NCBI RefSeq assembly: GCF_023684405.1 | Contig: NZ_JAGSOI010000006.1 | Location: 1 to 64,000, forward strand | Source: Methanococcoides seepicolus | GTDB taxonomy: Archaea > Halobacteriota > Methanosarcinia > Methanosarcinales > Methanosarcinaceae | Direction: 5' to 3' | Length of the DNA stretch: 64,000 nucleotides | Part shown: positions 1-64,000 of the stretch, in pieces | Position numbering within the stretch: the stretch's first letter is position 1 | Layout of the letters: every line of letters begins with the position of its first letter | Program-made: the position numbers and the translations under genes | Notes under the pieces: model-generated | Databases searched by the model: none | What the model was told of the DNA's origin: nothing | The model's input: only the letters and a program-made list of their open reading frames with translations

Positions 1-1
1 T

Positions 2-145
2 GAAGGATATAACAGCATAATTAGGCACTTTCTGGCAAGATTGAGAAGAAAGTCAAAGTGTTATACTAAGAGTCTTGAAATGCTGAAGTACTCTGTTCTT
101 CTTTTGATGAAGTACAGAAATAAAGAGTTAGCTATGTTTAGTTAA
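2..145 (+). mobile_element. IS1-family transposase, C-terminal fragment cut by the window edge
   Basis: An open frame enters at the left edge and stops with TAA at 143-145. Its 47 residues match the C-terminal pattern of IS1-type (DDE, InsB-like) transposases: a Tyr-Asn-Ser in place of the usual Asn-Asn pair, then RHFLARLRRK, then a KSLEM motif and a hydrophobic tail. The transposase lets the element cut and paste or copy itself. Most of the gene lies left of the window, so I cannot tell whether the element is intact. I could not identify its terminal inverted repeat in the bases that follow. Confidence 0.7.
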
Positions 146-1074
146 CAATGCCAAAATTTCATTTGAAAAAGAAAAGTAAAACAAATAAAGCTCCATAAAG
201 GAAGGAAGATGATAGCGATTTTCTAAATCATGCTACATCTTCCAAAAACCCGATGGATAAGGTCTATGAAAAATCCAATAAATTCGGATATTGACCTTCT
301 CAGTTATAAGCTTACAGGCGATTTTACTTTTACTTCTTGTATTATCAGATAAATGAATTAGTGAGGGGACCAATTTTTGGTTTGCTTTTTTTTATAGATG
401 AAACAGATAGTGTAAACCTTTTATTTTTGTCAATAATTTATAGTGAGATGTATGGATATGAATTTGTTGACCTTTTTGCTTACTCTCGTCCATCCCCTGA
501 ATTGAAACATATCTTTTACCATATTAGGGTCATTGGTGTAATTGATCGCAAAGTCATATTTTTGATTAGATTTTGATAATCGAAGGAGTAGTTGCATAAG
601 GATCTTGTAATTTGAGTTTATGAATTGTCCCACATCGATCCTTTGAAGATATCTCAGAATGATGTTTCACAAGTTATCTTATAATAGTTTTTTGAAAAAG
701 GCTATCTTGAGGCTTTCCTATTGCCATGCCTATGACAGCATGAAATAGATCTTACTATTAAGTCCATTTATTGGAATTTTAATAGGTTGATGTGGATTGT
801 GGTGCATTTTTGACATATTTAGTAGGATTTAATTCAAATCGATCAGTAAGTGACCTTATTTTTCGATTGGAAATGCATGTGCAGGGAATTTTGCCACCTA
901 TAAGTGTATCGTCTGATGCCGCTTATATTAGTTTGAACTGTAATTTGTTCACTACTAAATTTTCTCCTAATCATTATGATGAGTATATATAAGGATTTCG
1001 TAACCTTTAAATAAAAGAAACACCCAGATTGATTGGGGATAATTAAATCAAATTAAAGATGTGGTGTAGGGAAA
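146..1074. other. gene-poor AT-rich stretch next to the insertion sequence
   Basis: This stretch is AT-rich and broken by stops in all frames. The short open frames at 337-576 and 792-992 have no clear ribosome binding site. The second contains a stretch ending in SSDAAYIS that faintly resembles the region around the second catalytic Asp of DDE transposases, so the stretch may be decayed transposon sequence. I do not recognise any intact gene. Confidence 0.4.
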
Positions 1075-1320
1075 ATGCGTCGTGGAAAGATTGAAATAAT
1101 GGTAGATATTTTAAATGTTGTAAAGAAGTCACAGGTGACAAAAACTGCAATAGTTTATAATGCAAACTTAAATTTTAACAGGGCTGATCAGTATATCAAC
1201 ATGATGATGGATGTTGGTCTTGTAGAAAAAACTTCAAACAAGTATTCAATAACTGATCTAGGGTCTGAATATCTTTATAAGATAAATGATATGGGTTCGA
1301 TCTTTTCTGCTGAGTTTTGA
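1075..1320 (+). CDS. small winged helix-turn-helix protein
   Basis: The 81-residue product has the layout of the archaeal stand-alone winged-helix family (HTH_45 type). A basic first helix opens with RRGKIEI, a helix-turn-helix follows around residues 20-50, and a beta wing ends in KYSITDLGSEYL. Such proteins bind DNA as dimers and usually repress or activate neighbouring genes. The target cannot be read from the sequence; the following gene for a secreted beta-helix protein is a candidate only by proximity. The start at 1075 follows a GTAGGG stretch that may serve as a weak ribosome binding site. Confidence 0.7.
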   Translation: MRRGKIEIMVDILNVVKKSQVTKTAIVYNANLNFNRADQYINMMMDVGLVEKTSNKYSITDLGSEYLYKINDMGSIFSAEF

Positions 1321-1499
1321 TTTTAAATCCATTTTTTTTAATTTTGTTTTGATCAACTTTACCAGGTATCAATCCTAATTAATAGTTCTGACTATTGGTC
1401 ATGACCTCACGTACTAATTATCCGTTCTAAAGTATAGTTCATTCTTCTTTATTACTTTTTTTAGCATTCTATCTACTGCAATTGGGGTGAAGGTACATA

Positions 1500-2228
1500 A
1501 TGAACATTAGAATACATGTTATGATCAAATTATTCTTGTTACCATTACTTATGTCAGTCATCGTAACAAAGGTAAATTCAGCCACTATTGAAGTAGGGCC
1601 TGGAAAAGAATATTCCTGTATACAGGATGCTGTAAACAATGCAAATGAGGGGGACAAGATCATTGTCCATAATGGCATTTATGAAGAGAATGTGATCGTA
1701 AATAAGCAACTGACATTACAGGGAGTGGGAAGTCCTGTCATAGATGCAAAGGGATTCGGAAATCCCATTAATCTCTATGCCGGAAATTCGGTAGTTGATG
1801 GATTTGTTCTTTGCAACGGAAGAAGCGGATTATATATGGTTTCAAAAGATAATGTCATAAAAAATAATACTATAAAAGAAAACCAATATGGAATCTATCT
1901 TTTCAAATCCGGGGGAAATGTAATTGAACAGAATCTTATTGACGGGTACCTGAGGGATGGTCTATACCTTCTGACAAAAAGCAATAATAATGTGATCAGT
2001 GGCAATATGATCAATGATAATAATGGAAGCATCCGCATAATTGCTTCTGATGACAATAAGATATCCCTAAATAGCATGGTCAATAATTCTGTAGTTTCAA
2101 AAGGAGATCACCAGTGGGACAATGGAATTGGAAAAGGTCGATATTATAGTTTCTTTGATGAAGGCAGTGAAGGCTTCATCGATACAGTCGATGATAACTC
2201 TCAGATGTCTCTCACAAAATACCGGTAA
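1500..2228 (+). CDS. secreted NosD-like right-handed beta-helix protein
   Basis: The N-terminal 28 residues form a signal peptide ending near VNSA. The rest is a repeating series of short units (INLYAGNSVVDG, NVIKNNTIKENQYGIY, NNVISGNMINDN) typical of NosD/PbH1 right-handed beta-helix proteins, which methanosarcinal cells export to the surface. The last part contains WDNGIGKGRYYSFFDEG, the usual closing motif of such domains, in which a WDNG is followed by YYS and F-D-E. At 242 residues it is short for the family, carrying a single domain without the usual C-terminal anchor or PGF-type tail. Its ligand is unknown; family members are thought to bind carbohydrate. Confidence 0.75.
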   Translation: MNIRIHVMIKLFLLPLLMSVIVTKVNSATIEVGPGKEYSCIQDAVNNANEGDKIIVHNGIYEENVIVNKQLTLQGVGSPVIDAKGFGNPINLYAGNSVVDGFVLCNGRSGLYMVSKDNVIKNNTIKENQYGIYLFKSGGNVIEQNLIDGYLRDGLYLLTKSNNNVISGNMINDNNGSIRIIASDDNKISLNSMVNNSVVSKGDHQWDNGIGKGRYYSFFDEGSEGFIDTVDDNSQMSLTKYR

Positions 2229-2495
2229 GAGATGCTATTGGTATGTGTATGCTGACTCAGTATTGAATCCACACAAACAGCAGTATGCACACAAAATGAA
2301 CCCGTTGAATGGGTGAAATTATGATCTCAGGGATATCTGAGTTCCCTGCTGCCACATTTCCTGTATTGAGTAGGATGGAATTATTCCTTACACTCAACAA
2401 AAAAAGAATTCATGTTCCGTCACAAATGCGAACTTTCTTTTTTTATAGTTCTACTTTATGTACTTACTTAATACTACCATCTAAAAATAAGTGAT
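2229..2495. terminator. convergent intergenic region with a weak hairpin
   Basis: This stretch lies between two convergent genes. At 2376-2407 TTGAGT and ACTCAA flank an inner GGAAT/ATTCC hairpin, followed by an A-rich run. It could end transcripts from either side. A 61-codon open frame at 2309-2494 has no family features, and I treat it as chance. Confidence 0.35.
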
Positions 2496-2693
2496 TCATT
2501 CACTCATTTTTCTGTGAATTAAGCCGCCCAGCCAGTAACCCACCATTCCTATAGCAAAAGCCAGTGGTACAAGAATGAGCATCTTGAAACCCATGGGGAT
2601 GAGTAGGGGGAATGCTATCAGCACAAAAATAAATATAAATATGGCATATCCGCCATACTGCGCTTGTTTTTTGCTAATATTTTTCATCGACAT
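2496..2693 (-). CDS. small two-helix membrane protein
   Basis: The 65-residue product has a basic N-terminus (KNISKKQ), a first hydrophobic helix at about 15-33, a short loop, a second helix at about 35-55, and a charged end HRKMSE. Nothing identifies a function. The gene stands alone between the beta-helix protein and the thioredoxin, reading away from the latter, so they may share a promoter region at about 2694-2819. Similar tiny membrane proteins are common in methanogens and mostly uncharacterised. Confidence 0.6.
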   Translation of the reverse strand: MSMKNISKKQAQYGGYAIFIFIFVLIAFPLLIPMGFKMLILVPLAFAIGMVGYWLGGLIHRKMSE

Positions 2694-2819
2694 AATAAAT
2701 TCTCTATAAGCTGATACTATTTAAATGAAGCCTAAATCTCAAATGTGCAATGTTAAATAATTTACGTGCATATGATTAATGGTAGCATAAATTACATTTT
2801 AAATAAAAAGGTGTTATAA

Positions 2820-3248
2820 ATGGGATTGGGAAGTTTTATCGGAAGCATTTTCGGGAAACAGAATCAAGTCAAATTTAATGAACCCGTGGTTGAGGAGTTG
2901 AACAAGAATCTCTTCATGATAAATACCCTTGCTTTTGAGGCAGAGGTGGAACATTCAGAATTGCCCGTTGTAGTTGATTGTTTTACAAAGACATGCCCAC
3001 CTTGTAAAAAGATGGGGCCTGTATTCGAAAAACTGGCAGGTGAATACGAATCAAAGGTAAAGTTTATTAAGATTGACCTTAAAGGTTCACCTGAAATCGG
3101 AAAAAGGTTCAATATATTAGGAGTCCCTACTCTTCTTTTCTTCAAAGATGGGGATCTGGAGAATAATGTTGTTGGCTACACCAACGAAGATAAACTCCGA
3201 GAACATCTTGATAACTTACTGGAACAACCGTCCGGAAATAGTTCATGA
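2820..3248 (+). CDS. thioredoxin with N-terminal extension and CPPC active site
   Basis: The thioredoxin fold covers about residues 35-135. The active site is TCPPCKKMGP, a CPPC pair instead of the common CGPC, and the cis-proline lies in GVPTLLFF. About 35 residues precede the fold and open with a glycine-rich amphipathic segment, which may dock the protein to a membrane or partner. Thioredoxins reduce disulfides in target proteins. The next gene, 12 bases downstream, encodes the catalytic subunit of a ferredoxin:thioredoxin reductase, so the two probably form an electron path from ferredoxin to protein disulfides. The ATG is preceded by AGGTGTTATAA, a good ribosome binding site. Confidence 0.9.
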   Translation: MGLGSFIGSIFGKQNQVKFNEPVVEELNKNLFMINTLAFEAEVEHSELPVVVDCFTKTCPPCKKMGPVFEKLAGEYESKVKFIKIDLKGSPEIGKRFNILGVPTLLFFKDGDLENNVVGYTNEDKLREHLDNLLEQPSGNSS

Positions 3249-3260
3249 GAAGTGAAAAAC

Positions 3261-3545
3261 ATGACAAATAATGAATCTACTAAAGAAGACATGCACGTAT
3301 GGACATCCAAATATGCCGATAAGGCTGGATATATGTTAAATCCCGACGATGAGTCGTTGCATCTTGTTCTTGAAGGACTTGCAAGGAACAGGAACAAACA
3401 CGGGAAGAACTACTGTCCCTGCAGGATCGTGACCGGTGATGATCAGGAGGACAAAAAAATAATATGTCCCTGTATCTATCATAAGGACGAGATCAGTAAT
3501 GATGGCTCCTGTCATTGTGATCTGTTCTTTAAGAAAAAGGACTGA
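3261..3545 (+). CDS. ferredoxin:thioredoxin reductase catalytic subunit
   Basis: This 94-residue protein has the conserved cysteine pattern of the FTR beta chain: CPCR, then CPC, then CHCDLF. Four of these cysteines hold a [4Fe-4S] cluster, and a Cys pair next to it forms the redox-active disulfide. It takes electrons one at a time from ferredoxin and reduces the disulfide of thioredoxin, presumably the CPPC thioredoxin encoded just upstream. I place the start at ATG 3261 because a GAAGTGA ribosome binding site lies at the right distance; an in-frame GTG at 3252 is possible. Methanogen versions work without the variable alpha subunit of plants, and none is seen here. Confidence 0.92.
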   Translation: MTNNESTKEDMHVWTSKYADKAGYMLNPDDESLHLVLEGLARNRNKHGKNYCPCRIVTGDDQEDKKIICPCIYHKDEISNDGSCHCDLFFKKKD

Positions 3546-3600
3546 AAAGAAAGATAGCACATCTTTCCTTCGTTATTTTTAATATTTTTCAGGTGAATTC

Positions 3601-4059
3601 ATGACAAATGCATTGGAAATATACCAGTTACTACCAAAAACAAATTGCAAACAGTGTGGTAAAGCGACCTGTATGGCGTTTGCAGCAGCACTTCTTTCAA
3701 GAGAGGTCGTGGTCGATGATTGCCCGCCTCTGAAAGAGGACAAGTTCAAAGAGAACTATGAAAAACTTTCCGAGATCATCACACCTGCAGGAGAGGCTTC
3801 TGAGTCGGGTATGATCGTGCATACTGAAAAATGCATTGGGTGCGGTAACTGTGTTGTTGCATGTCCTGTTAACGTGGCTGAAGATCCGTATGGTGCAGGT
3901 TCAGGAAATGCACCCACCAGTGACAATGTGATCCTTCGGGTAGAGGATGGTGTCGTACGTCTATCCAATGTAAGTCAGTGTCGCCGATTTGGTAAGAATA
4001 AGATACTATGCAATGGTTGTATCGTTACATGCCCCACAAAAGCAATTGAATTCGTCTGA
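3601..4059 (+). CDS. iron-sulfur protein of the formylmethanofuran dehydrogenase cluster (FwdG/FmdF-like)
   Basis: The N-terminus (about residues 10-45) carries NCKQCGKATC plus a later DDCPPL, the four-Cys [4Fe-4S] domain also seen in CO dehydrogenase/acetyl-CoA synthase corrinoid subunits. The C-terminal half is a two-cluster ferredoxin with CIGCGNCVVACP and CNGCIVTCP. It probably wires electrons to the FwdB subunit encoded 16 bases downstream. An AGGTGA ribosome binding site precedes the ATG. The combination of a CdhE-type Fe-S domain with a ferredoxin is a fixed neighbour of fwdB in Methanosarcinaceae as far as I recall; the exact subunit letter is uncertain. Confidence 0.75.
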   Translation: MTNALEIYQLLPKTNCKQCGKATCMAFAAALLSREVVVDDCPPLKEDKFKENYEKLSEIITPAGEASESGMIVHTEKCIGCGNCVVACPVNVAEDPYGAGSGNAPTSDNVILRVEDGVVRLSNVSQCRRFGKNKILCNGCIVTCPTKAIEFV

Positions 4060-4075
4060 TCATGGTGTGAAACAA

Positions 4076-5320
4076 ATGGAAAATGAATATTACGTTTGCA
4101 CAGGTTGTGGACTTCTCTGTGATGATATAGAGGTCGAGCTAGAGGATGGTAAGGTTTCAAAGGTGAACAATGCATGTCTAAAGGGTGTAGCTCGCCTGAA
4201 AGAATGTAATAGACCTGCTGAGTGTAGGATCGATGGCGCACCCGCATCTCTTGAAGATGCTATCATAGAAGCTGCCCGAATACTCAAGGAAGCCGATTCT
4301 CCGGTGCTCTTTGGAATGGGGAACTCGACCAGTCAGGCACAGAAAAATGCTATTGAGGTAGCAAAAAGGACTGGTGCTTATTTTGATGATACTTCTTCGT
4401 TCTGCCAGGGACCTGTCGTCGAAGCAATACTTGAGAATAAGATAAGGACCTGCACACTTGATGAAGTAAAGGACAAGGCGGATGTTATTGTCTACTGGGG
4501 AGCAGACCCCTCTAACTCACATCCGAGACATCTGTCCAAATACACCTATTTCCCCCGTGGAAAAGAAAGACAACGTGGTTGGGAGGAAGATCGTACAGCT
4601 ATTTGCATCGATGTGAGGAAGTCTGATACTGCTACTATCTGTGGTGATAAGTTCTACCAGATACCGCCACAGGCGGATGAAGAGCTGCTTAATGCACTCG
4701 CAAATGGTCTTTCCGGCAAGGTCCCCAAGGTTTCTTTCGGAATGGGTCCGAAGAAGATACTTGAACTTGCGAATATGCTTAAAAAAGCTGAATTCGGGGT
4801 GATCTGTGTTGGCTTGGGCCTTGTTTATTCACTTGAGGAAATTGAACCGCTAGTCCGTTTAATGGATAAGCTCAATGAAGTTTCCAACTTCCATCTCATC
4901 CCGATGGTAGGTCAGTATAATATGCGGGGATCCAATCATAACCTGCATGAGGAAACCGGATATATAAACCGTGTCAAATTCACAGGGAATGATGTTGAAC
5001 ATGGGGCACACTGTTCTGTTGTGGAATTGCTGAGGGCAAGAACCGTTGATGCAGCGCTAATAATAGGGTCTGACCCGATGTCAAGTCTTCCAGGCAGTAT
5101 TGCAAAAGAGCTGTTGGACATTTCGGTAATCACTATTGATCCATGCAATACTCTGACGTCCCGAAAAGCAAAAGTGTCAATTCCAGCCGCAACTGCAGGA
5201 TCCGAGTGTGGGGGAACTGCTGTCAGGATGGATGGTGTTGAAGTGGAGTTCAAAGCCATGACTGAAACTGATCGAATGTGTGATGCAGAGATACTGGAAC
5301 GCATTATGGGGGAATTATAA
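4076..5320 (+). CDS. fwdB: formylmethanofuran dehydrogenase subunit B
   Basis: FwdB is the catalytic subunit that binds the tungsten or molybdenum bis-pterin cofactor and reduces CO2 to formate at the start of methanogenesis, or runs in reverse to CO2 in methylotrophic growth. The N-terminus has YVCTGCGLLCDDIE, which supplies ligands for a [4Fe-4S] cluster, and SSFCQGP near residue 110 carries the Cys expected to ligate the metal (selenocysteine in some methanogens, Cys here). It is 414 residues, normal for the family. I set the start at ATG 4076, because a GGTGTGA site sits just upstream and family members begin next to this motif; an upstream in-frame start would overlap the previous gene. 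fwdA and fwdC are not present nearby. Confidence 0.93.
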   Translation: MENEYYVCTGCGLLCDDIEVELEDGKVSKVNNACLKGVARLKECNRPAECRIDGAPASLEDAIIEAARILKEADSPVLFGMGNSTSQAQKNAIEVAKRTGAYFDDTSSFCQGPVVEAILENKIRTCTLDEVKDKADVIVYWGADPSNSHPRHLSKYTYFPRGKERQRGWEEDRTAICIDVRKSDTATICGDKFYQIPPQADEELLNALANGLSGKVPKVSFGMGPKKILELANMLKKAEFGVICVGLGLVYSLEEIEPLVRLMDKLNEVSNFHLIPMVGQYNMRGSNHNLHEETGYINRVKFTGNDVEHGAHCSVVELLRARTVDAALIIGSDPMSSLPGSIAKELLDISVITIDPCNTLTSRKAKVSIPAATAGSECGGTAVRMDGVEVEFKAMTETDRMCDAEILERIMGEL

Positions 5321-5719
5321 ATGGGATTTGGACAATTTCTCAAAGCTCCTGAATACGATATCAAGATAATAACCTACAGGGATATCTTCCAAAGCACCGC
5401 TCTTGAATCATCAGGATGTGGGGATGAATATGCCGAACGTTCAGCTGTAATTCTGCTGGATAAAGGTGACATGAAGAAGATGGTGCTTAAGGATGGAAGA
5501 AAGGCAGTTCTTAAGAACAACTTCGGAAGAGTTGTTGTGCATCTCAGACCTTCCGACTACGATGAAGGGCATGAAGGCATCGGATACATGACCAACAGCC
5601 CCTGGTCAAATGCCCTGGTATCTTCTGAGACCGGTGGTTCCGGAGTACCTAAATTCAAAATGATAACTGCATCCATCTCTGATGCAAAGGATGAAAAGGT
5701 CACCAGTTTTGATGAGTGA
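5321..5719 (+). CDS. fwdD: formylmethanofuran dehydrogenase subunit D
   Basis: FwdD is the molybdopterin dinucleotide-binding beta-barrel subunit that completes the cofactor pocket on FwdB. The 132-residue product has the family pattern SAVILLDKGDMKKM, then FGRVVVHLRPSD, then GIGYMTNSPWSN, with a substituted C-terminal tail. It starts directly after the fwdB stop with no gap, so the two are translated together. The set of Fe-S protein, FwdB and FwdD without FwdA or FwdC suggests that these subunits assemble with FwdA/FwdC encoded elsewhere. Confidence 0.93.
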   Translation: MGFGQFLKAPEYDIKIITYRDIFQSTALESSGCGDEYAERSAVILLDKGDMKKMVLKDGRKAVLKNNFGRVVVHLRPSDYDEGHEGIGYMTNSPWSNALVSSETGGSGVPKFKMITASISDAKDEKVTSFDE

Positions 5720-5795
5720 CCTTATTCTTTTATTTATTAACAACTTGTTCTGGGCGTTGTCTATCAAAAGTTAGGGTACAAAGCCCGACTAAAGT

Positions 5796-6644
5796 TCAGA
5801 TAAGTTCCTTAGGCTGCTTCTTTTTTGGCAATACTGGCAATGACATAGTATTAACAAGAATGGGGCTTTCAACTTCCTTTGCACGCTCAAGTAAAAGCTC
5901 TTTTCCTTTCTGTGTAAGTGCAAAAAGAGGTACTGCAGTACCTACCTGTGCCAGAGGTTTGATGACATCCCGTATCGCTTTTGATGCACAGGAAGTAATG
6001 ATGTCAAGGTACTTTATTATCTCAAGGGCATTTTCCCTGCTAAGACCTGTAGTATGAGCTCCGATGATCATTAGCTCAAGGTCGTTCTCACCCTCAATTT
6101 CGCGAAGCATTCTGGCAGTTCCGGGGTCAACAACAGTAACAGCAATTCTCTTGAAACCGAGTTCAATTGCCTTAAGGACTCCTCCGACAGGATCGATTAT
6201 GGCAGTAGATGGATTAAGCACAATACCGCCCATCTTCCCAATGCGGTCCATGACCTCATCAATAGGTTCGGTCTCCACAAGTCCCGAAATCCTTGCTCCC
6301 ATTCCCTGAACAAGCACCGGATTGTTCGTGATAACAGTGCCTGCACCGTCACAAACTGTCACTGTAGTATCGAGGATGTCCCTTCCAAGTCCTGTCATCA
6401 TAACTTCCGAAGCGCCAAAACCCACGAAAACATCCATCTCAAGCATACGGTCCTTTGTAAAAAGACCAAAATCCTTTATGCGAAACTCCATATTCTCCTT
6501 AACAGCCTCGCGTGTGATCCTTTTAATGCCTCTTGCTTTCTCGAACAGTGGGCACCAGTCTATTTCCGGTTCACCGACTTCAACCACTTCGCCATTCTCT
6601 ACAACGACTTTCGTCTTTCCAAGGATCTCCATTACATGTGGCAT
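5796..6644 (-). CDS. methanogenesis marker protein 8 (DUF2099)
   Basis: This protein belongs to the DUF2099 family, found almost only in methanogens and known as methanogenesis marker 8; its biochemical role is not established. Recognisable stretches are IDWCPLFEKARGI near residue 35, VTVCDGAGTVITNNP, MGGIVLNPSTAIIDP and IIGAHTTGLSRENA, with a conserved Cys in DIITSCASKAIRD. I place the start at 6644 because GTGAGGTT, a good ribosome binding site, lies 6-8 bases upstream; an in-frame extension to 6677 is unlikely. It converges on fwdD and lies just downstream of the aryl-CoA ligase gene on the same strand, 75 bases away, so it may share that transcript. Confidence 0.88.
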   Translation of the reverse strand: MPHVMEILGKTKVVVENGEVVEVGEPEIDWCPLFEKARGIKRITREAVKENMEFRIKDFGLFTKDRMLEMDVFVGFGASEVMMTGLGRDILDTTVTVCDGAGTVITNNPVLVQGMGARISGLVETEPIDEVMDRIGKMGGIVLNPSTAIIDPVGGVLKAIELGFKRIAVTVVDPGTARMLREIEGENDLELMIIGAHTTGLSRENALEIIKYLDIITSCASKAIRDVIKPLAQVGTAVPLFALTQKGKELLLERAKEVESPILVNTMSLPVLPKKKQPKELI

Positions 6645-6719
6645 TATCGCAACCTCACAACTGATATTTGAGAACAATTATTCTTATTGGCATGCAATAT
6701 CTGGATGCAAAAAAGGGAC

Positions 6720-8021
6720 TCAGATAGCTTCCCTTCTGTCAAAGACCCTCTTTGCTTTACCTGTGCTTCTTGGAATTGTTCCCTTTTCCACAAGTTCGAC
6801 ATTGGCCCTGATGTTCAATACGCTCTTAAGCTCGCTTTCAACAAGTCTTCTTGTTGATTCGAGGTCCTGTATCTCACCTGTGAATGCACCTTCATCGAGT
6901 TCTACCCTGACTGTTATCTCGTCCAGTTTCTTCTTGTTCCTGTCAAGATATATCTCGAACTGGTCGGTGATCTTCCCGATCCTCACAAGAACATTCTCTA
7001 TCTGTGATGGGAAAACATTGATGCCTCTTACAATAAGCATATCATCTGCTCTTCCGAGTATCCTTGAGATACGGTTGCTTGTACGTCCACAAACACACTC
7101 GCTTTTAAGAAGTCTTGTGATGTCGCCGGTACGATATCTGATCACAGGAAATGCTTCCTTTGTTAATGAAGTAAGCACAAGTTCGCCCTTCTCACCTTCA
7201 GCAACCTGTTCGCCATCCTCGTCAAGCACTTCAACAAGATAATGATCACTCCATATGTGAAGACCGTCCTGCTCCTGGCACTCGAATGCGATACCAGGCC
7301 CCATCATCTCGGATAGGCCATAGGAATCATACGCTTTAATGTTGAACGCATCTTCAAGTTCCTTTCTGGTACTGGAAGACCATGGTTCTGCACCAAAGCA
7401 TCCTACTCGTAATGATAATTTATCAAGGACATTCATTTCCCTGACAGTTTCTGCAAGGTAAAGTCCATAAGAAGGAGTACAATGAATAGCAGTAACGCCA
7501 AAGTCCTGCATCATTTCGATCTGTCTTACTGTATTTCCGGTCCCGCTTGGTACGGCCATGGCGCCAAGTTGTTCGATACCATAGTGAAAACCCAGTCCGC
7601 CTGTAAAAAGGCCATAATTAACGGCATTCTGGAAAACATCATTCGCGTCCAGACCGACCATAGTAAAATTACGTGCCATCATATTTGCCCATGTTTCGAT
7701 ATCATTGGCAGTATATCCGACAACCGTTGGTTTCCCACTTGTCCCTGAAGAAGCGTGGATACGCACAATATCTTTTTTTGGGACTGCGAAAAGACCGAAT
7801 GGATAGTTGTCACGAAGGTCCGTCTTTTTGGTCATTGGTAACTTTCTGATATCATCCAGTGATCTGATATCATCAGGAGTGATACCCAGGGCTTTGAACT
7901 TCTCTCGATAAAAAGGCACATTATTATAGACTGCTGCAGCCGTTTTCTTCAAGCGATTCAATTGCAATTCAAGAAGTTCATCATGTTCCATCGTTTCATA
8001 TTTTGGCTGCCAGTATTTCAT
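6720..8021 (-). CDS. phenylacetate-CoA ligase family protein (PaaK-like)
   Basis: The product is an AMP-forming acyl-CoA ligase of 433 residues. The P-loop-like adenylation motif is HASSGTSGKPTVVGY, followed by SYGLSEMMGPG, the RTGDITR motif and a C-terminal domain with RGINVFPSQIE and the lysine in RSTGKAKRV. PaaK enzymes activate phenylacetate or related aryl acids with ATP and coenzyme A. In methanogens they are thought to work with indolepyruvate ferredoxin oxidoreductase to salvage aryl acids for aromatic amino acid synthesis; that enzyme is not encoded in this window. The ATG at 8021 follows AGGTGATC, an excellent ribosome binding site. Confidence 0.88.
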   Translation of the reverse strand: MKYWQPKYETMEHDELLELQLNRLKKTAAAVYNNVPFYREKFKALGITPDDIRSLDDIRKLPMTKKTDLRDNYPFGLFAVPKKDIVRIHASSGTSGKPTVVGYTANDIETWANMMARNFTMVGLDANDVFQNAVNYGLFTGGLGFHYGIEQLGAMAVPSGTGNTVRQIEMMQDFGVTAIHCTPSYGLYLAETVREMNVLDKLSLRVGCFGAEPWSSSTRKELEDAFNIKAYDSYGLSEMMGPGIAFECQEQDGLHIWSDHYLVEVLDEDGEQVAEGEKGELVLTSLTKEAFPVIRYRTGDITRLLKSECVCGRTSNRISRILGRADDMLIVRGINVFPSQIENVLVRIGKITDQFEIYLDRNKKKLDEITVRVELDEGAFTGEIQDLESTRRLVESELKSVLNIRANVELVEKGTIPRSTGKAKRVFDRREAI

Positions 8022-8284
8022 GATGTGATCACCTTTTCACGTCTGAATGAATTCAATCTTTAAATGATTTACTATGCTTCGTTTAATGTCTTGCAGGTCA
8101 TGAGCATTATCCAATTGATCAAAATATGGTGTCTTAATATCTTTATTTTTTTGAGAATGTATGAAATCCTTATCTCAAATCTCAATAAAATGTTCATGTA
8201 ATAAGTTATTTTGTACATAATTATAGTTTTTGTGGGTAGATAGTTCTAATACGTGTGCAAAGATGTTTATGTTTGAGGATGTCG

Positions 8285-9079
8285 ATGAGCAAAGGATGTA
8301 CATTATTTAGAGATAGCACCAATAATCTGAACTTCCACGATATTACAAAGGCATTATGGAAAGATTTTATCTATGGAGGGCATATTTTTGCATTTGGGGC
8401 TATCTGCGTAGCTATTATGGCATCGATTATATTCGCTATTCCGATAACCTGGGACTTTATGTTGATCATCTACCTGATCTTCTATACGATATATGTGTAC
8501 GACTATTTTACTGGTGCAGAGGAAGACAAGAACAATTACTCAAGTCGTTCAGAATATCTGCAGAACAATGACGAAAAAATGCTGTTAGCTACTATATATG
8601 GTTCCATTGTGGCAATAGCTTTCACATATTTAATTTACAGTGATATCAAAAACATGTTCATTGGGTTTGGGATCCTTGTACTGGGGCTTATGTATCATTC
8701 ACATTTTAAATCCATCACAAAAAAATTGCCAGCATTCAAGAATTTGTTCGTATCACTCGTATGGGGACTCCTCATCTTCACCATGTTCGTCTATTATGGA
8801 TATCAAATTGACATATCTGCAATGGTCATATCAGCTTTCGTATTCCTTAGAATGGTAGGTATCCAGATAATGTTCGACATTCGGGATATAGAAGGGGATC
8901 GAATAAAAGGGCTGTTGCCCATACCGGCAATATTTGGCCATGATAAGAGTATATCGTTGCTCAAAATGCTCAATATTGTAACCTTGATATTGCTTGCAGT
9001 TGGTGTCTATATGAAAATATTGCCAATTTTTGTCTTAATGATAATGTTGGTAATGGCTTATTCAGTAATGTATAAATGA
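8285..9079 (+). CDS. UbiA-family prenyltransferase, possibly cut short by a TGA
   Basis: This is an integral membrane protein with about eight hydrophobic helices. Two acidic motifs mark the UbiA family: YDYFTGAEEDK near residue 73 and MFDIRDIEGDR near residue 197, which bind Mg2+ and the prenyl diphosphate. Such enzymes attach isoprenoid chains to aromatic rings or lipids; the acceptor is unknown. I chose ATG 8285 because GAGGA lies just upstream; an in-frame ATG at 8279 and GTG at 8255 are alternatives. Oddly, the same frame stays open for 47 codons after the TGA at 9077-9079 and encodes another hydrophobic helix, so the gene may have extended to 9223. Confidence 0.75.
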   Translation: MSKGCTLFRDSTNNLNFHDITKALWKDFIYGGHIFAFGAICVAIMASIIFAIPITWDFMLIIYLIFYTIYVYDYFTGAEEDKNNYSSRSEYLQNNDEKMLLATIYGSIVAIAFTYLIYSDIKNMFIGFGILVLGLMYHSHFKSITKKLPAFKNLFVSLVWGLLIFTMFVYYGYQIDISAMVISAFVFLRMVGIQIMFDIRDIEGDRIKGLLPIPAIFGHDKSISLLKMLNIVTLILLAVGVYMKILPIFVLMIMLVMAYSVMYK

Positions 9080-9304
9080 AAAGTTCTAATGTCAAGAACT
9101 GATAACAGATGCTACATACTTGCAGCAGGGGAGCCTTTTGTGTGGGCAGTTCTTGTTTGCGGGGGCATAGTGCTCTCCAGACTAGTCCCTTATGCAGCCG
9201 ACATCGGTACTATGATATTTTGAGGACCAAAGGTGTCAGCATCTGGCACTTATATAGGGCAGTTTCATTTAAACCGGCAGATAATACATCCAATCATTGA
9301 GCGT

Positions 9305-10474
9305 TCAATCGCCTTCAATGGATTCAACAGGATCGAGTCTTGAAGCACGTCTTGCAGGATAAACACCCGCAAGAACGTTCAGGACGAACGCAAAGGTTGC
9401 AGCATAAAAGAAGTTACTGGCAAGGATCGTAATTGGCATCGTCTCCAGTCCCAAATACATCTCACTGGGCAATTCAAGTTGATATGCTCCAATTGAAACA
9501 GATGCGATGTAGCCAATAATACAACCTGCAATAACGCCAAAAGCTCCGAGAACCGCTGATTCTATCAGAAATATGGAAGTGATGCTTCTTCGTGATACTC
9601 CCATGGCCATGAGCATGCCTATCTCTTTTTTCTTATCCATGACAACGGTAACCAGGGTGTTGGCAATACCGAATCCGGCAATGATGTAGATGAGTGCATA
9701 AAATATCCAGATGAATACACGCTGTGTATTAAGCAATTCCAGGATCTCCCTGTTGGCTTCCAGCCAGCTTGCCGCATCAGCACTGGTGTCGGTTTCAATT
9801 GAATCTGCAATTGCTTCCGCTTGATATGGATCGAACACTCTGACACCTATAGAAGTGACGACACCATTCTTCCTGAAAAGCTCCTGCAATGTTCCCAGTC
9901 TGGCATATGCAATACTTTCATCGATCGGAGTGCCGGTGTTGATTATCCCCACTACCTTAAAGACCCGTTTATTTGAACCTGGATAAATTGCTTCCACATT
10001 ATCTCCGAGACCAACCTCAAGGTTGTCTGCAAGTTTATCACCAAGAACAATGCCATGGCCCGTAAGTGCAAGCATCGTAAAGCTTCCGGAAACGATGTCC
10101 TCACTGACATGCATTACATGATCTTCAGCTTCTGGCTCTATCCCTTTGAGCAGGACTCCTTCGGCATTGTCCTTATATTTTAGAGCCGCCTGTCCCGAAA
10201 GATAAGGTGATACTGCCACAACACCTTCTTTCTCGCTTATCACTGACATGAGATACTTGTAAAGGTGCAGTTCGTCACCATCTTCGGATTGTGGGCTTAT
10301 TACGATATGTGGGGCGTTTTCGATAGTAATTTCAAGGAGCTCTTCCTGCAAACCGGTCATCATCGACATCAGGACGATTATGGTACTCACAGCTAATGCA
10401 ACTGCCATTAAAGAAAAAAATGTATGGCGACGGCGTGAGTTTATGTGGCGTATTGCTATGGTGAACTCGAACAT
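9305..10474 (-). CDS. ABC transporter permease, MacB/FtsX type
   Basis: The protein has the layout of the MacB/LolE family. There is one N-terminal membrane helix (about 17-40) after a basic RHINSRRRH stretch, a large extracellular domain, then three helices in the C-terminal half with GIANTLVTVVMDKKKEIG and MAMGVSRRSITSIF, the coupling region that touches the ATPase. The C-terminus ends in PARRASRLDPVESIEGD, a typical family ending. It would move a substrate or signal across the membrane using an ABC ATPase, but no ATPase gene lies beside it. The start at 10474 follows GGGAG at good spacing. Confidence 0.85.
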   Translation of the reverse strand: MFEFTIAIRHINSRRRHTFFSLMAVALAVSTIIVLMSMMTGLQEELLEITIENAPHIVISPQSEDGDELHLYKYLMSVISEKEGVVAVSPYLSGQAALKYKDNAEGVLLKGIEPEAEDHVMHVSEDIVSGSFTMLALTGHGIVLGDKLADNLEVGLGDNVEAIYPGSNKRVFKVVGIINTGTPIDESIAYARLGTLQELFRKNGVVTSIGVRVFDPYQAEAIADSIETDTSADAASWLEANREILELLNTQRVFIWIFYALIYIIAGFGIANTLVTVVMDKKKEIGMLMAMGVSRRSITSIFLIESAVLGAFGVIAGCIIGYIASVSIGAYQLELPSEMYLGLETMPITILASNFFYAATFAFVLNVLAGVYPARRASRLDPVESIEGD

Positions 10475-10768
10475 CAAAAAACTCCCAATAAACACACAGA
10501 TACTGATATAGCAATAGTATTTGCTTCGATTTAATACTTGTTTGTTTTGTCTGTATCTAATTTATAACTTCTGAAAAGTTATGTGCAGATCTCATGTACA
10601 CACAGCTGAAAGATATCATTTTCTTAAATTTGCTTAATGCATATTGAAAATTGTGCATTTATATATTATAATCAATCTTCGATTTTTATATATGCATTAA
10701 ATCATGTGCACGAATTATATAATTCATGCCATGCAAGTTAAGTCTGTGTCCATGCGAACTTCTTTCTC
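10475..10768. promoter_or_regulatory. divergent promoter region
   Basis: This region separates the ABC permease gene and the metallopeptidase gene, which point away from each other. It is AT-rich, with two TATA-like boxes for the rightward gene at about 10659-10667 and 10685-10693. The words TGTGCA and TGTACA recur at about 10581, 10593, 10652 and 10704. These could be operator half-sites, but that is only a guess from their spacing. Confidence 0.4.
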
Positions 10769-12058
10769 ATGAGGGTGTCTGAAAAGAAGGTCCTTGCAAT
10801 AGATGCAGCAATAATACTTTTGCTCAGTTTTCTGTTCATAGCATCAGTAACTATCGTTGCAGCCGGGGGGGATGGAATCTCCACATCTGCTGAACTTAGT
10901 TACGAGCTTCTGGGTGACGAGAATATTGTCCATGTGACTAAAGAAATCACATTCACTAACCTCGATGAAAATACTCGTTACTGGCAGGGTTATTATGACA
11001 CCTATAATTATTACATCCCCGATGGTGCTGAGAACATCAGGGCATATGATAGTTCCAGCAGTATGGAATATACAAAGGGTGATGGTGAATTTTATATATT
11101 TAATTTCAATGAACGAATGTGGTATGGCGATGTTTTCAAATTTAGAGTTGAGTATGACCTAATGGTCAACCAAAATACCGCTGTTTTCAATATATGGGAT
11201 AACACTGATAGTGCAACTGCAAAGATCATCATACCTGATGAATATGAGGTGTATCTGAATAAACAGAATTGTGTGGTAGTACCTCTGAAAAACATGTATG
11301 TAATTGATCCCGGCAATTTGGGGATGAGTGTTGCACCAATAACAGTTGATCTTGTAAGGCATACTGAATTGAACAGTATGACTGAAACTGTGAAACTAAA
11401 GAAAAAAGATGTCCTCGTGACAGTCAGGTACTGGGATGGGGAAGAGCAGTGGGCGGAACATGTTATGGATACGACATCCAGTAGCCTTGTAATTCTCGAA
11501 GATCTGTGGGGTGTTGCATATCCTGCTGGTTATGGCATAACCATTACTGAAAGCAGTATGGAAGATACTGGTGGTTATGGGGGTCTTAATAACTGGAGCA
11601 AGGGTATATCACTGCTTCATACGTCAAGGGACATAACATTGATACATGAATTGGCCCATTACTGGACAGAATGCTGTTCTTTCGAACAACTGTGGATGGA
11701 TGAAGGTTACGCTAATTTCTATGCTATGAAGGTTCTTGAAGAGCTCGACCCTTTGCAAGCCACGAAGGAATTGGATCGACTCTCAGATATTGGAGCTGAT
11801 GAAAGGAACGATGGGAAGCTTGCCGATTGGTCAACACCTTCTGAATTAGCTTCAGGCTATGCATATCAGACCAAATTAAATTACAAAAGGGCATTTCTTT
11901 TAACTTATTCCCTCTACGGGGATGTTGGCATGGATACTTTCAGGGATGCTGGTGTGGAATTCATCAATATGGGGCATGTTGATAAAAGTGACCACATAAG
12001 TATCATGGAAAGTATTTCAGGCAAAGAGCTTGATGCTATCTATGATCAATATCTCTAA
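10769..12058 (+). CDS. membrane-anchored or secreted gluzincin metallopeptidase (M1-like)
   Basis: A hydrophobic segment at about residues 9-30 is a signal peptide or membrane anchor. The catalytic domain carries LIHELAHYWTE around residue 295: the two His and the Glu of HExxH bind zinc and activate water, and a downstream Glu in WMDEGYANFYA is the likely third zinc ligand. The gap between the second His and that Glu is 14 residues, shorter than the 18 of classical M1 aminopeptidases, so it is an M1-like relative rather than a standard member. A beta-rich domain precedes the catalytic one. It probably digests peptides outside the cell. No strong ribosome binding site precedes the ATG. Confidence 0.8.
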   Translation: MRVSEKKVLAIDAAIILLLSFLFIASVTIVAAGGDGISTSAELSYELLGDENIVHVTKEITFTNLDENTRYWQGYYDTYNYYIPDGAENIRAYDSSSSMEYTKGDGEFYIFNFNERMWYGDVFKFRVEYDLMVNQNTAVFNIWDNTDSATAKIIIPDEYEVYLNKQNCVVVPLKNMYVIDPGNLGMSVAPITVDLVRHTELNSMTETVKLKKKDVLVTVRYWDGEEQWAEHVMDTTSSSLVILEDLWGVAYPAGYGITITESSMEDTGGYGGLNNWSKGISLLHTSRDITLIHELAHYWTECCSFEQLWMDEGYANFYAMKVLEELDPLQATKELDRLSDIGADERNDGKLADWSTPSELASGYAYQTKLNYKRAFLLTYSLYGDVGMDTFRDAGVEFINMGHVDKSDHISIMESISGKELDAIYDQYL

Positions 12059-12168
12059 CTCATTAAATCTGGTGAAAATGGGCATATGTTTTTAATTTAA
12101 CAAGGAACATATTTTTATAGTTATCAAAGACTATTATGTTAAGCAAGTCTGCTCATGCATATATTCCG

Positions 12169-12187
12169 ACAAAACTGCAGGTTTTGT
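12169..12187 (+). promoter_or_regulatory. hairpin in the 5' leader of the TPR gene
   Basis: ACAAAAC at 12169-12175 and GTTTTGT at 12181-12187 form a perfect seven-base stem around TGCAG. The stem ends six bases before the GGGGTG ribosome binding site of the next gene. A TATA-like box at about 12109-12117 would place the transcript start just upstream of the hairpin. Confidence 0.4.
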
Positions 12188-12204
12188 TCCAAGGGGTGTC
12201 TCAA

Positions 12205-13224
12205 ATGGATTTTATTGAAAAGCTTAAGGAAAAACAAAAGGATCAAAGTGCTAAGAACTGGTTTGACCTTGGGGTTCAAACAAAAAGTCAGGATAAGAAA
12301 GTGAAATATTTCACAAAATGCCTGTTGATAGAACCGGGAAATGCGCAGGCATTAAGACTTATGGCAGATGCTCAACAAGAACTGGGGCTGGTAGATGCAG
12401 CACTTGGTTCAAGAGCAAAGGCAGATGAAATGGAAGGTCTTGCAAGTGGTTTTGAGCAGGATGATGATGTGGCCCTTGAAACAAGCTCCTTTGAAAATGT
12501 AAACTTTGGCTCAGATACCCTTAATTTTGAAGAAGAGGCCATACCTGCACAACAAAGTTTTTCTTTTTCAAACGATTCTCCTATGGCCGGAGTTTCCGCA
12601 GATGAGGCCATTCCTGCTGATGATGTGATAGGGATAATAGAAGAACCGCAGGAAGGGCTGAAATCGGTGAATCCGGTAATCAAGGACAACAAGTGGACTG
12701 CGTTCGAAGATGCAAAGAACAAAGAGCTGGAATGGGAATCCGATGCACATGTTGAATATGATGCTGGGGTCCACACGCAAGATGAGTCTGAAATGGCTGA
12801 ATCCCTCGTAATTCCAGAAGAGGATGGTGGGGGTAAATTCGTTGAAGCTGCAGAAGAAAAGAGCGAGAGTACCTTTGTTGAAGCTGTGGAAGAAAAGAAC
12901 GAACCTACATTTGTTGAAGCTACAGTAAAAAAACCGACTATGGTAAAAGCAGAACCTGTTGTTGCAGTAAAGGAACCTGCACAAAAAGTTATCCGACAAG
13001 CAGATGAGAAAAGGGTAAATGCCTCTGTAACAGAACCATCTGTTAAAAAGGTAACAATGGTCCAGACTGCGCCTACTGAAGTTGCTCCTGCAATATCTCA
13101 ATATAAGGTCACGGATACTGTACCTTTTACATTACCTATGAAAGAGATAATCAAGTTCTGGGTTGTAGGTATTGTTGCGATATTAGTTGCAGGGTTTATA
13201 ATGACCGCATTAGTTGGACAATAA
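12205..13224 (+). CDS. TPR protein with a C-terminal membrane anchor
   Basis: Residues 1-75 contain tetratricopeptide-type helices (NWFDLGVQTKSQDKKVKYFTKCLLIEPGN is one unit, followed by ALRLMADAQQELGLVDAAL). A long acidic, low-complexity linker follows, with FVEA repeated three times around residues 210-235. A single hydrophobic helix at the extreme C-terminus (about 315-337) makes this a tail-anchored protein facing the cytoplasm. TPR units bind other proteins, so it may hold partners at the membrane. I set the start at 12205 after GGGGTG; an in-frame ATG at 12136 lies too far upstream and overlaps the hairpin. Confidence 0.75.
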   Translation: MDFIEKLKEKQKDQSAKNWFDLGVQTKSQDKKVKYFTKCLLIEPGNAQALRLMADAQQELGLVDAALGSRAKADEMEGLASGFEQDDDVALETSSFENVNFGSDTLNFEEEAIPAQQSFSFSNDSPMAGVSADEAIPADDVIGIIEEPQEGLKSVNPVIKDNKWTAFEDAKNKELEWESDAHVEYDAGVHTQDESEMAESLVIPEEDGGGKFVEAAEEKSESTFVEAVEEKNEPTFVEATVKKPTMVKAEPVVAVKEPAQKVIRQADEKRVNASVTEPSVKKVTMVQTAPTEVAPAISQYKVTDTVPFTLPMKEIIKFWVVGIVAILVAGFIMTALVGQ

Positions 13225-13551
13225 AGAAGAGTGCCATTGTTATGTGGTACCCTTTTTCACCATATTTTATTTTCCATTGTCGCTAATACGATCTATTTCG
13301 TATGGATTGGATAATGGTCTGAGGCTGCAAGGTCATTTTTCTGATAAATATGGGAATTCAATTAGATTTTTAGTTGTGACTGATCTGAGTTTATTCACTG
13401 AACGCTGGGATGGTCCAATTAGTCTATAAATTAATAATCGGTAGCACAAAAACCAATTAAAAATAGATAGCGGCGATCATGTCAGAAACATTTTATCTGA
13501 TCGCACACCTTAATTTTGATTGTTTAAAAGAATAGTAAGATTCACATCCAC
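13225..13551. terminator. intergenic region with a hairpin
   Basis: No gene is visible in this 327-base stretch between two convergent genes. GCGATCA at 13473-13479 and TGATCGC at 13498-13504 form a seven-base stem, with TCAGA/TCTGA as an alternative inner pairing. It may end transcripts from one or both sides. Confidence 0.4.
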
Positions 13552-13740
13552 TTAATATCGTTTAGGTGGTCTGTGGCTCTGGTAGCATTCCTTGCAGTAT
13601 ACTGGCCTGTCAGGGTCCGGTACGAAAGGCACTTCTGTTTCCTGACCGCAGTCAGCACATTTAGCTTTGTGCATCTCTCTTGGTCCACTGTTGAAACCAC
13701 CGCTTCCGCCGCCTCTGCCGTTAAAGCTTCTTCTTTCCAT
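13552..13740 (-). CDS. small CxxC-CxxC zinc-ribbon protein
   Basis: The 62-residue product has a basic, glycine-rich N-terminus (RSFNGRGGGSGGFNSG) and a zinc ribbon with CADC, seventeen residues and CKEC, ending in basic HRPPKRY. Small proteins of this kind are widespread in methanogens. The arginine/glycine stretch suggests RNA or single-stranded nucleic acid binding, which is an inference from composition. The ATG follows a GGAGG-rich leader (GGGAGGAAAACAG). It is a stand-alone gene. Confidence 0.8.
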   Translation of the reverse strand: MERRSFNGRGGGSGGFNSGPREMHKAKCADCGQETEVPFVPDPDRPVYCKECYQSHRPPKRY

Positions 13741-14123
13741 CTGTTTTCCTCCCTTTATATTTTATACCAAATTCATCCAAAAAGATCCGCACGTGTAAAT
13801 TCCTTATTCTTGGGAGGTCTTGATGGATTCGTTGACTGTTTCAATTCATGGTCTGATTATATATAGCACTGTTGGTTTTTTAGGTGCCTGGATATTCTAA
13901 ATAAGTCAATGAAGTCTTTAGCTCCTTTTTTTATATGGTCTTAGGGAATTGTCTTTGAATAATTGATTGATCATAAAATGGACATATTGGTGAAGTAACT
14001 CATTATTTCAAGCTTTTAAGCAGGGGAATAATGCATTATGTGGGACATGTTTCTTTTCAAAAAATCCGATCTCATCATCGAAATCCTGCTCGGGATATTT
14101 CCTGCATGATACAATTATCATGT
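13741..14123. other. intergenic stretch without a recognised gene
   Basis: The bases next to 13741 hold the leader and promoter of the small zinc protein. The rest, up to the TrkH remnant, has stops in all frames. An open frame on the minus strand at 14008-14190 overlaps the remnant and looks like chance. Confidence 0.4.
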
Positions 14124-14495
14124 TCAACGCTTCCAAAAAGCTGGTGTTAACAACACAATAACTGTAAAAACCTCGAGCCTTCCAATCCACATATTAGCAA
14201 TAAGGATTAATTTGCCAGGGTCAGGGATAGAATCAAAACTAGCCATCGGGCCTACGAGGCCGAGGCCGGGACATACATTGCCCAGAGTTGCAATGGAAGC
14301 ACTCAGGGTAGTAACGAAATCCATTCCCATTAATGAAAGCAAGGTTGAGCTGGCAAAAAAGATCATGAGGTAAATTACCATGAAGGATACGATGGAATGT
14401 ATGTCTTCTTCGGGGACTGTTTTATTATTGAAGCGGATCGGGATGATGGCTTTTGGATGAATTACCTTAAAAGTACTTTCTGTGGCCATACCCAC
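14124..14495 (-). pseudogene. TrkH-type potassium transporter, C-terminal remnant
   Basis: The reading frame encodes the last ~115 residues of a TrkH/KtrB-type K+ transporter subunit. It has HPKAIIPIRFNNK, then a membrane helix, then TLGNVCPGLGLVGP, which is the fourth selectivity-filter loop with a Cys replacing the expected Gly (usual pattern GNVGPG), then the closing MWIGRLEVFTVIVLL helix. The N-terminal three quarters are missing: upstream on the minus strand (14496-14720) the frames are broken and only loosely membrane-like. No trkA gene is near. I regard it as a decayed gene left after deletion. Confidence 0.8.
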
Positions 14496-15423
14496 GAACT
14501 GGAAATTATGCGAGCCAATGATCTATATCGGGGTCATTCCTTTACCCATTTTATGTGCGGCAGTTTGTCCGCTAGTAATCATCCCAAAGATGATAATATG
14601 TTCTTGTATTATGAAAATGTGGGTAGCGAGGATATGCATCTGCATCTGATACGAATCTTTTTGGAAATGGGTAAGGTGCATTTCAAACAGGAAAAGGTCT
14701 TTTAAAAGAAATGGTGCAGTGAGAGAACCATTATGGAGTGGTTTTTTAGATGGTTGAAAATGGAATTTTGAAATGGACTCAATAATTAAAGATGAGTTCG
14801 AAAATTGTCAACAATTTGTTCTATCAATTGATAATCGATGAAAAAATGTTAATGGTAAGTTGTTGATGTATCAGCATGCTGAAATTTTGAAGTTCCAGAC
14901 ATGCCAATACGGTTAGCCCCCACGACTTTTCAACCCCGAAAAGTTAAGGCTTTTCGACAATATTGCTTTAGGTCAAGAGAAACGGCATAACTCTTGACCT
15001 CTATTTATTATATAAATTTTTTAGTACTTAAAGCAAACGTTGTTAACAATGAATGTATTTTTAATAAATTTGCAAAAAATAATACTATTTATATGTTATC
15101 GTATTTTATTGTCTAAACTTCTAATGCGTTGAATTCTATTTTTTTGCTATTGGCACTTATAATGATACCTCTCTCTCAATTAAATTGCTCTTATATATCA
15201 TGGAAGACTAAATTTATTTGAGTGCGGGAAAACTTCGGCAATTTGCATATATTGTCACGATAGGTAAATATAAATAAGAACTGAAGTAAAGCTACAGGTT
15301 GTTAACACCGTTAACCGCGCATCAGAGCCGGATAATCTTGCCGGTACATGTACAGCAAGCCGAACGCGATGGGAATTTGTAGCATTTGTAGCATTTGAAG
15401 CTTCACATATCCCGAACGAACAG
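14496..15423. other. long non-coding stretch before the sulfur operon
   Basis: About 930 bases without a convincing gene. It contains a perfect ten-base palindrome at 14872-14881, the structured segment at 14925-15000, very AT-rich sequence at 15001-15230, and a leader. The frame of the next gene stays open upstream to 15274 but has no start codon there. The word GTAGCATTT occurs twice in tandem at about 15379-15396. A TTATATA box at about 15191-15197 could serve the sulfur operon. Confidence 0.45.
14925..15000. ncRNA. structured segment with mutually exclusive stems (candidate leader RNA or small RNA)
   Basis: ACTTTTC (14925-14931) can pair with GAAAAGT (14938-14944), or CGAAAAG (14937-14943) can pair with CTTTTCG (14950-14956); the two stems exclude each other. 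A third stem pairs 14970-14979 with 14991-15000, ten perfect base pairs around an 11-base loop, and is followed by an AT-rich run. This resembles an attenuator or a small RNA with a terminator. The strand is not certain and I match it to no known RNA family. Confidence 0.35.
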
Positions 15424-15435
15424 GTGGTAACTGAA

Positions 15436-16815
15436 TTGGATGAACAGATGAACAAAAAATATCTCGCCAACAAATTATTTGAAACCCAGTTTGCACTGGA
15501 AGATCTCAGGGAGATAGTCAGGCAGTCTTTACCTACGGGTATGAGCAATGATCAGTCTGCACGCTACGATGAGATCGTATCTGGTCTTGGCGGCCTTCTT
15601 GAGGATCTTGGTAAAAAGAATGGTCAAACACAACCCGTAAAGATCGTGGGTGACCTTATGTGCCGGACAAGGGAAGAGGAGTTCATAAATATCCAGCCTA
15701 TCCAGGCCGGAGGAAGACTTACCCCTGAAGCACGTAAAGCGGTCATAGCCTATGGGGATGGATACTCTACTTGTGACAACTGCCGAAAACCGTTCAGGCT
15801 TGATAAGATCGATAAACCTTCTATCTCAACCTTCCACACGGACCTTGCAGAGTTTGTAGGTATGGACCAGGCACGTGTGGTTCCCGGTGCAAGAAGGGGA
15901 TTCCAGGCTGTTGCTTCATCGATTATTGAAAAAGGCGACACTGTGGTCGTATCGGCATTTGCTCATTATACTGAGTTCCTTGCCGTAGAAGGTGCCGGAG
16001 GTATCGTAAGGGAAGCTCCTGTGAACGAGCACAACATTCTCACGGCTGAATCAGTTGCCCACAAGATCGATGAAGTGAAGAGAGAGACCGGAAAACTTCC
16101 AGCTCTCATAATGATTGATCACTTCGACTACCTGTTCTGTAATGAACACGACATCTATGGTATCGGAAAGGTGGCACAGGAATACGGCATCCCGTTCCTC
16201 TACAATGGTGCATACACTGTGGGCATCATGCCGGTAAATGGCAAAAAGATAGGTGCGGATTTCGTGGTAGGTTCAGGCCATAAGAGCATGGCATCAGTAG
16301 CTCCTTCTGGAGTGCTGGCGACCACTGAAGAATGGGCTGATAAGATATTCAGGACCACTCAAATGGTCGGAGATGTTACCGGAAGAAAATTCGGTATAAA
16401 AGAGGTCGAGTTCCTTGGGTGCACACTGATGGGAGCTCCATTGCTGTCAATGATGGCATCGTTCCCGCATGTGAAGGAAAGGACAAAGCACTGGGACGAG
16501 GAAGTCAAAAAGTCCAACTACTTCATTAACGAGTTCCTGAGGATCGAAGGAAATGAAGTGCTTAGCGAGTTCCCGAGAAAGCACGCTCTTTCCAAGGTGG
16601 ATACCACCGGAAGCTTCGATAAGGTAGCAAAGACACACAAACGTAAGGGATACTTCTTCAGTGACGAACTGAAGAAACGCGGAATTGCAGGCGAGTTCCC
16701 TGGTGCTACAAGAAGCTGGAAGATGAGCACATACGGACTTTCATGGGATCAGATACACTATCTCTCCGATTCTTTCATCGAGATAGCCGAGAAATACAAT
16801 ATTAACATTAACTGA
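15436..16815 (+). CDS. pscS: Sep-tRNA:Cys-tRNA synthase
   Basis: SepCysS is a PLP enzyme that turns O-phosphoseryl-tRNA(Cys) into cysteinyl-tRNA(Cys), the second step of tRNA-dependent cysteine synthesis in methanogens. The PLP lysine is in GSGHKSM near residue 283. The catalytic cysteines correspond to the pair in YSTCDNCRKPF (about 113 and 116) and the Cys in FLGCTLMG (about 328). About 75 residues of helical sequence precede the core fold, an extension seen in some family members that helps binding to SepRS or tRNA. The start is ambiguous: TTG 15436 has AGGTGG eight bases upstream; GTG 15424 and ATG 15448 are alternatives. MetY and MetX genes follow, 10 and 2 bases apart. Confidence 0.93.
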   Translation: MDEQMNKKYLANKLFETQFALEDLREIVRQSLPTGMSNDQSARYDEIVSGLGGLLEDLGKKNGQTQPVKIVGDLMCRTREEEFINIQPIQAGGRLTPEARKAVIAYGDGYSTCDNCRKPFRLDKIDKPSISTFHTDLAEFVGMDQARVVPGARRGFQAVASSIIEKGDTVVVSAFAHYTEFLAVEGAGGIVREAPVNEHNILTAESVAHKIDEVKRETGKLPALIMIDHFDYLFCNEHDIYGIGKVAQEYGIPFLYNGAYTVGIMPVNGKKIGADFVVGSGHKSMASVAPSGVLATTEEWADKIFRTTQMVGDVTGRKFGIKEVEFLGCTLMGAPLLSMMASFPHVKERTKHWDEEVKKSNYFINEFLRIEGNEVLSEFPRKHALSKVDTTGSFDKVAKTHKRKGYFFSDELKKRGIAGEFPGATRSWKMSTYGLSWDQIHYLSDSFIEIAEKYNININ

Positions 16816-16825
16816 GGTATAAATA

Positions 16826-18121
16826 ATGACTGACAAAACCTATGGATTAGATACAATAGCATTACACGGGGGCCATGTGCCAGACGCAACAGGTTCAAGA
16901 GCTGTTCCTATTTATCAGACAGCAGCATACGTTTTCAATGATGCTGAGCACGCAGCGAACCTTTTTGCCCTGAAAGCATTCGGGAACATCTACACACGTC
17001 TGATGAACCCTACCACCGATGTTCTTGAAAAGAGGGTAGCTGCCATTGAGGGCGGTACAGGTGCATTAGGTGTAGCTTCAGGCATGTCTGCCATCACTCT
17101 TGCAACCCTTGCGGTAACACAGCTTGGGGATGAGATCGTTTCTGCAAATAATCTCTATGGTGGCACGTACCAGCTCTTCAATCACACTTTCCCCAAACTT
17201 GGCAGGAAAGTAAATTTCGTTGATTCAACAAAACCGGAAGAATTCGAAAAGGCCATTACTGAGAAGACCCGTGCCATCTATGTCGAGATAATCGGAAACC
17301 CAAAGCTGGATATCCCTGATCTTGAAAAGATTGCTGAGATCGCTCACAATGCTGGTGTTCCGCTTATTGTGGACAACACCGTAGGTGTGGGTATTGCAAA
17401 ACCCATAGAACATGGTGCCGACATTGTGGTTATATCTGCAACCAAGTTCCTCGGTGGACATGGTACTTCCATTGGTGGTATAATAGTTGATTCCGGAAAT
17501 TTCAGCTGGGACAACGGCAAGTTCCCTGAGTTTACCGATCCTGACCCCAGTTACCATGGTCTGAAGTTCTGGGAAGCATTCGGTAATATTCCCGGAATGG
17601 GAAACCTCGCTTTTATACTGAGAGTACGCACACAACTTTTGCGTGACCTGGGGCCTGCAATGAGCCCATTCAATGCGTTCCAGTTCATACAGGGTGTGGA
17701 AACACTATCTTTACGTGTGAAAAGACACGGCGAGAATGCTCTGGCGGTTGCCAGACACCTTAAGTCACACCCACTTGTTGAATGGGTGAACTATCCCGGT
17801 CTTGAAGACCATCCCTCCCATGAGCTTGCACAGAAGTATCTTAACGGTAGCTATGGTGCTATTCTTGGGTTCGGTGTGAAAGGCGGACTTGAAGCAGGCA
17901 AGAAGTTCATCGAGAACGTTGAGCTGCTTTCACATCTTGCGAACATCGGGGATGCAAAGACCCTTGTGATCCATCCTGCATCCACTACACACCAGCAGCT
18001 TACAAAGGAAGAGCGTGAACAGACCGGTGTGACAGATGATTTTATAAGGATGTCTGTCGGATTAGAGGATATAGATGACATCATAGCTGATATAGATCAG
18101 GCATTGGAGAGGTCGCAGTAA
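16826..18121 (+). CDS. metY: O-acetylhomoserine sulfhydrylase (Cys/Met PLP family)
   Basis: The product is a 431-residue member of the Cys/Met metabolism PLP family with the MetY signature at the N-terminus ([13 protein letters not shown]). The PLP lysine is in [15 protein letters not shown], and [14 protein letters not shown] and the C-terminal [12 protein letters not shown] are typical of sulfhydrylases. It replaces the acetyl group of O-acetylhomoserine with sulfide to give homocysteine. A GAGGT ribosome binding site precedes the ATG. It sits between SepCysS and MetX, so the operon covers both cysteine and homocysteine formation and draws on the same sulfide pool. Confidence 0.93.
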
Positions 18122-18123
18122 GT

Positions 18124-19590
18124 ATGAGTGAAAGGTCTGTAGGCATTGTGGCAACGAACTACCATACCATAGAAGGTGAGTTCCAGTTAGAAGGCGGTCA
18201 TACCCTGAAGAACATCAGGGTGGCCTATGAGACCTATGGTAATCTCAATAAGGAGAAAAGTAATGCGATCCTTGTCTGCCATGCTCTAACAGGCGATGCA
18301 CACGCAGCAGGCAGGCACAGTGGCGATGACATAAAACCGGGATGGTGGGATGACATCATCGGTCCTGGTAAAGCCCTTGACACTGACAGGTATTTCGTGC
18401 TATGTTCCAATGTTCTGGGAGGCTGTAAGGGTACTACCGGACCGGCTTCCCTCGATCCTGACACGGGCCGGCAATATGGTATCACTTTTCCGGTCATAAC
18501 GATGGGGGATATGGTGAATGTCCAGAAAAAGCTGATAGACTATCTCGGCATCACCACTCTCTTTGCAGTAGTTGGTGGTTCCATGGGTGGTATGCAGACG
18601 CTTCAATGGTGTGTTGCCTATCCTGAACTTGTAAAGAAAGCTGTGGTCATTGCTTCTACTGCGATCTCATCTCCGCAGCAGATAGCTTTCAATGAGGTTG
18701 GCAGGAATGCCATTATCTCTGACCCTGACTGGAATGGAGGGGACTATTACGATGGTGAACCTCCGGTAAATGGTCTTTCCACAGCAAGAATGATCGCTCA
18801 CATCACTTATCTTAGCGATGCTTCCATGCATGAGAAGTTTGGACGGAAATTGCAACAGGGTGAAAGCTACAAGTTCGATATGTCCAACGATTTTCAGGTG
18901 GAGAGCTATCTGAAATATCAGGGAGACACATTTACCGGCAGGTTCGATGCCAATTCCTATCTTTATGTTACAAAGGCTGTGGATTATTTCGACCTTTCAA
19001 AGAACGGTTCTCTGGCAGAAGGCCTTAAAGATGTGCAGGCAAAGATGCTGGTAATCTCAATAACTTCCGACTGGCTGTATTCGCCATATCATTCAAGAAA
19101 GATAGTCGAAGGTCTTACTGTAAAGGAACATGATGTAAGCTATCGCGAGATCGAATCCAGTTATGGACACGATGCCTTCCTGCTTGAAAGCGGCCAGATC
19201 AATTATGTCATTCATAATTTCCTGACCCACACGCTTATTTCTGATGTAATGACCGAAAAGGTTGCGACCATCAAAGAAGGCGTGAGCATCGAGAAGGCTG
19301 CAAAGGTAATGTTCGAGGAGGGCCTTACTCATCTGCCTGTCGTTAATGAGAACGGTTGCCTTATCGGTATCGTCACTTCCTGGGATATATCAAAAGCGGT
19401 CGCATTAAAGTGCAGCAAGCTGGAGAATATAATGACCAGGGATGTTCTGACGGCTTCCCCTGATGAACCGATAGTAGCTGCCGCCAAGAGACTGGAACGC
19501 CACAGCATCTCAGCTTTGCCGGTAGTTGGCGAGAAGAAAAGACTTATTGGTATCATCGATAGTGAGGACATCAGCCGATTGATCGGTTGA
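18124..19590 (+). CDS. metX: homoserine O-acetyltransferase with C-terminal CBS domains
   Basis: Residues 1-365 form an alpha/beta-hydrolase acetyltransferase. The nucleophilic Ser is in [10 protein letters not shown] (near residue 153), with Asp in ITSDWLYSP and His in SSYGHDAFL. It makes O-acetylhomoserine from homoserine and acetyl-CoA, the substrate of the MetY enzyme encoded just upstream. Residues 370-488 are a pair of CBS domains ([12 protein letters not shown] and [13 protein letters not shown] mark the two repeats). CBS pairs usually bind adenosyl ligands, so AMP, ATP or S-adenosylmethionine may control flux; this is an inference. The MetX-CBS fusion is known from methanogens. Confidence 0.93.
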
Positions 19591-19724
19591 TCCTTTTACT
19601 TTCGACTTTTAGACTTTTACAGGCATTTCATCTGCTATGTGATACAAAGAATGAAAAAAATGGAGGAAAAAAGTGAATTGTAATGTTGTGCTATGCGATA
19701 GCGCCTGGTTATCTCCTGAGCGTA

Positions 19725-20270
19725 TTAGTAGAGTATTTCGTCGGCATAGTGATTCTCATGCTCCTTCTCCAGACAATCCTCGCATAAGAGCACTTCTCTT
19801 TGCTCTTCATCTGAGCATTCAATACAACTCCACGTGGCAATAGTCTTCACCATTTGCTCCTCACACGATTCACAGTATCGATATTTTGGTTTGTTCTTAG
19901 AAACAACACGAGGATATTCTGTTTCCTTTTCAGGTTCTACAATCTTTTCTAGCGTAATAATATGCTGAATATCATCGCCGAAATCGTAAACATACTCCAT
20001 CGTATTGCCTTCTATGAGACCAAGTTGATCAATCTGTTTCTTAGCGCCACTACCCCTTCCATCTGGTTCGATTTCGCCGAAGCCTTTTGAGTACCACACT
20101 TGACCTGAATAGAATTCGCTCAGATGATCCCATGTATCATGATTGAATGCTTCACGAATGATATAATCAAAATCACCAAGCGTCTGATTGCCCTTAATTT
20201 CAATACGGCGCCAAAGCCTTTTCCGGTATTTCAAAGCAGCCTTAAATGCGTATACTTTCTCTTTTTTCAT
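19725..20270 (-). CDS. pRiA4b ORF-3-like protein with a C-terminal zinc-binding domain
   Basis: The first ~125 residues match the pRiA4b ORF-3 family: FKAALKYRKRLWRRIEI at the start, then DHLSEFYSGQVWY, then YVYDFGDDIQHII. The family is widespread, linked to mobile elements in name only, and of unknown function. The last 50 residues carry Cys pairs (CESC, CIEC, CEDC) and a final HENH that look like one or two zinc sites of B-box type. I chose ATG 20270, with GAGTGA at good spacing; a GTG at 20279 is possible. It converges on metX and has its own promoter. Confidence 0.8.
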   Translation of the reverse strand: MKKEKVYAFKAALKYRKRLWRRIEIKGNQTLGDFDYIIREAFNHDTWDHLSEFYSGQVWYSKGFGEIEPDGRGSGAKKQIDQLGLIEGNTMEYVYDFGDDIQHIITLEKIVEPEKETEYPRVVSKNKPKYRYCESCEEQMVKTIATWSCIECSDEEQREVLLCEDCLEKEHENHYADEILY

Positions 20271-20450
20271 AATTATCACTCTTTGGATGATACTGTTGCG
20301 TATATATTATGTTTTTCTTAGCGCAGAGAAGGCAAATATGGGTTATAATATTCCATGACATCAGTTAACATAAATATTTAATTTGATAACAACTGTCAAA
20401 TTCTATAGGGTTAAAAAATGGAACGTCAAAGTTGGGATAAAAGAGATAAT

Positions 20451-22856
20451 TCATTCCATCTCTTTTTCAGTTTCCAGAACTTTCAATGATATCTTCATCA
20501 CGGAATCCGGGTTGAGCGAGATCGATTCGATACCTTCTCTCACAAGGAACTCTGCAAATTCGGGGAAATCACTGGGTGCCTGACCACAAATTCCACTGTG
20601 TTTGCCATTCCTCTTTGCTCCCTGAACTGCCATGGATACCATTTTCTTCACAGCTTCATCCCTTTCATCAAAGGACGAGGCTAAGATCTCCGAATCCCTG
20701 TCCACTCCAAGGGTCAGCTGGGTAAGGTCATTGGAGCCGATGGAAAAACCATCGAAGTACTTGCTGAACTCATCGATCAACAGTACATTGCTTGGTATCT
20801 CACACATGACATATACCTGCAGGCCGTTCTGTCCCCTTTCCAGACCGTTCCTTTTCATTTCAGCGATCACTTTTTCCGCTTCCTCTACACGCCTGCAGAA
20901 AGGTATCATAAGGATAAGGTTTGTAAGTCCCATCTCATCCCTGACCTTCTTCATGGCCTTGCACTCAAGCGCAAATCCTTCTCTGTAGCGCTCATCATAA
21001 TAGCGGGATGCTCCCCTGAAACCTATCATGGGGTTGCTCTCTTCGAACTCGAAATATTTCCCGCCAATCAGGCTTGCATACTCGTTCGATTTAAAATCGC
21101 TCATACGCACCACCACAGGTTTCGGATAGAATGAAGCCACAATGGTCGCTACACCCTGGGAAAGCTTTTCCACGAAATAGTCTTCCTTGCTCTTGTACCC
21201 GGCTGTGAGTTTCTCAATTTCTTCAAGCACACTTTCATCTTCAACCTTTTCAGGATGGATCAGTGCCATTGGGTGGACCTTGATATAACTCGAGATGATG
21301 AACTCAAGTCTTGCGAGTCCGATACCATCGTTCGGTATCATGGAAAGGGAAAAGGCCTCTTCCGGATTGCCGAGGTTCATCATCATCTCGGTCTTTGTCT
21401 TTCCCAGACCCTTGAGGTCAACGGTCTCTATGTGGAAAGGCAGTATGCCTTCGTAGACCCTGCCGATATCCCCTTCAGCACAGCTGACTGTGACATCCAT
21501 CCCGTTCTTCAGTTTTTCAGTTGCATCTTGTGCACCCACTACTGCCGGGACCCCGAGCTCACGGCTGACGATAGCGGCATGGCATGTCCTTCCACCTTTA
21601 TTGGTGATGATGGCGGCCGCACGTTTCATTATAGGTTCCCAGTCAGGAGTGGTCGTATCAGCTACCAGTATCTCTCCCTGTTTGAAAGAAGAAAGTTTGG
21701 AAACATCATCGATCACATGCACCGTACCAGTCGCTATCTTGTCACCTACACTTCTGGCAGTGACGAGAACATCCGATTGCTCATCGAGGAAATAGGTCTC
21801 AAGGACATCCTTTCTTTTCCTTGACTGCACGGTCTCAGGCCTTGCCTGTACAATGAACAGCTCATCAGTGTTACCGTCTTTTGCCCATTCTATGTCCATG
21901 GGTACGGCCTGACCTTTCTTTTTAGAATAGTGGTCCTCAATGGTGGCAGCATATTTTGCAAGCAGGAGTATCTCATCATCGTTGATGCAGAACTTTCTCT
22001 GGTCTGCAAGGGGAACTTCCACATTACGGGTAAGAATACGGGAATCCCCACGTCCGTATATCATCTTTATCTCTTTGCTGCCCATCCTTTTCTTGATTAT
22101 AGGCATGTAGCCTTCTTTTAAGGTGGGTTTGAAGACGTAGAACTCATCCGGATTGACAAGTCCCTGCACGATGTTCTCCCCAAGGCCGTAAGCGCCGGTT
22201 ATGAATACAACACCCTCGAAGCCGGTTTCGGTGTCTATGGTGAATATGACCCCGCTGGATGCAAGGTCTGAGCGTACCATCTTCATGACGCCTATTGACA
22301 GTCCGACCTTGAAGTGATCGAATTTGTGGTGCACACGGTAGGATATCGCCCTGTCCGTGAAAAGAGAAGCAAAGCACCGGTTACATGCATCTTTCAGGGA
22401 GTGGTAGCCGTGTACATTTAGGTAGGTTTCCTGCTGTCCTGCAAATGAAGCATCAGGAAGGTCCTCTGCTGTTGCAGAACTGCGAACTGCCACATCGGTC
22501 TCAGTTCCATACTCTTCGCTCAGTTTGTCGTAAGCTTCTTTTATCTCTTCCCAGAGATCATCCGGTATCCCTGCATCGAGTACTATGCTCCTTGCTTTTT
22601 TCCCTCTTTCTGCAAGGTCAGTGACATCTGCTGTGTCCAGTCCTTCCAGACTATCCTTAAGTTCTTGCAGCACACCTGCAGATTCCAGGACATGCCAGTA
22701 AGCATCCGCTGTAATCGCAAAACCGTTTGGTATCTTAATATCCTTCCCTGTCAGTTCCCTATACATCTCACCTAGTGAGGCATTTTTACCTCCGACAGAA
22801 GGTATATCCTCTATACGTATCTCTTCGAACCATCGAATGTATTTACTATCTCCCAT
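20451..22856 (-). CDS. ppsA: phosphoenolpyruvate synthase
   Basis: Pyruvate, water dikinase makes phosphoenolpyruvate from pyruvate with ATP, giving AMP and phosphate, and opens gluconeogenesis in methanogens. All three domains are present: an N-terminal ATP-grasp domain (SVGGKNASLGEM, then VRSSATAEDLPDASFAGQQ), the swivelling phosphohistidine domain with GGRTCHAAIVSRELG, and a C-terminal PEP-binding barrel ending with GSNDLTQLTLGVDRD and GICGQAPSD. At 801 residues it is full length. The gene is transcribed alone, with a strong terminator for the upstream neighbour between the two. Confidence 0.96.
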   Translation of the reverse strand: MGDSKYIRWFEEIRIEDIPSVGGKNASLGEMYRELTGKDIKIPNGFAITADAYWHVLESAGVLQELKDSLEGLDTADVTDLAERGKKARSIVLDAGIPDDLWEEIKEAYDKLSEEYGTETDVAVRSSATAEDLPDASFAGQQETYLNVHGYHSLKDACNRCFASLFTDRAISYRVHHKFDHFKVGLSIGVMKMVRSDLASSGVIFTIDTETGFEGVVFITGAYGLGENIVQGLVNPDEFYVFKPTLKEGYMPIIKKRMGSKEIKMIYGRGDSRILTRNVEVPLADQRKFCINDDEILLLAKYAATIEDHYSKKKGQAVPMDIEWAKDGNTDELFIVQARPETVQSRKRKDVLETYFLDEQSDVLVTARSVGDKIATGTVHVIDDVSKLSSFKQGEILVADTTTPDWEPIMKRAAAIITNKGGRTCHAAIVSRELGVPAVVGAQDATEKLKNGMDVTVSCAEGDIGRVYEGILPFHIETVDLKGLGKTKTEMMMNLGNPEEAFSLSMIPNDGIGLARLEFIISSYIKVHPMALIHPEKVEDESVLEEIEKLTAGYKSKEDYFVEKLSQGVATIVASFYPKPVVVRMSDFKSNEYASLIGGKYFEFEESNPMIGFRGASRYYDERYREGFALECKAMKKVRDEMGLTNLILMIPFCRRVEEAEKVIAEMKRNGLERGQNGLQVYVMCEIPSNVLLIDEFSKYFDGFSIGSNDLTQLTLGVDRDSEILASSFDERDEAVKKMVSMAVQGAKRNGKHSGICGQAPSDFPEFAEFLVREGIESISLNPDSVMKISLKVLETEKEME

Positions 22857-22978
22857 TGATTAACCCCCAGCTATCAGAATGAATTATTCTTTTTAACTGT
22901 TAATAAGATTAATTTTTAAGGGTATTAGAGTTTTTGGAGAAAGGGATATAGTTGATAGAATTTATCCTAAAAAAAGAG

Positions 22979-23015
22979 GCATGGAGTAAAAGCTGATCAC
23001 TTTTAGTATCCATGC
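22979..23015 (-). terminator. intrinsic-type terminator of the secreted repeat protein
   Basis: GCATGGA (22979-22985) pairs with TCCATGC (23009-23015), and TAAAAG (22987-22992) with CTTTTA (23000-23005), leaving a seven-base loop. Read on the minus strand, the stem is followed by a run of Ts (22968-22975), the classic shape of a terminator, 17 bases after the stop codon of the repeat protein. Confidence 0.8.
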
Positions 23016-23031
23016 AATTGCTATTCTAATT

Positions 23032-23778
23032 TCACTCTAATAAGACCACGATCTTCAAGGTTCCGCTTTGTGGCGGTAAACTTGCTGTGACCATTGGTCC
23101 ATAGTAAGCTTCTATCCTTGTTCCTTCAGTAAGGTCTTCAATGGTAAGTTCGTTCCCATTGCTGTCTGTGATGGTTGTTTCCTGACCGATACTCAGGTAG
23201 ATGTCACATGGATATCCTTCACCGATCTCAACATCATCCTCATCCAGAAGGATCATCGTGCTGCTGGTCCATTTTTCTGTTCCGAGAATGGTTCCGAGAG
23301 TCTTTACAGGTTGTAGGATACCTGGTTTTTCGTCTTCATCAAGTACGACAATGCTAACGGCTCCGCTTTGTGGTGGCAGGCTTCTGGTTGTAGCAGGTCC
23401 GTAATATGCTTCTATCCTTGTTCCGTTTTCAAGGTATTCAATGGTGAGTTCGTTCCCATTGCTGTCTTTAATGGTTGTTTCCTGGCCGATCTTCAGATAG
23501 ATGTCACATGGATAACCTTCACCGATATCGCTCTCATCCTGGTCCAGAAGGAGAACTGTTGTACTATCCCATGTTTCGATTCCGATGATGGTAGCAATGG
23601 TATTCAGAGGTTGCAGTTCGTCGTTGTTTCCACCATCAACAGCAGGTGAATTTTCTGCTTCCAGTCCACCTTCATCTATCAGTATTTTTTCATCAGCATC
23701 AGCATTCATTATCATGGCACCGGCAGTTATGGCTGCGAGTACCGTGAGTACAAGTAATGGTATGTATGTGTTTTTCAT
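23032..23778 (-). CDS. secreted protein with two tandem ~85-residue repeats
   Basis: A signal peptide or anchor (about residues 5-24) is followed by an acidic linker and two copies of one domain, at about 55-148 and 157-247. Each copy runs from a TIIGIETW or TILGTEKW start through GEGYPCDIYL, GQETTI, DSNGNELTIE, GTRIEAYYGP and SLPPQSG to a hydrophobic strand. The copies are about 80% identical, also in the DNA, so the duplication is recent or kept alike by conversion. The fold resembles small beta-barrel proteins of the DUF3221 type, but that is a loose match. Each unit has one Cys. The function is unknown; it acts at the cell surface. Confidence 0.75.
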   Translation of the reverse strand: MKNTYIPLLVLTVLAAITAGAMIMNADADEKILIDEGGLEAENSPAVDGGNNDELQPLNTIATIIGIETWDSTTVLLLDQDESDIGEGYPCDIYLKIGQETTIKDSNGNELTIEYLENGTRIEAYYGPATTRSLPPQSGAVSIVVLDEDEKPGILQPVKTLGTILGTEKWTSSTMILLDEDDVEIGEGYPCDIYLSIGQETTITDSNGNELTIEDLTEGTRIEAYYGPMVTASLPPQSGTLKIVVLLE

Positions 23779-23924
23779 GATATCACCTTGGATTATATGA
23801 TGTTAGTAATTGGCTTCAGGTGATAGAATGAGTACTTCTTATATATCCATTACTTTAACTACAGTTCAATTTGTAGTCTTCTGAATGCGTTTTTTTAAAA
23901 AAGGAAGGCGAATTGGATCCGCCT

Positions 23925-26441
23925 TTAATCGCCCTTTTTCGACTCTCTGATCTCCCTTATACGCCTTACTGCAATTTCTCCAAGGAACAGCAATAACGCA
24001 GCGATCAGGAAGAAGAGTTTCTGGCTTTCGGACCTTTGTACACTCTTAAGGGAATTTCCTCTTGCATCCTTTAACAGGAGGGCAAGAGCTTCATTCTCGG
24101 TGTATGTCTTACCGCTATTTTCTTTGATGAACACCGGAAGATCTTCATTCATACCGACATCACGGTATTCGATGGCATAGTTCACAGCTATCGGATAGCC
24201 TGAAACATCGTGGAAACCAATGTTCTTCGGGTCGATCGTGGTCTCATAGGTGTTCCTTCCTGTGACTGCAAGTTCAAGGGTATTCCCTTTGTATCTCAGC
24301 ACAGGTGTGTTCCCATCGTAATGGGTTATGTAAAGCGTAGCAGGAGTGCCGAACCACGTATCCTCAGCTTCAACAACAGTGCCTTCCTCGACCTGTGGAT
24401 TGCCGATAGCCCAGTTCATTGTAGATGATATGAGCTTCGAATTGTTTGTTTCCCTATTATATATCTCGGAAGCCCATCTCGCTTCTCCACCTTCTCCGTT
24501 ATCCGTGGTGATGGCTGCCACCCTGCCAAGTCCATATCTCCATGTGGTTACTACTGGTTTACCTGTGGATGTAATGATTATTCTGTCTGCACCTGGTTTT
24601 GGGGTAACGTCATTGTAACCTGTAATGTTACCTTCGATGTCGAAGTCGCGGGTGATGAAGTGATTTGGATTTAGTTCAACTAATTTGAAACTACCTGTTT
24701 CCTCAGTATTGTTTGTAGTTTCATCAATTGGTTCCGGTTGTAAAATAGTTGAACTTTCAATATTTCCTATATAAGATTCAGTTAAAATGTAGTTTGAAGT
24801 TGTAGCTTCACCTTCCACTTCTTCAATGAACATTTGTGCATAGTTTCTCGACGGTTCAAAATCGACATGGTGGATGAACAAAAAAGTAATTGATTGTTCT
24901 TCTTTCATCTCTTTAGCTATTGCAACACTTTGCTCATAAGAGTTAGCGATCTGACCATCTGACAATATTATTACTAATTTATCACCGGTTTCTTTAGATA
25001 ACAGATCTTTAGTGACGCTCAATCCTGCATCAAGATCAGTTCCAGAACCAGATGTTAATTCCGATAAAATCGTTTTGAGAGTTTCCCTGTTTTCTACACT
25101 ATTCAATGAGATCATTTCAGATTTTACAGTTGCTTCAGATGAGAATATAACTATCCCTGCGTTTGCATCCCACAGTTCATCATAATCAATTAGTTCATAT
25201 GTCGATGCTCTCACTTTGTTCAATATCTGATAGCTAACATCTTCTTCTTCATCTTTTGTATGTGTAAGTGGGTTATATTCCGATCCACCTACATCAATAG
25301 AGCCACCAGAGCTACTGCCGGATGTATCTATTAAAAAAACAACTGTTTCCCCACCAGTCCATTCCGTAGCTTTTGAAATAACCGGAAGTAGCTCTTCTAA
25401 AGGAGAGTCGAGATAATCGCCATTGTTGTAAGCACGCTCGCCGCCAACTACTACAAGTCCGTTTCCTTCTGTAACATATTCTTTTAACATTTCTATGTCT
25501 GAATCAGAAAGGCTTGATATTATTTGATTATCCAGAACAACGGTTTTTTTGTTATTGATGCCTTCAAGACCGTTTTTGTATGTTGGACTGTAGAGATCGA
25601 ATAATATTTTAGCAAGTGGAGCATTGATGTCATCTGTTACGAATTGTATCTTCGGTTTTGGTACTACGTAGATCGATTTGTAATACTTGTTGTTAATGGC
25701 ATCTGCATCTTCACTCAGTTGTGTAAGTTCAACCCTTATCTCATGGGCGCCCAGTTTATCTAACTCAAAAGATGAAGTTGTGATGGTTCGTGTACGTGTA
25801 TTTTGAGTAAATGTACCCTTTCTGATTGGCTTTTCACCGGCATATGCATCTAAGCTGTATTTTATCTCATCATTGCCTGCCTGGGAGACCAGTATATCGA
25901 ATTGGATCTCATTGTTTCTGACCACGGTCTTTTCCCCAAGTATCTGGACACTTATATCGTTCTTTTTAAGCTCAGGTTCAACGGAGTAAACGATCGTACC
26001 CATCTCTTTTGCATACTGGAGGGATTCGTCGATGTCTTTGCCAAAATTGCTGTTACCGTCACTGACGAGCACGATCTGGTTGTCTCCGGTGGAATATTGC
26101 TCGATGACATCTCCAAGGGAAGTGCTCTCACCGGTCAGGCGGATGAATGTTGTCGGAGTATTGGCTGTGAGCGACTCATAGACGTTCATTCCTACACCTT
26201 CCTCGAACAGGCTCATACTGGCGGTCTCATCGGAAATTACCACAAGGTTCGGATTCTCGTCACTTGTCACATCACTGACAATGGCAGAGGGGGATGCAAG
26301 TGCGATGACCAGAAGTGAAAGCACGATCATGCGTGAGATGATAATTGGTCTTCTTGCTCCTTCCCTGAGAAGGAAAAGTCCTCCTGCTATTACAGGCAGT
26401 ATCAATGCAAACATCAATGGTTGTTCGAACGTGAAGGTCAT
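23925..26441 (-). CDS. large membrane protein with a VWA domain (last gene of the MoxR operon)
   Basis: The protein is 838 residues. Two helices lie near the N-terminus (about 8-25 and 35-52). A first alpha/beta domain starts with VVISDETASMS. The main von Willebrand A domain has FLIDTSGSSSGG near residue 370, the metal-ion site of VWA folds, and KLVIILSDGQ. A class I glutamine amidotransferase-like segment holds GNGLVVVGGERAYNNGDYL. A C-terminal helix at about 805-825 anchors it, leaving most of the chain outside. It overlaps the upstream VWA gene by four bases (ATGA). Proteins of this build are predicted to be exposed partners of MoxR ATPases. The middle part (about 300-620) is richer in A and T than the ends. 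Confidence 0.82.
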   Translation of the reverse strand: MTFTFEQPLMFALILPVIAGGLFLLREGARRPIIISRMIVLSLLVIALASPSAIVSDVTSDENPNLVVISDETASMSLFEEGVGMNVYESLTANTPTTFIRLTGESTSLGDVIEQYSTGDNQIVLVSDGNSNFGKDIDESLQYAKEMGTIVYSVEPELKKNDISVQILGEKTVVRNNEIQFDILVSQAGNDEIKYSLDAYAGEKPIRKGTFTQNTRTRTITTSSFELDKLGAHEIRVELTQLSEDADAINNKYYKSIYVVPKPKIQFVTDDINAPLAKILFDLYSPTYKNGLEGINNKKTVVLDNQIISSLSDSDIEMLKEYVTEGNGLVVVGGERAYNNGDYLDSPLEELLPVISKATEWTGGETVVFLIDTSGSSSGGSIDVGGSEYNPLTHTKDEEEDVSYQILNKVRASTYELIDYDELWDANAGIVIFSSEATVKSEMISLNSVENRETLKTILSELTSGSGTDLDAGLSVTKDLLSKETGDKLVIILSDGQIANSYEQSVAIAKEMKEEQSITFLFIHHVDFEPSRNYAQMFIEEVEGEATTSNYILTESYIGNIESSTILQPEPIDETTNNTEETGSFKLVELNPNHFITRDFDIEGNITGYNDVTPKPGADRIIITSTGKPVVTTWRYGLGRVAAITTDNGEGGEARWASEIYNRETNNSKLISSTMNWAIGNPQVEEGTVVEAEDTWFGTPATLYITHYDGNTPVLRYKGNTLELAVTGRNTYETTIDPKNIGFHDVSGYPIAVNYAIEYRDVGMNEDLPVFIKENSGKTYTENEALALLLKDARGNSLKSVQRSESQKLFFLIAALLLFLGEIAVRRIREIRESKKGD

Positions 26442-28309
26442 AGTTCACCCCGGTTTCTAATGATAAGGATCTCAAGGACTACCAGCAGCATTGCAATGAT
26501 GATAAGGTAGATATCAACGTATTTATTTGCAGTATATGTGGTCTGTCGGATGATATCGCCTCCTTCATTTGACGTTGCTCTTTCAAGAACGTTCGAGGAG
26601 TCTACTGTGGTATCGGATTCCATATCATCGTAAAGGTTCACAGCTATTCTTTTGCCAGCTACCTCATAGACACCCACTTCATCATAGAGCAATCTGCTCG
26701 TGGTTATAGAACCTGAAGGGGTTGTAACCTCCTGCTCCTTTGACAATGCTGAAACGGCACCGGTCTGGACATTGTAATCTCCAATATCACCAGTACCTCC
26801 AAGCCATGCGATAACCTTTGCCCAGAACACAGGATATTCCGGAAGGTTGTGGAAATTGTTCCATGCATACTCTCCGAGCATATCGCTTAATCCGAGGTAC
26901 ATGACAGTACCGTCACCGACATTCCAATATGCAAGCATCGGTACATTCGATGGGGTATCAACAAGGGACACTGCATCAGACCTGATGGTCGAATTCAGAT
27001 AAGTGTAGACGGCTATATCCTCGAACTTCACTTCATCTGTGAGCCTCGTGTCCTGTTCGACCTTCAATGCCACGCCTTTACTGCTCTCTGAGGTGGTAAT
27101 GATCTTTACAGGAAGCAATTGCATAAGGTCGATGTTCGCATTCTTCGGGTCAAGTGCAGGCGTGGCGATAACAAGCACGTTCCCGCCGTCCTTAATAAAA
27201 GTGCTAAGCCTTGCAGCTTCTTCAGATGTTATTGCCCTTTGTTGTGTATCGACAACAATGACCTTATAATCACTAAGGTCGGCAGGCACATTATTGGATT
27301 GTGTTGCCTTTATGTTCGGCAGCAGTGAAAGGGCAGTTGACGAAGGTGATCTTTTAACATCGGTAACAAGAAGCAGTTCGTTCTGCACATTTGCCGGAAT
27401 TGATACGTAGGCGACATTATCAACTGCAAGCTTGTCTTCCCTGTCTATCTTGATCTCCGTAATACCGGTTCCAAGGTCGGTCAGCTTGAATTGTTTAGTT
27501 GAAAATGGCCCTATATCGAGTGTCACACTCTTTTTGCTCTGGCTTCCCGGCGTATCGATGATCATCTTGACGTTCTGTGTCGTTTCCATGTAGTTCTTGA
27601 CAACACAATTGTAAGTGTAGCCCGTCTCCTCGGCATCGATCCAGCCTTGTATTATACCTACATTGTCAGTTGGTGAACCTACCCTTACAAATGTCACTTT
27701 CAATCCGTAGGATTCAGCAAGTCTCATAGCCGATACAGGGTCTTCTCCCTGCCAGTTAGTGAAATCGGATATGACCACGATCCTCCCTCCCTCATTGGAA
27801 AGGGTTCTCATGGCATTGGTAATTGCACTTGAGAGGTCTGCAACAGAACCTTTCGGAGTAAGGCTGTCAAGGGCGTTCTTAGTAGCTGAAGATCCGCCGG
27901 CTTCCAGTACGTTCACCGGAATGTTCTCTGCGAGTATTATGCTGTTCTTCTTACTGACATAGGTCTTAGCAATATCAGTGGCACTATCGAACCTGCCCTC
28001 AGTGTTCATACTGGCAGAGGCATCAATGACGAATATCGTATGTTCGCCGCTAAGTTCCTCTTCAGCGGTATAGAACGGTCCGGCTATAGCAACGGAGATC
28101 AATATCAATATGAGCAGTTGAGCAAGGAATATCGGGTCCTTTATAAGTCGCCTCAATGATGCAAATCTCTTCTTTTTCTTCTCCGCACGCATCAGGAACA
28201 TAAGGGAAGGTATCTTCAGTTCCAGGGGTTTTGGGCGTAACAGGTACAATATGATAAGTGGGATTATGCTTGCCAGGGCAGCGAGCCCGAGTATGTTCGC
28301 AAAAGGCAT
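26438..28309 (-). CDS. BatA-like membrane protein with a VWA domain
   Basis: The N-terminus is the BatA/aerotolerance type: a helix at about 5-25, the motif LLRPKPLELKIPSLMF, and a second helix at about 62-80. It is followed by a VWA domain whose metal site is FVIDASASMN near residue 92. A beta-rich region and a DUF4159-like or ThuA-like segment (GGNVLVIATPALDP) follow, and a single helix near 598-617 closes the protein. It starts one base inside the stop of the DUF58 gene (TAATG) and overlaps the next VWA gene by four bases, so all are translated in coupling. The MoxR/VWA pairs elsewhere act as chaperone-like assembly systems for metalloenzymes or surface proteins; the client here is not known. 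Confidence 0.85.
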   Translation of the reverse strand: MPFANILGLAALASIIPLIILYLLRPKPLELKIPSLMFLMRAEKKKKRFASLRRLIKDPIFLAQLLILILISVAIAGPFYTAEEELSGEHTIFVIDASASMNTEGRFDSATDIAKTYVSKKNSIILAENIPVNVLEAGGSSATKNALDSLTPKGSVADLSSAITNAMRTLSNEGGRIVVISDFTNWQGEDPVSAMRLAESYGLKVTFVRVGSPTDNVGIIQGWIDAEETGYTYNCVVKNYMETTQNVKMIIDTPGSQSKKSVTLDIGPFSTKQFKLTDLGTGITEIKIDREDKLAVDNVAYVSIPANVQNELLLVTDVKRSPSSTALSLLPNIKATQSNNVPADLSDYKVIVVDTQQRAITSEEAARLSTFIKDGGNVLVIATPALDPKNANIDLMQLLPVKIITTSESSKGVALKVEQDTRLTDEVKFEDIAVYTYLNSTIRSDAVSLVDTPSNVPMLAYWNVGDGTVMYLGLSDMLGEYAWNNFHNLPEYPVFWAKVIAWLGGTGDIGDYNVQTGAVSALSKEQEVTTPSGSITTSRLLYDEVGVYEVAGKRIAVNLYDDMESDTTVDSSNVLERATSNEGGDIIRQTTYTANKYVDIYLIIIAMLLVVLEILIIRNRGEL

Positions 28310-29190
28310 TACATGCGCCTCCTGTTGATGGCATTGAAGAACGCCTCGAAGATAGGAGTATCAGTTGTGAATGTATACAGGTCAGCACCTACATGGTTAC
28401 AGATGTTCTGTATGCCATCGATGTGTGCCTGTAGTTCTTCCTGGTACTTATCCTTGAAATTATTACTAAGATAGGTCTTCAGCTCATCATTGGTCTCAAG
28501 GTCCATCAGCTTGACATGACCGTGCATTGACAGATCACTCTCGGAAGGGTCAAGCACCTGTATGAGAATAAGGTCATGGTTTGAAAGTCTGTAGATCGCG
28601 GATTCAATGGATTTGAGGTCTTCCATGAAATCCGAGATGATGATCACGAGTGAACGTGACTTTATCATTTTTTCATATAGCTGGACACAGTGGTCAAGAG
28701 CAGTCTGGCCTTTAAGCTCCACATCTGCAAGTCTATCGATATCTCTTAATAAATGACGTCTTCCCCTGTGTGTCTGGGATATGGATATGTCTTCAGAGTA
28801 GGTAGATATGCCAAATTTATCGTTATCCTTTGTAACAAGGTATGCAAAGCCGGCAGCAAGCATGGCACCATACTCGAACTTTGTGACAGTGTCAAGGGTA
28901 TAGTCCATACTATTGCTTGAATCGAGAAGTATGTGTGTGGTCACTGATTTGTCTTCTTCGAATTCCCTGACATAGAGCTTCTCTGACCTTGCGTAAACGT
29001 TCCAGTCAATGGACTTGAGGTCATCTCCGGGGTGGTATTCCGTATAGCCTATCGTATCGAGGCCATGTCCCTTCCGGTGGGAGCGTCTGCTTCCTGCATA
29101 AGCACTGGAGACCCGCTTTCTTACCAGAAAAGTAAAGCGGTCAAGCTGGCGGAAGAAATCCACATCTATACGGTGTTTTCTGTCACTCAT
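28309..29190 (-). CDS. DUF58 domain protein
   Basis: DUF58 proteins are VWA-fold partners of MoxR ATPases. The hallmark YHPGDDLKSIDWNVYARS lies near residue 55, followed by LLDSSNSMDYT, which carries a DxSxS metal-site motif, and IIISDFMEDLKSIE. There is no signal peptide and no membrane helix, so it is likely cytoplasmic and bridges the ATPase and the membrane-bound VWA proteins. It lies 60 bases after the moxR stop and is fused by overlap to the BatA-like gene. At 293 residues it is typical for the family. Confidence 0.93.
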   Translation of the reverse strand: MSDRKHRIDVDFFRQLDRFTFLVRKRVSSAYAGSRRSHRKGHGLDTIGYTEYHPGDDLKSIDWNVYARSEKLYVREFEEDKSVTTHILLDSSNSMDYTLDTVTKFEYGAMLAAGFAYLVTKDNDKFGISTYSEDISISQTHRGRRHLLRDIDRLADVELKGQTALDHCVQLYEKMIKSRSLVIIISDFMEDLKSIESAIYRLSNHDLILIQVLDPSESDLSMHGHVKLMDLETNDELKTYLSNNFKDKYQEELQAHIDGIQNICNHVGADLYTFTTDTPIFEAFFNAINRRRM

Positions 29191-29250
29191 GGTCTAAGCA
29201 TCATATTGGTGTTTGTAGGCTATTCCTTCTCAGACTTACCGATGCGTGTA

Positions 29251-30225
29251 TCATTTAAGTTTGGTAAGTATTTCCTTTATCACATGATCTTGTGATATCC
29301 CACGTCTTTCGGATTCGAAAGTAAGGATTATTCTGTGCCTTAATACCGGATATGCCATTGCATTAATATCTTCAACACTTACAAAGTTCCTGCCTTGTAC
29401 CAATGCACGAGCCTTGGCTGCCAGAATAAGTCCGATCGATGCCCTTGGAGAAGCTCCGAACTCAATGAATTCCTTCCATGTGCGGGTCGCCATAACTACT
29501 CTGATCGCTCTTTCTTTTATATCATCTGCAATTGGCATGTCCCTTGTAAGACGCTGGAGCTGTAATACCATATTCTTGTCAAGCACTTTACCAACATGCG
29601 GTTCGTCATATTTGGTGTAGCGTCTGACGATCTCTTTTTCTTCTTCAAATGAAGGATAGTCCAGAACGATCTTCAAAAGGAACCTGTCAAGCTGTGCTTC
29701 CGGCAATGGGAAAGTTCCTTCCATTTCGATCGGGTTCTGGGTTGCAAGTAAAAAGAACGGTTTGTCAAGGATGAATGTATCATTACCTACCGTGACCTGT
29801 TTTTCCTGCATGGCTTCAAGCAATGCAGATTGTGTTTTTGGGGAGGCACGATTTATCTCATCGGCAAGGACAATGTTGGCAAAGACGGGTCCTGGCTCGA
29901 ATTTGAACTCTTTTTTTCCTCCCGTCTCTTCAATGATGTGTGTACCTGTGATATCTGCCGGCATAAGGTCAGGAGTACACTGAACCCTACTGAACCCAAG
30001 GTCCATTGTCTTGGAGATAGTAGAAATTGTAAGTGTTTTTCCAAGACCGGGGTTACTTTCTATCAGTGCGTGTCCGTTAGAAAGAATGGCAATGATTATC
30101 TGTTCTACCGTATCCTTCTGTCCTACTATGACCTTGGATATCTCATTGAAAAGTGCTGTAAATGCATCACCAGCACCTCTGTAAGTCTGTTCAAGGTCTC
30201 CTGATCTTGCATCATTGGAATTCAT
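29251..30225 (-). CDS. MoxR-type AAA+ ATPase
   Basis: The AAA+ core has the Walker A motif ESNPGLGKTL near residue 58, Walker B IVLADEINRASPKTQSALLEAMQE near residue 118, sensor 1 LLATQNPIEMEGTF and an arginine-finger region LPEAQLDRFLLK, all characteristic of MoxR. These ATPases form hexamers and remodel target proteins, usually with help from DUF58 and VWA proteins, which are encoded directly downstream here. AGGAGAACACC precedes the ATG, an excellent ribosome binding site. The gap to the upstream membrane protein contains a tandem repeat, so the operon may have its own promoter at 30226-30400. Confidence 0.95.
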   Translation of the reverse strand: MNSNDARSGDLEQTYRGAGDAFTALFNEISKVIVGQKDTVEQIIIAILSNGHALIESNPGLGKTLTISTISKTMDLGFSRVQCTPDLMPADITGTHIIEETGGKKEFKFEPGPVFANIVLADEINRASPKTQSALLEAMQEKQVTVGNDTFILDKPFFLLATQNPIEMEGTFPLPEAQLDRFLLKIVLDYPSFEEEKEIVRRYTKYDEPHVGKVLDKNMVLQLQRLTRDMPIADDIKERAIRVVMATRTWKEFIEFGASPRASIGLILAAKARALVQGRNFVSVEDINAMAYPVLRHRIILTFESERRGISQDHVIKEILTKLK

Positions 30226-30281
30226 GTGGTGTTCTCCTTATATTGCAATTGGTCGAATTTGTTGGTGGTGTAAATTGATCT

Positions 30282-30339
30282 GTTAATGTGATAAATCGAT
30301 GAGTATCGATGTTAATGTGATGAATCGATGAGTATCGAT
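30282..30339. repeat. two tandem 29-base repeats with internal ATCGAT pairs, upstream of moxR
   Basis: The unit at 30282-30310 is repeated at 30311-30339 with one base changed, and a third partial start (GTTAAT) follows. Each unit contains ATCGAT, four bases and ATCGAT, so each is also an inverted repeat. Lying about 60-115 bases before the moxR start codon on its upstream side, the array is a plausible operator for the MoxR operon or a terminator for the gene before it. Confidence 0.6.
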
Positions 30340-30400
30340 GTTAATTTAATGATGATGATATATTAATAAATCCATTGATATATTTATTGATATTATGTAG

Positions 30401-31402
30401 TTATCGGTTACTTGCCATCTGCTCAAAGTATTCTTTTATGATACTTTCATACCCTTCCGGCAATTGCTCATAGTAAGCAGGTGATGATATCCTTCCAACC
30501 TCATATGCTGATGAGCTCTCAAATTCAGGTGGAAGTGAGTCCTCATCTCCACTGTCAGTAAAACCGGTTCCTGCTCCCGGTGGCAATGAGAGGTCGACCT
30601 CTTCCCCCCCGACCACGATTATTGCGGTCTCTCCGACAAGGTCTTCACTGTTTTCCCCTGCATCTCCTTCAAGTGGGAACTGTTCATCAGGGGATGTTCC
30701 ATTCTCTGCTGATGGTATGAACGGTATTTTTTCAATAAAATTATTAATTTCTTCAGGAGTTATGTCTGAACGCACATCAGTTGCTGTTACAAACGAAAAG
30801 GTTGAAAAGGTTATTATCAGTAACACAACATTTATTGTAAATTTTTTTTTGCTAAGAAATTTTGAGTATTGAGAATTTAATGATTTTTTATTCTTATTAC
30901 TCTTATTTACTTTAACAGCATTTAATGATGAATTTGTTGCATCTTTTGATTTTTTTCTACTTTCTAATGTAAAGTTTCCAATTTTAGAAGTTGCTTCAAT
31001 AACTGTTTCCCTTAAATCGTTTACAATAATATTGTCATTATTTTTGTTATCAGAAGCTGTTCTTAATTTTTCATTTAATTCGGGATATTTTATTTCTAAT
31101 AATCGGATTATATTAACTTTTTCATCTTTAATATGTAATAATACTGTAATTATGGACGCAAATATAACTGAAAGTAGCATTATGGCAATAGTGCCTATTG
31201 AAACAGTTATTAAAACAAAGTTGTATGATTCACTTTCATAAAGTTCGAAAGTACGAAGTGTAAAAATCCATTTATCAATGTTCAATATCCACATTATTGA
31301 AAAGAAAGTGAAGACTATTGCAGAAAAATCTAATATTTTGTAGATACGCTGGTATTTATTGACCGTAGCTTCCTGTTTCTCTACAAAATTATCAATATCC
31401 AT
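30401..31402 (-). CDS. unrecognised membrane protein preceding the MoxR operon
   Basis: I do not recognise a named family. Two hydrophobic helices lie at about residues 26-44 and 65-92, then a basic, lysine- and asparagine-rich stretch, a third helix near 190-208, and an acidic exposed tail with SLPPGAGTG. The last 20 residues (YYEQLPEGYESIIKEYF) resemble the closing motif of proteins that accompany BatA-type VWA proteins in other phyla, where a Pro-x-x-Tyr-x-x-x-Ile/Val-x-x-Tyr-Phe pattern occurs. This and the position suggest a component of the same complex. The central part is much richer in A and T than the neighbours. The start is ATG 31402; GTG 31408 is possible. Confidence 0.6.
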   Translation of the reverse strand: MDIDNFVEKQEATVNKYQRIYKILDFSAIVFTFFSIMWILNIDKWIFTLRTFELYESESYNFVLITVSIGTIAIMLLSVIFASIITVLLHIKDEKVNIIRLLEIKYPELNEKLRTASDNKNNDNIIVNDLRETVIEATSKIGNFTLESRKKSKDATNSSLNAVKVNKSNKNKKSLNSQYSKFLSKKKFTINVVLLIITFSTFSFVTATDVRSDITPEEINNFIEKIPFIPSAENGTSPDEQFPLEGDAGENSEDLVGETAIIVVGGEEVDLSLPPGAGTGFTDSGDEDSLPPEFESSSAYEVGRISSPAYYEQLPEGYESIIKEYFEQMASNR

Positions 31403-31462
31403 GATCACTATCCTCTCTAAAGCAAACTTGAATGAACATTCATACCTTATATGAACACTTTT

Positions 31463-32317
31463 TTAGTTATCCAGCTTGTATCCATTGTAGGAACCAAGGA
31501 CTTTGAGCATAGATACTTTCGAATTTATATAATATAAAGCATCTTTTATAACTGCATCGCCTGTACTTCCTTCTATGTCAATATAGAACAGATAATCCCC
31601 CAAAGAACGTTTCGATGGTCTTGATTCAATGCGGGTCAGATTAATGTCTCTTTTTGCGAATTCCCCTATGATCTCATAGAGTGAACCAGGTCTGTCCTCA
31701 TCAATATCAGCAATAATGGATGTCTTGCATGTATCATTTTTAGGTATGCAGGCCTCATCTTCCTGCCACTTACCTTGTTTTATGACAATAAAGCGTGTGT
31801 GGTTCTTCTCCCAGTCCTGAATATTCGGAACAAGTACCTTCAATCCATATTCTCTGGCGGATTCCTTTGATGCGATAGCTGCCATCTCACAGAACTCGTT
31901 AGCAAGTTTAGCAGCATGGGATGTACTTCCGGTCGTACGTATTTCTGCTTTTTTGAAATGTTTTCTTATGAACTTACTGCACTGGGCCAGTGCCTGAGGA
32001 TGTGACATTATTATTTTGATATCCTTCATCTCACCCTTTGAGAGAAGGCAATGCTTAATGGGTACAACTATCTCCCCTATAATGGTCATGTCGCTCTCAA
32101 GCAATAGATCGAGCGTGATCCCAACGGACCCCTCTATGGAATTCTCTATCGGGATTATTCCTATGTCCGAATCTCCATTGATGACGGATGCAAAAGTATC
32201 GTTTATGTCATCATAATAGACAAGGGAAGTTCCCTCCGTCTTTGATTCTTTGCTTATCCAGCCTTTTGCTGCTTTTTCCGAGTAGGATCCGGCAGGCCCG
32301 AGTACGCCAATGATCAT
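31463..32317 (-). CDS. pheA: prephenate dehydratase
   Basis: Prephenate dehydratase makes phenylpyruvate for phenylalanine synthesis. The catalytic domain (about 1-180) has GPAGSYSEKAA, the IPIENSIEGSV motif with binding residues, and NHTRFIVI, which holds the catalytic Thr of the TRF motif. The C-terminal ACT domain (about 200-280) has the ESRPSKRSLGDYLFYID motif that binds phenylalanine for feedback control. It is stand-alone, without a chorismate mutase domain, as in most archaea. No good ribosome binding site precedes the ATG; the gene may give a leaderless transcript from the AT-rich stretch at about 32340. Confidence 0.95.
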   Translation of the reverse strand: MIIGVLGPAGSYSEKAAKGWISKESKTEGTSLVYYDDINDTFASVINGDSDIGIIPIENSIEGSVGITLDLLLESDMTIIGEIVVPIKHCLLSKGEMKDIKIIMSHPQALAQCSKFIRKHFKKAEIRTTGSTSHAAKLANEFCEMAAIASKESAREYGLKVLVPNIQDWEKNHTRFIVIKQGKWQEDEACIPKNDTCKTSIIADIDEDRPGSLYEIIGEFAKRDINLTRIESRPSKRSLGDYLFYIDIEGSTGDAVIKDALYYINSKVSMLKVLGSYNGYKLDN

Positions 32318-32364
32318 CGTTGCAAATGGGCTTGCCTCTTAAAAATAGTTTGTGATGGCAGGCT

Positions 32365-33822
32365 TTAACTTTTAACGACCCTGAATATTATTGCAAGTCC
32401 TGTCAGATTGATACTTATGATAAGGATCGAGCCAAGGGTTTTTCGCATTCCTTTTGGTATCATATCCTTATCCGTCCTTTTATCTACCTCGAACCGGATG
32501 ACCTTATCGGAATCTGCAAAGACTGTTCTTTCATATGCCTGATTGTTATTTCCGGAAAGTTCAGCGTTGATGATGTATTCCTTTTCCGGTTCGAGTCCGT
32601 AGAAGATATACTCGCTATCACCTTCTGTTTCCAGAATGGTCCGTTTGTCCGAAGTGATACTAACACTACCGGTTTCTGTGAGTAATATTTTGAAATTAAC
32701 ATACCTTTTAGTGGCAAACGAATCTCCGGTTGAAAATCGTAGTTCGTTCGGCAGGTCAAGGATACTAAGGATAGTGGGTGCAATATCTTCCTGACCTAAC
32801 TGTTCATCAACGAGCTTTCTTTCGATATTGGATGATGTTGCAATGAAAGGTATCTGAAGCACTTCCGGTGAGGTTGCATATTTTTCGGACTTGCTGCCAC
32901 CACGTCCATTTACTGACTGGAATGCCATCCCGTGATCTGAAGTTAAGATGAAAGCAAGGTCATTATCTTCCGCTCTTTCAATAAGAGGCTGGATCATAAT
33001 GTCGAGTTCTTCGATGCACTCGATATACCCTTCATTTCTGCGATAAAGTCCGGCAGTATCAATGGCACCGATATTTATTGTCAGTATGTATTTCTGGTCA
33101 GGATATTGCTCCATCAGTTCAATGACCTCAAGGGCTGTTTCGATCCCCCAGAGGTTGTAAGCGTTATAACGCTCGATCTTCCCTTCCTTATACTGCTGTA
33201 CATAGGTTGGGCCCAGAATGGCATATTCTTTGAATATCTTTTCAACATCGATTATCATATCGGTATCGCGCTGACCGGAATTATCATTGAGCACGACTTT
33301 CATTTGCGGGTCATTTATTGATGTGGTGCTATCATATATGGCAACATCCTGTTCTGCAAGAAGTTCGGTCGTGTCACCCTTTTCCAGTATTGCGAACATG
33401 AGGTATCCATTGTCGCGGGCAACATCATAGATTGTGGCATCATTGTGTGTTATCATTGCAGAAGTGGCCCCTGGATTTCCTGTAACGATCACCGAATGCC
33501 CATTTTCACCTTCTGTAGAGGGTGTAAGAACACTGAATGCTTGAAGTCCATCTTTTGCAAGTGTTGAAATATTTTGGATATTTGGCTTTTCCATAGGGTT
33601 TCCATCAAGTGCATAAGGGATCTTTTCCGGATCTATATAGCTTGCACCGAGGCCATCTACTATCAGTATGACTGCACCATGATCGGTTTCTATGTTTTGG
33701 ATATCTATTGGGGTGAGTGCCACAACAGGAGTTGAAAGTTGCACTATTATAAGACAAAATAGAAAAAAGATAGCTCTTATTTTTAAATTATGTTTTAATG
33801 TAGATACGTTCTTCACGATCAC
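32365..33822 (-). CDS. exported alkaline phosphatase-fold hydrolase with a C-terminal anchor
   Basis: An N-terminal signal segment (about 14-35) precedes an alkaline phosphatase superfamily domain. Metal and nucleophile positions are visible: VILIVDGLGASY near residue 52, the nucleophile region TPSTEGENGHSV, and TSDHGMAFQ. A beta domain follows and a single helix at about 465-482 ends the protein, which suggests anchoring outside the cell. The family includes phosphodiesterases, phosphoglycerate mutases and sulfatases, and the substrate cannot be read. The start is the GTG at 33822; downstream in-frame GTG codons would shorten the leader by a few residues. Confidence 0.78.
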   Translation of the reverse strand: MIVKNVSTLKHNLKIRAIFFLFCLIIVQLSTPVVALTPIDIQNIETDHGAVILIVDGLGASYIDPEKIPYALDGNPMEKPNIQNISTLAKDGLQAFSVLTPSTEGENGHSVIVTGNPGATSAMITHNDATIYDVARDNGYLMFAILEKGDTTELLAEQDVAIYDSTTSINDPQMKVVLNDNSGQRDTDMIIDVEKIFKEYAILGPTYVQQYKEGKIERYNAYNLWGIETALEVIELMEQYPDQKYILTINIGAIDTAGLYRRNEGYIECIEELDIMIQPLIERAEDNDLAFILTSDHGMAFQSVNGRGGSKSEKYATSPEVLQIPFIATSSNIERKLVDEQLGQEDIAPTILSILDLPNELRFSTGDSFATKRYVNFKILLTETGSVSITSDKRTILETEGDSEYIFYGLEPEKEYIINAELSGNNNQAYERTVFADSDKVIRFEVDKRTDKDMIPKGMRKTLGSILIISINLTGLAIIFRVVKS

Positions 33823-34250
33823 TATTATATTTTTTTAGACTATATAATTAATTATATTTCATTTCTTTGACATTTTTTTAAAATAGATATTGTTTTTTGT
33901 TTTTTTCCTCTAATAATGTCAGGTATTTCATAATTTTATATATGTACTTTTCTACTATCAAATAGCTATTTTTTAAATAATTAATTCTGATTATTATAAA
34001 TTATGCTTATTGATATCGTTTATTACTCTTATATATTTAATTATAGATTTTTAGCAGTAGCTTTGTATTTATATTAGTTTTATTTTTCAAATTTTCAAGT
34101 ATTATATATAAGAATTTTGGTATTAAATTATATGTTAATTTTTCAGAAAATCTTGTATTTAGTAAAAACGCTATCAATCGATATTATAATTTCAATAAAT
34201 AATGCTGCTCAAAATACGTGCCATATAGTAACATATTTATACTAAATATG

Positions 34251-34272
34251 AAACATACATATGTTTATATAT
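34251..34272 (+). promoter_or_regulatory. mtaA promoter: inverted repeat overlapping the TATA box
   Basis: AAACATA (34251-34257) and TATGTTT (34260-34266) form a perfect inverted repeat with a two-base spacer; the right arm runs into the TATA box TTTATATAT (34264-34272). The 12 bases ATGTTTATATAT at 34261-34272 recur exactly in the mtaC2 promoter, also beside an inverted repeat. A start site about 25 bases downstream would fall near 34293-34297. The layout suggests a regulator dimer that touches the TATA box region. Confidence 0.65.
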
Positions 34273-34291
34273 GATTATTCCAGTTTGAAAT

Positions 34292-34309
34292 TTGGGTATA
34301 GCTACCCAA
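34292..34309 (+). promoter_or_regulatory. hairpin near the predicted 5' end of the mtaA transcript
   Basis: TTGGGTA (34292-34298) and TACCCAA (34303-34309) form a perfect seven-base stem with a TAGC loop. It lies at the predicted start of the transcript and may protect its 5' end, or act as an operator in the DNA. Confidence 0.45.
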
Positions 34310-34412
34310 TATCAGTTGTTCCATCTCTGGATTAATTGGATGGTGTGAACGACGATCAAAAAACATCAGCATCCGGATGTACCGGGTCTTTAATTATGAA
34401 GGAGTGATCAAA

Positions 34413-35429
34413 ATGACCGATTTAAACCCAAAAGAAAGATTATTGAACGCGTTAAACCGCGAACCAGTTGATAAAGTCCCGGTAGTCTCTGTAACACAGA
34501 CCGCTATAGTTGATCTTATGGATCAGACCGGTGCAGAGTGGCCTGAAGCTCATTCTGATGCAGAGAAGCTGGCAACACTCGCCGTAGCATCACACGAGAT
34601 CGCAGGTCTGGAAGCTGTGAGATATCCATATTGTCTGACAGTTCTTGCAGAAGCTATGGGTTGTGAAGTTAATATGGGAACAAAGAACAGACAACCATCT
34701 GTAACTGATCACCCATATAAAGGCGTTGACAACCTCGTAATGCCCGAGAACCTTCTTAGCAATGGCAGAATACCTGCTGTGCTTGATGCAACGAAGATCA
34801 TCATCGACAAAGTTGGAGATAAAATTCCTCTGGTAGCTGGAATGGAAGGACCTGTAACCCTCGCATCCGATCTTGTAAGTGTAAAGAAGTTCATGAAATG
34901 GTCTATCAAGAAACCAGATGACTTCGAGACTATCCTTGACTTTGCCACAGATGCATGTATAGTGTATGCAAATGCACTGGCAGATGCAGGTGCAGATGTA
35001 ATATGTGTGCCTGATCCTGTAGCATCCCCTGACCTTATGAACCCTGAAACATTTGACAAGATGCTTAAGCCAAGGCTTGCAAGGTTTGCAGAAGGGGTCA
35101 AATGTCCGATGGTGCTTCATGTTTGTGGAAATGTCACTCCTATTCTCGGTATGATGGCAGACTGTAAATTCGAGGGACTTAGCATTGAGGAAAAGGTAAC
35201 AGACCTTAGGGGAGCTATCAAAACTGTCGGAGACAGGGCTGTAATTGTTGGTAATGTATCCAGTCCGTTCACATTACTTTCTGGTGATGTGGAAAAGGTC
35301 AAAGCAGATTCAAAAAATGCCCTTGAAGATGGTGTTGCAGTTCTTTCTCCTGGATGTGGTATTGCACCAAATACTCCTGTAGATAACGTCAAGGCTTTGG
35401 TTGAAGCAAGGGACGAATACATTGCATAA
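34413..35429 (+). CDS. mtaA: methylcobamide:CoM methyltransferase MtaA
   Basis: MtaA carries the methyl group from the corrinoid on MtaC to coenzyme M, forming methyl-CoM. It belongs to the uroporphyrinogen decarboxylase-like fold. The zinc ligands are visible as the His and Cys of VLHVCGNVTP (about residues 234-236) and the Cys of LSPGCGIAPNTP (about 313). The 338-residue length is normal. I set the start at ATG 34413 because GGAGTGATC, a near-perfect ribosome binding site, lies five bases upstream; the frame is open further upstream but without support. The same fold serves methylamine pathways (MtbA), but the company of mtaCB makes the methanol enzyme the better call. Confidence 0.92.
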   Translation: MTDLNPKERLLNALNREPVDKVPVVSVTQTAIVDLMDQTGAEWPEAHSDAEKLATLAVASHEIAGLEAVRYPYCLTVLAEAMGCEVNMGTKNRQPSVTDHPYKGVDNLVMPENLLSNGRIPAVLDATKIIIDKVGDKIPLVAGMEGPVTLASDLVSVKKFMKWSIKKPDDFETILDFATDACIVYANALADAGADVICVPDPVASPDLMNPETFDKMLKPRLARFAEGVKCPMVLHVCGNVTPILGMMADCKFEGLSIEEKVTDLRGAIKTVGDRAVIVGNVSSPFTLLSGDVEKVKADSKNALEDGVAVLSPGCGIAPNTPVDNVKALVEARDEYIA

Positions 35430-35476
35430 TATCTGTAGATACGAAATATATATACAAAAATCTGAACATCCAGTCG

Positions 35477-35503
35477 GAAAGGTCTTGTTTTGCAGGACCT
35501 TTC
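35477..35503 (+). terminator. terminator after mtaA
   Basis: An eleven-base stem pairs 35477-35487 with 35493-35503 (one G-U pair) around a TTTTG loop and is followed by a T-rich tail to 35517. It sits 47 bases after the mtaA stop and would separate most mtaA transcripts from the activase gene. Confidence 0.8.
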
Positions 35504-35573
35504 ATTTATTTCTTTTTGATCATCTGCCAATAATTATCGATCACATTGATCGGTCGGGCAAGAAGGTAATACT

Positions 35574-37184
35574 ATGCGAACAGGAATTGCAATAGATCTT
35601 GGTACAAGTGGTTTCAGGGCACAAAAAATAGACCTTGGATCAGGTGAGATACAGAGAACTGTCATCACAATGAGAAATCCTCTGCCCGGTGCGAACGTTA
35701 TGGATCATCTGGATTTTGCCATGACATATGGTCAGGACAAAGCTCATGACCTTGTAATCAATGCTTTCATTCACATCCTTAATGAACTTGAACCGGAAGG
35801 TGGACTTGTTGAGAGAATCGCAATATGTGGAAATCCTATACAATTATCATTGTTCCAGGGAATTCCTATCGATGACCTTGCCTATGCAGGAGAGCGAAAA
35901 AAGAAGTTGATGAATATCGAGGAACAAAAAAGGAATGCTTGTATCATTGAAAGCACTCAGGTAAAAGGCCTTGAATTCCTTAATTGTAAAGTAGTTATTC
36001 CACCTGCAATCAAACACGAGGTCGGTGCAGATGCTCTTGCATTGATCGTAAAATCCGGAATGCTTGAATCAGAAAAGATATCCATTGCAACCGATTATGG
36101 TACTAATGCGGAAATGGCGTTAAAGGTTGGTAATGTCATCTTCACAGGTTCTGCAGCAGCAGGTCCTGCGCTTGAAGGTCAGGAGATCGGGGACGGAAGT
36201 ATTGCACGTCCATTTGTGATATCAGATGTTGAATTTAATAATGGGGATATATTGAATTACGTTCTCGATGAGGAAATGAACACGGTAAGTGGTTCCCTTG
36301 TTAACTACAAAAATGGGGCTGTTCTCAAAAATGGTGATTTGCATGCAATTGGCATCACAGGTACCGGTGTTATTGCACTTATCGATGAGGCCATAAAAAA
36401 TGGCATCATAAAATTACCAAATATAAATACGCCTGATAAAAAACTTTATCTTCAGGATGATCTACATTTCACAGAAAAAGACCTTGCTGAAGCGGGAAGG
36501 GCCATCGGTGCGATACGTGCCGGTCATGTGACATTATGCAATGCTGCGAATATTGCAATGGAAGATGTAGAGGTCGCATACATGTCCGGTGCTGCCGGTA
36601 CCTATATGGATGCGATAAAAGCTCATCGTATCGGCATGATACCTTATAATGTCTCAAAGATCTGCCAGATAGGGAATACTTCTCTTATCGTTGCAAGGGA
36701 GATACTTATTTCAGAAGAACGATTATGGGAGCTTCAGGAGATCGCAGTAGAGATAGTTGGCACACATGTAATGTTTGCAATGGATGAAGCATTCAAGGAC
36801 GCTTACATCCTTGAGCTTTCCTATTGGAACGAGGGTATGCCTTTCAAGACACTGAAAAAATATCTTAAGAAAAAAGGTCTTCCTACAATTGATGAAGTAA
36901 CTAAGGAGCCGGAAATCGAAAAAAGAGTCGAGAAGGACATTCCTGATCTTGGGAATGAAGGGCTTCATGTGCTCGACCAGATAGGTACATTTCTAGTAAT
37001 AGATATGGAAGGCTGTATCGATTGTAAGAAATGTGTGGACGTGTGTCCAAATAATGCATTGGAACAGGATGATCGGTCTGTAAGAATAAGAACTGATCTT
37101 TGTGATGGTGCACACTGTCAGAAATGTATCCATACATGTCCGGAAAATGTCCTCGACTGGCATCTTCTCAAAGTAGTGGAATAA
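35574..37184 (+). CDS. RamA-type ATP-dependent corrinoid reductive activase
   Basis: Corrinoid methyltransfer proteins drift to the inactive Co(II) state and need ATP-driven reduction to Co(I). This protein has the RamA layout. An N-terminal ASKHA-type ATPase fold opens with IAIDLGTSGFRAQKIDL and contains IATDYGTNAEMALKVG and MSGAAGTYMDA. At the C-terminus two [4Fe-4S] ferredoxin motifs, CIDCKKCVDVCPNNA (about residue 478) and CQKCIHTCPEN, pass electrons to the corrinoid. At 536 residues it is full length. The ATG follows AAGGTAATACT. It lies between mtaA and the sensor gene, so MtaC proteins are the likely clients, although RamA itself was described for methylamine systems. Confidence 0.9.
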   Translation: MRTGIAIDLGTSGFRAQKIDLGSGEIQRTVITMRNPLPGANVMDHLDFAMTYGQDKAHDLVINAFIHILNELEPEGGLVERIAICGNPIQLSLFQGIPIDDLAYAGERKKKLMNIEEQKRNACIIESTQVKGLEFLNCKVVIPPAIKHEVGADALALIVKSGMLESEKISIATDYGTNAEMALKVGNVIFTGSAAAGPALEGQEIGDGSIARPFVISDVEFNNGDILNYVLDEEMNTVSGSLVNYKNGAVLKNGDLHAIGITGTGVIALIDEAIKNGIIKLPNINTPDKKLYLQDDLHFTEKDLAEAGRAIGAIRAGHVTLCNAANIAMEDVEVAYMSGAAGTYMDAIKAHRIGMIPYNVSKICQIGNTSLIVAREILISEERLWELQEIAVEIVGTHVMFAMDEAFKDAYILELSYWNEGMPFKTLKKYLKKKGLPTIDEVTKEPEIEKRVEKDIPDLGNEGLHVLDQIGTFLVIDMEGCIDCKKCVDVCPNNALEQDDRSVRIRTDLCDGAHCQKCIHTCPENVLDWHLLKVVE

Positions 37185-37486
37185 CTTTCACGAAGTGAAC
37201 ATTGAATTATTTGCTCACACCCGTTGTACTGATGTACTGGATATAGATCTAAAAAGTAAACAGATTGGATCGAAGGAAGCTACTATAGATCTTAGATGTG
37301 AGCAATTTTGTTTATTCATTGATTTAAGATAATTCTTTCGTTCAGAAAGATCGTCAAAATATGGATATTCTATCTTTACGGAAGATAAGATATAAATCAT
37401 GGCTTGTTTACTTATAATAGGATTAAAAACAAATTCCATTATCAAAAACAAAAAATCGTTTAGATCAAAAAACGCAAAAACGGGAG
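37185..37486 (+). other. intergenic region with a long-range inverted repeat
   Basis: TTGCTCACA (37211-37219) is exactly complementary to TGTGAGCAA (37297-37305), enclosing 77 bases in which ATAGATCT occurs twice. A small stem CTTTC/GAAAG follows at about 37337-37351. No gene is visible. The region may end the activase transcript and hold the promoter of the sensor gene. Confidence 0.4.
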
Positions 37487-40400
37487 ATGTATAAGATATA
37501 CAGTTCCATGGAAAAGACCGGTAATATATCTGTCAAAATGACTTCATCTAAAGTTGTGTCTGATGAAATATCAGAACCTGATAGCTGTAGTTCTTTCTCT
37601 TTTTCCGATGATCCTGGAAATTATTTCGAGGCTATAGTAGCATCTTTGAAAGAAGCTCTCATGATACTTGATCTGGATCTGAACCTGATATATGCGAATG
37701 ATTCATTCTACAAAATGTTCAATGTTAAACCTGCTGAACTCTTGGAAAATGATGCTGACATATTTGTTGATTTCAAGAAAAATTCACCTGAACTGTTTGA
37801 CAGGCTTAGCAGAGTTTGTAAAGAAGGTTTCTTACTTGAGGAATTTGGACTGACCTATCCTTTTAGCAATGCCGGTACAATGTCTGTGCTGATCAACAGG
37901 AGGCAGATCATATGCGATGGCGGCTGTGTTGCTCTCGTTACCTTTGAATATATTGACGAATTGAAAACCTCGGAAGAGGGAATTATCCAATACGAAGGTC
38001 AATATTCAACGTTGGTCGAAAAAGGTAATGAAGGGGTAATTGTTGTCCTTGACAATGAAATACGGTATACAAATGAGAAGTTTTGTGAACTGACAGGATC
38101 GTCAAAAGACAATATCATTGGTTCGCCTTTCCTTGATCATATTTCACTTGAATATCGCAGAATGGTCTCCAAAAAATACAATAAATGTCTTTCAAGCAAG
38201 AAGAATGACTCCAATATTTATGAAGCAAATATTATTTCGCTTACTGAAGGTGAGATCCCTGTGGAGATCACTACTTCTTACATTGAATACGAAGGACAGT
38301 CTGCGGTAATGCTGAACTTAAATGACATTAGGGAAAAAAGAAAAGCAGAGAAAGCTCTTGTTGATACTGAAAAGAACTTCAGGATAATCTTTGAAAAATC
38401 TCCCATAGGTATAGTTCGTTTTGACCGAAAAGGAATTATAACGAATTCAAATGAAGTATTCAATGAGATATTCGATCACTTACGGGATGTGATCACAGGC
38501 TATAATGTCCTCGATCTTTTTAGTGACAAAGATGTTCGTAGCGATATAAGTGATGTGATCTCGGGAAAGATAAGGAACTATGAGAATGATGTTCACCTAA
38601 TTGTAAATGATAATAGTTCTATCTTGCATGTCACTTTCAGTTCTTTGATCGTAGATGGATCATTGCAGGGTGGAATGGGTATATTTGAAGATGTCACCCT
38701 GAGGAAGATGGGTGAACATTCTCTCCAGCTAAACGAGTCTCGTCTTGAGATACTTCTTGAACTCAACCAGATGTCTGATGAATCCATTGAAGATATATTA
38801 TATTTCACTTTGGAGGCTGCTGCAAGACTCACTCAGAGCAATATCGGTTACCTTGTCAGTGTCCGTGAAGACAACTCTTTTGATATGGTCTTCCTCCTTT
38901 TAACAGACGAAAAGGGTCAATACGAACTGAGCAAGGACCTGGGTGATTATCCGTTTGACATTTCCAGCAGGGCTATCAAAGTGAGCTCAAGTGGGAAATA
39001 TTTGCTTTCAAATTACCCGAATGATCTTTTTGAAATGGAAAAAGACCATAATATGACCGGTACGATCACACGCCATTTTGATATTCCGGTCTCCAATGAA
39101 GAAGGTGAGCGATTCGTTCTGGGAGTTGGCAACAAAGATTCTCTTTATGATGATCTTGATACTCGTAACCTGGCACTATTGATCCAGGAAATAACAAAAC
39201 TGATCGAGCATAGGGAAGCTGATGAAGCTTTGCGTGTATCGGAAGAAAAGTACTCCAATCTCGTTAAGAACGGGAATGACGGCATTGTCATAATTCGTGA
39301 TGATGTGCTGGGATTTGTAAATTCAATGTTCTGTGAGATTGTTGGTTTTACTCCTCAAAAGGTGCATAACTCCAGTTTTTCTTCTTATCTGTCACCTGAA
39401 TATCGGCGAATGGTGACTAAGCAGTTCTCGAAGATAATGGAAAAACAGAAGAGCAGCTCTAATAAATTCGAGGTCAATCTGCTTGATCGTAAGGGTGAAA
39501 CTGTTCCTGTTGAGATAAGCCCTTCACGCATATATGATCAGGGCAAGCCTGCTGTAATGGCTATTATACGTGACATAACTGAACAGAAAAAGAAAGAACA
39601 GGAACTGCTTGATTCACTGGAAGTACAAAAGGTATTGCAAACGGTTATCAAAAGCAGTCCGGCAATTGTATTTTTCTGGAATGCGCAGTCGGGATGGCCA
39701 GTTGAATTCGTTTCTGAGAACATCGATACATTTGGATATTCTCCGTCGGATTTTCTTTCTGGCAAACTACAATACGGTGACATTATTCACCCTTCTGATG
39801 CGGAAAGGGTGCATAGCTATTTTGCCCGGAAATTTGCAGAAAATGCTTCTGAATATCGTCTCGAATACAGGATAATCACCAGTTCTGATGATGTTCGATG
39901 GGTTGTTGAGAGGTCCACTCCGCAGTATGATGAGGAAGGTGATCTTGTGCATATACAGGGTATCATCATAGATATCACTGAGCGTAAGAGGATCAATCAG
40001 TTCCTGAACATTGAATCCGAGGTCGGTAATTTCTTCACTCCTTCAGGGGACCTTCAGGAAACCTTTGACCAGCTTCTGGAATTTGCTTTACATATAGAAA
40101 GTATTGATTCTGGTAGTCTCTACCTGATAGACAAGAATAATGGCGGACTGAACCTTATATCCCACAAAGGACTTTCGGAAAATTTTGTAAAAACTAATTC
40201 TCATTACGCAGCAGATTCCATGCAGAGTCGATTTTTCATGATGGGTTATCCGCTTTATAAAATGTATTCCGAGATCTATCCTGTGACAAAGCGTGATAAC
40301 AGGGTAGATGAAGGGCTGCTGGCAACAGCTGTGATCCCGGTGAAGTATCAAGAGGAAGAAGTGGCTGTTCTTTTCCTTGCATCGCGTACTGAATATGAAA

Positions 40401-40837
40401 TGCCGTACAATATTCGTACATCGGTAGAAACAGTTGCTGAACAGATGGGTTCCATCATCGGTCGCATTGAAACGGAAGTAGATATGCAAAAGAACCAGAA
40501 CGACCTTAAATCACTTGTTGATGGCATTGAGGATCTGATCTTTGTTCTGGACAGTGAGGGTTGTGTACTCTACAGCAATGAGGCAGTCTCGAAAAAACTA
40601 GCTTACTCAAAAGAAGAGATCACTGGTATGAATTTCATAAAAATACATCCGCATAATAAGGTACTCGAAGCAGCAAGTCTCTTTGGGGATGCACTTGCAG
40701 ATAACAAGATCGAGTTCAGGTTACCTTTGGTTACAGGTACTGGCATGCTTATGTCTGTGGAAACAAGATTGCAAAAGGGTAAATGGAATCGTCAGGATGC
40801 GATCATTGCTATCTGTCGGGAGGTTGGCAAAAATTAA
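37487..40837 (+). CDS. multi-PAS/GAF sensor protein without a kinase domain
   Basis: The 1116 residues consist of sensory domains only. By pattern I see PAS (about 45-165), PAS (170-285), PAS (290-405), a GAF-type domain (420-590), PAS (595-715), PAS with PAC (720-835), a second GAF (845-990) and a last PAS (1005-1113). Two PAS units (about 170-285 and 595-715) are clearly duplicates of each other, both with YRRMV and the ITTSYIEYEGQ/ISPSRIYDQGK pattern. No signal peptide or membrane helix and, strikingly, no histidine-kinase H-box or ATPase domain: the protein ends right after the last PAS. It lies between the activase and mtaC1, which suggests a cytoplasmic redox or ligand sensor for methanol genes. 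The start is uncertain: ATG 37487 has GGGAG too close, and ATG 37508 is an alternative. Confidence 0.82.
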   Translation: MYKIYSSMEKTGNISVKMTSSKVVSDEISEPDSCSSFSFSDDPGNYFEAIVASLKEALMILDLDLNLIYANDSFYKMFNVKPAELLENDADIFVDFKKNSPELFDRLSRVCKEGFLLEEFGLTYPFSNAGTMSVLINRRQIICDGGCVALVTFEYIDELKTSEEGIIQYEGQYSTLVEKGNEGVIVVLDNEIRYTNEKFCELTGSSKDNIIGSPFLDHISLEYRRMVSKKYNKCLSSKKNDSNIYEANIISLTEGEIPVEITTSYIEYEGQSAVMLNLNDIREKRKAEKALVDTEKNFRIIFEKSPIGIVRFDRKGIITNSNEVFNEIFDHLRDVITGYNVLDLFSDKDVRSDISDVISGKIRNYENDVHLIVNDNSSILHVTFSSLIVDGSLQGGMGIFEDVTLRKMGEHSLQLNESRLEILLELNQMSDESIEDILYFTLEAAARLTQSNIGYLVSVREDNSFDMVFLLLTDEKGQYELSKDLGDYPFDISSRAIKVSSSGKYLLSNYPNDLFEMEKDHNMTGTITRHFDIPVSNEEGERFVLGVGNKDSLYDDLDTRNLALLIQEITKLIEHREADEALRVSEEKYSNLVKNGNDGIVIIRDDVLGFVNSMFCEIVGFTPQKVHNSSFSSYLSPEYRRMVTKQFSKIMEKQKSSSNKFEVNLLDRKGETVPVEISPSRIYDQGKPAVMAIIRDITEQKKKEQELLDSLEVQKVLQTVIKSSPAIVFFWNAQSGWPVEFVSENIDTFGYSPSDFLSGKLQYGDIIHPSDAERVHSYFARKFAENASEYRLEYRIITSSDDVRWVVERSTPQYDEEGDLVHIQGIIIDITERKRINQFLNIESEVGNFFTPSGDLQETFDQLLEFALHIESIDSGSLYLIDKNNGGLNLISHKGLSENFVKTNSHYAADSMQSRFFMMGYPLYKMYSEIYPVTKRDNRVDEGLLATAVIPVKYQEEEVAVLFLASRTEYEMPYNIRTSVETVAEQMGSIIGRIETEVDMQKNQNDLKSLVDGIEDLIFVLDSEGCVLYSNEAVSKKLAYSKEEITGMNFIKIHPHNKVLEAASLFGDALADNKIEFRLPLVTGTGMLMSVETRLQKGKWNRQDAIIAICREVGKN

Positions 40838-40957
40838 AGGGACCTTTATGTTTTGTCTGCCTGGCAAACAATGTTCTTATCACATGTTTGCATTTATCTT
40901 ATCACATCAGTATAGTTGTAGGCATTTATATTAATTATTTTAATGGAGGGCTAAATT

Positions 40958-41722
40958 GTGATCGATATTAATCCTCAACGCATATTAGTACGATATAATG
41001 TAAAAGTGGAAAAAGAAATGACTCCTGAAGAGGTGGCCGAGAAATTATTCCCTGTGGAAGAAAATATACGGGAGGTCGCAAAGGCTATCTTTGAAGGAGA
41101 TGAAGACGAGGTTGTGGAAAGTATCCAGAATGCGATCAATAATGGACTGGACCCACTGAACCTTATTAACAATGCACTGATGGTGGGTATGGAAATAGTC
41201 TCCACTCTTTATGATGACGGTGTTCTCTACCTTCCAGATGTCATAATTTCAGCGCAGGCAATGATGGAAGGTATCGAATATTGTAAAGAACATTTCGGTC
41301 AGGACCATGAATACAAGGGTAAGATCGTTTCCTATGTTGTGGAAGGGGACATCCATGATATTGGTAAGAAGATCGTGACCGTTCTTCTCAGGGCGAAGGG
41401 GTATGAAGTTGTAGACCTTGGAAAGGATGTCTGTGTGGAAGAGGTCATTGCGGCTGTCAAAAAGGAAAAACCCATTATGCTTACGGGAACGTCGTTAATG
41501 ACGACAACTATGATTGGTTTCAAGGATGTGAATTCCCGTTTGCTTGAAAGTGATATCAATGTACCTGTTGTGTGTGGTGGAGGTGCGGTAACACAGGATT
41601 TTGTATCCCAGTATGAACTTGGTCTTTATTGTGAAGAGGCTGCTGACGTACCAAAGATCGCAGATGCTATCATCAACGGCTTGAATATTAGCCAGCTCAG
41701 GAAGGAGTTCCATAAACACTGA
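40958..41722 (+). CDS. mtaC: methanol corrinoid protein MtaC, copy 1
   Basis: MtaC carries the cobalamin that accepts the methyl group of methanol from MtaB and hands it to MtaA. The N-terminal helical cap is followed by a B12-binding Rossmann domain. EGDIHDIGKKIV near residue 130 holds the His that ligates cobalt, and TGTSLMTTTM and CGGGAVTQDF line the nucleotide tail. It starts with GTG at 40958 after GGAGGGC, with ILVRYNVK aligning to copy 2. The two copies share roughly 55-60% of residues. mtaB1 begins 12 bases downstream after a GAGGAGG site. Upstream, CTTATCACAT occurs twice at about 40876 and 40898, a possible operator. Confidence 0.95.
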   Translation: MIDINPQRILVRYNVKVEKEMTPEEVAEKLFPVEENIREVAKAIFEGDEDEVVESIQNAINNGLDPLNLINNALMVGMEIVSTLYDDGVLYLPDVIISAQAMMEGIEYCKEHFGQDHEYKGKIVSYVVEGDIHDIGKKIVTVLLRAKGYEVVDLGKDVCVEEVIAAVKKEKPIMLTGTSLMTTTMIGFKDVNSRLLESDINVPVVCGGGAVTQDFVSQYELGLYCEEAADVPKIADAIINGLNISQLRKEFHKH

Positions 41723-41734
41723 GGAGGAATAGGT

Positions 41735-43117
41735 TTGAGTTTAAAACGTTATAATAAAATGGCTTATGATGACCTTGAAGATATGGTCTTTGGACATTCT
41801 ATCTATCCTGTTAAGACAGGTTTTGATCTGGAGATCGGGGCAGGATATACTTCAGCGGAAGTCAACTATGCACCAAGACCAGCAGCGGGTGAGTCTAAAG
41901 AGAAACTTATTGCAGAATACCAGAAGATCACAACGGATGTCCTGCAACGAATGGTACAGGTTGGTTTCCCTTCGGTGGTGCTTGAAACGGAACATGTGCA
42001 ACAAATGACCGTCAATCCGTCATGGGGTGCAGAGATAGCACATGAACAGAAGACCATTATGGAAGAGTTTTATGATGAATATGGCATCAAATGTGCATTG
42101 CGCCATACGCCTGCTGATATTCGAGGTGGAAAAGAATCCCTCGATCTTAGAGGCGATTCTTATGGTATGTTGCTGGAATCTTTTGAAGAGGTTGCTTCCA
42201 ATGGAGCTGACATGCTTTCCATTGAATCACTTGGTGGTAAGAGCGTCTTTGATTCATCAATATTAAGGAACGATATCTCAGGAGTGCTTTTTTCAATAGG
42301 TATCCTCGGCACTCTTGATGTGGAGTTCATATGGGAAGATATTAGCAAAATAGCAAAGAAACATGATGTTGTGGCTGCTGGAGATACTGATTGTTCTCAG
42401 GCTAATACTGCAATGTTCATTGCAGGTGGTCTACTTGACAGAAAACTTGCCCACACGCTTGCTGTTGTGACAAGAGCGGTTTCAGCACCGCGTTCACTTG
42501 CTGCCTATGAAGCAGGAGCTGTCGGTCCCGGTAAAGATTGTGGATATGAAAACACTATAATCAAGGCTATCGCTGGTGTCCCTATCTCACAGGAAGGAAA
42601 GGGATCAACTTGTGCTCACTCTGATCTCATGGGTAATCTCGCTATGCAATGTTGTGATCTCTGGTCCAATGAATCTGTGGAGTACCGTGGTGAGTTCGGT
42701 GGTACAAGCGTTCAATGTTGGGGGGAGACTCTATCTTATGATTGTTCCATGATGAATACGGCAATAGAGGCTGGATATGCGAAGGTCTTCAGGGATGTTT
42801 TCATGGTCTCAGATAGATATAGGGATTCTCAGGCATTCATACTTGCATTCGATAATGCTTATAGGATAGGTGAATCGATCGTAAAGGATGGTAATGATAT
42901 TTATCTACGTGCTAAGAATGCTGCGATCGAGGCATGTAACATCGTTGATGAAGGTTCTCGTGGACAGCTTGAACTTTCGCGCTTTGAGAAAGCATCTCTT
43001 GCAAAGGCGATCAAGTCCCTTCATTCACTTACTGATGAAAAGGATGTTTTCATTGAAGAGAATATGGACAAATTTTCAACTATGGAGAACTTCATACCTA
43101 AAAATTACGGTTACTGA
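41735..43117 (+). CDS. mtaB: methanol:corrinoid methyltransferase MtaB, copy 1
   Basis: MtaB activates methanol at a zinc site and transfers its methyl to Co(I) on MtaC. The zinc ligands of the characterised enzyme are a Glu and two Cys; these correspond to the Glu in LSIESLGGKSVF, the Cys in AAGDTDCSQAN and the Cys in GPGKDCGYEN. The start is a TTG at 41735 after GAGGAGG; this is supported by the alignment of its first residues (MSLKRYNKMAYD) with the ATG-started copy 2 (MAINRYTKMAYD). At 460 residues it is full length. Codons end more often in A or T than in copy 2, which hints at lower expression. Confidence 0.95.
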   Translation: MSLKRYNKMAYDDLEDMVFGHSIYPVKTGFDLEIGAGYTSAEVNYAPRPAAGESKEKLIAEYQKITTDVLQRMVQVGFPSVVLETEHVQQMTVNPSWGAEIAHEQKTIMEEFYDEYGIKCALRHTPADIRGGKESLDLRGDSYGMLLESFEEVASNGADMLSIESLGGKSVFDSSILRNDISGVLFSIGILGTLDVEFIWEDISKIAKKHDVVAAGDTDCSQANTAMFIAGGLLDRKLAHTLAVVTRAVSAPRSLAAYEAGAVGPGKDCGYENTIIKAIAGVPISQEGKGSTCAHSDLMGNLAMQCCDLWSNESVEYRGEFGGTSVQCWGETLSYDCSMMNTAIEAGYAKVFRDVFMVSDRYRDSQAFILAFDNAYRIGESIVKDGNDIYLRAKNAAIEACNIVDEGSRGQLELSRFEKASLAKAIKSLHSLTDEKDVFIEENMDKFSTMENFIPKNYGY

Positions 43118-43764
43118 AGTTTTCATTTTTATCTTTCATATCTTCATATTACGGCCCATTTTCTCTTTTTCTTTTCGTTACGATTGTCGTGCAATGAATT
43201 TTTCAGTCATCTACTCTCATTTTCTAGATTGGATCTTTGATGCCTCAATATGTAGTATTTAACTGTTTTGTATTATTCGAAGAAATATGAATTAATAATT
43301 ATATATAATATTTAGTTAATACTTTGTGCATATACATATTATTGTTTAATTTTGTTGATATAATAAAATGATCTTGAATTGTTATTTCCAGTTAATCCTT
43401 TTATTGATATCGTTTTCTTTTCATTTGACCAAAACTACACAATGATATTTAATATTTATAAATTTCTACTATAAAGTGTATATATTTCTATAAAATCAAT
43501 AGATATGTTTAAAAATAAGCATCAATAGCCTTTATTTATTAATATTAGTATCGATTAAAGATTTCCATTTTACAAATGGTTTATATATTAGTTATTTTTA
43601 AAGCTAACTTAATTATATTATATAAACGTATTTACTAAATTTATTTTGTTTGTTTTCGATATTGTTAATTTTATTATGTATTTTCGACATCAAGAAAGCT
43701 TATTTTTTCTCTATTTCACCTTTGCACTTTTTTTTAATCAAATCGTAATACATATATATAAAAT

Positions 43765-43790
43765 CATTTGAAAACAAATGTTTATATATT
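43765..43790 (+). promoter_or_regulatory. mtaC2 promoter: inverted repeat next to the TATA box
   Basis: CATTTG (43765-43770) and CAAATG (43775-43780) are an inverted repeat around AAAA, directly followed by the TATA box TTTATATAT (43781-43789). The 12 bases ATGTTTATATAT at 43778-43789 are identical to the mtaA promoter block. A start site near 43810-43815 is expected. Confidence 0.65.
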
Positions 43791-43808
43791 GGTATGAGAG
43801 ACGTTTGA

Positions 43809-43869
43809 ATAGGTTTTCAGAACGAAATCCTATGATTGGATCGAGGGTGGTATTCTTCCCAAGAAGAAT
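43809..43869 (+). promoter_or_regulatory. two hairpins in the mtaC2 leader
   Basis: The first stem pairs 43809-43818 with 43824-43833 (one T-T mismatch, AGAAC loop). The second pairs ATTCTTC (43852-43858) with GAAGAAT (43863-43869) around CCAA. The leader then runs through an A-rich stretch to GGAAGT before the mtaC2 ATG. Such structures may stabilise the message or tune translation. Confidence 0.5.
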
Positions 43870-43909
43870 GGCACTTCATTTATTATTAAAAAAACAAAGG
43901 AAGTAAAAC

Positions 43910-44680
43910 ATGACCAGTTTGGATATAGACCCCAGTGATATTCTGGTAAGATATAATGTGAAATTGGAGAAGGCAATGACGCCTAAAGACGCTGCAGCTG
44001 AACTTTATCCTAAGGATGAGTTATACAGACAAATTGCAGTAGCAATCTTTGACGGTGAGGAAGACGACGTTATCGAAGGTCTCGAAAAGGCCATCGCAGC
44101 AGGAAAGAACCCAATTGCTCTGATCGACGATGCTCTAATGGTTGGCATGAAAGTAGTTACTGATCTGTATGATCAGGGAACGATCTTCCTGCCAAACGTA
44201 ATGATGTCCGCAGATGCAATGCTCGACGGTATCGAGTTCTGTAAGTCACAGTCCGATGAAGCACCTGTTTCAAAGGGCAAGGTTGTCTGCCATGTTGCAG
44301 AAGGAGATGTTCACGACATCGGTAAGACAATAGTTGCTGCACTTCTCAGAGCAAACGGATATGAGGTAGTTGACCTTGGCCGTGATGTTCCTGTGGATGA
44401 AGTCATTGAAGCTGTCAAGGCAGAGAAACCTCTCATGCTTACAGGTACTGCACTGATGACCACAACAATGTATGCTTTCAAAGCAGTCAACGACAGGTTA
44501 CTTGAAGCAAGTCTTAATGTTCCATTCGCCTGTGGTGGTGGAGCTGTAAACCAGGACTTCGTATCTACCTATGATTTGGGTATTTATGGCGAAGAAGCTG
44601 CTGACGCACCTAAGATCGCTGACAAGATCCTTGCAGGATCTAGCATTAGTGCACTGAAAGAGGAATTCCACAAACACTGA
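43910..44680 (+). CDS. mtaC: methanol corrinoid protein MtaC, copy 2
   Basis: This is the second corrinoid carrier, with the same build as copy 1: a helical cap, then the B12 domain with the cobalt-binding His in AEGDVHDIGKTIV near residue 135, and TGTALMTTTMY. It starts with ATG at 43910 after AAGGAAGT. Codons such as AAC, ATC and CTT dominate, as in strongly expressed genes of methanogens, which suggests that this pair supplies most of the enzyme. mtaB2 follows after 13 bases with its own AGAGGTGA site, so the two form an operon behind the strong TATA promoter. Confidence 0.96.
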   Translation: MTSLDIDPSDILVRYNVKLEKAMTPKDAAAELYPKDELYRQIAVAIFDGEEDDVIEGLEKAIAAGKNPIALIDDALMVGMKVVTDLYDQGTIFLPNVMMSADAMLDGIEFCKSQSDEAPVSKGKVVCHVAEGDVHDIGKTIVAALLRANGYEVVDLGRDVPVDEVIEAVKAEKPLMLTGTALMTTTMYAFKAVNDRLLEASLNVPFACGGGAVNQDFVSTYDLGIYGEEAADAPKIADKILAGSSISALKEEFHKH

Positions 44681-44693
44681 AGAGGTGAGAAAA

Positions 44694-46079
44694 ATGGCAA
44701 TCAACAGATATACAAAAATGGCATATGATAGTGCAGATGACATGATCTTTGGTAAGTGTAAGCACCCTGTAAAAACAGGACTTGGACTCGAGATCGGTGG
44801 CGGATACACTACACCTGAAATTAACTATGCACCAAGGCCTGAAGCCGGTGCATCAAAAGAGAAGCTCGTCAAAGAATACCAGAGGATAACCACAGATATC
44901 ATGAACCGTATGGTCCAGGTAGGTTTCCCTGCTGTTGTCCTTGAGACAGAACACGTCGAGCAGATGACCAACAACCCAACATGGGGAGGAGAGGTCGCAC
45001 ACGCACAGAAGACCATCATGGAAGAGTTCCACGATGAATACGGCATCAAATGCGCATTAAGACACACCCCAGGTGATATCCGTGAAGACCGTGATTACCT
45101 TGATCTTAGAGGTGACAAGTTCACAGTTCTTATGGAATCATTCGAAGAAATTGCAGCAAATGGAGCTGACATGCTTTCCCTTGAGTCAATGGGCGGTAAG
45201 GAAGTATTCGACTATTCGATCCTAAGAAATGATGTACCTGGTATGCTTTATGCAATTGGCTGCCTTGGAACCATGGATATGGATTTCATCTGGCAGGAGA
45301 TCAGCTCTGTTGCAAAGAAGCACGGAGTAGTCTCCGCAGGTGACACTGACTGTTCCGAAGCAAACACTGCAATGTTCATTGGTGGCGGTCTTCTTGACAA
45401 GAACCTTGCACACACCCTTGCTATCATCGCAAGAGCTATCTCTGCACCAAGATCACTTGCAGCATATGAAGCAGGTGCTGTAGGGCCCGGTAAAGACTGT
45501 GGATATGAAAACACTATCATAAAAGCGATATCCGGTGTACCTATCTCACAAGAAGGTAAGACCTCCACATGTGCACACTCTGATGTCATGGGTAACGTTG
45601 TCATGCAGTGCTGTGACCTCTGGTCCAACGAATCGGTTGAATACCATGCTGAATTCGGTGGTACATCTGTCCAGTGCTGGGGAGAATCCCTTGCGTATGA
45701 CTGTGCTTTGATGAACACAGCAACTGCAACAGGTCAGGAAAAGACTCTCAGGGACCTCTTTATGCTTTCTGACAAGTACAGGGACCCACAGGGCTATGTT
45801 CTTGCATATGACAACGCATACCGCGTGGGTGAAGCTATTGTCAAGGACGGTAATGACATTTACCTCCGTGCAAAGAACGCTGCACTCAAGTCAGTAGAGA
45901 TCATGGAAGAAGGAATAGCTGGCAAGCTCGAAATGACCAAGTTCGAAAAGGGCGCCCTTGCAGACGCAAAAGCTGCACTTATGGCACTCACAGACGACCA
46001 GGATACTTTCATGAGCGATTGCATGACCAAGTACAAGGAAGAAGTTAAGGTCTTCCTGCCAGAGAACTACGGTCTCTAA
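44694..46079 (+). CDS. mtaB: methanol:corrinoid methyltransferase MtaB, copy 2
   Basis: The product is a full-length MtaB (461 residues from ATG 44694) and is about three quarters identical to copy 1. The predicted zinc ligands are the Glu in LSLESMGGKEVF, the Cys in AGDTDCSEAN and the Cys in GPGKDCGYEN. It splits the C-O bond of methanol and methylates the Co(I) of MtaC2. I prefer ATG 44694 over the in-frame GTG at 44685, because the GTG lies inside the AGAGGTGA ribosome binding site. The gene ends 32 bases before a strong hairpin. Confidence 0.96.
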   Translation: MAINRYTKMAYDSADDMIFGKCKHPVKTGLGLEIGGGYTTPEINYAPRPEAGASKEKLVKEYQRITTDIMNRMVQVGFPAVVLETEHVEQMTNNPTWGGEVAHAQKTIMEEFHDEYGIKCALRHTPGDIREDRDYLDLRGDKFTVLMESFEEIAANGADMLSLESMGGKEVFDYSILRNDVPGMLYAIGCLGTMDMDFIWQEISSVAKKHGVVSAGDTDCSEANTAMFIGGGLLDKNLAHTLAIIARAISAPRSLAAYEAGAVGPGKDCGYENTIIKAISGVPISQEGKTSTCAHSDVMGNVVMQCCDLWSNESVEYHAEFGGTSVQCWGESLAYDCALMNTATATGQEKTLRDLFMLSDKYRDPQGYVLAYDNAYRVGEAIVKDGNDIYLRAKNAALKSVEIMEEGIAGKLEMTKFEKGALADAKAALMALTDDQDTFMSDCMTKYKEEVKVFLPENYGL

Positions 46080-46111
46080 GCATTTAGCATCGAAGTCTCC
46101 AAACGTGGACT

Positions 46112-46136
46112 GTAGCCCCGTATTGCTCGGGGCTAC
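46112..46136 (+). terminator. hairpin at the 3' end of the mtaC2B2 operon
   Basis: GTAGCCCCG (46112-46120) and CGGGGCTAC (46128-46136) form a perfect nine-base GC-rich stem with a TATTGCT loop. No T-run follows directly, so it may act as a 3' stabiliser or processing end as much as a terminator. Confidence 0.7.
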
Positions 46137-46397
46137 TCCCATCACCTTGAAAAATGTGTATTGCACGATATTTTCAATTTGACCTTATAATCACAAACAT
46201 TTTCTTCTAAAACATAATACGGGAGGTGATATTCAGAAATTTAAAACCCCTTTACTCCTTTATGTCTTTTTGATATTTATTAATGGGTGCAGTTTTGCCC
46301 AGAATCACATTTAACAATCATTTGTATATGTCGAGTTATAATATTATTTATTGTATTTCATAAAATTTATTAATCGAACTAACGGAAGTGATCATAT

Positions 46398-47015
46398 TTG
46401 ACAAATAATGAAGAAATACCAGAGAACTGTATTTTATGTAACCCTGCGGATGGATTTCACATGATCGATAAAACAGCAGATCATGCACCACTCGGATTTG
46501 CAGGACTTGGTTTTGCAGCCACAATGCTGGGAATGATGGGTTCAGGTTTTTTCGCAGATGCTACAATGGTCGTCTCAATGTCGATCTTCCTCGGAGGATT
46601 TGCACAGGTATTTGCAGGTATCCAGGGCTGGAAAAAAGGTGATGTATTCGGTGCAACTGCTTTTTCAGCATTTGGTCTGTTCTGGTTCTCCTTTGCATTC
46701 ATCTTGATGTCCTCAGGTCTTGCAAGCGGAGTTCTTGGAGCAGCCAGTGCAACTTCAATAGGCTTCTATCTATTCATCTGGGGGCTTGTTTCCCTTGTAC
46801 TGCTGCTTGTAACATTCAAGATCGGGGTTAAGGCGATAACCATCGTTTTCATCACTCTTACTCTGACATTTTTCCTTAACGCAGCGGCAAACTTCGGAAT
46901 GGGCATTGGTCCACTTGCAGGTTACATGACTTTGTTACTTGGGATCTCAGCTTTGTACACATCTCTGGCGCTTGTAACAAATTCAGTTTTTGGAAAGACA
47001 GTAGCTCCACTCTAA
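46398..47015 (+). CDS. SatP/GPR1-FUN34-YaaH family membrane transporter
   Basis: The protein has six hydrophobic helices and the family pattern near the N-terminus (DHAPLGFAGLGFA, a variant of the NPAPLGL motif) and FLGGFAQVFAGIQGW. The family moves acetate, succinate or ammonium. Its first 20 residues include CILC, a possible metal site. It starts with TTG at 46398 behind GGAAGTGAT. It follows the methanol operon on the same strand, with its own AT-rich promoter at about 46300-46390. Methanococcoides is known as a methylotroph that does not grow on acetate, so a role in acetate assimilation, acid export or uptake of another small molecule is open. Confidence 0.8.
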   Translation: MTNNEEIPENCILCNPADGFHMIDKTADHAPLGFAGLGFAATMLGMMGSGFFADATMVVSMSIFLGGFAQVFAGIQGWKKGDVFGATAFSAFGLFWFSFAFILMSSGLASGVLGAASATSIGFYLFIWGLVSLVLLLVTFKIGVKAITIVFITLTLTFFLNAAANFGMGIGPLAGYMTLLLGISALYTSLALVTNSVFGKTVAPL

Positions 47016-47123
47016 GCTAAGATCTAGCTAGAATGTCAGATACGTAATATTCAGACCGTGACCGTCCATAAGGTCGGTCATTCCCCTCCTTAAAAACAAA
47101 AATAAAATGCCAGGTGGTAACAA

Positions 47124-47972
47124 TTGAGGACCTCTACCAGAAAGAACGGAACTGGATATCTTGCTCTTTCCGTCTTTATCGAAATAGCTCTGTTAAGGAT
47201 ATTTGCAGGGACCTATTCTGATATTCTTGCTGTGCAGGTTACAGGATATTTTGCCTTATTTATCGGTATCATTGCCTTAGTTCATCACTTTGTACCTAGT
47301 ATCATCTCACTTTCGACCGACCATTTTCATCCATACGGGTACAAAAAATACAGTTCTCTGATATCATTGTTCATTGCACTGATCTTTATTCTGGCAAGTC
47401 TGTATATCCTCTCTGAAGTTCACTCTACCGTTAATGGAAGTAACTCTCTATTGCCGGATACTTCCATCTATATCTTGCTTTTAATGTCTGTTATTCTATC
47501 AGTAGCTATTCTGAAATATTGCTCTTTGGATGAATTTGATCAGGCTGGGATATCCCATTCATTTGCACTTAAATTAGATGTTATGTTTTCAGTTTTGATC
47601 GCTCTGACCTTGTTCATTCAAGTCAGTCCAACTGTTTTAATGTTGGAAACGGTGTTGCTAATTCTCGTACTTACGAAATATTGCATATCGATCGTCATCA
47701 TGTCTTGCAACGTATTATGCGATGCATGCTGTCTTGATGAAAGCAATGTTCGACGTCTTGTAAGGTCCATTGAAGGAATTGAGAATTGCTATAAAGTGCG
47801 AACTCACGGTTCACCGGACGATCTGTTTGTGGATATTCACGTGAAAGTGGATTCTGATATCTATGTTATGGAAGCACAGAGAATAGTTGAAAGTATTGAA
47901 AAAGAACTTAAAAGAACATTTACAGGGATCTCAGATGTACTTGTACACATCGAGCCTCCTGAGAGGCGATGA
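47124..47972 (+). CDS. cation diffusion facilitator-like membrane protein with degenerate metal sites
   Basis: Six hydrophobic helices are followed by a cytoplasmic domain (about residues 205-280) with IEGIENCYKVRTHGSPDDLFVDIHV patterning typical of CDF dimerisation domains, ending in VLVHIEPPE. The transmembrane metal sites, normally HxxxD and DxxxD, look altered: helix 2 has HHFVPSIISLSTD and helix 5 HSFALKLD. It may carry another ion or have a regulatory role. It starts with TTG at 47124 after AGGTGG. It precedes the hydantoinase-fold ATPase and CobW genes by 39 bases, so the three likely share a transcript and may deal with metal supply for corrinoid or zinc enzymes. Confidence 0.7.
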   Translation: MRTSTRKNGTGYLALSVFIEIALLRIFAGTYSDILAVQVTGYFALFIGIIALVHHFVPSIISLSTDHFHPYGYKKYSSLISLFIALIFILASLYILSEVHSTVNGSNSLLPDTSIYILLLMSVILSVAILKYCSLDEFDQAGISHSFALKLDVMFSVLIALTLFIQVSPTVLMLETVLLILVLTKYCISIVIMSCNVLCDACCLDESNVRRLVRSIEGIENCYKVRTHGSPDDLFVDIHVKVDSDIYVMEAQRIVESIEKELKRTFTGISDVLVHIEPPERR

Positions 47973-48011
47973 AATAATTGAATACTATTTTATTAGGATC
48001 ATGGTGAAATA

Positions 48012-49928
48012 ATGCAATATAGTCTTGGTATCGATGCAGGTGGAACCTATACTGATGCAATTCTTATAAGTGATCGTGACAGGTCTGTAGTGATGTCCAA
48101 CAAGGCATTGACCACCTATCCTGATCATATTGAAGGAATACGGAATGCAATTGACGGGATCGATGAAAAATATCTGAAAAATGTAGATGTCATATCGGTT
48201 TCAACCACACTTGCAACGAATACTGTGCTGGAAGATACTGGCTATCCTGTGGGTCTTATTCTCATAGGGGATCATTCTCTCAATAAGAATTTCCCGACAA
48301 GTGATATCATCTTTGTAGCAGGAGGTCATGATCACATGGGGGATGAATTAAAGCCGCTTGATGTTGATGCTATAAAGAATTTCGTCCTTGGTTCAAAGGG
48401 CAGAGTATCTGCTTTTGCGGTATCGTCCCATTTCAGTATAAGGAATCCTGAGCATGAGCTAAAGACAAAACAGCTCATATCAAAGCTTACGGGAATGCCA
48501 GTCGTTTGTGGGCACGAGCTAACACAGGATATTGGTGCTTACGAAAGAGCAGTTACAGCATACCTTAATGCACAGCTTTTACCTGTCGGTGAGAATTTCA
48601 TAGAAGCGATGATCTCTGAGATAAAAAGGCGTGATATGGATGCAAGATTACTTATGCTCAAATGTGACGGTTCTGTCGTTGGTATCAGGGATGCACTTGA
48701 AAGACCTATCGAGACGATATTTTCAGGTCCGGCTGCAAGTCTTATTGGCGCTTCTTTTCTTTCAGGTCTTGAAAGTTGCGTTGTGATAGATGTCGGCGGT
48801 ACAAGTACAGATGTATCAATGCTCTGTGAGGGCGTACCAGATATTAGTGAGTCTGGTGCAGTTGTCGGAAAATGGCAAACGCGTGTAAAAGCGATCCACA
48901 TGGAAACATCGGCAATGGGGGGTGATAGTCATATATGGACAAGAGATAAGGATCTGGTCATTGGTCCCAGAAGAGTGGAGCCGATCTGTGTTGCAGCGGT
49001 CAAATATCCTGGTTTTCCTGAAAAACTTAAGAACATTAAATGGATCGCACGCAGACTTCTGGATGAAAATATACAGCCTACAAAGTTCTTTGTAAGGACC
49101 AGGCAGGAACCTATTGAATTGAATGAAAATGAAAAGGTGTTAATATCTGTTATTGGAGATGATCCTGTCTCATTTGAGGACATTTTCATAATGCTTAAAG
49201 GACCACCTTCAACTTTTGTCTTAAGCTCTCTGATAAGCAAAAGGCTTGTGCAGGCTATTGGTTTTACCCCTACTGATGTATTGCATGTCCTGGGAGAATA
49301 TGATCAATGGGATCAAGAAGCTTCAAAGCTGGCTGCCGATGTTCTGGCTAAATTGAACAATATAGGCAAATATGAAATGTGTTCTTTACTCAAAAAACGT
49401 TTTGCGAGAAATATGGCATTCGAACTGATGTCGTACCTGTTGCCAGGCGTTGATTCGGAGAGCATCGGTGGTATCGTTGATCACAATTTCAAAGCAAGGT
49501 TCGATGTAGAATTGCCAGTAGTGCTTATTGGAGGGCCTGTATCTGCTTATGGGGATGAGATTAGTTCCTTTATCAAAGCGGACATCATAGTTCCTCAACA
49601 TTCAGATGTAGGGAATGCAGCAGGAGCTTTGTTTGGTAAAGGTGTCAAACGTCTGGAAATAATGATCAAGCCATTATCTCTGAATGATCCGGATAAAGAA
49701 TTCTTTGTCTATTCACCTGAAAGAAGAGAGAAGTTCAATACTTATGTAGAAGCACTTGAATTTGTTAACGAGCATGGCAGGGCTTTGATCCATTCCTATA
49801 TGGCAGAGTGTGGGATCATGGAAAACAAAGTAAGCATAAGTGTTACAGAAGAACGCCTCTCACCGGAAGGTTGGCATCATCCTCCGATGGAGACTAAACT
49901 TATATTCGTAGGCTTGGGTTTTGTTTAA
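48012..49928 (+). CDS. hydantoinase/oxoprolinase A-family ATPase
   Basis: The product has the HyuA fold, which belongs to the same ASKHA superfamily as RamA. SLGIDAGGTYTDAIL is the first phosphate loop, VSTTLATNTVLE follows, then IFSGPAASLIGA and VIDVGGTSTDVSML, the second ATP-binding part. At 638 residues it is a full subunit A, but no HyuB partner is present, which is usual for methanogen copies near methyltransferase genes. These stand-alone proteins are not known to be hydantoinases; a role in corrinoid activation or cofactor handling is an inference. Its last 36 codons are repeated 1.7 kb downstream in a remnant. Confidence 0.85.
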   Translation: MQYSLGIDAGGTYTDAILISDRDRSVVMSNKALTTYPDHIEGIRNAIDGIDEKYLKNVDVISVSTTLATNTVLEDTGYPVGLILIGDHSLNKNFPTSDIIFVAGGHDHMGDELKPLDVDAIKNFVLGSKGRVSAFAVSSHFSIRNPEHELKTKQLISKLTGMPVVCGHELTQDIGAYERAVTAYLNAQLLPVGENFIEAMISEIKRRDMDARLLMLKCDGSVVGIRDALERPIETIFSGPAASLIGASFLSGLESCVVIDVGGTSTDVSMLCEGVPDISESGAVVGKWQTRVKAIHMETSAMGGDSHIWTRDKDLVIGPRRVEPICVAAVKYPGFPEKLKNIKWIARRLLDENIQPTKFFVRTRQEPIELNENEKVLISVIGDDPVSFEDIFIMLKGPPSTFVLSSLISKRLVQAIGFTPTDVLHVLGEYDQWDQEASKLAADVLAKLNNIGKYEMCSLLKKRFARNMAFELMSYLLPGVDSESIGGIVDHNFKARFDVELPVVLIGGPVSAYGDEISSFIKADIIVPQHSDVGNAAGALFGKGVKRLEIMIKPLSLNDPDKEFFVYSPERREKFNTYVEALEFVNEHGRALIHSYMAECGIMENKVSISVTEERLSPEGWHHPPMETKLIFVGLGFV

Positions 49929-50036
49929 GGCCTAGTATTTGAATTGTCAGAAGATATATCGAAGATATAAAAAGAAAAGAACGTATCATTTTTGGATCGG
50001 ATGATGCGTTCATGAAAAAAAAGAGGAGCTAATAAA

Positions 50037-51182
50037 ATGTTAACACTTGTAGTTGGCGGTTTTCTTGGAAGCGGAAAAACTACCACGATAATCAATATGG
50101 GGAAGTACCTTGTGGACAAGGGGCACAAAGTTGCTATTATTGTCAACGAGATAGGAGAGATCGGGATCGACGGTGATATCATCAGCAAGTTCGGTTTCGA
50201 TACAAAAGAGATAACGAACGGTTGCATCTGTTGTTCACTCAAGATGGGACTTCGCTCAACTGTGATAACGTTATATAATTCTTACAATCCGGATGTCCTT
50301 ATAATAGAACCTACCGGAATTGCATTTCCAAATGTGATCAAAAGAGAGATCGAGCTGATGGACCTTGGAGAAGGTGCGGAAATAGCACCTCTTGTGACCC
50401 TTATAGATGGCAGCAGGTTCAAACACTTGTTAAAAGAGATGAGACATTTCTCCACTCGCCAGATAGAGGATGCAGATATCCTTGCCATCAATAAGATCGA
50501 CCTTATGGACAAGATACAAATATCTATCGTAGAAGAATCTGTACAGCAGCTCAACAGAAAAGCAAAAATAATACGGATCTCTGCAAATAATAGCGATGAA
50601 AAGTTCTATAGTTTCATGGACATGATACTTCCTGATGAGCTGCTTAATAGATCTCTTGATGTCAAAGTTCAGGAAACGAAGCCAAAAGAGATGGGAAAAA
50701 CATCCATTGCCCCTGCAAATGGCATATCCCTTGTCAGCAAGAACGATATGGAGCTTATCAGGAATGAGCAGGAAACAGAAAGCTCCATTGATGCATCAGG
50801 TGTTGCAACCTATGCTGCAGAGTATAAGATCAAAGACAGGACAGATATCGATAGGGCAAAGCTGATCGCAAAGGAGCTCATGACGAACATAAAAGCAGAA
50901 GTTATGGAACATAGCCCCGAGTTCATTGGCCATATCAAGATGTTCTTGAATTCTGATACAGATACAGTAAAAATGAATGTAACTGCATACTTCGAAGATC
51001 CACAATTAGAACTGATCGAAACAGGAAAGAATGAGATCCTTAAGTTAAAGATACTTTCAGCAATCTCGAAGATGGAAAAAAAAGAACTTGTGAAGATCGT
51101 CGATACCTTCGCAACAGATGTATTCAAGCGTTATGGAATTGAGATCGAACAGCTTGAAGCACATCATGAGCACAATCCTTGA
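50037..51182 (+). CDS. CobW-type G3E GTPase
   Basis: The protein is a metal-chaperone GTPase of the G3E/CobW family. Walker A is GGFLGSGKTT at residue 7, the metal-binding CICC motif sits in ITNGCICCSLKMG near residue 61, and NKID gives guanine specificity. The C-terminal end is His-rich (HHEHNP) and could bind zinc or cobalt. CobW and its relatives deliver metals such as Zn or Co to client enzymes. The position next to hydantoinase-fold and mta genes suggests a metal supply task for zinc-dependent MtaB/MtaA or for the corrinoid. A GAGGAGC site precedes the ATG. Confidence 0.9.
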   Translation: MLTLVVGGFLGSGKTTTIINMGKYLVDKGHKVAIIVNEIGEIGIDGDIISKFGFDTKEITNGCICCSLKMGLRSTVITLYNSYNPDVLIIEPTGIAFPNVIKREIELMDLGEGAEIAPLVTLIDGSRFKHLLKEMRHFSTRQIEDADILAINKIDLMDKIQISIVEESVQQLNRKAKIIRISANNSDEKFYSFMDMILPDELLNRSLDVKVQETKPKEMGKTSIAPANGISLVSKNDMELIRNEQETESSIDASGVATYAAEYKIKDRTDIDRAKLIAKELMTNIKAEVMEHSPEFIGHIKMFLNSDTDTVKMNVTAYFEDPQLELIETGKNEILKLKILSAISKMEKKELVKIVDTFATDVFKRYGIEIEQLEAHHEHNP

Positions 51183-51205
51183 GACGGTTACTAACAATTT
51201 CAGTA

Positions 51206-51248
51206 TGCTCCTAACAAATATTTAATTTTGGAGCAACTCTTTTTTTTG
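51206..51248 (+). terminator. terminator after the CobW-type gene
   Basis: TGCTCC (51206-51211) pairs with GGAGCA (51230-51235), and the stem is followed by a run of eight Ts (about 51240-51247). It ends the run of genes that started with the SatP-like protein. Confidence 0.7.
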
Positions 51249-51519
51249 CATAATATGCATAGAATTTGACAAATACATGTAATTTAAAATACAAACAAAT
51301 GTAACAATATTAAGAAAAAGCCAATAAATATTTCCAACAAACCAAGATTAAAACCGGTGCAATCGATGAAAAATCCTTAATAATGTTCAAATATATTCGG
51401 GACTCATATTGTTCTGGATACATATATACAACAATCTACCAATCATATACCCAATCCGGTATGTTGTATTGTTCATCGACCTTAACAACTGATTGATAAA
51501 AATAATTTGTTATAGAAAG
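51249..51519. other. AT-rich stretch without a gene
   Basis: Stops occur in all frames, and I see no gene. It lies between the terminator of the CobW-type gene and the hydantoinase-tail remnant, and may be what remains of a deleted gene. Confidence 0.35.
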
Positions 51520-51661
51520 ATGAAAAACAAAGTGAGTATAACTGTAATGGAAGAACGCCTCTCACCGGAAGGTTGGCATCATCCTCCGATGGAGACTAAA
51601 CTTATATTCGTAGGAGTGGGGTTTGCTTAATATCTGGTACTTGAAATTTCAGAAGATATTT
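51520..51661 (+). pseudogene. duplicated 3' end of the hydantoinase-fold gene
   Basis: This segment repeats 49818-49959 without a gap at a constant offset of 1702 bases. The central 65 bases (51550-51614 against 49848-49912) are identical; the flanks differ at roughly a quarter of positions. It encodes the last 36 residues of the protein with five changes and a TAA at the same place. The similarity continues about 30 bases beyond the stop codon. It has no upstream part, so it is a leftover of a second gene copy or of a tail duplication. Its end overlaps the 3' end of the KaiC-like gene. Confidence 0.85.
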
Positions 51662-52347
51662 CCTCTATACACCTTAAGTCCCTCATCTGAGACCGTAAGT
51701 ATGAAGGGATCCATGCTGTGTGCTGAAGCACGCATTTTTCTAGCTTGTATATAACGTTTCGTTGTATTGTCCTTCATGTGAATTCCCAGTTCTATGATAC
51801 CGTCTGCAAGATAACTTTCAAAGTTATCTGCATAATTCATTCCAAGGGATTCAGTGGTTTCAAGTATCACGAACGTTGTCAGATTTTCACGCCTGAGTGG
51901 TTCGAAAAGATGGTAAAGTCTTTTTCTCATCCTTTGAGGTTCAACATCGAGGAGCGAGTAAAGGGCACCAAGGGAGTCCAATGCTACACAAGTAAACTTA
52001 TCGCCCATCTTCTGCTTATATTGCAGGATATTTGTCTCTATAAGGTTTAGCAGATCGCCTGAAAAATCATCGTATTGAAGTCTATAATCGCTAAAATCAG
52101 ATATTGATAGATTATCCGAAAGTTCCAGTCCCATACTTTCCATGTTCGCAAGGTGGTTATCTTTGCTTTGCTCAAGGGTAATGTAGGTCCCGAACTCTCC
52201 GACATTATTCAGGTATTTTGAAAGGATGGAAAAAGTAATTCCGGATTTAAGAGTTCCAGGTGCACCTGTTATTAAAACCACACTTCCTTTTGGTATATCT
52301 GTACTGAATATCTCGTTCAGCCCTTCAATAGTATCAATAAATCTCAC
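51649..52347 (-). CDS. KaiC-like RecA-superfamily ATPase
   Basis: A single KaiC domain of 232 residues. Walker A is ITGAPGTLKSG near residue 27, Walker B is FTCVALDSLGALYSL near residue 121, and the C-terminal half has YADGIIELGIH-like strands (here YLADGIIELGIH) and RKMRASAHSMDPF. Archaeal single-domain KaiC/GvpD proteins act as ATP-driven switches in signalling; they are not clock proteins. It starts with GTG at 52347 behind GGAGG and is the last gene of a four-gene signalling operon. The stop codon lies inside the hydantoinase-tail repeat. Confidence 0.85.
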   Translation of the reverse strand: MRFIDTIEGLNEIFSTDIPKGSVVLITGAPGTLKSGITFSILSKYLNNVGEFGTYITLEQSKDNHLANMESMGLELSDNLSISDFSDYRLQYDDFSGDLLNLIETNILQYKQKMGDKFTCVALDSLGALYSLLDVEPQRMRKRLYHLFEPLRRENLTTFVILETTESLGMNYADNFESYLADGIIELGIHMKDNTTKRYIQARKMRASAHSMDPFILTVSDEGLKVYRGNIF

Positions 52348-52417
52348 AAAATTCCTCCACTTTCTATAATAACGTTGACATAATTAAATTTTATTTATAC
52401 TATAATGCGATCAATTA

Positions 52418-53536
52418 TCATAAAACATTTTGTTCCTGTCTGGATAAATTTTTGATCTTAAGGATATGTTTTATTGTTTCAATCCCTTTTTCAGTAAGGA
52501 TATTTTCAGCGTTTATCACTTTACTTTCGAGCATTTGTTTCATTGACATCTCAAGTTCATGAGGTTCAATGTACAGAAGATTGACTATATCCTTTTCTTC
52601 CTTAATACCTACGAAAAGGCAATTCAATACTCTTGTATGCAGATTTTCTTTCATATTCAATATTTTTGATAGTGCCAGAAGAACTCTATTATCTTCTGAT
52701 TCTATCAATATGGTTGCACCTGATAGATTCTGCAAATGGAGTTCCATATCGAAAATATCGATCTTATTTATGCTGATGTTCCTGATCTCAGGGGATAGGA
52801 CAAAATACCAGAGATCTTCAAGAAAAACAGTCCCTGATACTGATGAATATTCATATTTTTTAGTATATCTCACAATATTGCTCTTTGGTGTGAATGTGTT
52901 GGGAATTTCACTTGATGAGAACAAAGATGGCAATGTTAGAGCATTATCGAATGGATTTTCTTCTTTGATATTTTCAAGGTAATAATGGCCCTGTTGTGTT
53001 ATTTGTGCATTTTCATCCACAAGTTTTCGTATCTTCAGTGTATCAAAAGCACGCTCGAGAACTTCCCCATCAGTTGAAACAAGTGAAATATACCTATTGA
53101 TGTCCTTTGTTTCTCTTGTAAGAAGACTTAAAAGTCTTGTTTCTTCTTCCTTCAATCCGTCAAAATCCGTATTTGCTCTGAAACCGATCCTTTCAAGCAA
53201 ATGAGTTCTTATATATTCTATATCTTCAGGATTCCCTGCAAATATCATTGAATAGTTGATATGGGAAGAACCAAAGATTAAATTCTTCTTATAATCGATA
53301 GCTATCTCTGCACTATATCCTGTATCTGCTCGTACATTATTTCTTACGGAAGGAGATAGTTCACGGTCCACAGTTTCGATCGATTTGTAAGGGATCATGT
53401 TCCAACCGGCACCTGAAGGGAACCAAATATCATTGTCTGTGAAAGCCACAACAGCATTTTTCCATGCCAAGCTATGACTACTCATATTTATCATAATCCG
53501 TTGCAGATCGATAACGTATGATAACTTAATTTCCAT
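52418..53536 (-). CDS. CheF-like signalling protein with a C-terminal winged helix
   Basis: The first ~115 residues show the pattern of archaeal CheF proteins, which bind CheY and link it to the archaellum: a strand with LAWKNAVVAFTDNDIWF, then MIPYKSIETVD, then ending in MIFAGNPEDIEYIRTHLLERI. Residues 120-200 look like a winged helix (LLSLLTRETKDINRYISLVSTDGE). A second such unit may lie near 325-360. The match to CheF is by pattern, not certain. It is encoded 10 bases after the DUF835 gene and 70 bases before KaiC, so all four genes of the run are probably co-transcribed. Confidence 0.55.
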   Translation of the reverse strand: MEIKLSYVIDLQRIMINMSSHSLAWKNAVVAFTDNDIWFPSGAGWNMIPYKSIETVDRELSPSVRNNVRADTGYSAEIAIDYKKNLIFGSSHINYSMIFAGNPEDIEYIRTHLLERIGFRANTDFDGLKEEETRLLSLLTRETKDINRYISLVSTDGEVLERAFDTLKIRKLVDENAQITQQGHYYLENIKEENPFDNALTLPSLFSSSEIPNTFTPKSNIVRYTKKYEYSSVSGTVFLEDLWYFVLSPEIRNISINKIDIFDMELHLQNLSGATILIESEDNRVLLALSKILNMKENLHTRVLNCLFVGIKEEKDIVNLLYIEPHELEMSMKQMLESKVINAENILTEKGIETIKHILKIKNLSRQEQNVL

Positions 53537-53546
53537 CTCTCTTCAC

Positions 53547-54011
53547 TCACACATTATAATTGTCTTCCTCTGTAAGCGATCTCATCCACCTCTTCAAAAG
53601 ATGGTGGTCCTTTGTATCGAAAATTAAAGGATCGATCTGAAGGATCAATCTGGAATCAGATGCCATTATCGAGTCATTGGTCTGTTCCATGAACTTAATA
53701 ACTGACCTGAGATCATTTTCAAGTATGAGATACTCAAGGCTATCTATCAGTACAATGCCGTCATCTACCTTTTTGATAAAATTATCTATTGTAGGATGAA
53801 GTTTGAACTATTCTGCAGGATCTACCGAAGGACATTCTGATCCTTTGGCCTTCGTAAGCCAGACAATGGGCGTTTTTGTAATATTGTACTTGCTCCTTAT
53901 CTTTGCAGGATTTTCTCTTGTTATGCAAAGTCCAGGTCTTCCTTGCTTGACCATGGTGGCGAATATTTCATAAGAAGTATTCAGATCGCCACTATCCTGT
54001 ATTAGGTACAA
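53547..54011 (-). CDS. DUF835 protein with one in-frame TAG (possible pyrrolysine)
   Basis: Read without regard to TAG, the frame encodes a complete DUF835 domain of 154 codons. The first half has YLIQDSGDLNTSYEIF, GLCITRENP and TPIVWLTKAK. A TAG at 53808-53810 follows SVDPAE. The frame then continues with FKLHPTIDNFIKK, VLIDSLEYLI and LILQIDPLIFD to a TGA at 53547-53549. Conservation continues on both sides with no other fault. In Methanosarcinaceae UAG can be read as pyrrolysine, so a full-length protein is plausible; the TAG is also one base from Leu codon TTG. The start is a TTG at 54011, ten bases inside the response regulator gene, with no strong ribosome binding site. Confidence 0.65.
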
Positions 54012-55189
54012 CTTGCTTCAAGTTTTGGAGTATCTTTTATTTCTCTATTCTCTTCGATAGAAGGAGCAATCAAAAGTCCGCTTAGTTCGGAAATATCCTG
54101 AAGTGTGACAACAAGTCCTTTCTTATTCTCGTTCTCCATTATGACAGAGGTTGCTATGTTAAGATCGATACAGTTCCCATCTTTTTTAGATAGTCCTACA
54201 ATAAGGTTATCCTGATCAGCAAATTCGAACAATTCATTATTGCAAGTTATTGTGGATATCGAATTATCGATAATCTCATCATTGGCATACCCAAGAAGTT
54301 TTGTAGCTTTCTCATTAGCCGTAACGATGTTTTGTTCGCTGTCAAGTACAATTGTTGCAATTGGTGAGATCCTGGTAAGCAGATTAAGGTGTTCATTAGC
54401 TTTTTTAAGCTCCTCTTCCACGATCTTACGAGCGGTTATATCCTCTCCTGAACAGAGAATTTCCGCTTTGTTCCCGTCCTTATCCTTCAGTTTGATAGCA
54501 TTCCATGAAAGCACTTTCTTCTGCCCTGACTTTGCAATAATGCTCATTTCGAACACAGAACATTCTTCTGTTTCCACCTCACCTTGAAAGTCGTTAAAGC
54601 GTTTTTTTATGAACTCTCTGTCTTCCACAGGGATAAAATTATCAAAATAGTTTATACCGATCAGTTCCTCATCGGAACATTCGAGTATCGTTTTCCCCTT
54701 TTTGTTGATCTCGACAATATTCTGATCCTTGTCGATTATTAGTATCATGACACCTGCAACATCGAGATATTTCTGGGCAGTATCCCTTTCTTTGCGTACC
54801 ATATCCTGTTGTTGTTTCAGCTTCAACAAAGAATGTACCCTTGTCTTCAGTTCCAGCATATCAACAGGTTTGGAAAGGAACTCATCGGCTCCTGATTCAA
54901 TACCTTTTATCTTGTCTTCTTTTTCAGATAATGCTGTAACAAGAACTACAGGGATGAATTTCGTGCTGTCATCTTTCTTGAGGATCTCACAGGTTCGGTA
55001 GCCGTCCATTTTCGACATTAGGACATCGAGAAGGATCACGTCAGGCTCAAAATCCTTTACTTTTTCAAGGGCTTCAACACCATTAGTAGCCATTGTAAGT
55101 TCATAATCACTTGAAAGGTATGCTTCCATTAGCTCAAGGTTCCATGGTTCATCATCGACAACAAGTATCTTTGGAAGCAATTCACTCAT
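54002..55189 (-). CDS. response regulator with two PAS domains
   Basis: The N-terminal receiver domain (about residues 1-125) has KILVVDDEPWNLELM with the acidic pocket, the phospho-acceptor Asp in VILLDVLMSKMDG (about 55), the Thr in VLVTALSEKED and the Lys in LSKPVDM. Two PAS domains follow at about 140-260 and 265-375. No output domain is present in this frame. The next gene starts in a shifted frame at its end and encodes DUF835, so the two may once have been one protein. A GGAGTC site precedes the ATG. It is the first gene of the signalling operon. Confidence 0.88.
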   Translation of the reverse strand: MSELLPKILVVDDEPWNLELMEAYLSSDYELTMATNGVEALEKVKDFEPDVILLDVLMSKMDGYRTCEILKKDDSTKFIPVVLVTALSEKEDKIKGIESGADEFLSKPVDMLELKTRVHSLLKLKQQQDMVRKERDTAQKYLDVAGVMILIIDKDQNIVEINKKGKTILECSDEELIGINYFDNFIPVEDREFIKKRFNDFQGEVETEECSVFEMSIIAKSGQKKVLSWNAIKLKDKDGNKAEILCSGEDITARKIVEEELKKANEHLNLLTRISPIATIVLDSEQNIVTANEKATKLLGYANDEIIDNSISTITCNNELFEFADQDNLIVGLSKKDGNCIDLNIATSVIMENENKKGLVVTLQDISELSGLLIAPSIEENREIKDTPKLEASCT

Positions 55190-55340
55190 ATGGTAGACTC
55201 CTAAAAAGTAAAGGTATTTCTGATACGATTTTCATCCCTTTGTTTCCCCCTCTTTAATACTGGCCTAAGGAGATTTCATCTTTAAATTGTTATTACTTAA
55301 ATAAATATGTTACTAGATATAATTGCATATTAAGATAATG

Positions 55341-56447
55341 TCAATCCTTGCTTAGAAAGATCGTTAGGCCGAAAAGAATAGCTGTCATGAAAAAAATCGT
55401 CTTTATCTCTATACTCTTTGCAAGTGCTCCAGCCATCAATGGCATCAGTGCAAGTCCTGCATAGATACAGGTATTATAGACACCCATTGCAATACCCTTT
55501 TCTACCTTCATGGAAGCGATAGCAATTGGAAGTCCTACAAGCATCAGACCAGTGCCAGTGCCAATGATGAAAAAACCTAACATCGGGCTATAAATTGTAA
55601 CTACTATGCCAACGGTTGCCATCAGTATGCCTCTTTTAATGAGCTTTGCATGGCCGGTATCCATATAAGATGCCAGAAGGGATGAGATCATTGTAGATAC
55701 ATAGAGTAGCGAGATCGATATGCCCAGTTCTGTCTTTGAGAGTGTATCGATCCCATATTCGGGATAAAGGGATATAAGAACGCCGCTTGATCCTGCAAGT
55801 ATGAACGAGATGATCCATATTCCGCGGGTATCCTTTGAGGTGAAAATATGTGACTTTGAGTGTTCTCTTTTACTTACTTTCTTTTGAAGTTCTATTTTTC
55901 CCATGGTCCTTGAAGGGACCATAAAAAGGTATATTGCAAAGATCATTGTAAAGAATATCAAAATAGAAAAAAGAATTATCCCGTTCTTAATATTAGTATG
56001 AACCAAATAACCAGTCACTGCAACACCGGCAGCTAGTCCGGCATTGATGAGAAAACTGAATTCCCCCATATAACGTGCTCTTTCTGTACAACCTGCCAGT
56101 CTTGAATATGCGGCAGGGAAGAATGCACCACATGCAACTCCTTCAATGAAGCGTGCTGATATAAATATCATGAAGTTATCCGTAAAGATCATCCACAGCC
56201 CTGATATAAAAGATAGCAAGAGACCAAGACTGATCAATTTCAGATTGTCAGTTCTATCACTTAATATTCCAAATGGAAGCAGAGTACTTAATGCTCCGAG
56301 GAAGAACGAAGAATATAGCAAACTTGAGGAATTTATTCCGTAGATCTGTCCAGTGGCAGAAAGTTCTGGTAGAACAGGTATGACAGCATTTGAAAGTCCC
56401 ATTATAACTAAAGCTGATGAATAGATCAAGAACCTGTCATTGTCCAT
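55341..56447 (-). CDS. major facilitator superfamily transporter
   Basis: The protein has about ten to twelve hydrophobic helices and MFS hallmarks: FGILSDRTDNLKLI between helices 2 and 3, a variant of the GxLaDrxGrk motif, and ARFIEGVACGAFFPAAYSRLAG in helix 4, typical of drug/proton antiporters and sugar exporters. At 368 residues it is slightly short. The substrate is not evident. The gene stands alone; no clear ribosome binding site precedes the ATG at 56447. Confidence 0.85.
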   Translation of the reverse strand: MDNDRFLIYSSALVIMGLSNAVIPVLPELSATGQIYGINSSSLLYSSFFLGALSTLLPFGILSDRTDNLKLISLGLLLSFISGLWMIFTDNFMIFISARFIEGVACGAFFPAAYSRLAGCTERARYMGEFSFLINAGLAAGVAVTGYLVHTNIKNGIILFSILIFFTMIFAIYLFMVPSRTMGKIELQKKVSKREHSKSHIFTSKDTRGIWIISFILAGSSGVLISLYPEYGIDTLSKTELGISISLLYVSTMISSLLASYMDTGHAKLIKRGILMATVGIVVTIYSPMLGFFIIGTGTGLMLVGLPIAIASMKVEKGIAMGVYNTCIYAGLALMPLMAGALAKSIEIKTIFFMTAILFGLTIFLSKD

Positions 56448-56617
56448 AATAGCTGATAATATAATGGAAGATAGATACGTCTTTGTATCTGTATATGATA
56501 ACTTTTAATGCTCCTTAAAAGAGCTTGTTCATAAAGTAGGACAGTTGCAGTAGTGAGAATGAAGTATGAACGAATGTCTGCATTGGACATTAATTTCTCA
56601 TTGGAGCCCAGATATCG

Positions 56618-56845
56618 TTAGTGGAGGATCTCATATTTTTTATTGAAAGTATTCTTTTCAACTACAGATACCTTTCCGGACCTATCTTTTATGATGTAAT
56701 CTCTGGCTTTCCCCTGTAATGTACCTTTAGGAGTTTTCACACTAAAATCGGCAGTCATTCTTAATGCGTGACCGACCGGTGTTTTCTGTATCTCTTCATC
56801 GGTTGAAGCTGAATTTGTATGCAGATCTTTCTTTGATCTACTCAT
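56618..56845 (-). CDS. small hypothetical protein
   Basis: A 75-residue charged protein with no membrane segment and no Cys. The second half (about 32-65) looks like a small beta-barrel: FSVKTPKGTLQGKARDYII, then KVSVVEKN. I do not recognise a family. The ATG follows GAGGGAGGGATAAT, a very strong ribosome binding site, so it is likely a real gene. It stands alone and diverges from the kinase gene to its right. Confidence 0.55.
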   Translation of the reverse strand: MSRSKKDLHTNSASTDEEIQKTPVGHALRMTADFSVKTPKGTLQGKARDYIIKDRSGKVSVVEKNTFNKKYEILH

Positions 56846-57041
56846 ATTATCCCTCCCTCATAATTATGGGTCATTCATTGCTTATATATTTGTCCGACAT
56901 ACTTAATTATTTGCGAGTGTGTATAATTTTATAGTTATATTTATTCCATTCCTTCCGTCTAACACCTTTATTTCGGATTATTTCATACTATACTATTTAT
57001 TCCAGGTTGACAAATGAGGATAGAAAGAATCTGGAAAGAGC

Positions 57042-57563
57042 ATGAACATTACACTTATTGGCATGTCTGGAGCAGGCAAATCCACGATTGGAAAACAGCT
57101 TGCAAAAAAACTTGATCACAAGTTCATAGATATTGACGATCTAATACGAGGAAAGATCGGTACGGACCTGCAAACATTCATAGATGCTTACGGTGACGAT
57201 GAGTTCATTGAACTTGAAGAACAGATCGTTATTGGACTTCATGCATTGGATAACTATGTTATTGCAACCGGCGGTAGCATAGTCTACTCGGAAAAAGCGA
57301 TGAAACATCTAAAGGAAATTTCCACGATAGTTTATCTGGATGTGTCTTTTAGTCAGATCGCCAGGCGTATCTCTCCTTCCAAAAGAGGACTTGTTGGTTT
57401 TAAGGACAAGGGGCTAAAAGATCTGTATCATGAGCGAAAAAAGTTATATGAACGTTATTTAGACGTTCGGATAAAAATAAAGAAAGGGGAGAAAAAAGGG
57501 GATATTGTAGAACGCATCATTTTTTCATGTTCTGATAACGTTTCTACTTCTGGAAGTGTCTAA
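57042..57563 (+). CDS. shikimate kinase-like P-loop kinase
   Basis: The fold is that of AroK-type nucleoside-monophosphate-kinase relatives: Walker A GMSGAGKSTIGK at residue 7, IDIDDLIRG with the Asp of the DID motif, and ATGGSIVYSEKA. The Arg that binds shikimate in AroK, expected as FR before the E-x-E helix, is replaced (EFIELEEQ). A lid Arg may be present in KRGLVGF. Archaea usually make shikimate-3-phosphate with a GHMP-type kinase, so this protein may phosphorylate another substrate. It overlaps nothing and lies between divergent and convergent neighbours. Confidence 0.7.
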   Translation: MNITLIGMSGAGKSTIGKQLAKKLDHKFIDIDDLIRGKIGTDLQTFIDAYGDDEFIELEEQIVIGLHALDNYVIATGGSIVYSEKAMKHLKEISTIVYLDVSFSQIARRISPSKRGLVGFKDKGLKDLYHERKKLYERYLDVRIKIKKGEKKGDIVERIIFSCSDNVSTSGSV

Positions 57564-57584
57564 AATATATGCCGGTTTCAAATT

Positions 57585-58946
57585 TCAATTCGTTAGTGCC
57601 TGAATGGGGGCAGGTATCCTTCCACCGCGTGCTATAAACTTTTCTGAACTGAATTCAGAGACTTTCATGACCGGTGCTCTTCCAAGTAATCCTCCGTATT
57701 CCACGCTATCTCCTACTTTCTTACCCGGAGCAGGTATTAGGCGTACCGCCGTCGTTTTCTTGTTTATCATTCCAATGGCCATTTCATCGGCAATGATTGC
57801 TGAAATGGTTGCTGCAGACGTGTCTCCTGGAATTGCTATCATATCCAGTCCCACGGAACATACGCTGGTCATGGCTTCTAGCTTGTCAAGGCTCAATGCA
57901 CCCAATTCGACCGCACGTATCATTCCTGCATCTTCGCTGACCGGAATGAAAGCACCACTTAAACCGCCCACATAGGATGAGGCCATTGAACCACCTTTTT
58001 TCACAGCATCGTTAAGCAGAGCAAGAGCCGCAGTTGTTCCATGTGTTCCGCAGGCCTCGAGTCCCATGGCTTCAAGGATGGCCGCAACACTATCACCTAT
58101 TTCCGGGGTAGGTGCAAGGGAAAGGTCGAGAACTCCAAAATCGACATTGAGCCGTCGGGAAACTTCTCTTCCTACCATCTCTCCCATCCTTGTTATCTTA
58201 AAAGCGGTTTTCTTGATGGCTTCTGAGATCTCACCAAGGTCCGGGTCTTTCAGTTCGCGTACAGTTGAATTTACGACACCTGGTCCACTGACTCCGACAT
58301 TAATGACACAATCCGGTTCTCCTATACCATGAAATGCGCCTGCCATGAAGGGATTATCTTCAGGTGCGTTTGCAAAGATAACAAGCTTTGCACATCCGAT
58401 ACCATCAGCATCTTTAGTTGCTTCCGCTGTCTTTTTGACTATATGTCCCATCATTGCCACAGCGTCCATGTTTATCCCTGCCTTTGTAGTTGCGACATTG
58501 ATGGATGAACATACTTTTTTAGTACTGGCAAGAGCTTGCGGGATCGAATTGATAAGCTTCAGATCACCAGGAGTTATCCCTTTATGTACAAGGGCACTGA
58601 AACCTCCTATGAAATCGATACCTACATCTTCAGCAGCTTTGTCAAGGGTCTTTGCTATGGAAACATAGTCCTCAGTGTCACAACTTTCAGCAACGATAGC
58701 AATAGGGGTAACAGCAATTCGTTTGTTGGTTATGGGGATGCCGTAAAGGTTCTGAACTTCCTCTGTGGTTCTCACAAGTTCCTTTGCATAACCAGTTATC
58801 TTGTTGTAGATATTTTTATTGAGGACATCGATGTCACTATGACAGCAATCACGAAGATTAATTCCCATGGTAACTGTCCTTATATCAAAGTTCTCAGCTT
58901 TGATCATGTGGATGGTCTCAAGTATCTCTTCTGGATGAATAAGCAT
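57585..58946 (-). CDS. UPF0210/DUF711 family protein
   Basis: The product is a 453-residue member of the PFL-like UPF0210 family, with [12 protein letters not shown] near the N-terminus, [29 protein letters not shown] and the glycine-rich [11 protein letters not shown] near the end. The fold is related to the glycyl-radical enzyme barrel, but the function is not known. The gene for an ACT-domain protein of UPF0237 type lies 14 bases upstream, a pairing conserved in many bacteria and archaea, where the ACT protein probably senses an amino acid. The ATG at 58946 follows AGGTGATC; a GTG at 58955 lies inside that site. Confidence 0.92.
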
Positions 58947-58960
58947 CTTGATCACCTGTT

Positions 58961-59239
58961 TTATATCCTGTGCATAAAGCGGAAGGCGTCTTCATGCTGT
59001 ACACGCACTTCAACACCAAGCTCTTCCCCTTTTCCAACCATTGCTTTTTGGAATGCTGCAAGGTCAAAGTTCTCGGAATCCACACCTGCCAGCATGATCA
59101 TTGTGAACAGGTCTTCCATTATGGTCTGGCTGATATCAACGATATTCACATTAAAATCTGCCATAACTTTTGTAATGCTGGCAACAATGCCTATTTTGTC
59201 GATACCGATAACAGTGATTATGAAGCGGGTTGAGGTCAT
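58961..59239 (-). CDS. ACT domain protein, UPF0237 family
   Basis: The 92-residue protein is a single ACT domain: [27 protein letters not shown] at the N-terminus with the glycine turn that binds an amino acid, then [17 protein letters not shown]. It matches the UPF0237 family, encoded next to UPF0210 genes. It probably forms dimers and controls or stabilises its partner. AAGGA precedes the ATG. The two genes form a small operon. Confidence 0.92.
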
Positions 59240-59345
59240 ATTTTTATCCTTCTTTCAATGACTTGATAGTTCGTTAGAATGAATGGTTACGTATAAGATG
59301 TGATTTATTATAGTTCTTTTCTGTATGAATTGATCAAAAATATAT

Positions 59346-60290
59346 TTAGTTGTAGAGCAGGAAAAGACCTGCAATATAACCGAAATAGACCAGCATGATA
59401 ACTACACCTTCCCATCTGTCAAGCCGTTTTTTCGTGATCCCGAAAATAATAAGCAAGAGCATGATAACTATCATGAATGGAAAGTCATACATAAGGGATT
59501 GGTCAAGGATCGGAATATCTCTTATCTGTGAGGAGAATCCAAGTATGAGTGCAATATCCATTGTGTTTGCACCGAGGATGTTTCCGATGGAAAGGTCCTG
59601 GTGCCCTTTAAGGGTTGCAGAAATTGCGGTTATAAGCTCAGGGAGAGATGTTCCAAGTGCTACAAGAGTTAATCCTATTATCATCTCAGGAATACCAAAC
59701 CAGCGTGCTATCTCGGTGCCTGTGTCCACAAGTATGCGGCTTCCGATGACTACAAGTGTTGCTCCAAGTAAAAAGTAGAAGATATCTGACCGCATTTCGC
59801 CTAAAGACAGTTTTTCCCTTTTTTTATCATTCCCATCGAATATTGCGGATTGCAGACGATAGTTATAGTAGAGAAAACCAACGAATATGGTCAGTAGGAT
59901 AATGCCATCGAAAGAACTTAATGTCTTATCCAATGTCAGTGCTATAAGTGTGAGCGCTGCTATCAGCATGATAGCACCTTTATGAAGGAAAGAGTGCCCA
60001 TCCACAGGTATTGCCTTTACTGCTATTACCACTCCAAGTGCAAGGCCTATATTGCAGATGGCAGATCCGACCGCATTCCCGATCGTCAGGTCGGTATGAC
60101 CAAGGTATGCGGCCATTGCAGAAACGGTAAATTCAGGTGCTGTCGTAGCAAAACTGACTATGGTGGCTCCGATTATGATCTTTGGAAGGCCGCTTTTGGC
60201 GGAGATGGCCACAGCGGCTTCAATGAACCAGTCCGCACCTTTGGTGATCAGGACAAGGCTTAACAGGAAAAGCAATAGGGTGGATAGCAT
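59346..60290 (-). CDS. sodium/calcium exchanger family protein (CaxA/YrbG type)
   Basis: Ten or so helices in two inverted halves, each with the alpha-repeat signature: FATTAPEFTVSAMAAYLG and GNAVGSAICNIGLALG in the first half, LGTSLPELITAISATLKG and GNILGANTMDIALILG in the second. The acidic and Asn residues there bind Ca2+ and Na+. It exports calcium with sodium or proton flux. I set the start at ATG 60290 after GGGGTGAAC. At 314 residues it is a normal single-gene exchanger. Confidence 0.92.
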   Translation of the reverse strand: MLSTLLLFLLSLVLITKGADWFIEAAVAISAKSGLPKIIIGATIVSFATTAPEFTVSAMAAYLGHTDLTIGNAVGSAICNIGLALGVVIAVKAIPVDGHSFLHKGAIMLIAALTLIALTLDKTLSSFDGIILLTIFVGFLYYNYRLQSAIFDGNDKKREKLSLGEMRSDIFYFLLGATLVVIGSRILVDTGTEIARWFGIPEMIIGLTLVALGTSLPELITAISATLKGHQDLSIGNILGANTMDIALILGFSSQIRDIPILDQSLMYDFPFMIVIMLLLIIFGITKKRLDRWEGVVIMLVYFGYIAGLFLLYN

Positions 60291-60334
60291 AATGTTCACC
60301 CCTATAGCTTCCCATTAGATTTAAAATGCGTGTA

Positions 60335-60775
60335 TCAGTCTTCTTCGGTGATGACGAGAACAGGTCCGATATTTGCTGCGATAAGCCATCGGGTAATACT
60401 TCCAAGGGGTTCGGACCTCAAAGATTCGGAACCCATTATTGTCAGGTTCACATTCTTTTCTTCGGCTATTCTTATGAGGTCCTTGGCAATGTCATCATTG
60501 TCAAGTATGATCTTTTCAACCTCTACTCCTGTTTTGTCTGCATTTTCAAGAGCATAGTTCATGTTGGCTTCGATATTCTCCTTTACGATCACCATCATCT
60601 TTTCAGCCAGTTCTTTTGGAAAGATGCATTGCAGAGTTTTTTTCCTTTCCACATAGACAATGATCAACTTGCCTGATTCTTTATCCGCGACATGTAGTGC
60701 GTGATCGATGACCCTTTTTGAAAGCTGCTTTTCATCAATGGGAACAAGAATGTTCTTATAAGCGATCTCTTCCAT
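60335..60775 (-). CDS. universal stress protein (UspA family)
   Basis: A single Usp domain with NILVPIDEKQLSKRVIDHAL at the N-terminus and the ATP-binding signature near the end (IMGSESLRSEPLGSITRWLI, where GS-x9-GS is expected; the first part is GSESLRSEPLGS). A typical size of 146 residues. The gene lies 35 bases after the region of the exchanger's promoter and reads in the same direction, so both may share a transcript. AGGTGAAAG precedes the ATG. Confidence 0.9.
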   Translation of the reverse strand: MEEIAYKNILVPIDEKQLSKRVIDHALHVADKESGKLIIVYVERKKTLQCIFPKELAEKMMVIVKENIEANMNYALENADKTGVEVEKIILDNDDIAKDLIRIAEEKNVNLTIMGSESLRSEPLGSITRWLIAANIGPVLVITEED

Positions 60776-60847
60776 GTTCTTTCACCTTTTGATATTATGT
60801 CTTTGATCATTTAAGCCATTGTCACTGATACGATTTCCATCGTTCTG

Positions 60848-61372
60848 TCATTGAAGACCTAATGAAGTCACAGCCAGGACGATCAGTATTCCCAGTCCTA
60901 CCATTCTCACGGCATGTTTTATGAGACTTTGTTTAGCGAGCTTACCTGAATATACTCCAAGTATTGCAAGAACAGATATGCTGAGTATGATTGCTATCTC
61001 AAGTGACAGCGTATCAAATAGTACGAAGGGCATTATTGGTATAAGGGAGCCAATAAGGCTTGATCCGCCGTGTGTAATGGAATCATTCCATATCTTTTTC
61101 TTTGTATCACGTTCTAGGGTTGTGGATTCAAGACTTCGTAGAAGGGGTTTTTCCAGTTCTGCAAGATTGCCATACTCGACCGCACTTTCAGCAAGATATG
61201 AACCGATACCGTTAGTCAGTGCAAGGGCAACGGCACCACCAAGAGCAGCATTGATAATGATCGATGGATCATCCACAACATGTGATGTTCCTATGACGAC
61301 ACCAAGCACCGCCAGTATTCCATCTATACTCCCTAATATGATGTATCTTCCCTGTTCGTGATCAAGTTTCAT
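60848..61372 (-). CDS. VIT1/CCC1-like membrane protein
   Basis: The protein has five hydrophobic helices. The first follows RYIILGSIDGILAVLGVVIGTS, the family's opening helix with its Asp; GSYLAESAVEYGNLAE marks the following helix and the start of the cytoplasmic part. VIT1/CCC1 proteins move iron or manganese; the long metal-binding insert of plant VIT1 is missing here, as in many archaeal members. I set the start at 61372, with AGGTTATGG upstream; in-frame alternatives exist at 61393 and 61432. Confidence 0.75.
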   Translation of the reverse strand: MKLDHEQGRYIILGSIDGILAVLGVVIGTSHVVDDPSIIINAALGGAVALALTNGIGSYLAESAVEYGNLAELEKPLLRSLESTTLERDTKKKIWNDSITHGGSSLIGSLIPIMPFVLFDTLSLEIAIILSISVLAILGVYSGKLAKQSLIKHAVRMVGLGILIVLAVTSLGLQ

Positions 61373-61469
61373 TTTCCATAACCTGTGGAGCATTTGAACC
61401 TTTTCGAGTAAAAAAATGTTATAATAGTACAAACAATGTTATGCTATTACTAAAACCATTATCCTTTGA

Positions 61470-61874
61470 TCAATTTGCAATAGCAGCGTCTCTTGTCTGG
61501 GCAATATGCTTGTGCATGGCAGATTCGATTACATATTCTAATTCTTCATCCATAAAAGGTTTCTGTAAATAACCTACAGGGTTTGCAAATGATGCTCTTG
61601 TAGTTGTTTCATTGGATGAGTCCCCTGTTAAGAAAATGATTGGGACTGAGCATCTATCTTCTATCTCTAATGCTGTCTCGATACCATCAAGGTTTCCTTT
61701 GATAAAAATATCCATTATAATAAGATCAGGAATATTTTCATTGATCATCAATAATGCTTGCTTCCCTGATACTGCATGTCCTGCTATTTTATATCCCATT
61801 TCAAGAAGTTTCAACTTGATCATCATGGCGACTATCATTTCATCTTCGACTATCAGGATGCTCTTTTCTTTCAT
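61470..61874 (-). CDS. single-domain response regulator
   Basis: The product is only a receiver domain: SILIVEDEMIVAMMIKLKL with the acidic pair, LIIMDIFIKGNLDG with the phospho-Asp, FLTGDSS with the Thr and YLQKPFMDEEL with the Lys. The N(L)DGIE pattern is typical of receivers paired with PAS-type histidine kinases in methanogens. No kinase gene lies nearby. I chose ATG 61874 after GGTGGTAGT; the frame upstream lacks a supported start. It is separated from the superoxide reductase gene by that gene's terminator. Confidence 0.88.
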   Translation of the reverse strand: MKEKSILIVEDEMIVAMMIKLKLLEMGYKIAGHAVSGKQALLMINENIPDLIIMDIFIKGNLDGIETALEIEDRCSVPIIFLTGDSSNETTTRASFANPVGYLQKPFMDEELEYVIESAMHKHIAQTRDAAIAN

Positions 61875-61931
61875 ACTACCACCAGTTGAACAGATTGTAA
61901 ATTGTAAATTCATTGCAAAAAAGAAAATGAT

Positions 61932-61949
61932 CCGGAGTATCAACTCCGG
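61932..61949 (-). terminator. terminator of the superoxide reductase gene
   Basis: CCGGAGT (61932-61938) and ACTCCGG (61943-61949) form a perfect seven-base stem around ATCA. On the minus strand it is followed by a T-rich run (about 61917-61931), 46 bases after the stop codon of the superoxide reductase gene. Confidence 0.75.
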
Positions 61950-61994
61950 TTTTAGTAGTTATGACGTACCCCCATACATCAACACTTTAAACGA

Positions 61995-62468
61995 TCATTT
62001 ATGCCAGACACATGATTTTCCTTCACCCTCATGACTTGACATGATCGTGACTTCCTTCTTTGACTCCCACAACCCATGAACGTTGCAGCTTGCCAGCGCA
62101 TCTAACTTCATTACAACAGATTTGCTGCCACATTTTCCACAAACATTTACACCACGAATGTTGCATACCTGATAGGCATGGATACCCACAATTTCTTCTG
62201 TTGGTTCAACAGTAAATGTTGCTTCAGCTTTCTCATCGGAAGGTGATAGTTCTACCCTGCCGATCTTTATATCCCCGAGCGAGAGTTCGATCCATTCTAT
62301 ATAGTGTTCATCCTGCATAACGTGTGGTAATTCCCCCACTTTTACAGTAACTTCGAATGAACCTTTTGCGGTCATCACTTCATCAGCTTCGATAACAGGT
62401 ACATGTTTCTGTTCTGTTTCTGTGATGTTTTCCGGGTCTTTAAGTCGGTTGATTACTTGTTCACTCAT
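61995..62468 (-). CDS. superoxide reductase with an extra Fe-S cluster (methanoferrodoxin type)
   Basis: Superoxide reductases turn superoxide into hydrogen peroxide at an Fe(His)4Cys site. The ligands are visible: the His in KHVPVIE, two in PHVMQDEHYIEW, and the Cys and His of SCNVHGLWES. Additional cysteines in CNIRGVNVCGKC and in the tail SCVWHK fit the [4Fe-4S] cluster of methanoferrodoxin, a class described from Methanosarcina mazei. The protein is cytoplasmic and protects strictly anaerobic cells. I chose ATG 62468 because GGGTGATC lies just upstream. A TATATAT box at about 62510-62517 on the minus strand is the likely promoter. Confidence 0.92.
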   Translation of the reverse strand: MSEQVINRLKDPENITETEQKHVPVIEADEVMTAKGSFEVTVKVGELPHVMQDEHYIEWIELSLGDIKIGRVELSPSDEKAEATFTVEPTEEIVGIHAYQVCNIRGVNVCGKCGSKSVVMKLDALASCNVHGLWESKKEVTIMSSHEGEGKSCVWHK

Positions 62469-62517
62469 AAGATCACCCATTACTTCATTATTTTATACGA
62501 TATTTGAAAATATATAG

Positions 62518-62541
62518 GTTGCCAGCAAAAATGCTGGCAAC
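62518..62541 (-). terminator. terminator of the permease operon
   Basis: GTTGCCAGCA (62518-62527) and TGCTGGCAAC (62532-62541) form a perfect ten-base stem with an AAAA loop, 13 bases after the last stop codon of the operon on the minus strand. The bases beyond it are AT-rich and also hold the promoter of the superoxide reductase gene. Confidence 0.8.
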
Positions 62542-62554
62542 AGTTCTCACATGT

Positions 62555-62803
62555 TCAGAACCTGTAATTCTTGACTGAGTGGTAGAGTACCACACCGAAG
62601 AATACAAGGATCACTGCCAGCAATCCAAAATACTGTACTGGATCCCAGACGAATTGCATGGTTCCTGTTCCTTCCCAGCCCACAAGGACCGTTCCCTGAA
62701 TGATCACCGGGACTACGATACAGATACCTGCCAGTATGAATATGAACAGGATATCGAATATCGTCATGAACATGCTTCTTTCTGTCTTCATTTCGCTTGC
62801 CAT
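62555..62803 (-). CDS. small two-helix membrane protein in the permease operon
   Basis: The 82-residue product starts at ATG 62803 behind a GGGGGG-rich ribosome binding site and overlaps no neighbour. It has two hydrophobic helices at about 13-34 and 55-76, joined by a loop with Gly and Trp (GWEGTGTMQFVW), and ends in KNYRF. I recognise no family. It follows another small membrane protein and the amino acid permease with gaps of about 13 bases, so the three are one operon and may form a complex. Confidence 0.7.
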   Translation of the reverse strand: MASEMKTERSMFMTIFDILFIFILAGICIVVPVIIQGTVLVGWEGTGTMQFVWDPVQYFGLLAVILVFFGVVLYHSVKNYRF

Positions 62804-62816
62804 GTCTTTCCCCCCT

Positions 62817-63080
62817 TCACTCGTAATACTTAAAGTCGTACATGTGTTCTTTGATGGAGTTGTACACTCTGATACATCCGATGGTCTCGATCCCGAGCAG
62901 AAGCAACAGGAACAAGAGGTAAACCGGAAAGAGTGTACGAACTTCAGGCACTGCATCCCATAGAGTTGACATTACTGTGTAAAAGACAAATGTTTCTGAG
63001 AAGAACAATAGTCCTAATACAAGAACAATAATGCCTGCATCTTTTTTGAGGTCGTTGTGATATTTTGTTTCATTTACCAT
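62817..63080 (-). CDS. small membrane protein in the permease operon
   Basis: The 87-residue product has two or three hydrophobic helices (about 15-40 and 48-70) and a charged tail ending in DFKYYE. I recognise no family. It sits 13 bases after the permease gene and 13 before the other small membrane gene. Small helper subunits beside APC permeases are unusual, which makes the pair worth a second look. Confidence 0.7.
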   Translation of the reverse strand: MVNETKYHNDLKKDAGIIVLVLGLLFFSETFVFYTVMSTLWDAVPEVRTLFPVYLLFLLLLLGIETIGCIRVYNSIKEHMYDFKYYE

Positions 63081-63093
63081 TTATCTTCCTCCA

Positions 63094-63999
63094 TTATTTC
63101 CTGTGTGCAGGTTCAGGCCATCCAAGGTCTTCTCCCCAGTCGTGTTTTGCGTCTATGCTCCTATATCTCCATGAGAAGTAGAAGTAGGCTATTATGTAGA
63201 ACAAAAGTCCGAAGATCAGGTTGTAACTGTATCCCCAGTTAAGTGTAGACATGATCACGATCGCCAGGAATATTGTGAAATATGCCAGATAAGGTTGCAG
63301 AGGTCCGACAAATGGACGTACTTTTTGTGTGTGTTCCGGGAACATCTTCCTGAAGCGTATCAGGGAGAATGGGATCATCACGTAGCATACCAGACCTGAT
63401 GTGATGGAGAAAGTAATGACCTGGTCCAGGAAACCACTGTATGCAAAGGCAACAGCAATTGGCATTGTGAAAATGACTGCCCTGTATGGTGTGCTGTATT
63501 TTGTGTGTACTGCAGCGAACCAGTTGGTCAGGAAATGATCTCTTGACAGAGCAAACCAGGACCTTGATGAATCACAGACAGTACCGTTGGCACTTGCAAG
63601 ACAGGTGAATAGAGTACCTACTGCAAGGAATGCAACCAGGAATTTAACACCGCTCTGGTTTGCTGCTTCAAAGAGTGGATATACTGAAACACCGAGTTCT
63701 GCGGTTGGAATGAGTCCTGCACAGACATAGAATGTCATACCTGCTCCGAGAAGAAGGGTGATCATACCTGCCTGCTGTCCAAGAGGAATAGCTCTTGTTG
63801 GGTGTTTACATTCCTCAGCACACATTGCTGCTCCTTCGATACCAAGGTAGAACCATGGTCCAAACTGCAATGCGGCGAAAACTCCGATAAATCCGTTAGG
63901 TATAGCTCCTGAAATAAGGTATTCCGGATGCCATGTTCCGCCAATTCCACCAATATTCATAAAGAAGAATGCTATAATTGCTATCAATGCTGTGAATGT
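63094..63999 (-). CDS. APC-family amino acid or amine permease, cut by the window edge
   Basis: The frame is open to the right edge, so the N-terminus is missing; 301 residues are visible. Features of the APC superfamily are FGPWFYLGIEGAAMCAEE (helix 6 region, with the conserved Glu before CKHPTRAIPLG), a run of further helices, and a short basic C-terminal end. It resembles ethanolamine and amine permeases of this family. In methanogens related carriers are linked to methylamine use, but this is a guess without the methyltransferase neighbours in view. The gene leads an operon with two small membrane proteins. Confidence 0.82.
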   Translation of the reverse strand, partial: TFTALIAIIAFFFMNIGGIGGTWHPEYLISGAIPNGFIGVFAALQFGPWFYLGIEGAAMCAEECKHPTRAIPLGQQAGMITLLLGAGMTFYVCAGLIPTAELGVSVYPLFEAANQSGVKFLVAFLAVGTLFTCLASANGTVCDSSRSWFALSRDHFLTNWFAAVHTKYSTPYRAVIFTMPIAVAFAYSGFLDQVITFSITSGLVCYVMIPFSLIRFRKMFPEHTQKVRPFVGPLQPYLAYFTIFLAIVIMSTLNWGYSYNLIFGLLFYIIAYFYFSWRYRSIDAKHDWGEDLGWPEPAHRK

Positions 64000-64000
64000 A

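Follow-up and report, generated by a model that had tools for sequence, protein, structure and literature searches.

A kinase-less PAS/GAF sensor is encoded beside its own lineage of MtaC-type corrinoid proteins in methylotrophic methanogens

Analysis of a 64,000-nucleotide stretch of Methanococcoides seepicolus DNA (hereafter, the window) revealed, within a methanol methyltransferase cluster, a gene for a PAS/GAF sensor devoid of any recognisable output domain, the mta-linked orthologues of which are found next to mtaC in every case examined, in seven genera. A partnership between the sensor and an MtaC-type corrinoid protein is strongly implied by these sequence comparisons. The reading that we favour, tentatively and with a probability of about 0.42, is that the sensor is an intact, output-less, cytoplasmic protein which has an MtaC-type corrinoid protein of its own as partner and transmits its signal through protein contact.

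Results

The sensor consists of six PAS and two GAF_2 stretches identified with Pfam, distributed as follows.

37487-40837, + strand: kinase-less PAS/GAF sensor, 1116 aa, ATG start at 37487 and stop at 40837 (Pfam, orthologues, dN/dS)
37622-37957, + strand: PAS1, about aa 46-157, in the variable N-terminal region (Pfam, conservation by segment)
37988-38341, + strand: PAS2, about aa 168-285 (Pfam, alignment)
38354-38716, + strand: PAS3, about aa 290-410, absent from some orthologues (alignment, gap fraction up to 0.33)
38735-39232, + strand: GAF1, about aa 417-582, homologous to the second (haem) GAF of MsmS
39248-39589, + strand: PAS4, aa 588-701 (Pfam)
39632-39982, + strand: PAS5, about aa 716-832, PAS_3 type, the most conserved domain (dN/dS 0.03-0.07)
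40049-40459, + strand: GAF2, aa 855-991 (Pfam)
40487-40819, + strand: PAS6, the terminal PAS, about aa 1001-1111, with 5 residues left before the stop (orthologue alignment)

This architecture agrees with the first-pass annotation, which had described a sensor of 1116 residues with six PAS domains, two GAF domains and no kinase. In a Pfam search extended to E ≤ 10, the sensor matched neither HisKA, HisKA_2, HWE or another H-box dimerisation domain, nor the HATPase_c catalytic domain, the Response_reg receiver domain, an HTH or other DNA-binding domain, or indeed any recognisable output domain, and the protein showed no site at which an output partner might bind. The 120-bp gap separating the sensor gene from mtaC1, which is 96% conserved in close relatives, holds no remnant of a kinase, as had also been remarked from the first reading. 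The terminal-PAS part of the core-family profile matches a solved PAS structure (PDB 3mjq); a predicted structure of residues 712-1116, based on a four-row alignment, reached a pLDDT of 32.5 and was discarded. The 19-residue Kyte-Doolittle mean peaks at 1.44, and the sensor, which has no transmembrane-like segment, is therefore probably cytoplasmic.

The possibility, raised in the same annotation, that the protein is a histidine kinase which lost its C-terminus in this strain retains a negligible probability. Orthologues are present in all 11 Methanococcoides genomes (the host and ten others) and in six further Methanosarcinaceae genera, the names of which are provisional. Their lengths span about 915-1246 aa, with most of the variation in the N-terminal half, and all of them end 0-9 residues beyond the same terminal PAS; core-family members more widely have a tail of 0-24 residues past this domain (median of 3). 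The roughly 110 extra residues of the other Methanococcoides clade, by eye one more PAS domain, are N-terminal, so that the number of domains varies at the N-terminus only. None of the orthologues of the seven genera carries a kinase, and no kinase family was matched by at least two of the 50 core-family members in a Pfam scan. Furthermore, the dN/dS of the sensor relative to close orthologues is 0.16-0.19 (about 0.18), which indicates that the gene is real, and purifying selection is strongest in the core, with values of 0.03-0.11 in PAS4, PAS5 and GAF2. Kinases appear only in more distant relatives, which share the GAF-PAS part and carry HisKA and HATPase domains (L057, L117, L118 and L122-L125, from Methanococcoides, from a further Methanosarcinaceae genus, G070, and from other families). 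A remote ancestor thus probably had a kinase, and the kinase loss, if any, is old and fixed. The uniform ends of the orthologues, the lack of a kinase-bearing orthologue and the purifying selection rule out a truncated histidine kinase, and both the absence of a kinase and the completeness of the sensor are settled for practical purposes. One of the kinase-bearing relatives from a distant family (L125:217-5482) is encoded in a compact operon that also specifies an MtaA-like methyltransferase and an MtaC-like corrinoid protein.

The gene order around the sensor is mtaA - ramA - sensor - mtaC1B1 - mtaC2B2, in keeping with the methanol-gene neighbourhood implied at the outset.

34377-35429, + strand: mtaA, methylcobamide:CoM methyltransferase (NF040654)
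35574-37184, + strand: RamA-type corrinoid reductive activase (TIGR04270)
37205-37315, + strand: candidate structured RNA in the ramA-sensor intergenic region, conserved across Methanococcoides
40958-41722, + strand: mtaC1, GTG start, sensor-linked MtaC lineage, DxHxxG motif kept, Asp at position 94
41735-43117, + strand: mtaB1 (full-length alignment with Methanosarcina barkeri MtaB, 2i2x)
43910-46079, + strand: mtaC2 and mtaB2, second methanol methyltransferase pair, with MtaC2 in the ordinary MtaC lineage

MtaC1 passes the NCBIfam MtaC threshold and aligns over its full length with the MtaC of 2i2x (chain B). MtaB1 keeps the expected residues at the zinc-ligand positions; a pseudo-catalytic MtaB1 was rejected, given the full-length match to 2i2x and no loss seen. 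The interval between mtaB1 and mtaC2 (43118-43909, 792 bp), of similar length in close relatives, is probably a long mtaC2 leader. Farther along the window, the region 54002-55189 on the minus strand encodes a response regulator, by eye a receiver followed by PAS-like parts with no evident output, which resembles the output-less response regulators of methanogens (PMC5847659). Another contig of the same assembly (C69 of G000) is a near letter-for-letter repeat of the window from 33.9 to 64 kb, probably reflecting assembly redundancy; the contamination rating of the assembly is 4.4%.

In several genera the sensor gene has ramA/cobW on one side and mtaCB on the other, a location that would also suit an accessory of the methyltransferase complex, such as an assembly scaffold, a redox relay or a gate for the RamA reactivation of MtaC, with no role in transcription. 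We consider such a function improbable: PAS/GAF chains are typically signalling domains, the mta loci of Methanosarcina have no sensor, and Methanolobus and Methanomethylovorans possess a second ramA-cobW-mtaCB locus without one.

The candidate RNA upstream of the sensor gene is 84-100% identical in all 11 Methanococcoides genomes, synonymous sites being near saturation between the two clades, and contains an outer stem formed by TTGCTCACA and TGTGAGCAA. No covariation was seen in the element and Rfam yielded no match to it; a weak covariance-model match (E=0.012) lies directly upstream of the sensor orthologue in another genus (G022). The element is a possible leader RNA or small RNA. A second copy (L195, G004:C14:57736-57866) is located away from methanol genes, between genes that by eye encode an SRPBCC-like protein and an MFS-like transporter.

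In each of the 41 mta loci with a sensor, its gene is at most 4 kb from mtaB and has an mtaC as a close neighbour. The mtaCB pair lies 22-204 bp downstream of the sensor gene in Methanococcoides, Methanohalophilus, Methanosalsum, Methanohalobium and G022; Methanomethylovorans has a lone mtaC, without mtaB, 22-40 bp after the sensor gene, and in Methanolobus a lone mtaC, likewise without mtaB, is found 69-353 bp upstream of it. Betaine loci, which encode a BCCT transporter, an MtgB-like protein and a second corrinoid protein, contain a paralogous sensor and a lone MtaC-like gene, again without mtaB, within 0.2-2.4 kb. Orphan mtaC genes (loci L041-L043, L048, L050, L072-L084, L087 and L088) were seen only beside a kinase-less sensor and all retain DxHxxG. 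The apparently lone MtaC of L153 was discarded as an ORF-picking artefact, mtaB being present at G102:534847-536229.

The MtaC proteins encoded next to the sensor form a lineage of their own. In a tree of 74 MtaC, one branch (SH-aLRT of 99%) splits 31 sensor-adjacent proteins from the 43 others, which include each second MtaC and all those of Methanosarcina. The sensor-adjacent MtaCs that come from Methanosalsum- and Methanohalobium-like genomes occupy intermediate positions, so that the separation depends on a rapidly built tree. All 44 sensor-linked proteins have Asp at position 94, within the LPxV motif, and the 56 others all have Asn there. The sensor tree contains the same groups as the MtaC tree, and the sensor and the orphan MtaC of betaine loci both branch with Methanolobus/Methanomethylovorans (SH-aLRT of 99 and 96, respectively), which suggests that the two genes were copied jointly. 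Distances between sensors correlate with those between adjacent MtaCs (partial correlation of 0.79 given the second MtaC; 0.38 for the reverse), although linked genes inherited as a block share their history, so that congruence of the trees is no proof of contact.

The association extends beyond the methanol loci. An Mta- or Mtg-type gene is found within 6 kb in 56 of the 64 full-length core members, including all members of the mta clade, and, for comparison, the regions 6 kb to either side of all nine B12-binding_2 genes account for 3.3% of the sequence of a 2.58-Mb Methanococcoides genome (G006). The proximity of sensor and corrinoid genes in seven genera, and in betaine and other loci, is far beyond the 3% expected by chance, related species not being independent observations. 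The other 8 core members (850-aa and some Methanosarcina types) have no corrinoid gene within 6 kb, so that the core can exist without one. The same PAS-GAF core, kinase-less where scanned, is also present in proteins of about 820-850 aa (L049, L092-L094), 330-347 aa (L102-L105) and 590 aa (L107-L111), the last of these, from Methanosarcina-like genomes, being encoded 0.9-4 kb from FilR1/Msr genes.

Sensor genes and known regulator genes tend to occupy different mta loci. Up to a distance of 9 kb from mtaB, an Msr/FilR1 gene is present in none of the 41 mta loci that carry the sensor and in 11 of the 19 that do not; the latter are mostly from Methanosarcina, in which Msr/FilR1 regulators flank sensor-free mta operons. 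This exchange is a correlation over few lineages and only suggests a different wiring. The first-pass interpretation holds for the lack of a kinase and for the link to methanol, and fails for the lost C-terminus; the direct contact with a transcription factor that it had envisaged may occur, but no FilR1/Msr gene is linked to the sensor within the distance searched, and what is conserved next to it is a gene for a corrinoid protein.

The same loci bear on the main competing explanation, according to which the sensor makes no contact with MtaC but binds a small ligand and controls mta transcription either via an unlinked regulator, of the Msr/FilR1 type or another, or via PAS-PAS pairing with an unlinked histidine kinase. 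There are precedents for such a route: MsrA/MsrB activate mtaCB1, and MsrA/MsrB and MsrD/MsrE control mta operons in Methanosarcina acetivorans (PMC11218639), and MsmS and RdmS signal to regulators without receiver domains (PMC6944256). Methanococcoides, moreover, encodes six FilR1 proteins and several PAS/GAF kinases. Nevertheless, FilR1 is missing from the vicinity of mtaB in the sensor-bearing loci, and a ligand sensor accounts neither for an MtaC lineage specific to the sensor nor for the orphan MtaC. We thus regard this explanation as rather unlikely, though a serious competitor, and favour the pairing with MtaC.

The homology of GAF1 to the haem GAF of MsmS (aa 283-598 versus 458-772, E=3e-23) raises the question of whether the sensor is an MsmS-like haem redox sensor. 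The haem of MsmS is presumably attached at Cys656 and His702; the M. acetivorans protein of L139 indeed has Cys at 656 and His at 702. According to the literature, MsmS binds haem through a single cysteine (PMC8351635). At the aligned places, equivalents of the linking Cys656 and of the His at position 702 are absent from the sensor and its orthologues, neither GAF of the sensor contains a cysteine, and several orthologues lack GAF1 altogether. The search for haem-binding residues proposed in the earlier annotation thus came out against them, and MsmS-type haem is unsupported, since the equivalent residues are missing and the GAFs are cysteine-free. A haem sensor of this kind appears very improbable.

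Discussion

If the sensor is paired with MtaC, as we favour, the conserved C-terminal module PAS5-GAF2-PAS6 would form a complex with the MtaC-type corrinoid protein encoded alongside, that is, with MtaC1 in M. seepicolus and with the orphan MtaC in Methanolobus, Methanomethylovorans and betaine loci. The input would be the methylation or redox state of the partner corrinoid, which may depend on how much methanol is supplied, on turnover by MtaB/MtaA and on reactivation by RamA. The PAS/GAF scaffold would relay the change by protein-protein contact, not by phosphotransfer, and its target could be an unlinked regulator or the methyltransferase machinery. We infer the physical complex, the corrinoid state as signal and the signalling output from the pattern of gene linkage and conservation. 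In Methanococcoides, where MtaC1 is accompanied by a full-length MtaB1, it may be an ordinary isozyme. A broader proposal, which we hold with somewhat less confidence than the pairing itself, is that of a two-protein corrinoid sensor in which an MtaC paralogue, devoid of its own methyltransferase in some genera, serves as a probe of substrate state, its methyl or redox state being read by the kinase-less scaffold, and which might control both methanol and betaine methyltransferase systems in methylotrophic methanogens other than Methanosarcina.

As far as we could find, regulation of methanol methyltransferases is known only from Methanosarcina, where it proceeds via Msr regulators; in the marine and halophilic methylotrophic genera, another device seems to operate at the mta locus. 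Should a corrinoid protein be what is sensed, the flux of methylotrophic methanogenesis would be gauged at its first step, directly from the catalyst, and a B12 protein would have been recruited as a signalling subunit. A testable role thereby emerges for the orphan mtaC genes, which annotation would otherwise list as methanol corrinoid proteins lacking an enzyme. We found no description of the mta-linked sensor family or of orphan mtaC in the openly accessible literature; the pairing of the sensor with an MtaC lineage, the orphan mtaC partners and the exchange of sensor and regulator at mta loci are new here.

We define the Mta-linked kinase-less PAS/GAF family by a terminal PAS_3-GAF-PAS core encoded beside an mtaC of the sensor lineage, and the M. 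seepicolus sensor belongs to it. The nearest characterised proteins are MsmS (MA4561) and RdmS (MA0863) of M. acetivorans, which, like the sensor, are cytoplasmic PAS/GAF chains encoded beside corrinoid methyltransferase genes, have similar PAS_3 and GAF domains, and, being without an H-box, stand outside ordinary two-component pathways (PMC6944256; PMC11784639). However, they keep a C-terminal kinase-like ATPase, which binds and hydrolyses ATP, and a covalent haem, whereas the sensor has neither a kinase domain nor the haem residues; they are tied to methyl sulfide, and the sensor to methanol and MtaC. The sensor family is thus one step further removed, the ATPase also being absent. Output-less REC-(PAS/GAF)n proteins, which occur in methanogens (PMC5847659), likewise combine sensory domains with no recognisable output, but carry a receiver domain, which is lacking in the sensor, and the sensor is linked to one operon type. 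The Msr/FilR1 proteins share with the sensor a location near mta loci (in Methanosarcina) and regulate mtaCB isozymes (PMC11218639), yet they are DNA-binding regulators unrelated to it in sequence and absent near sensor-bearing mta loci. Finally, MtaC1 aligns over its full length with the MtaC of 2i2x and shares its DxHxxG motif, but belongs to a separate lineage that is found beside the sensor only and is marked by Asp94 in place of Asn in the LPxV motif.
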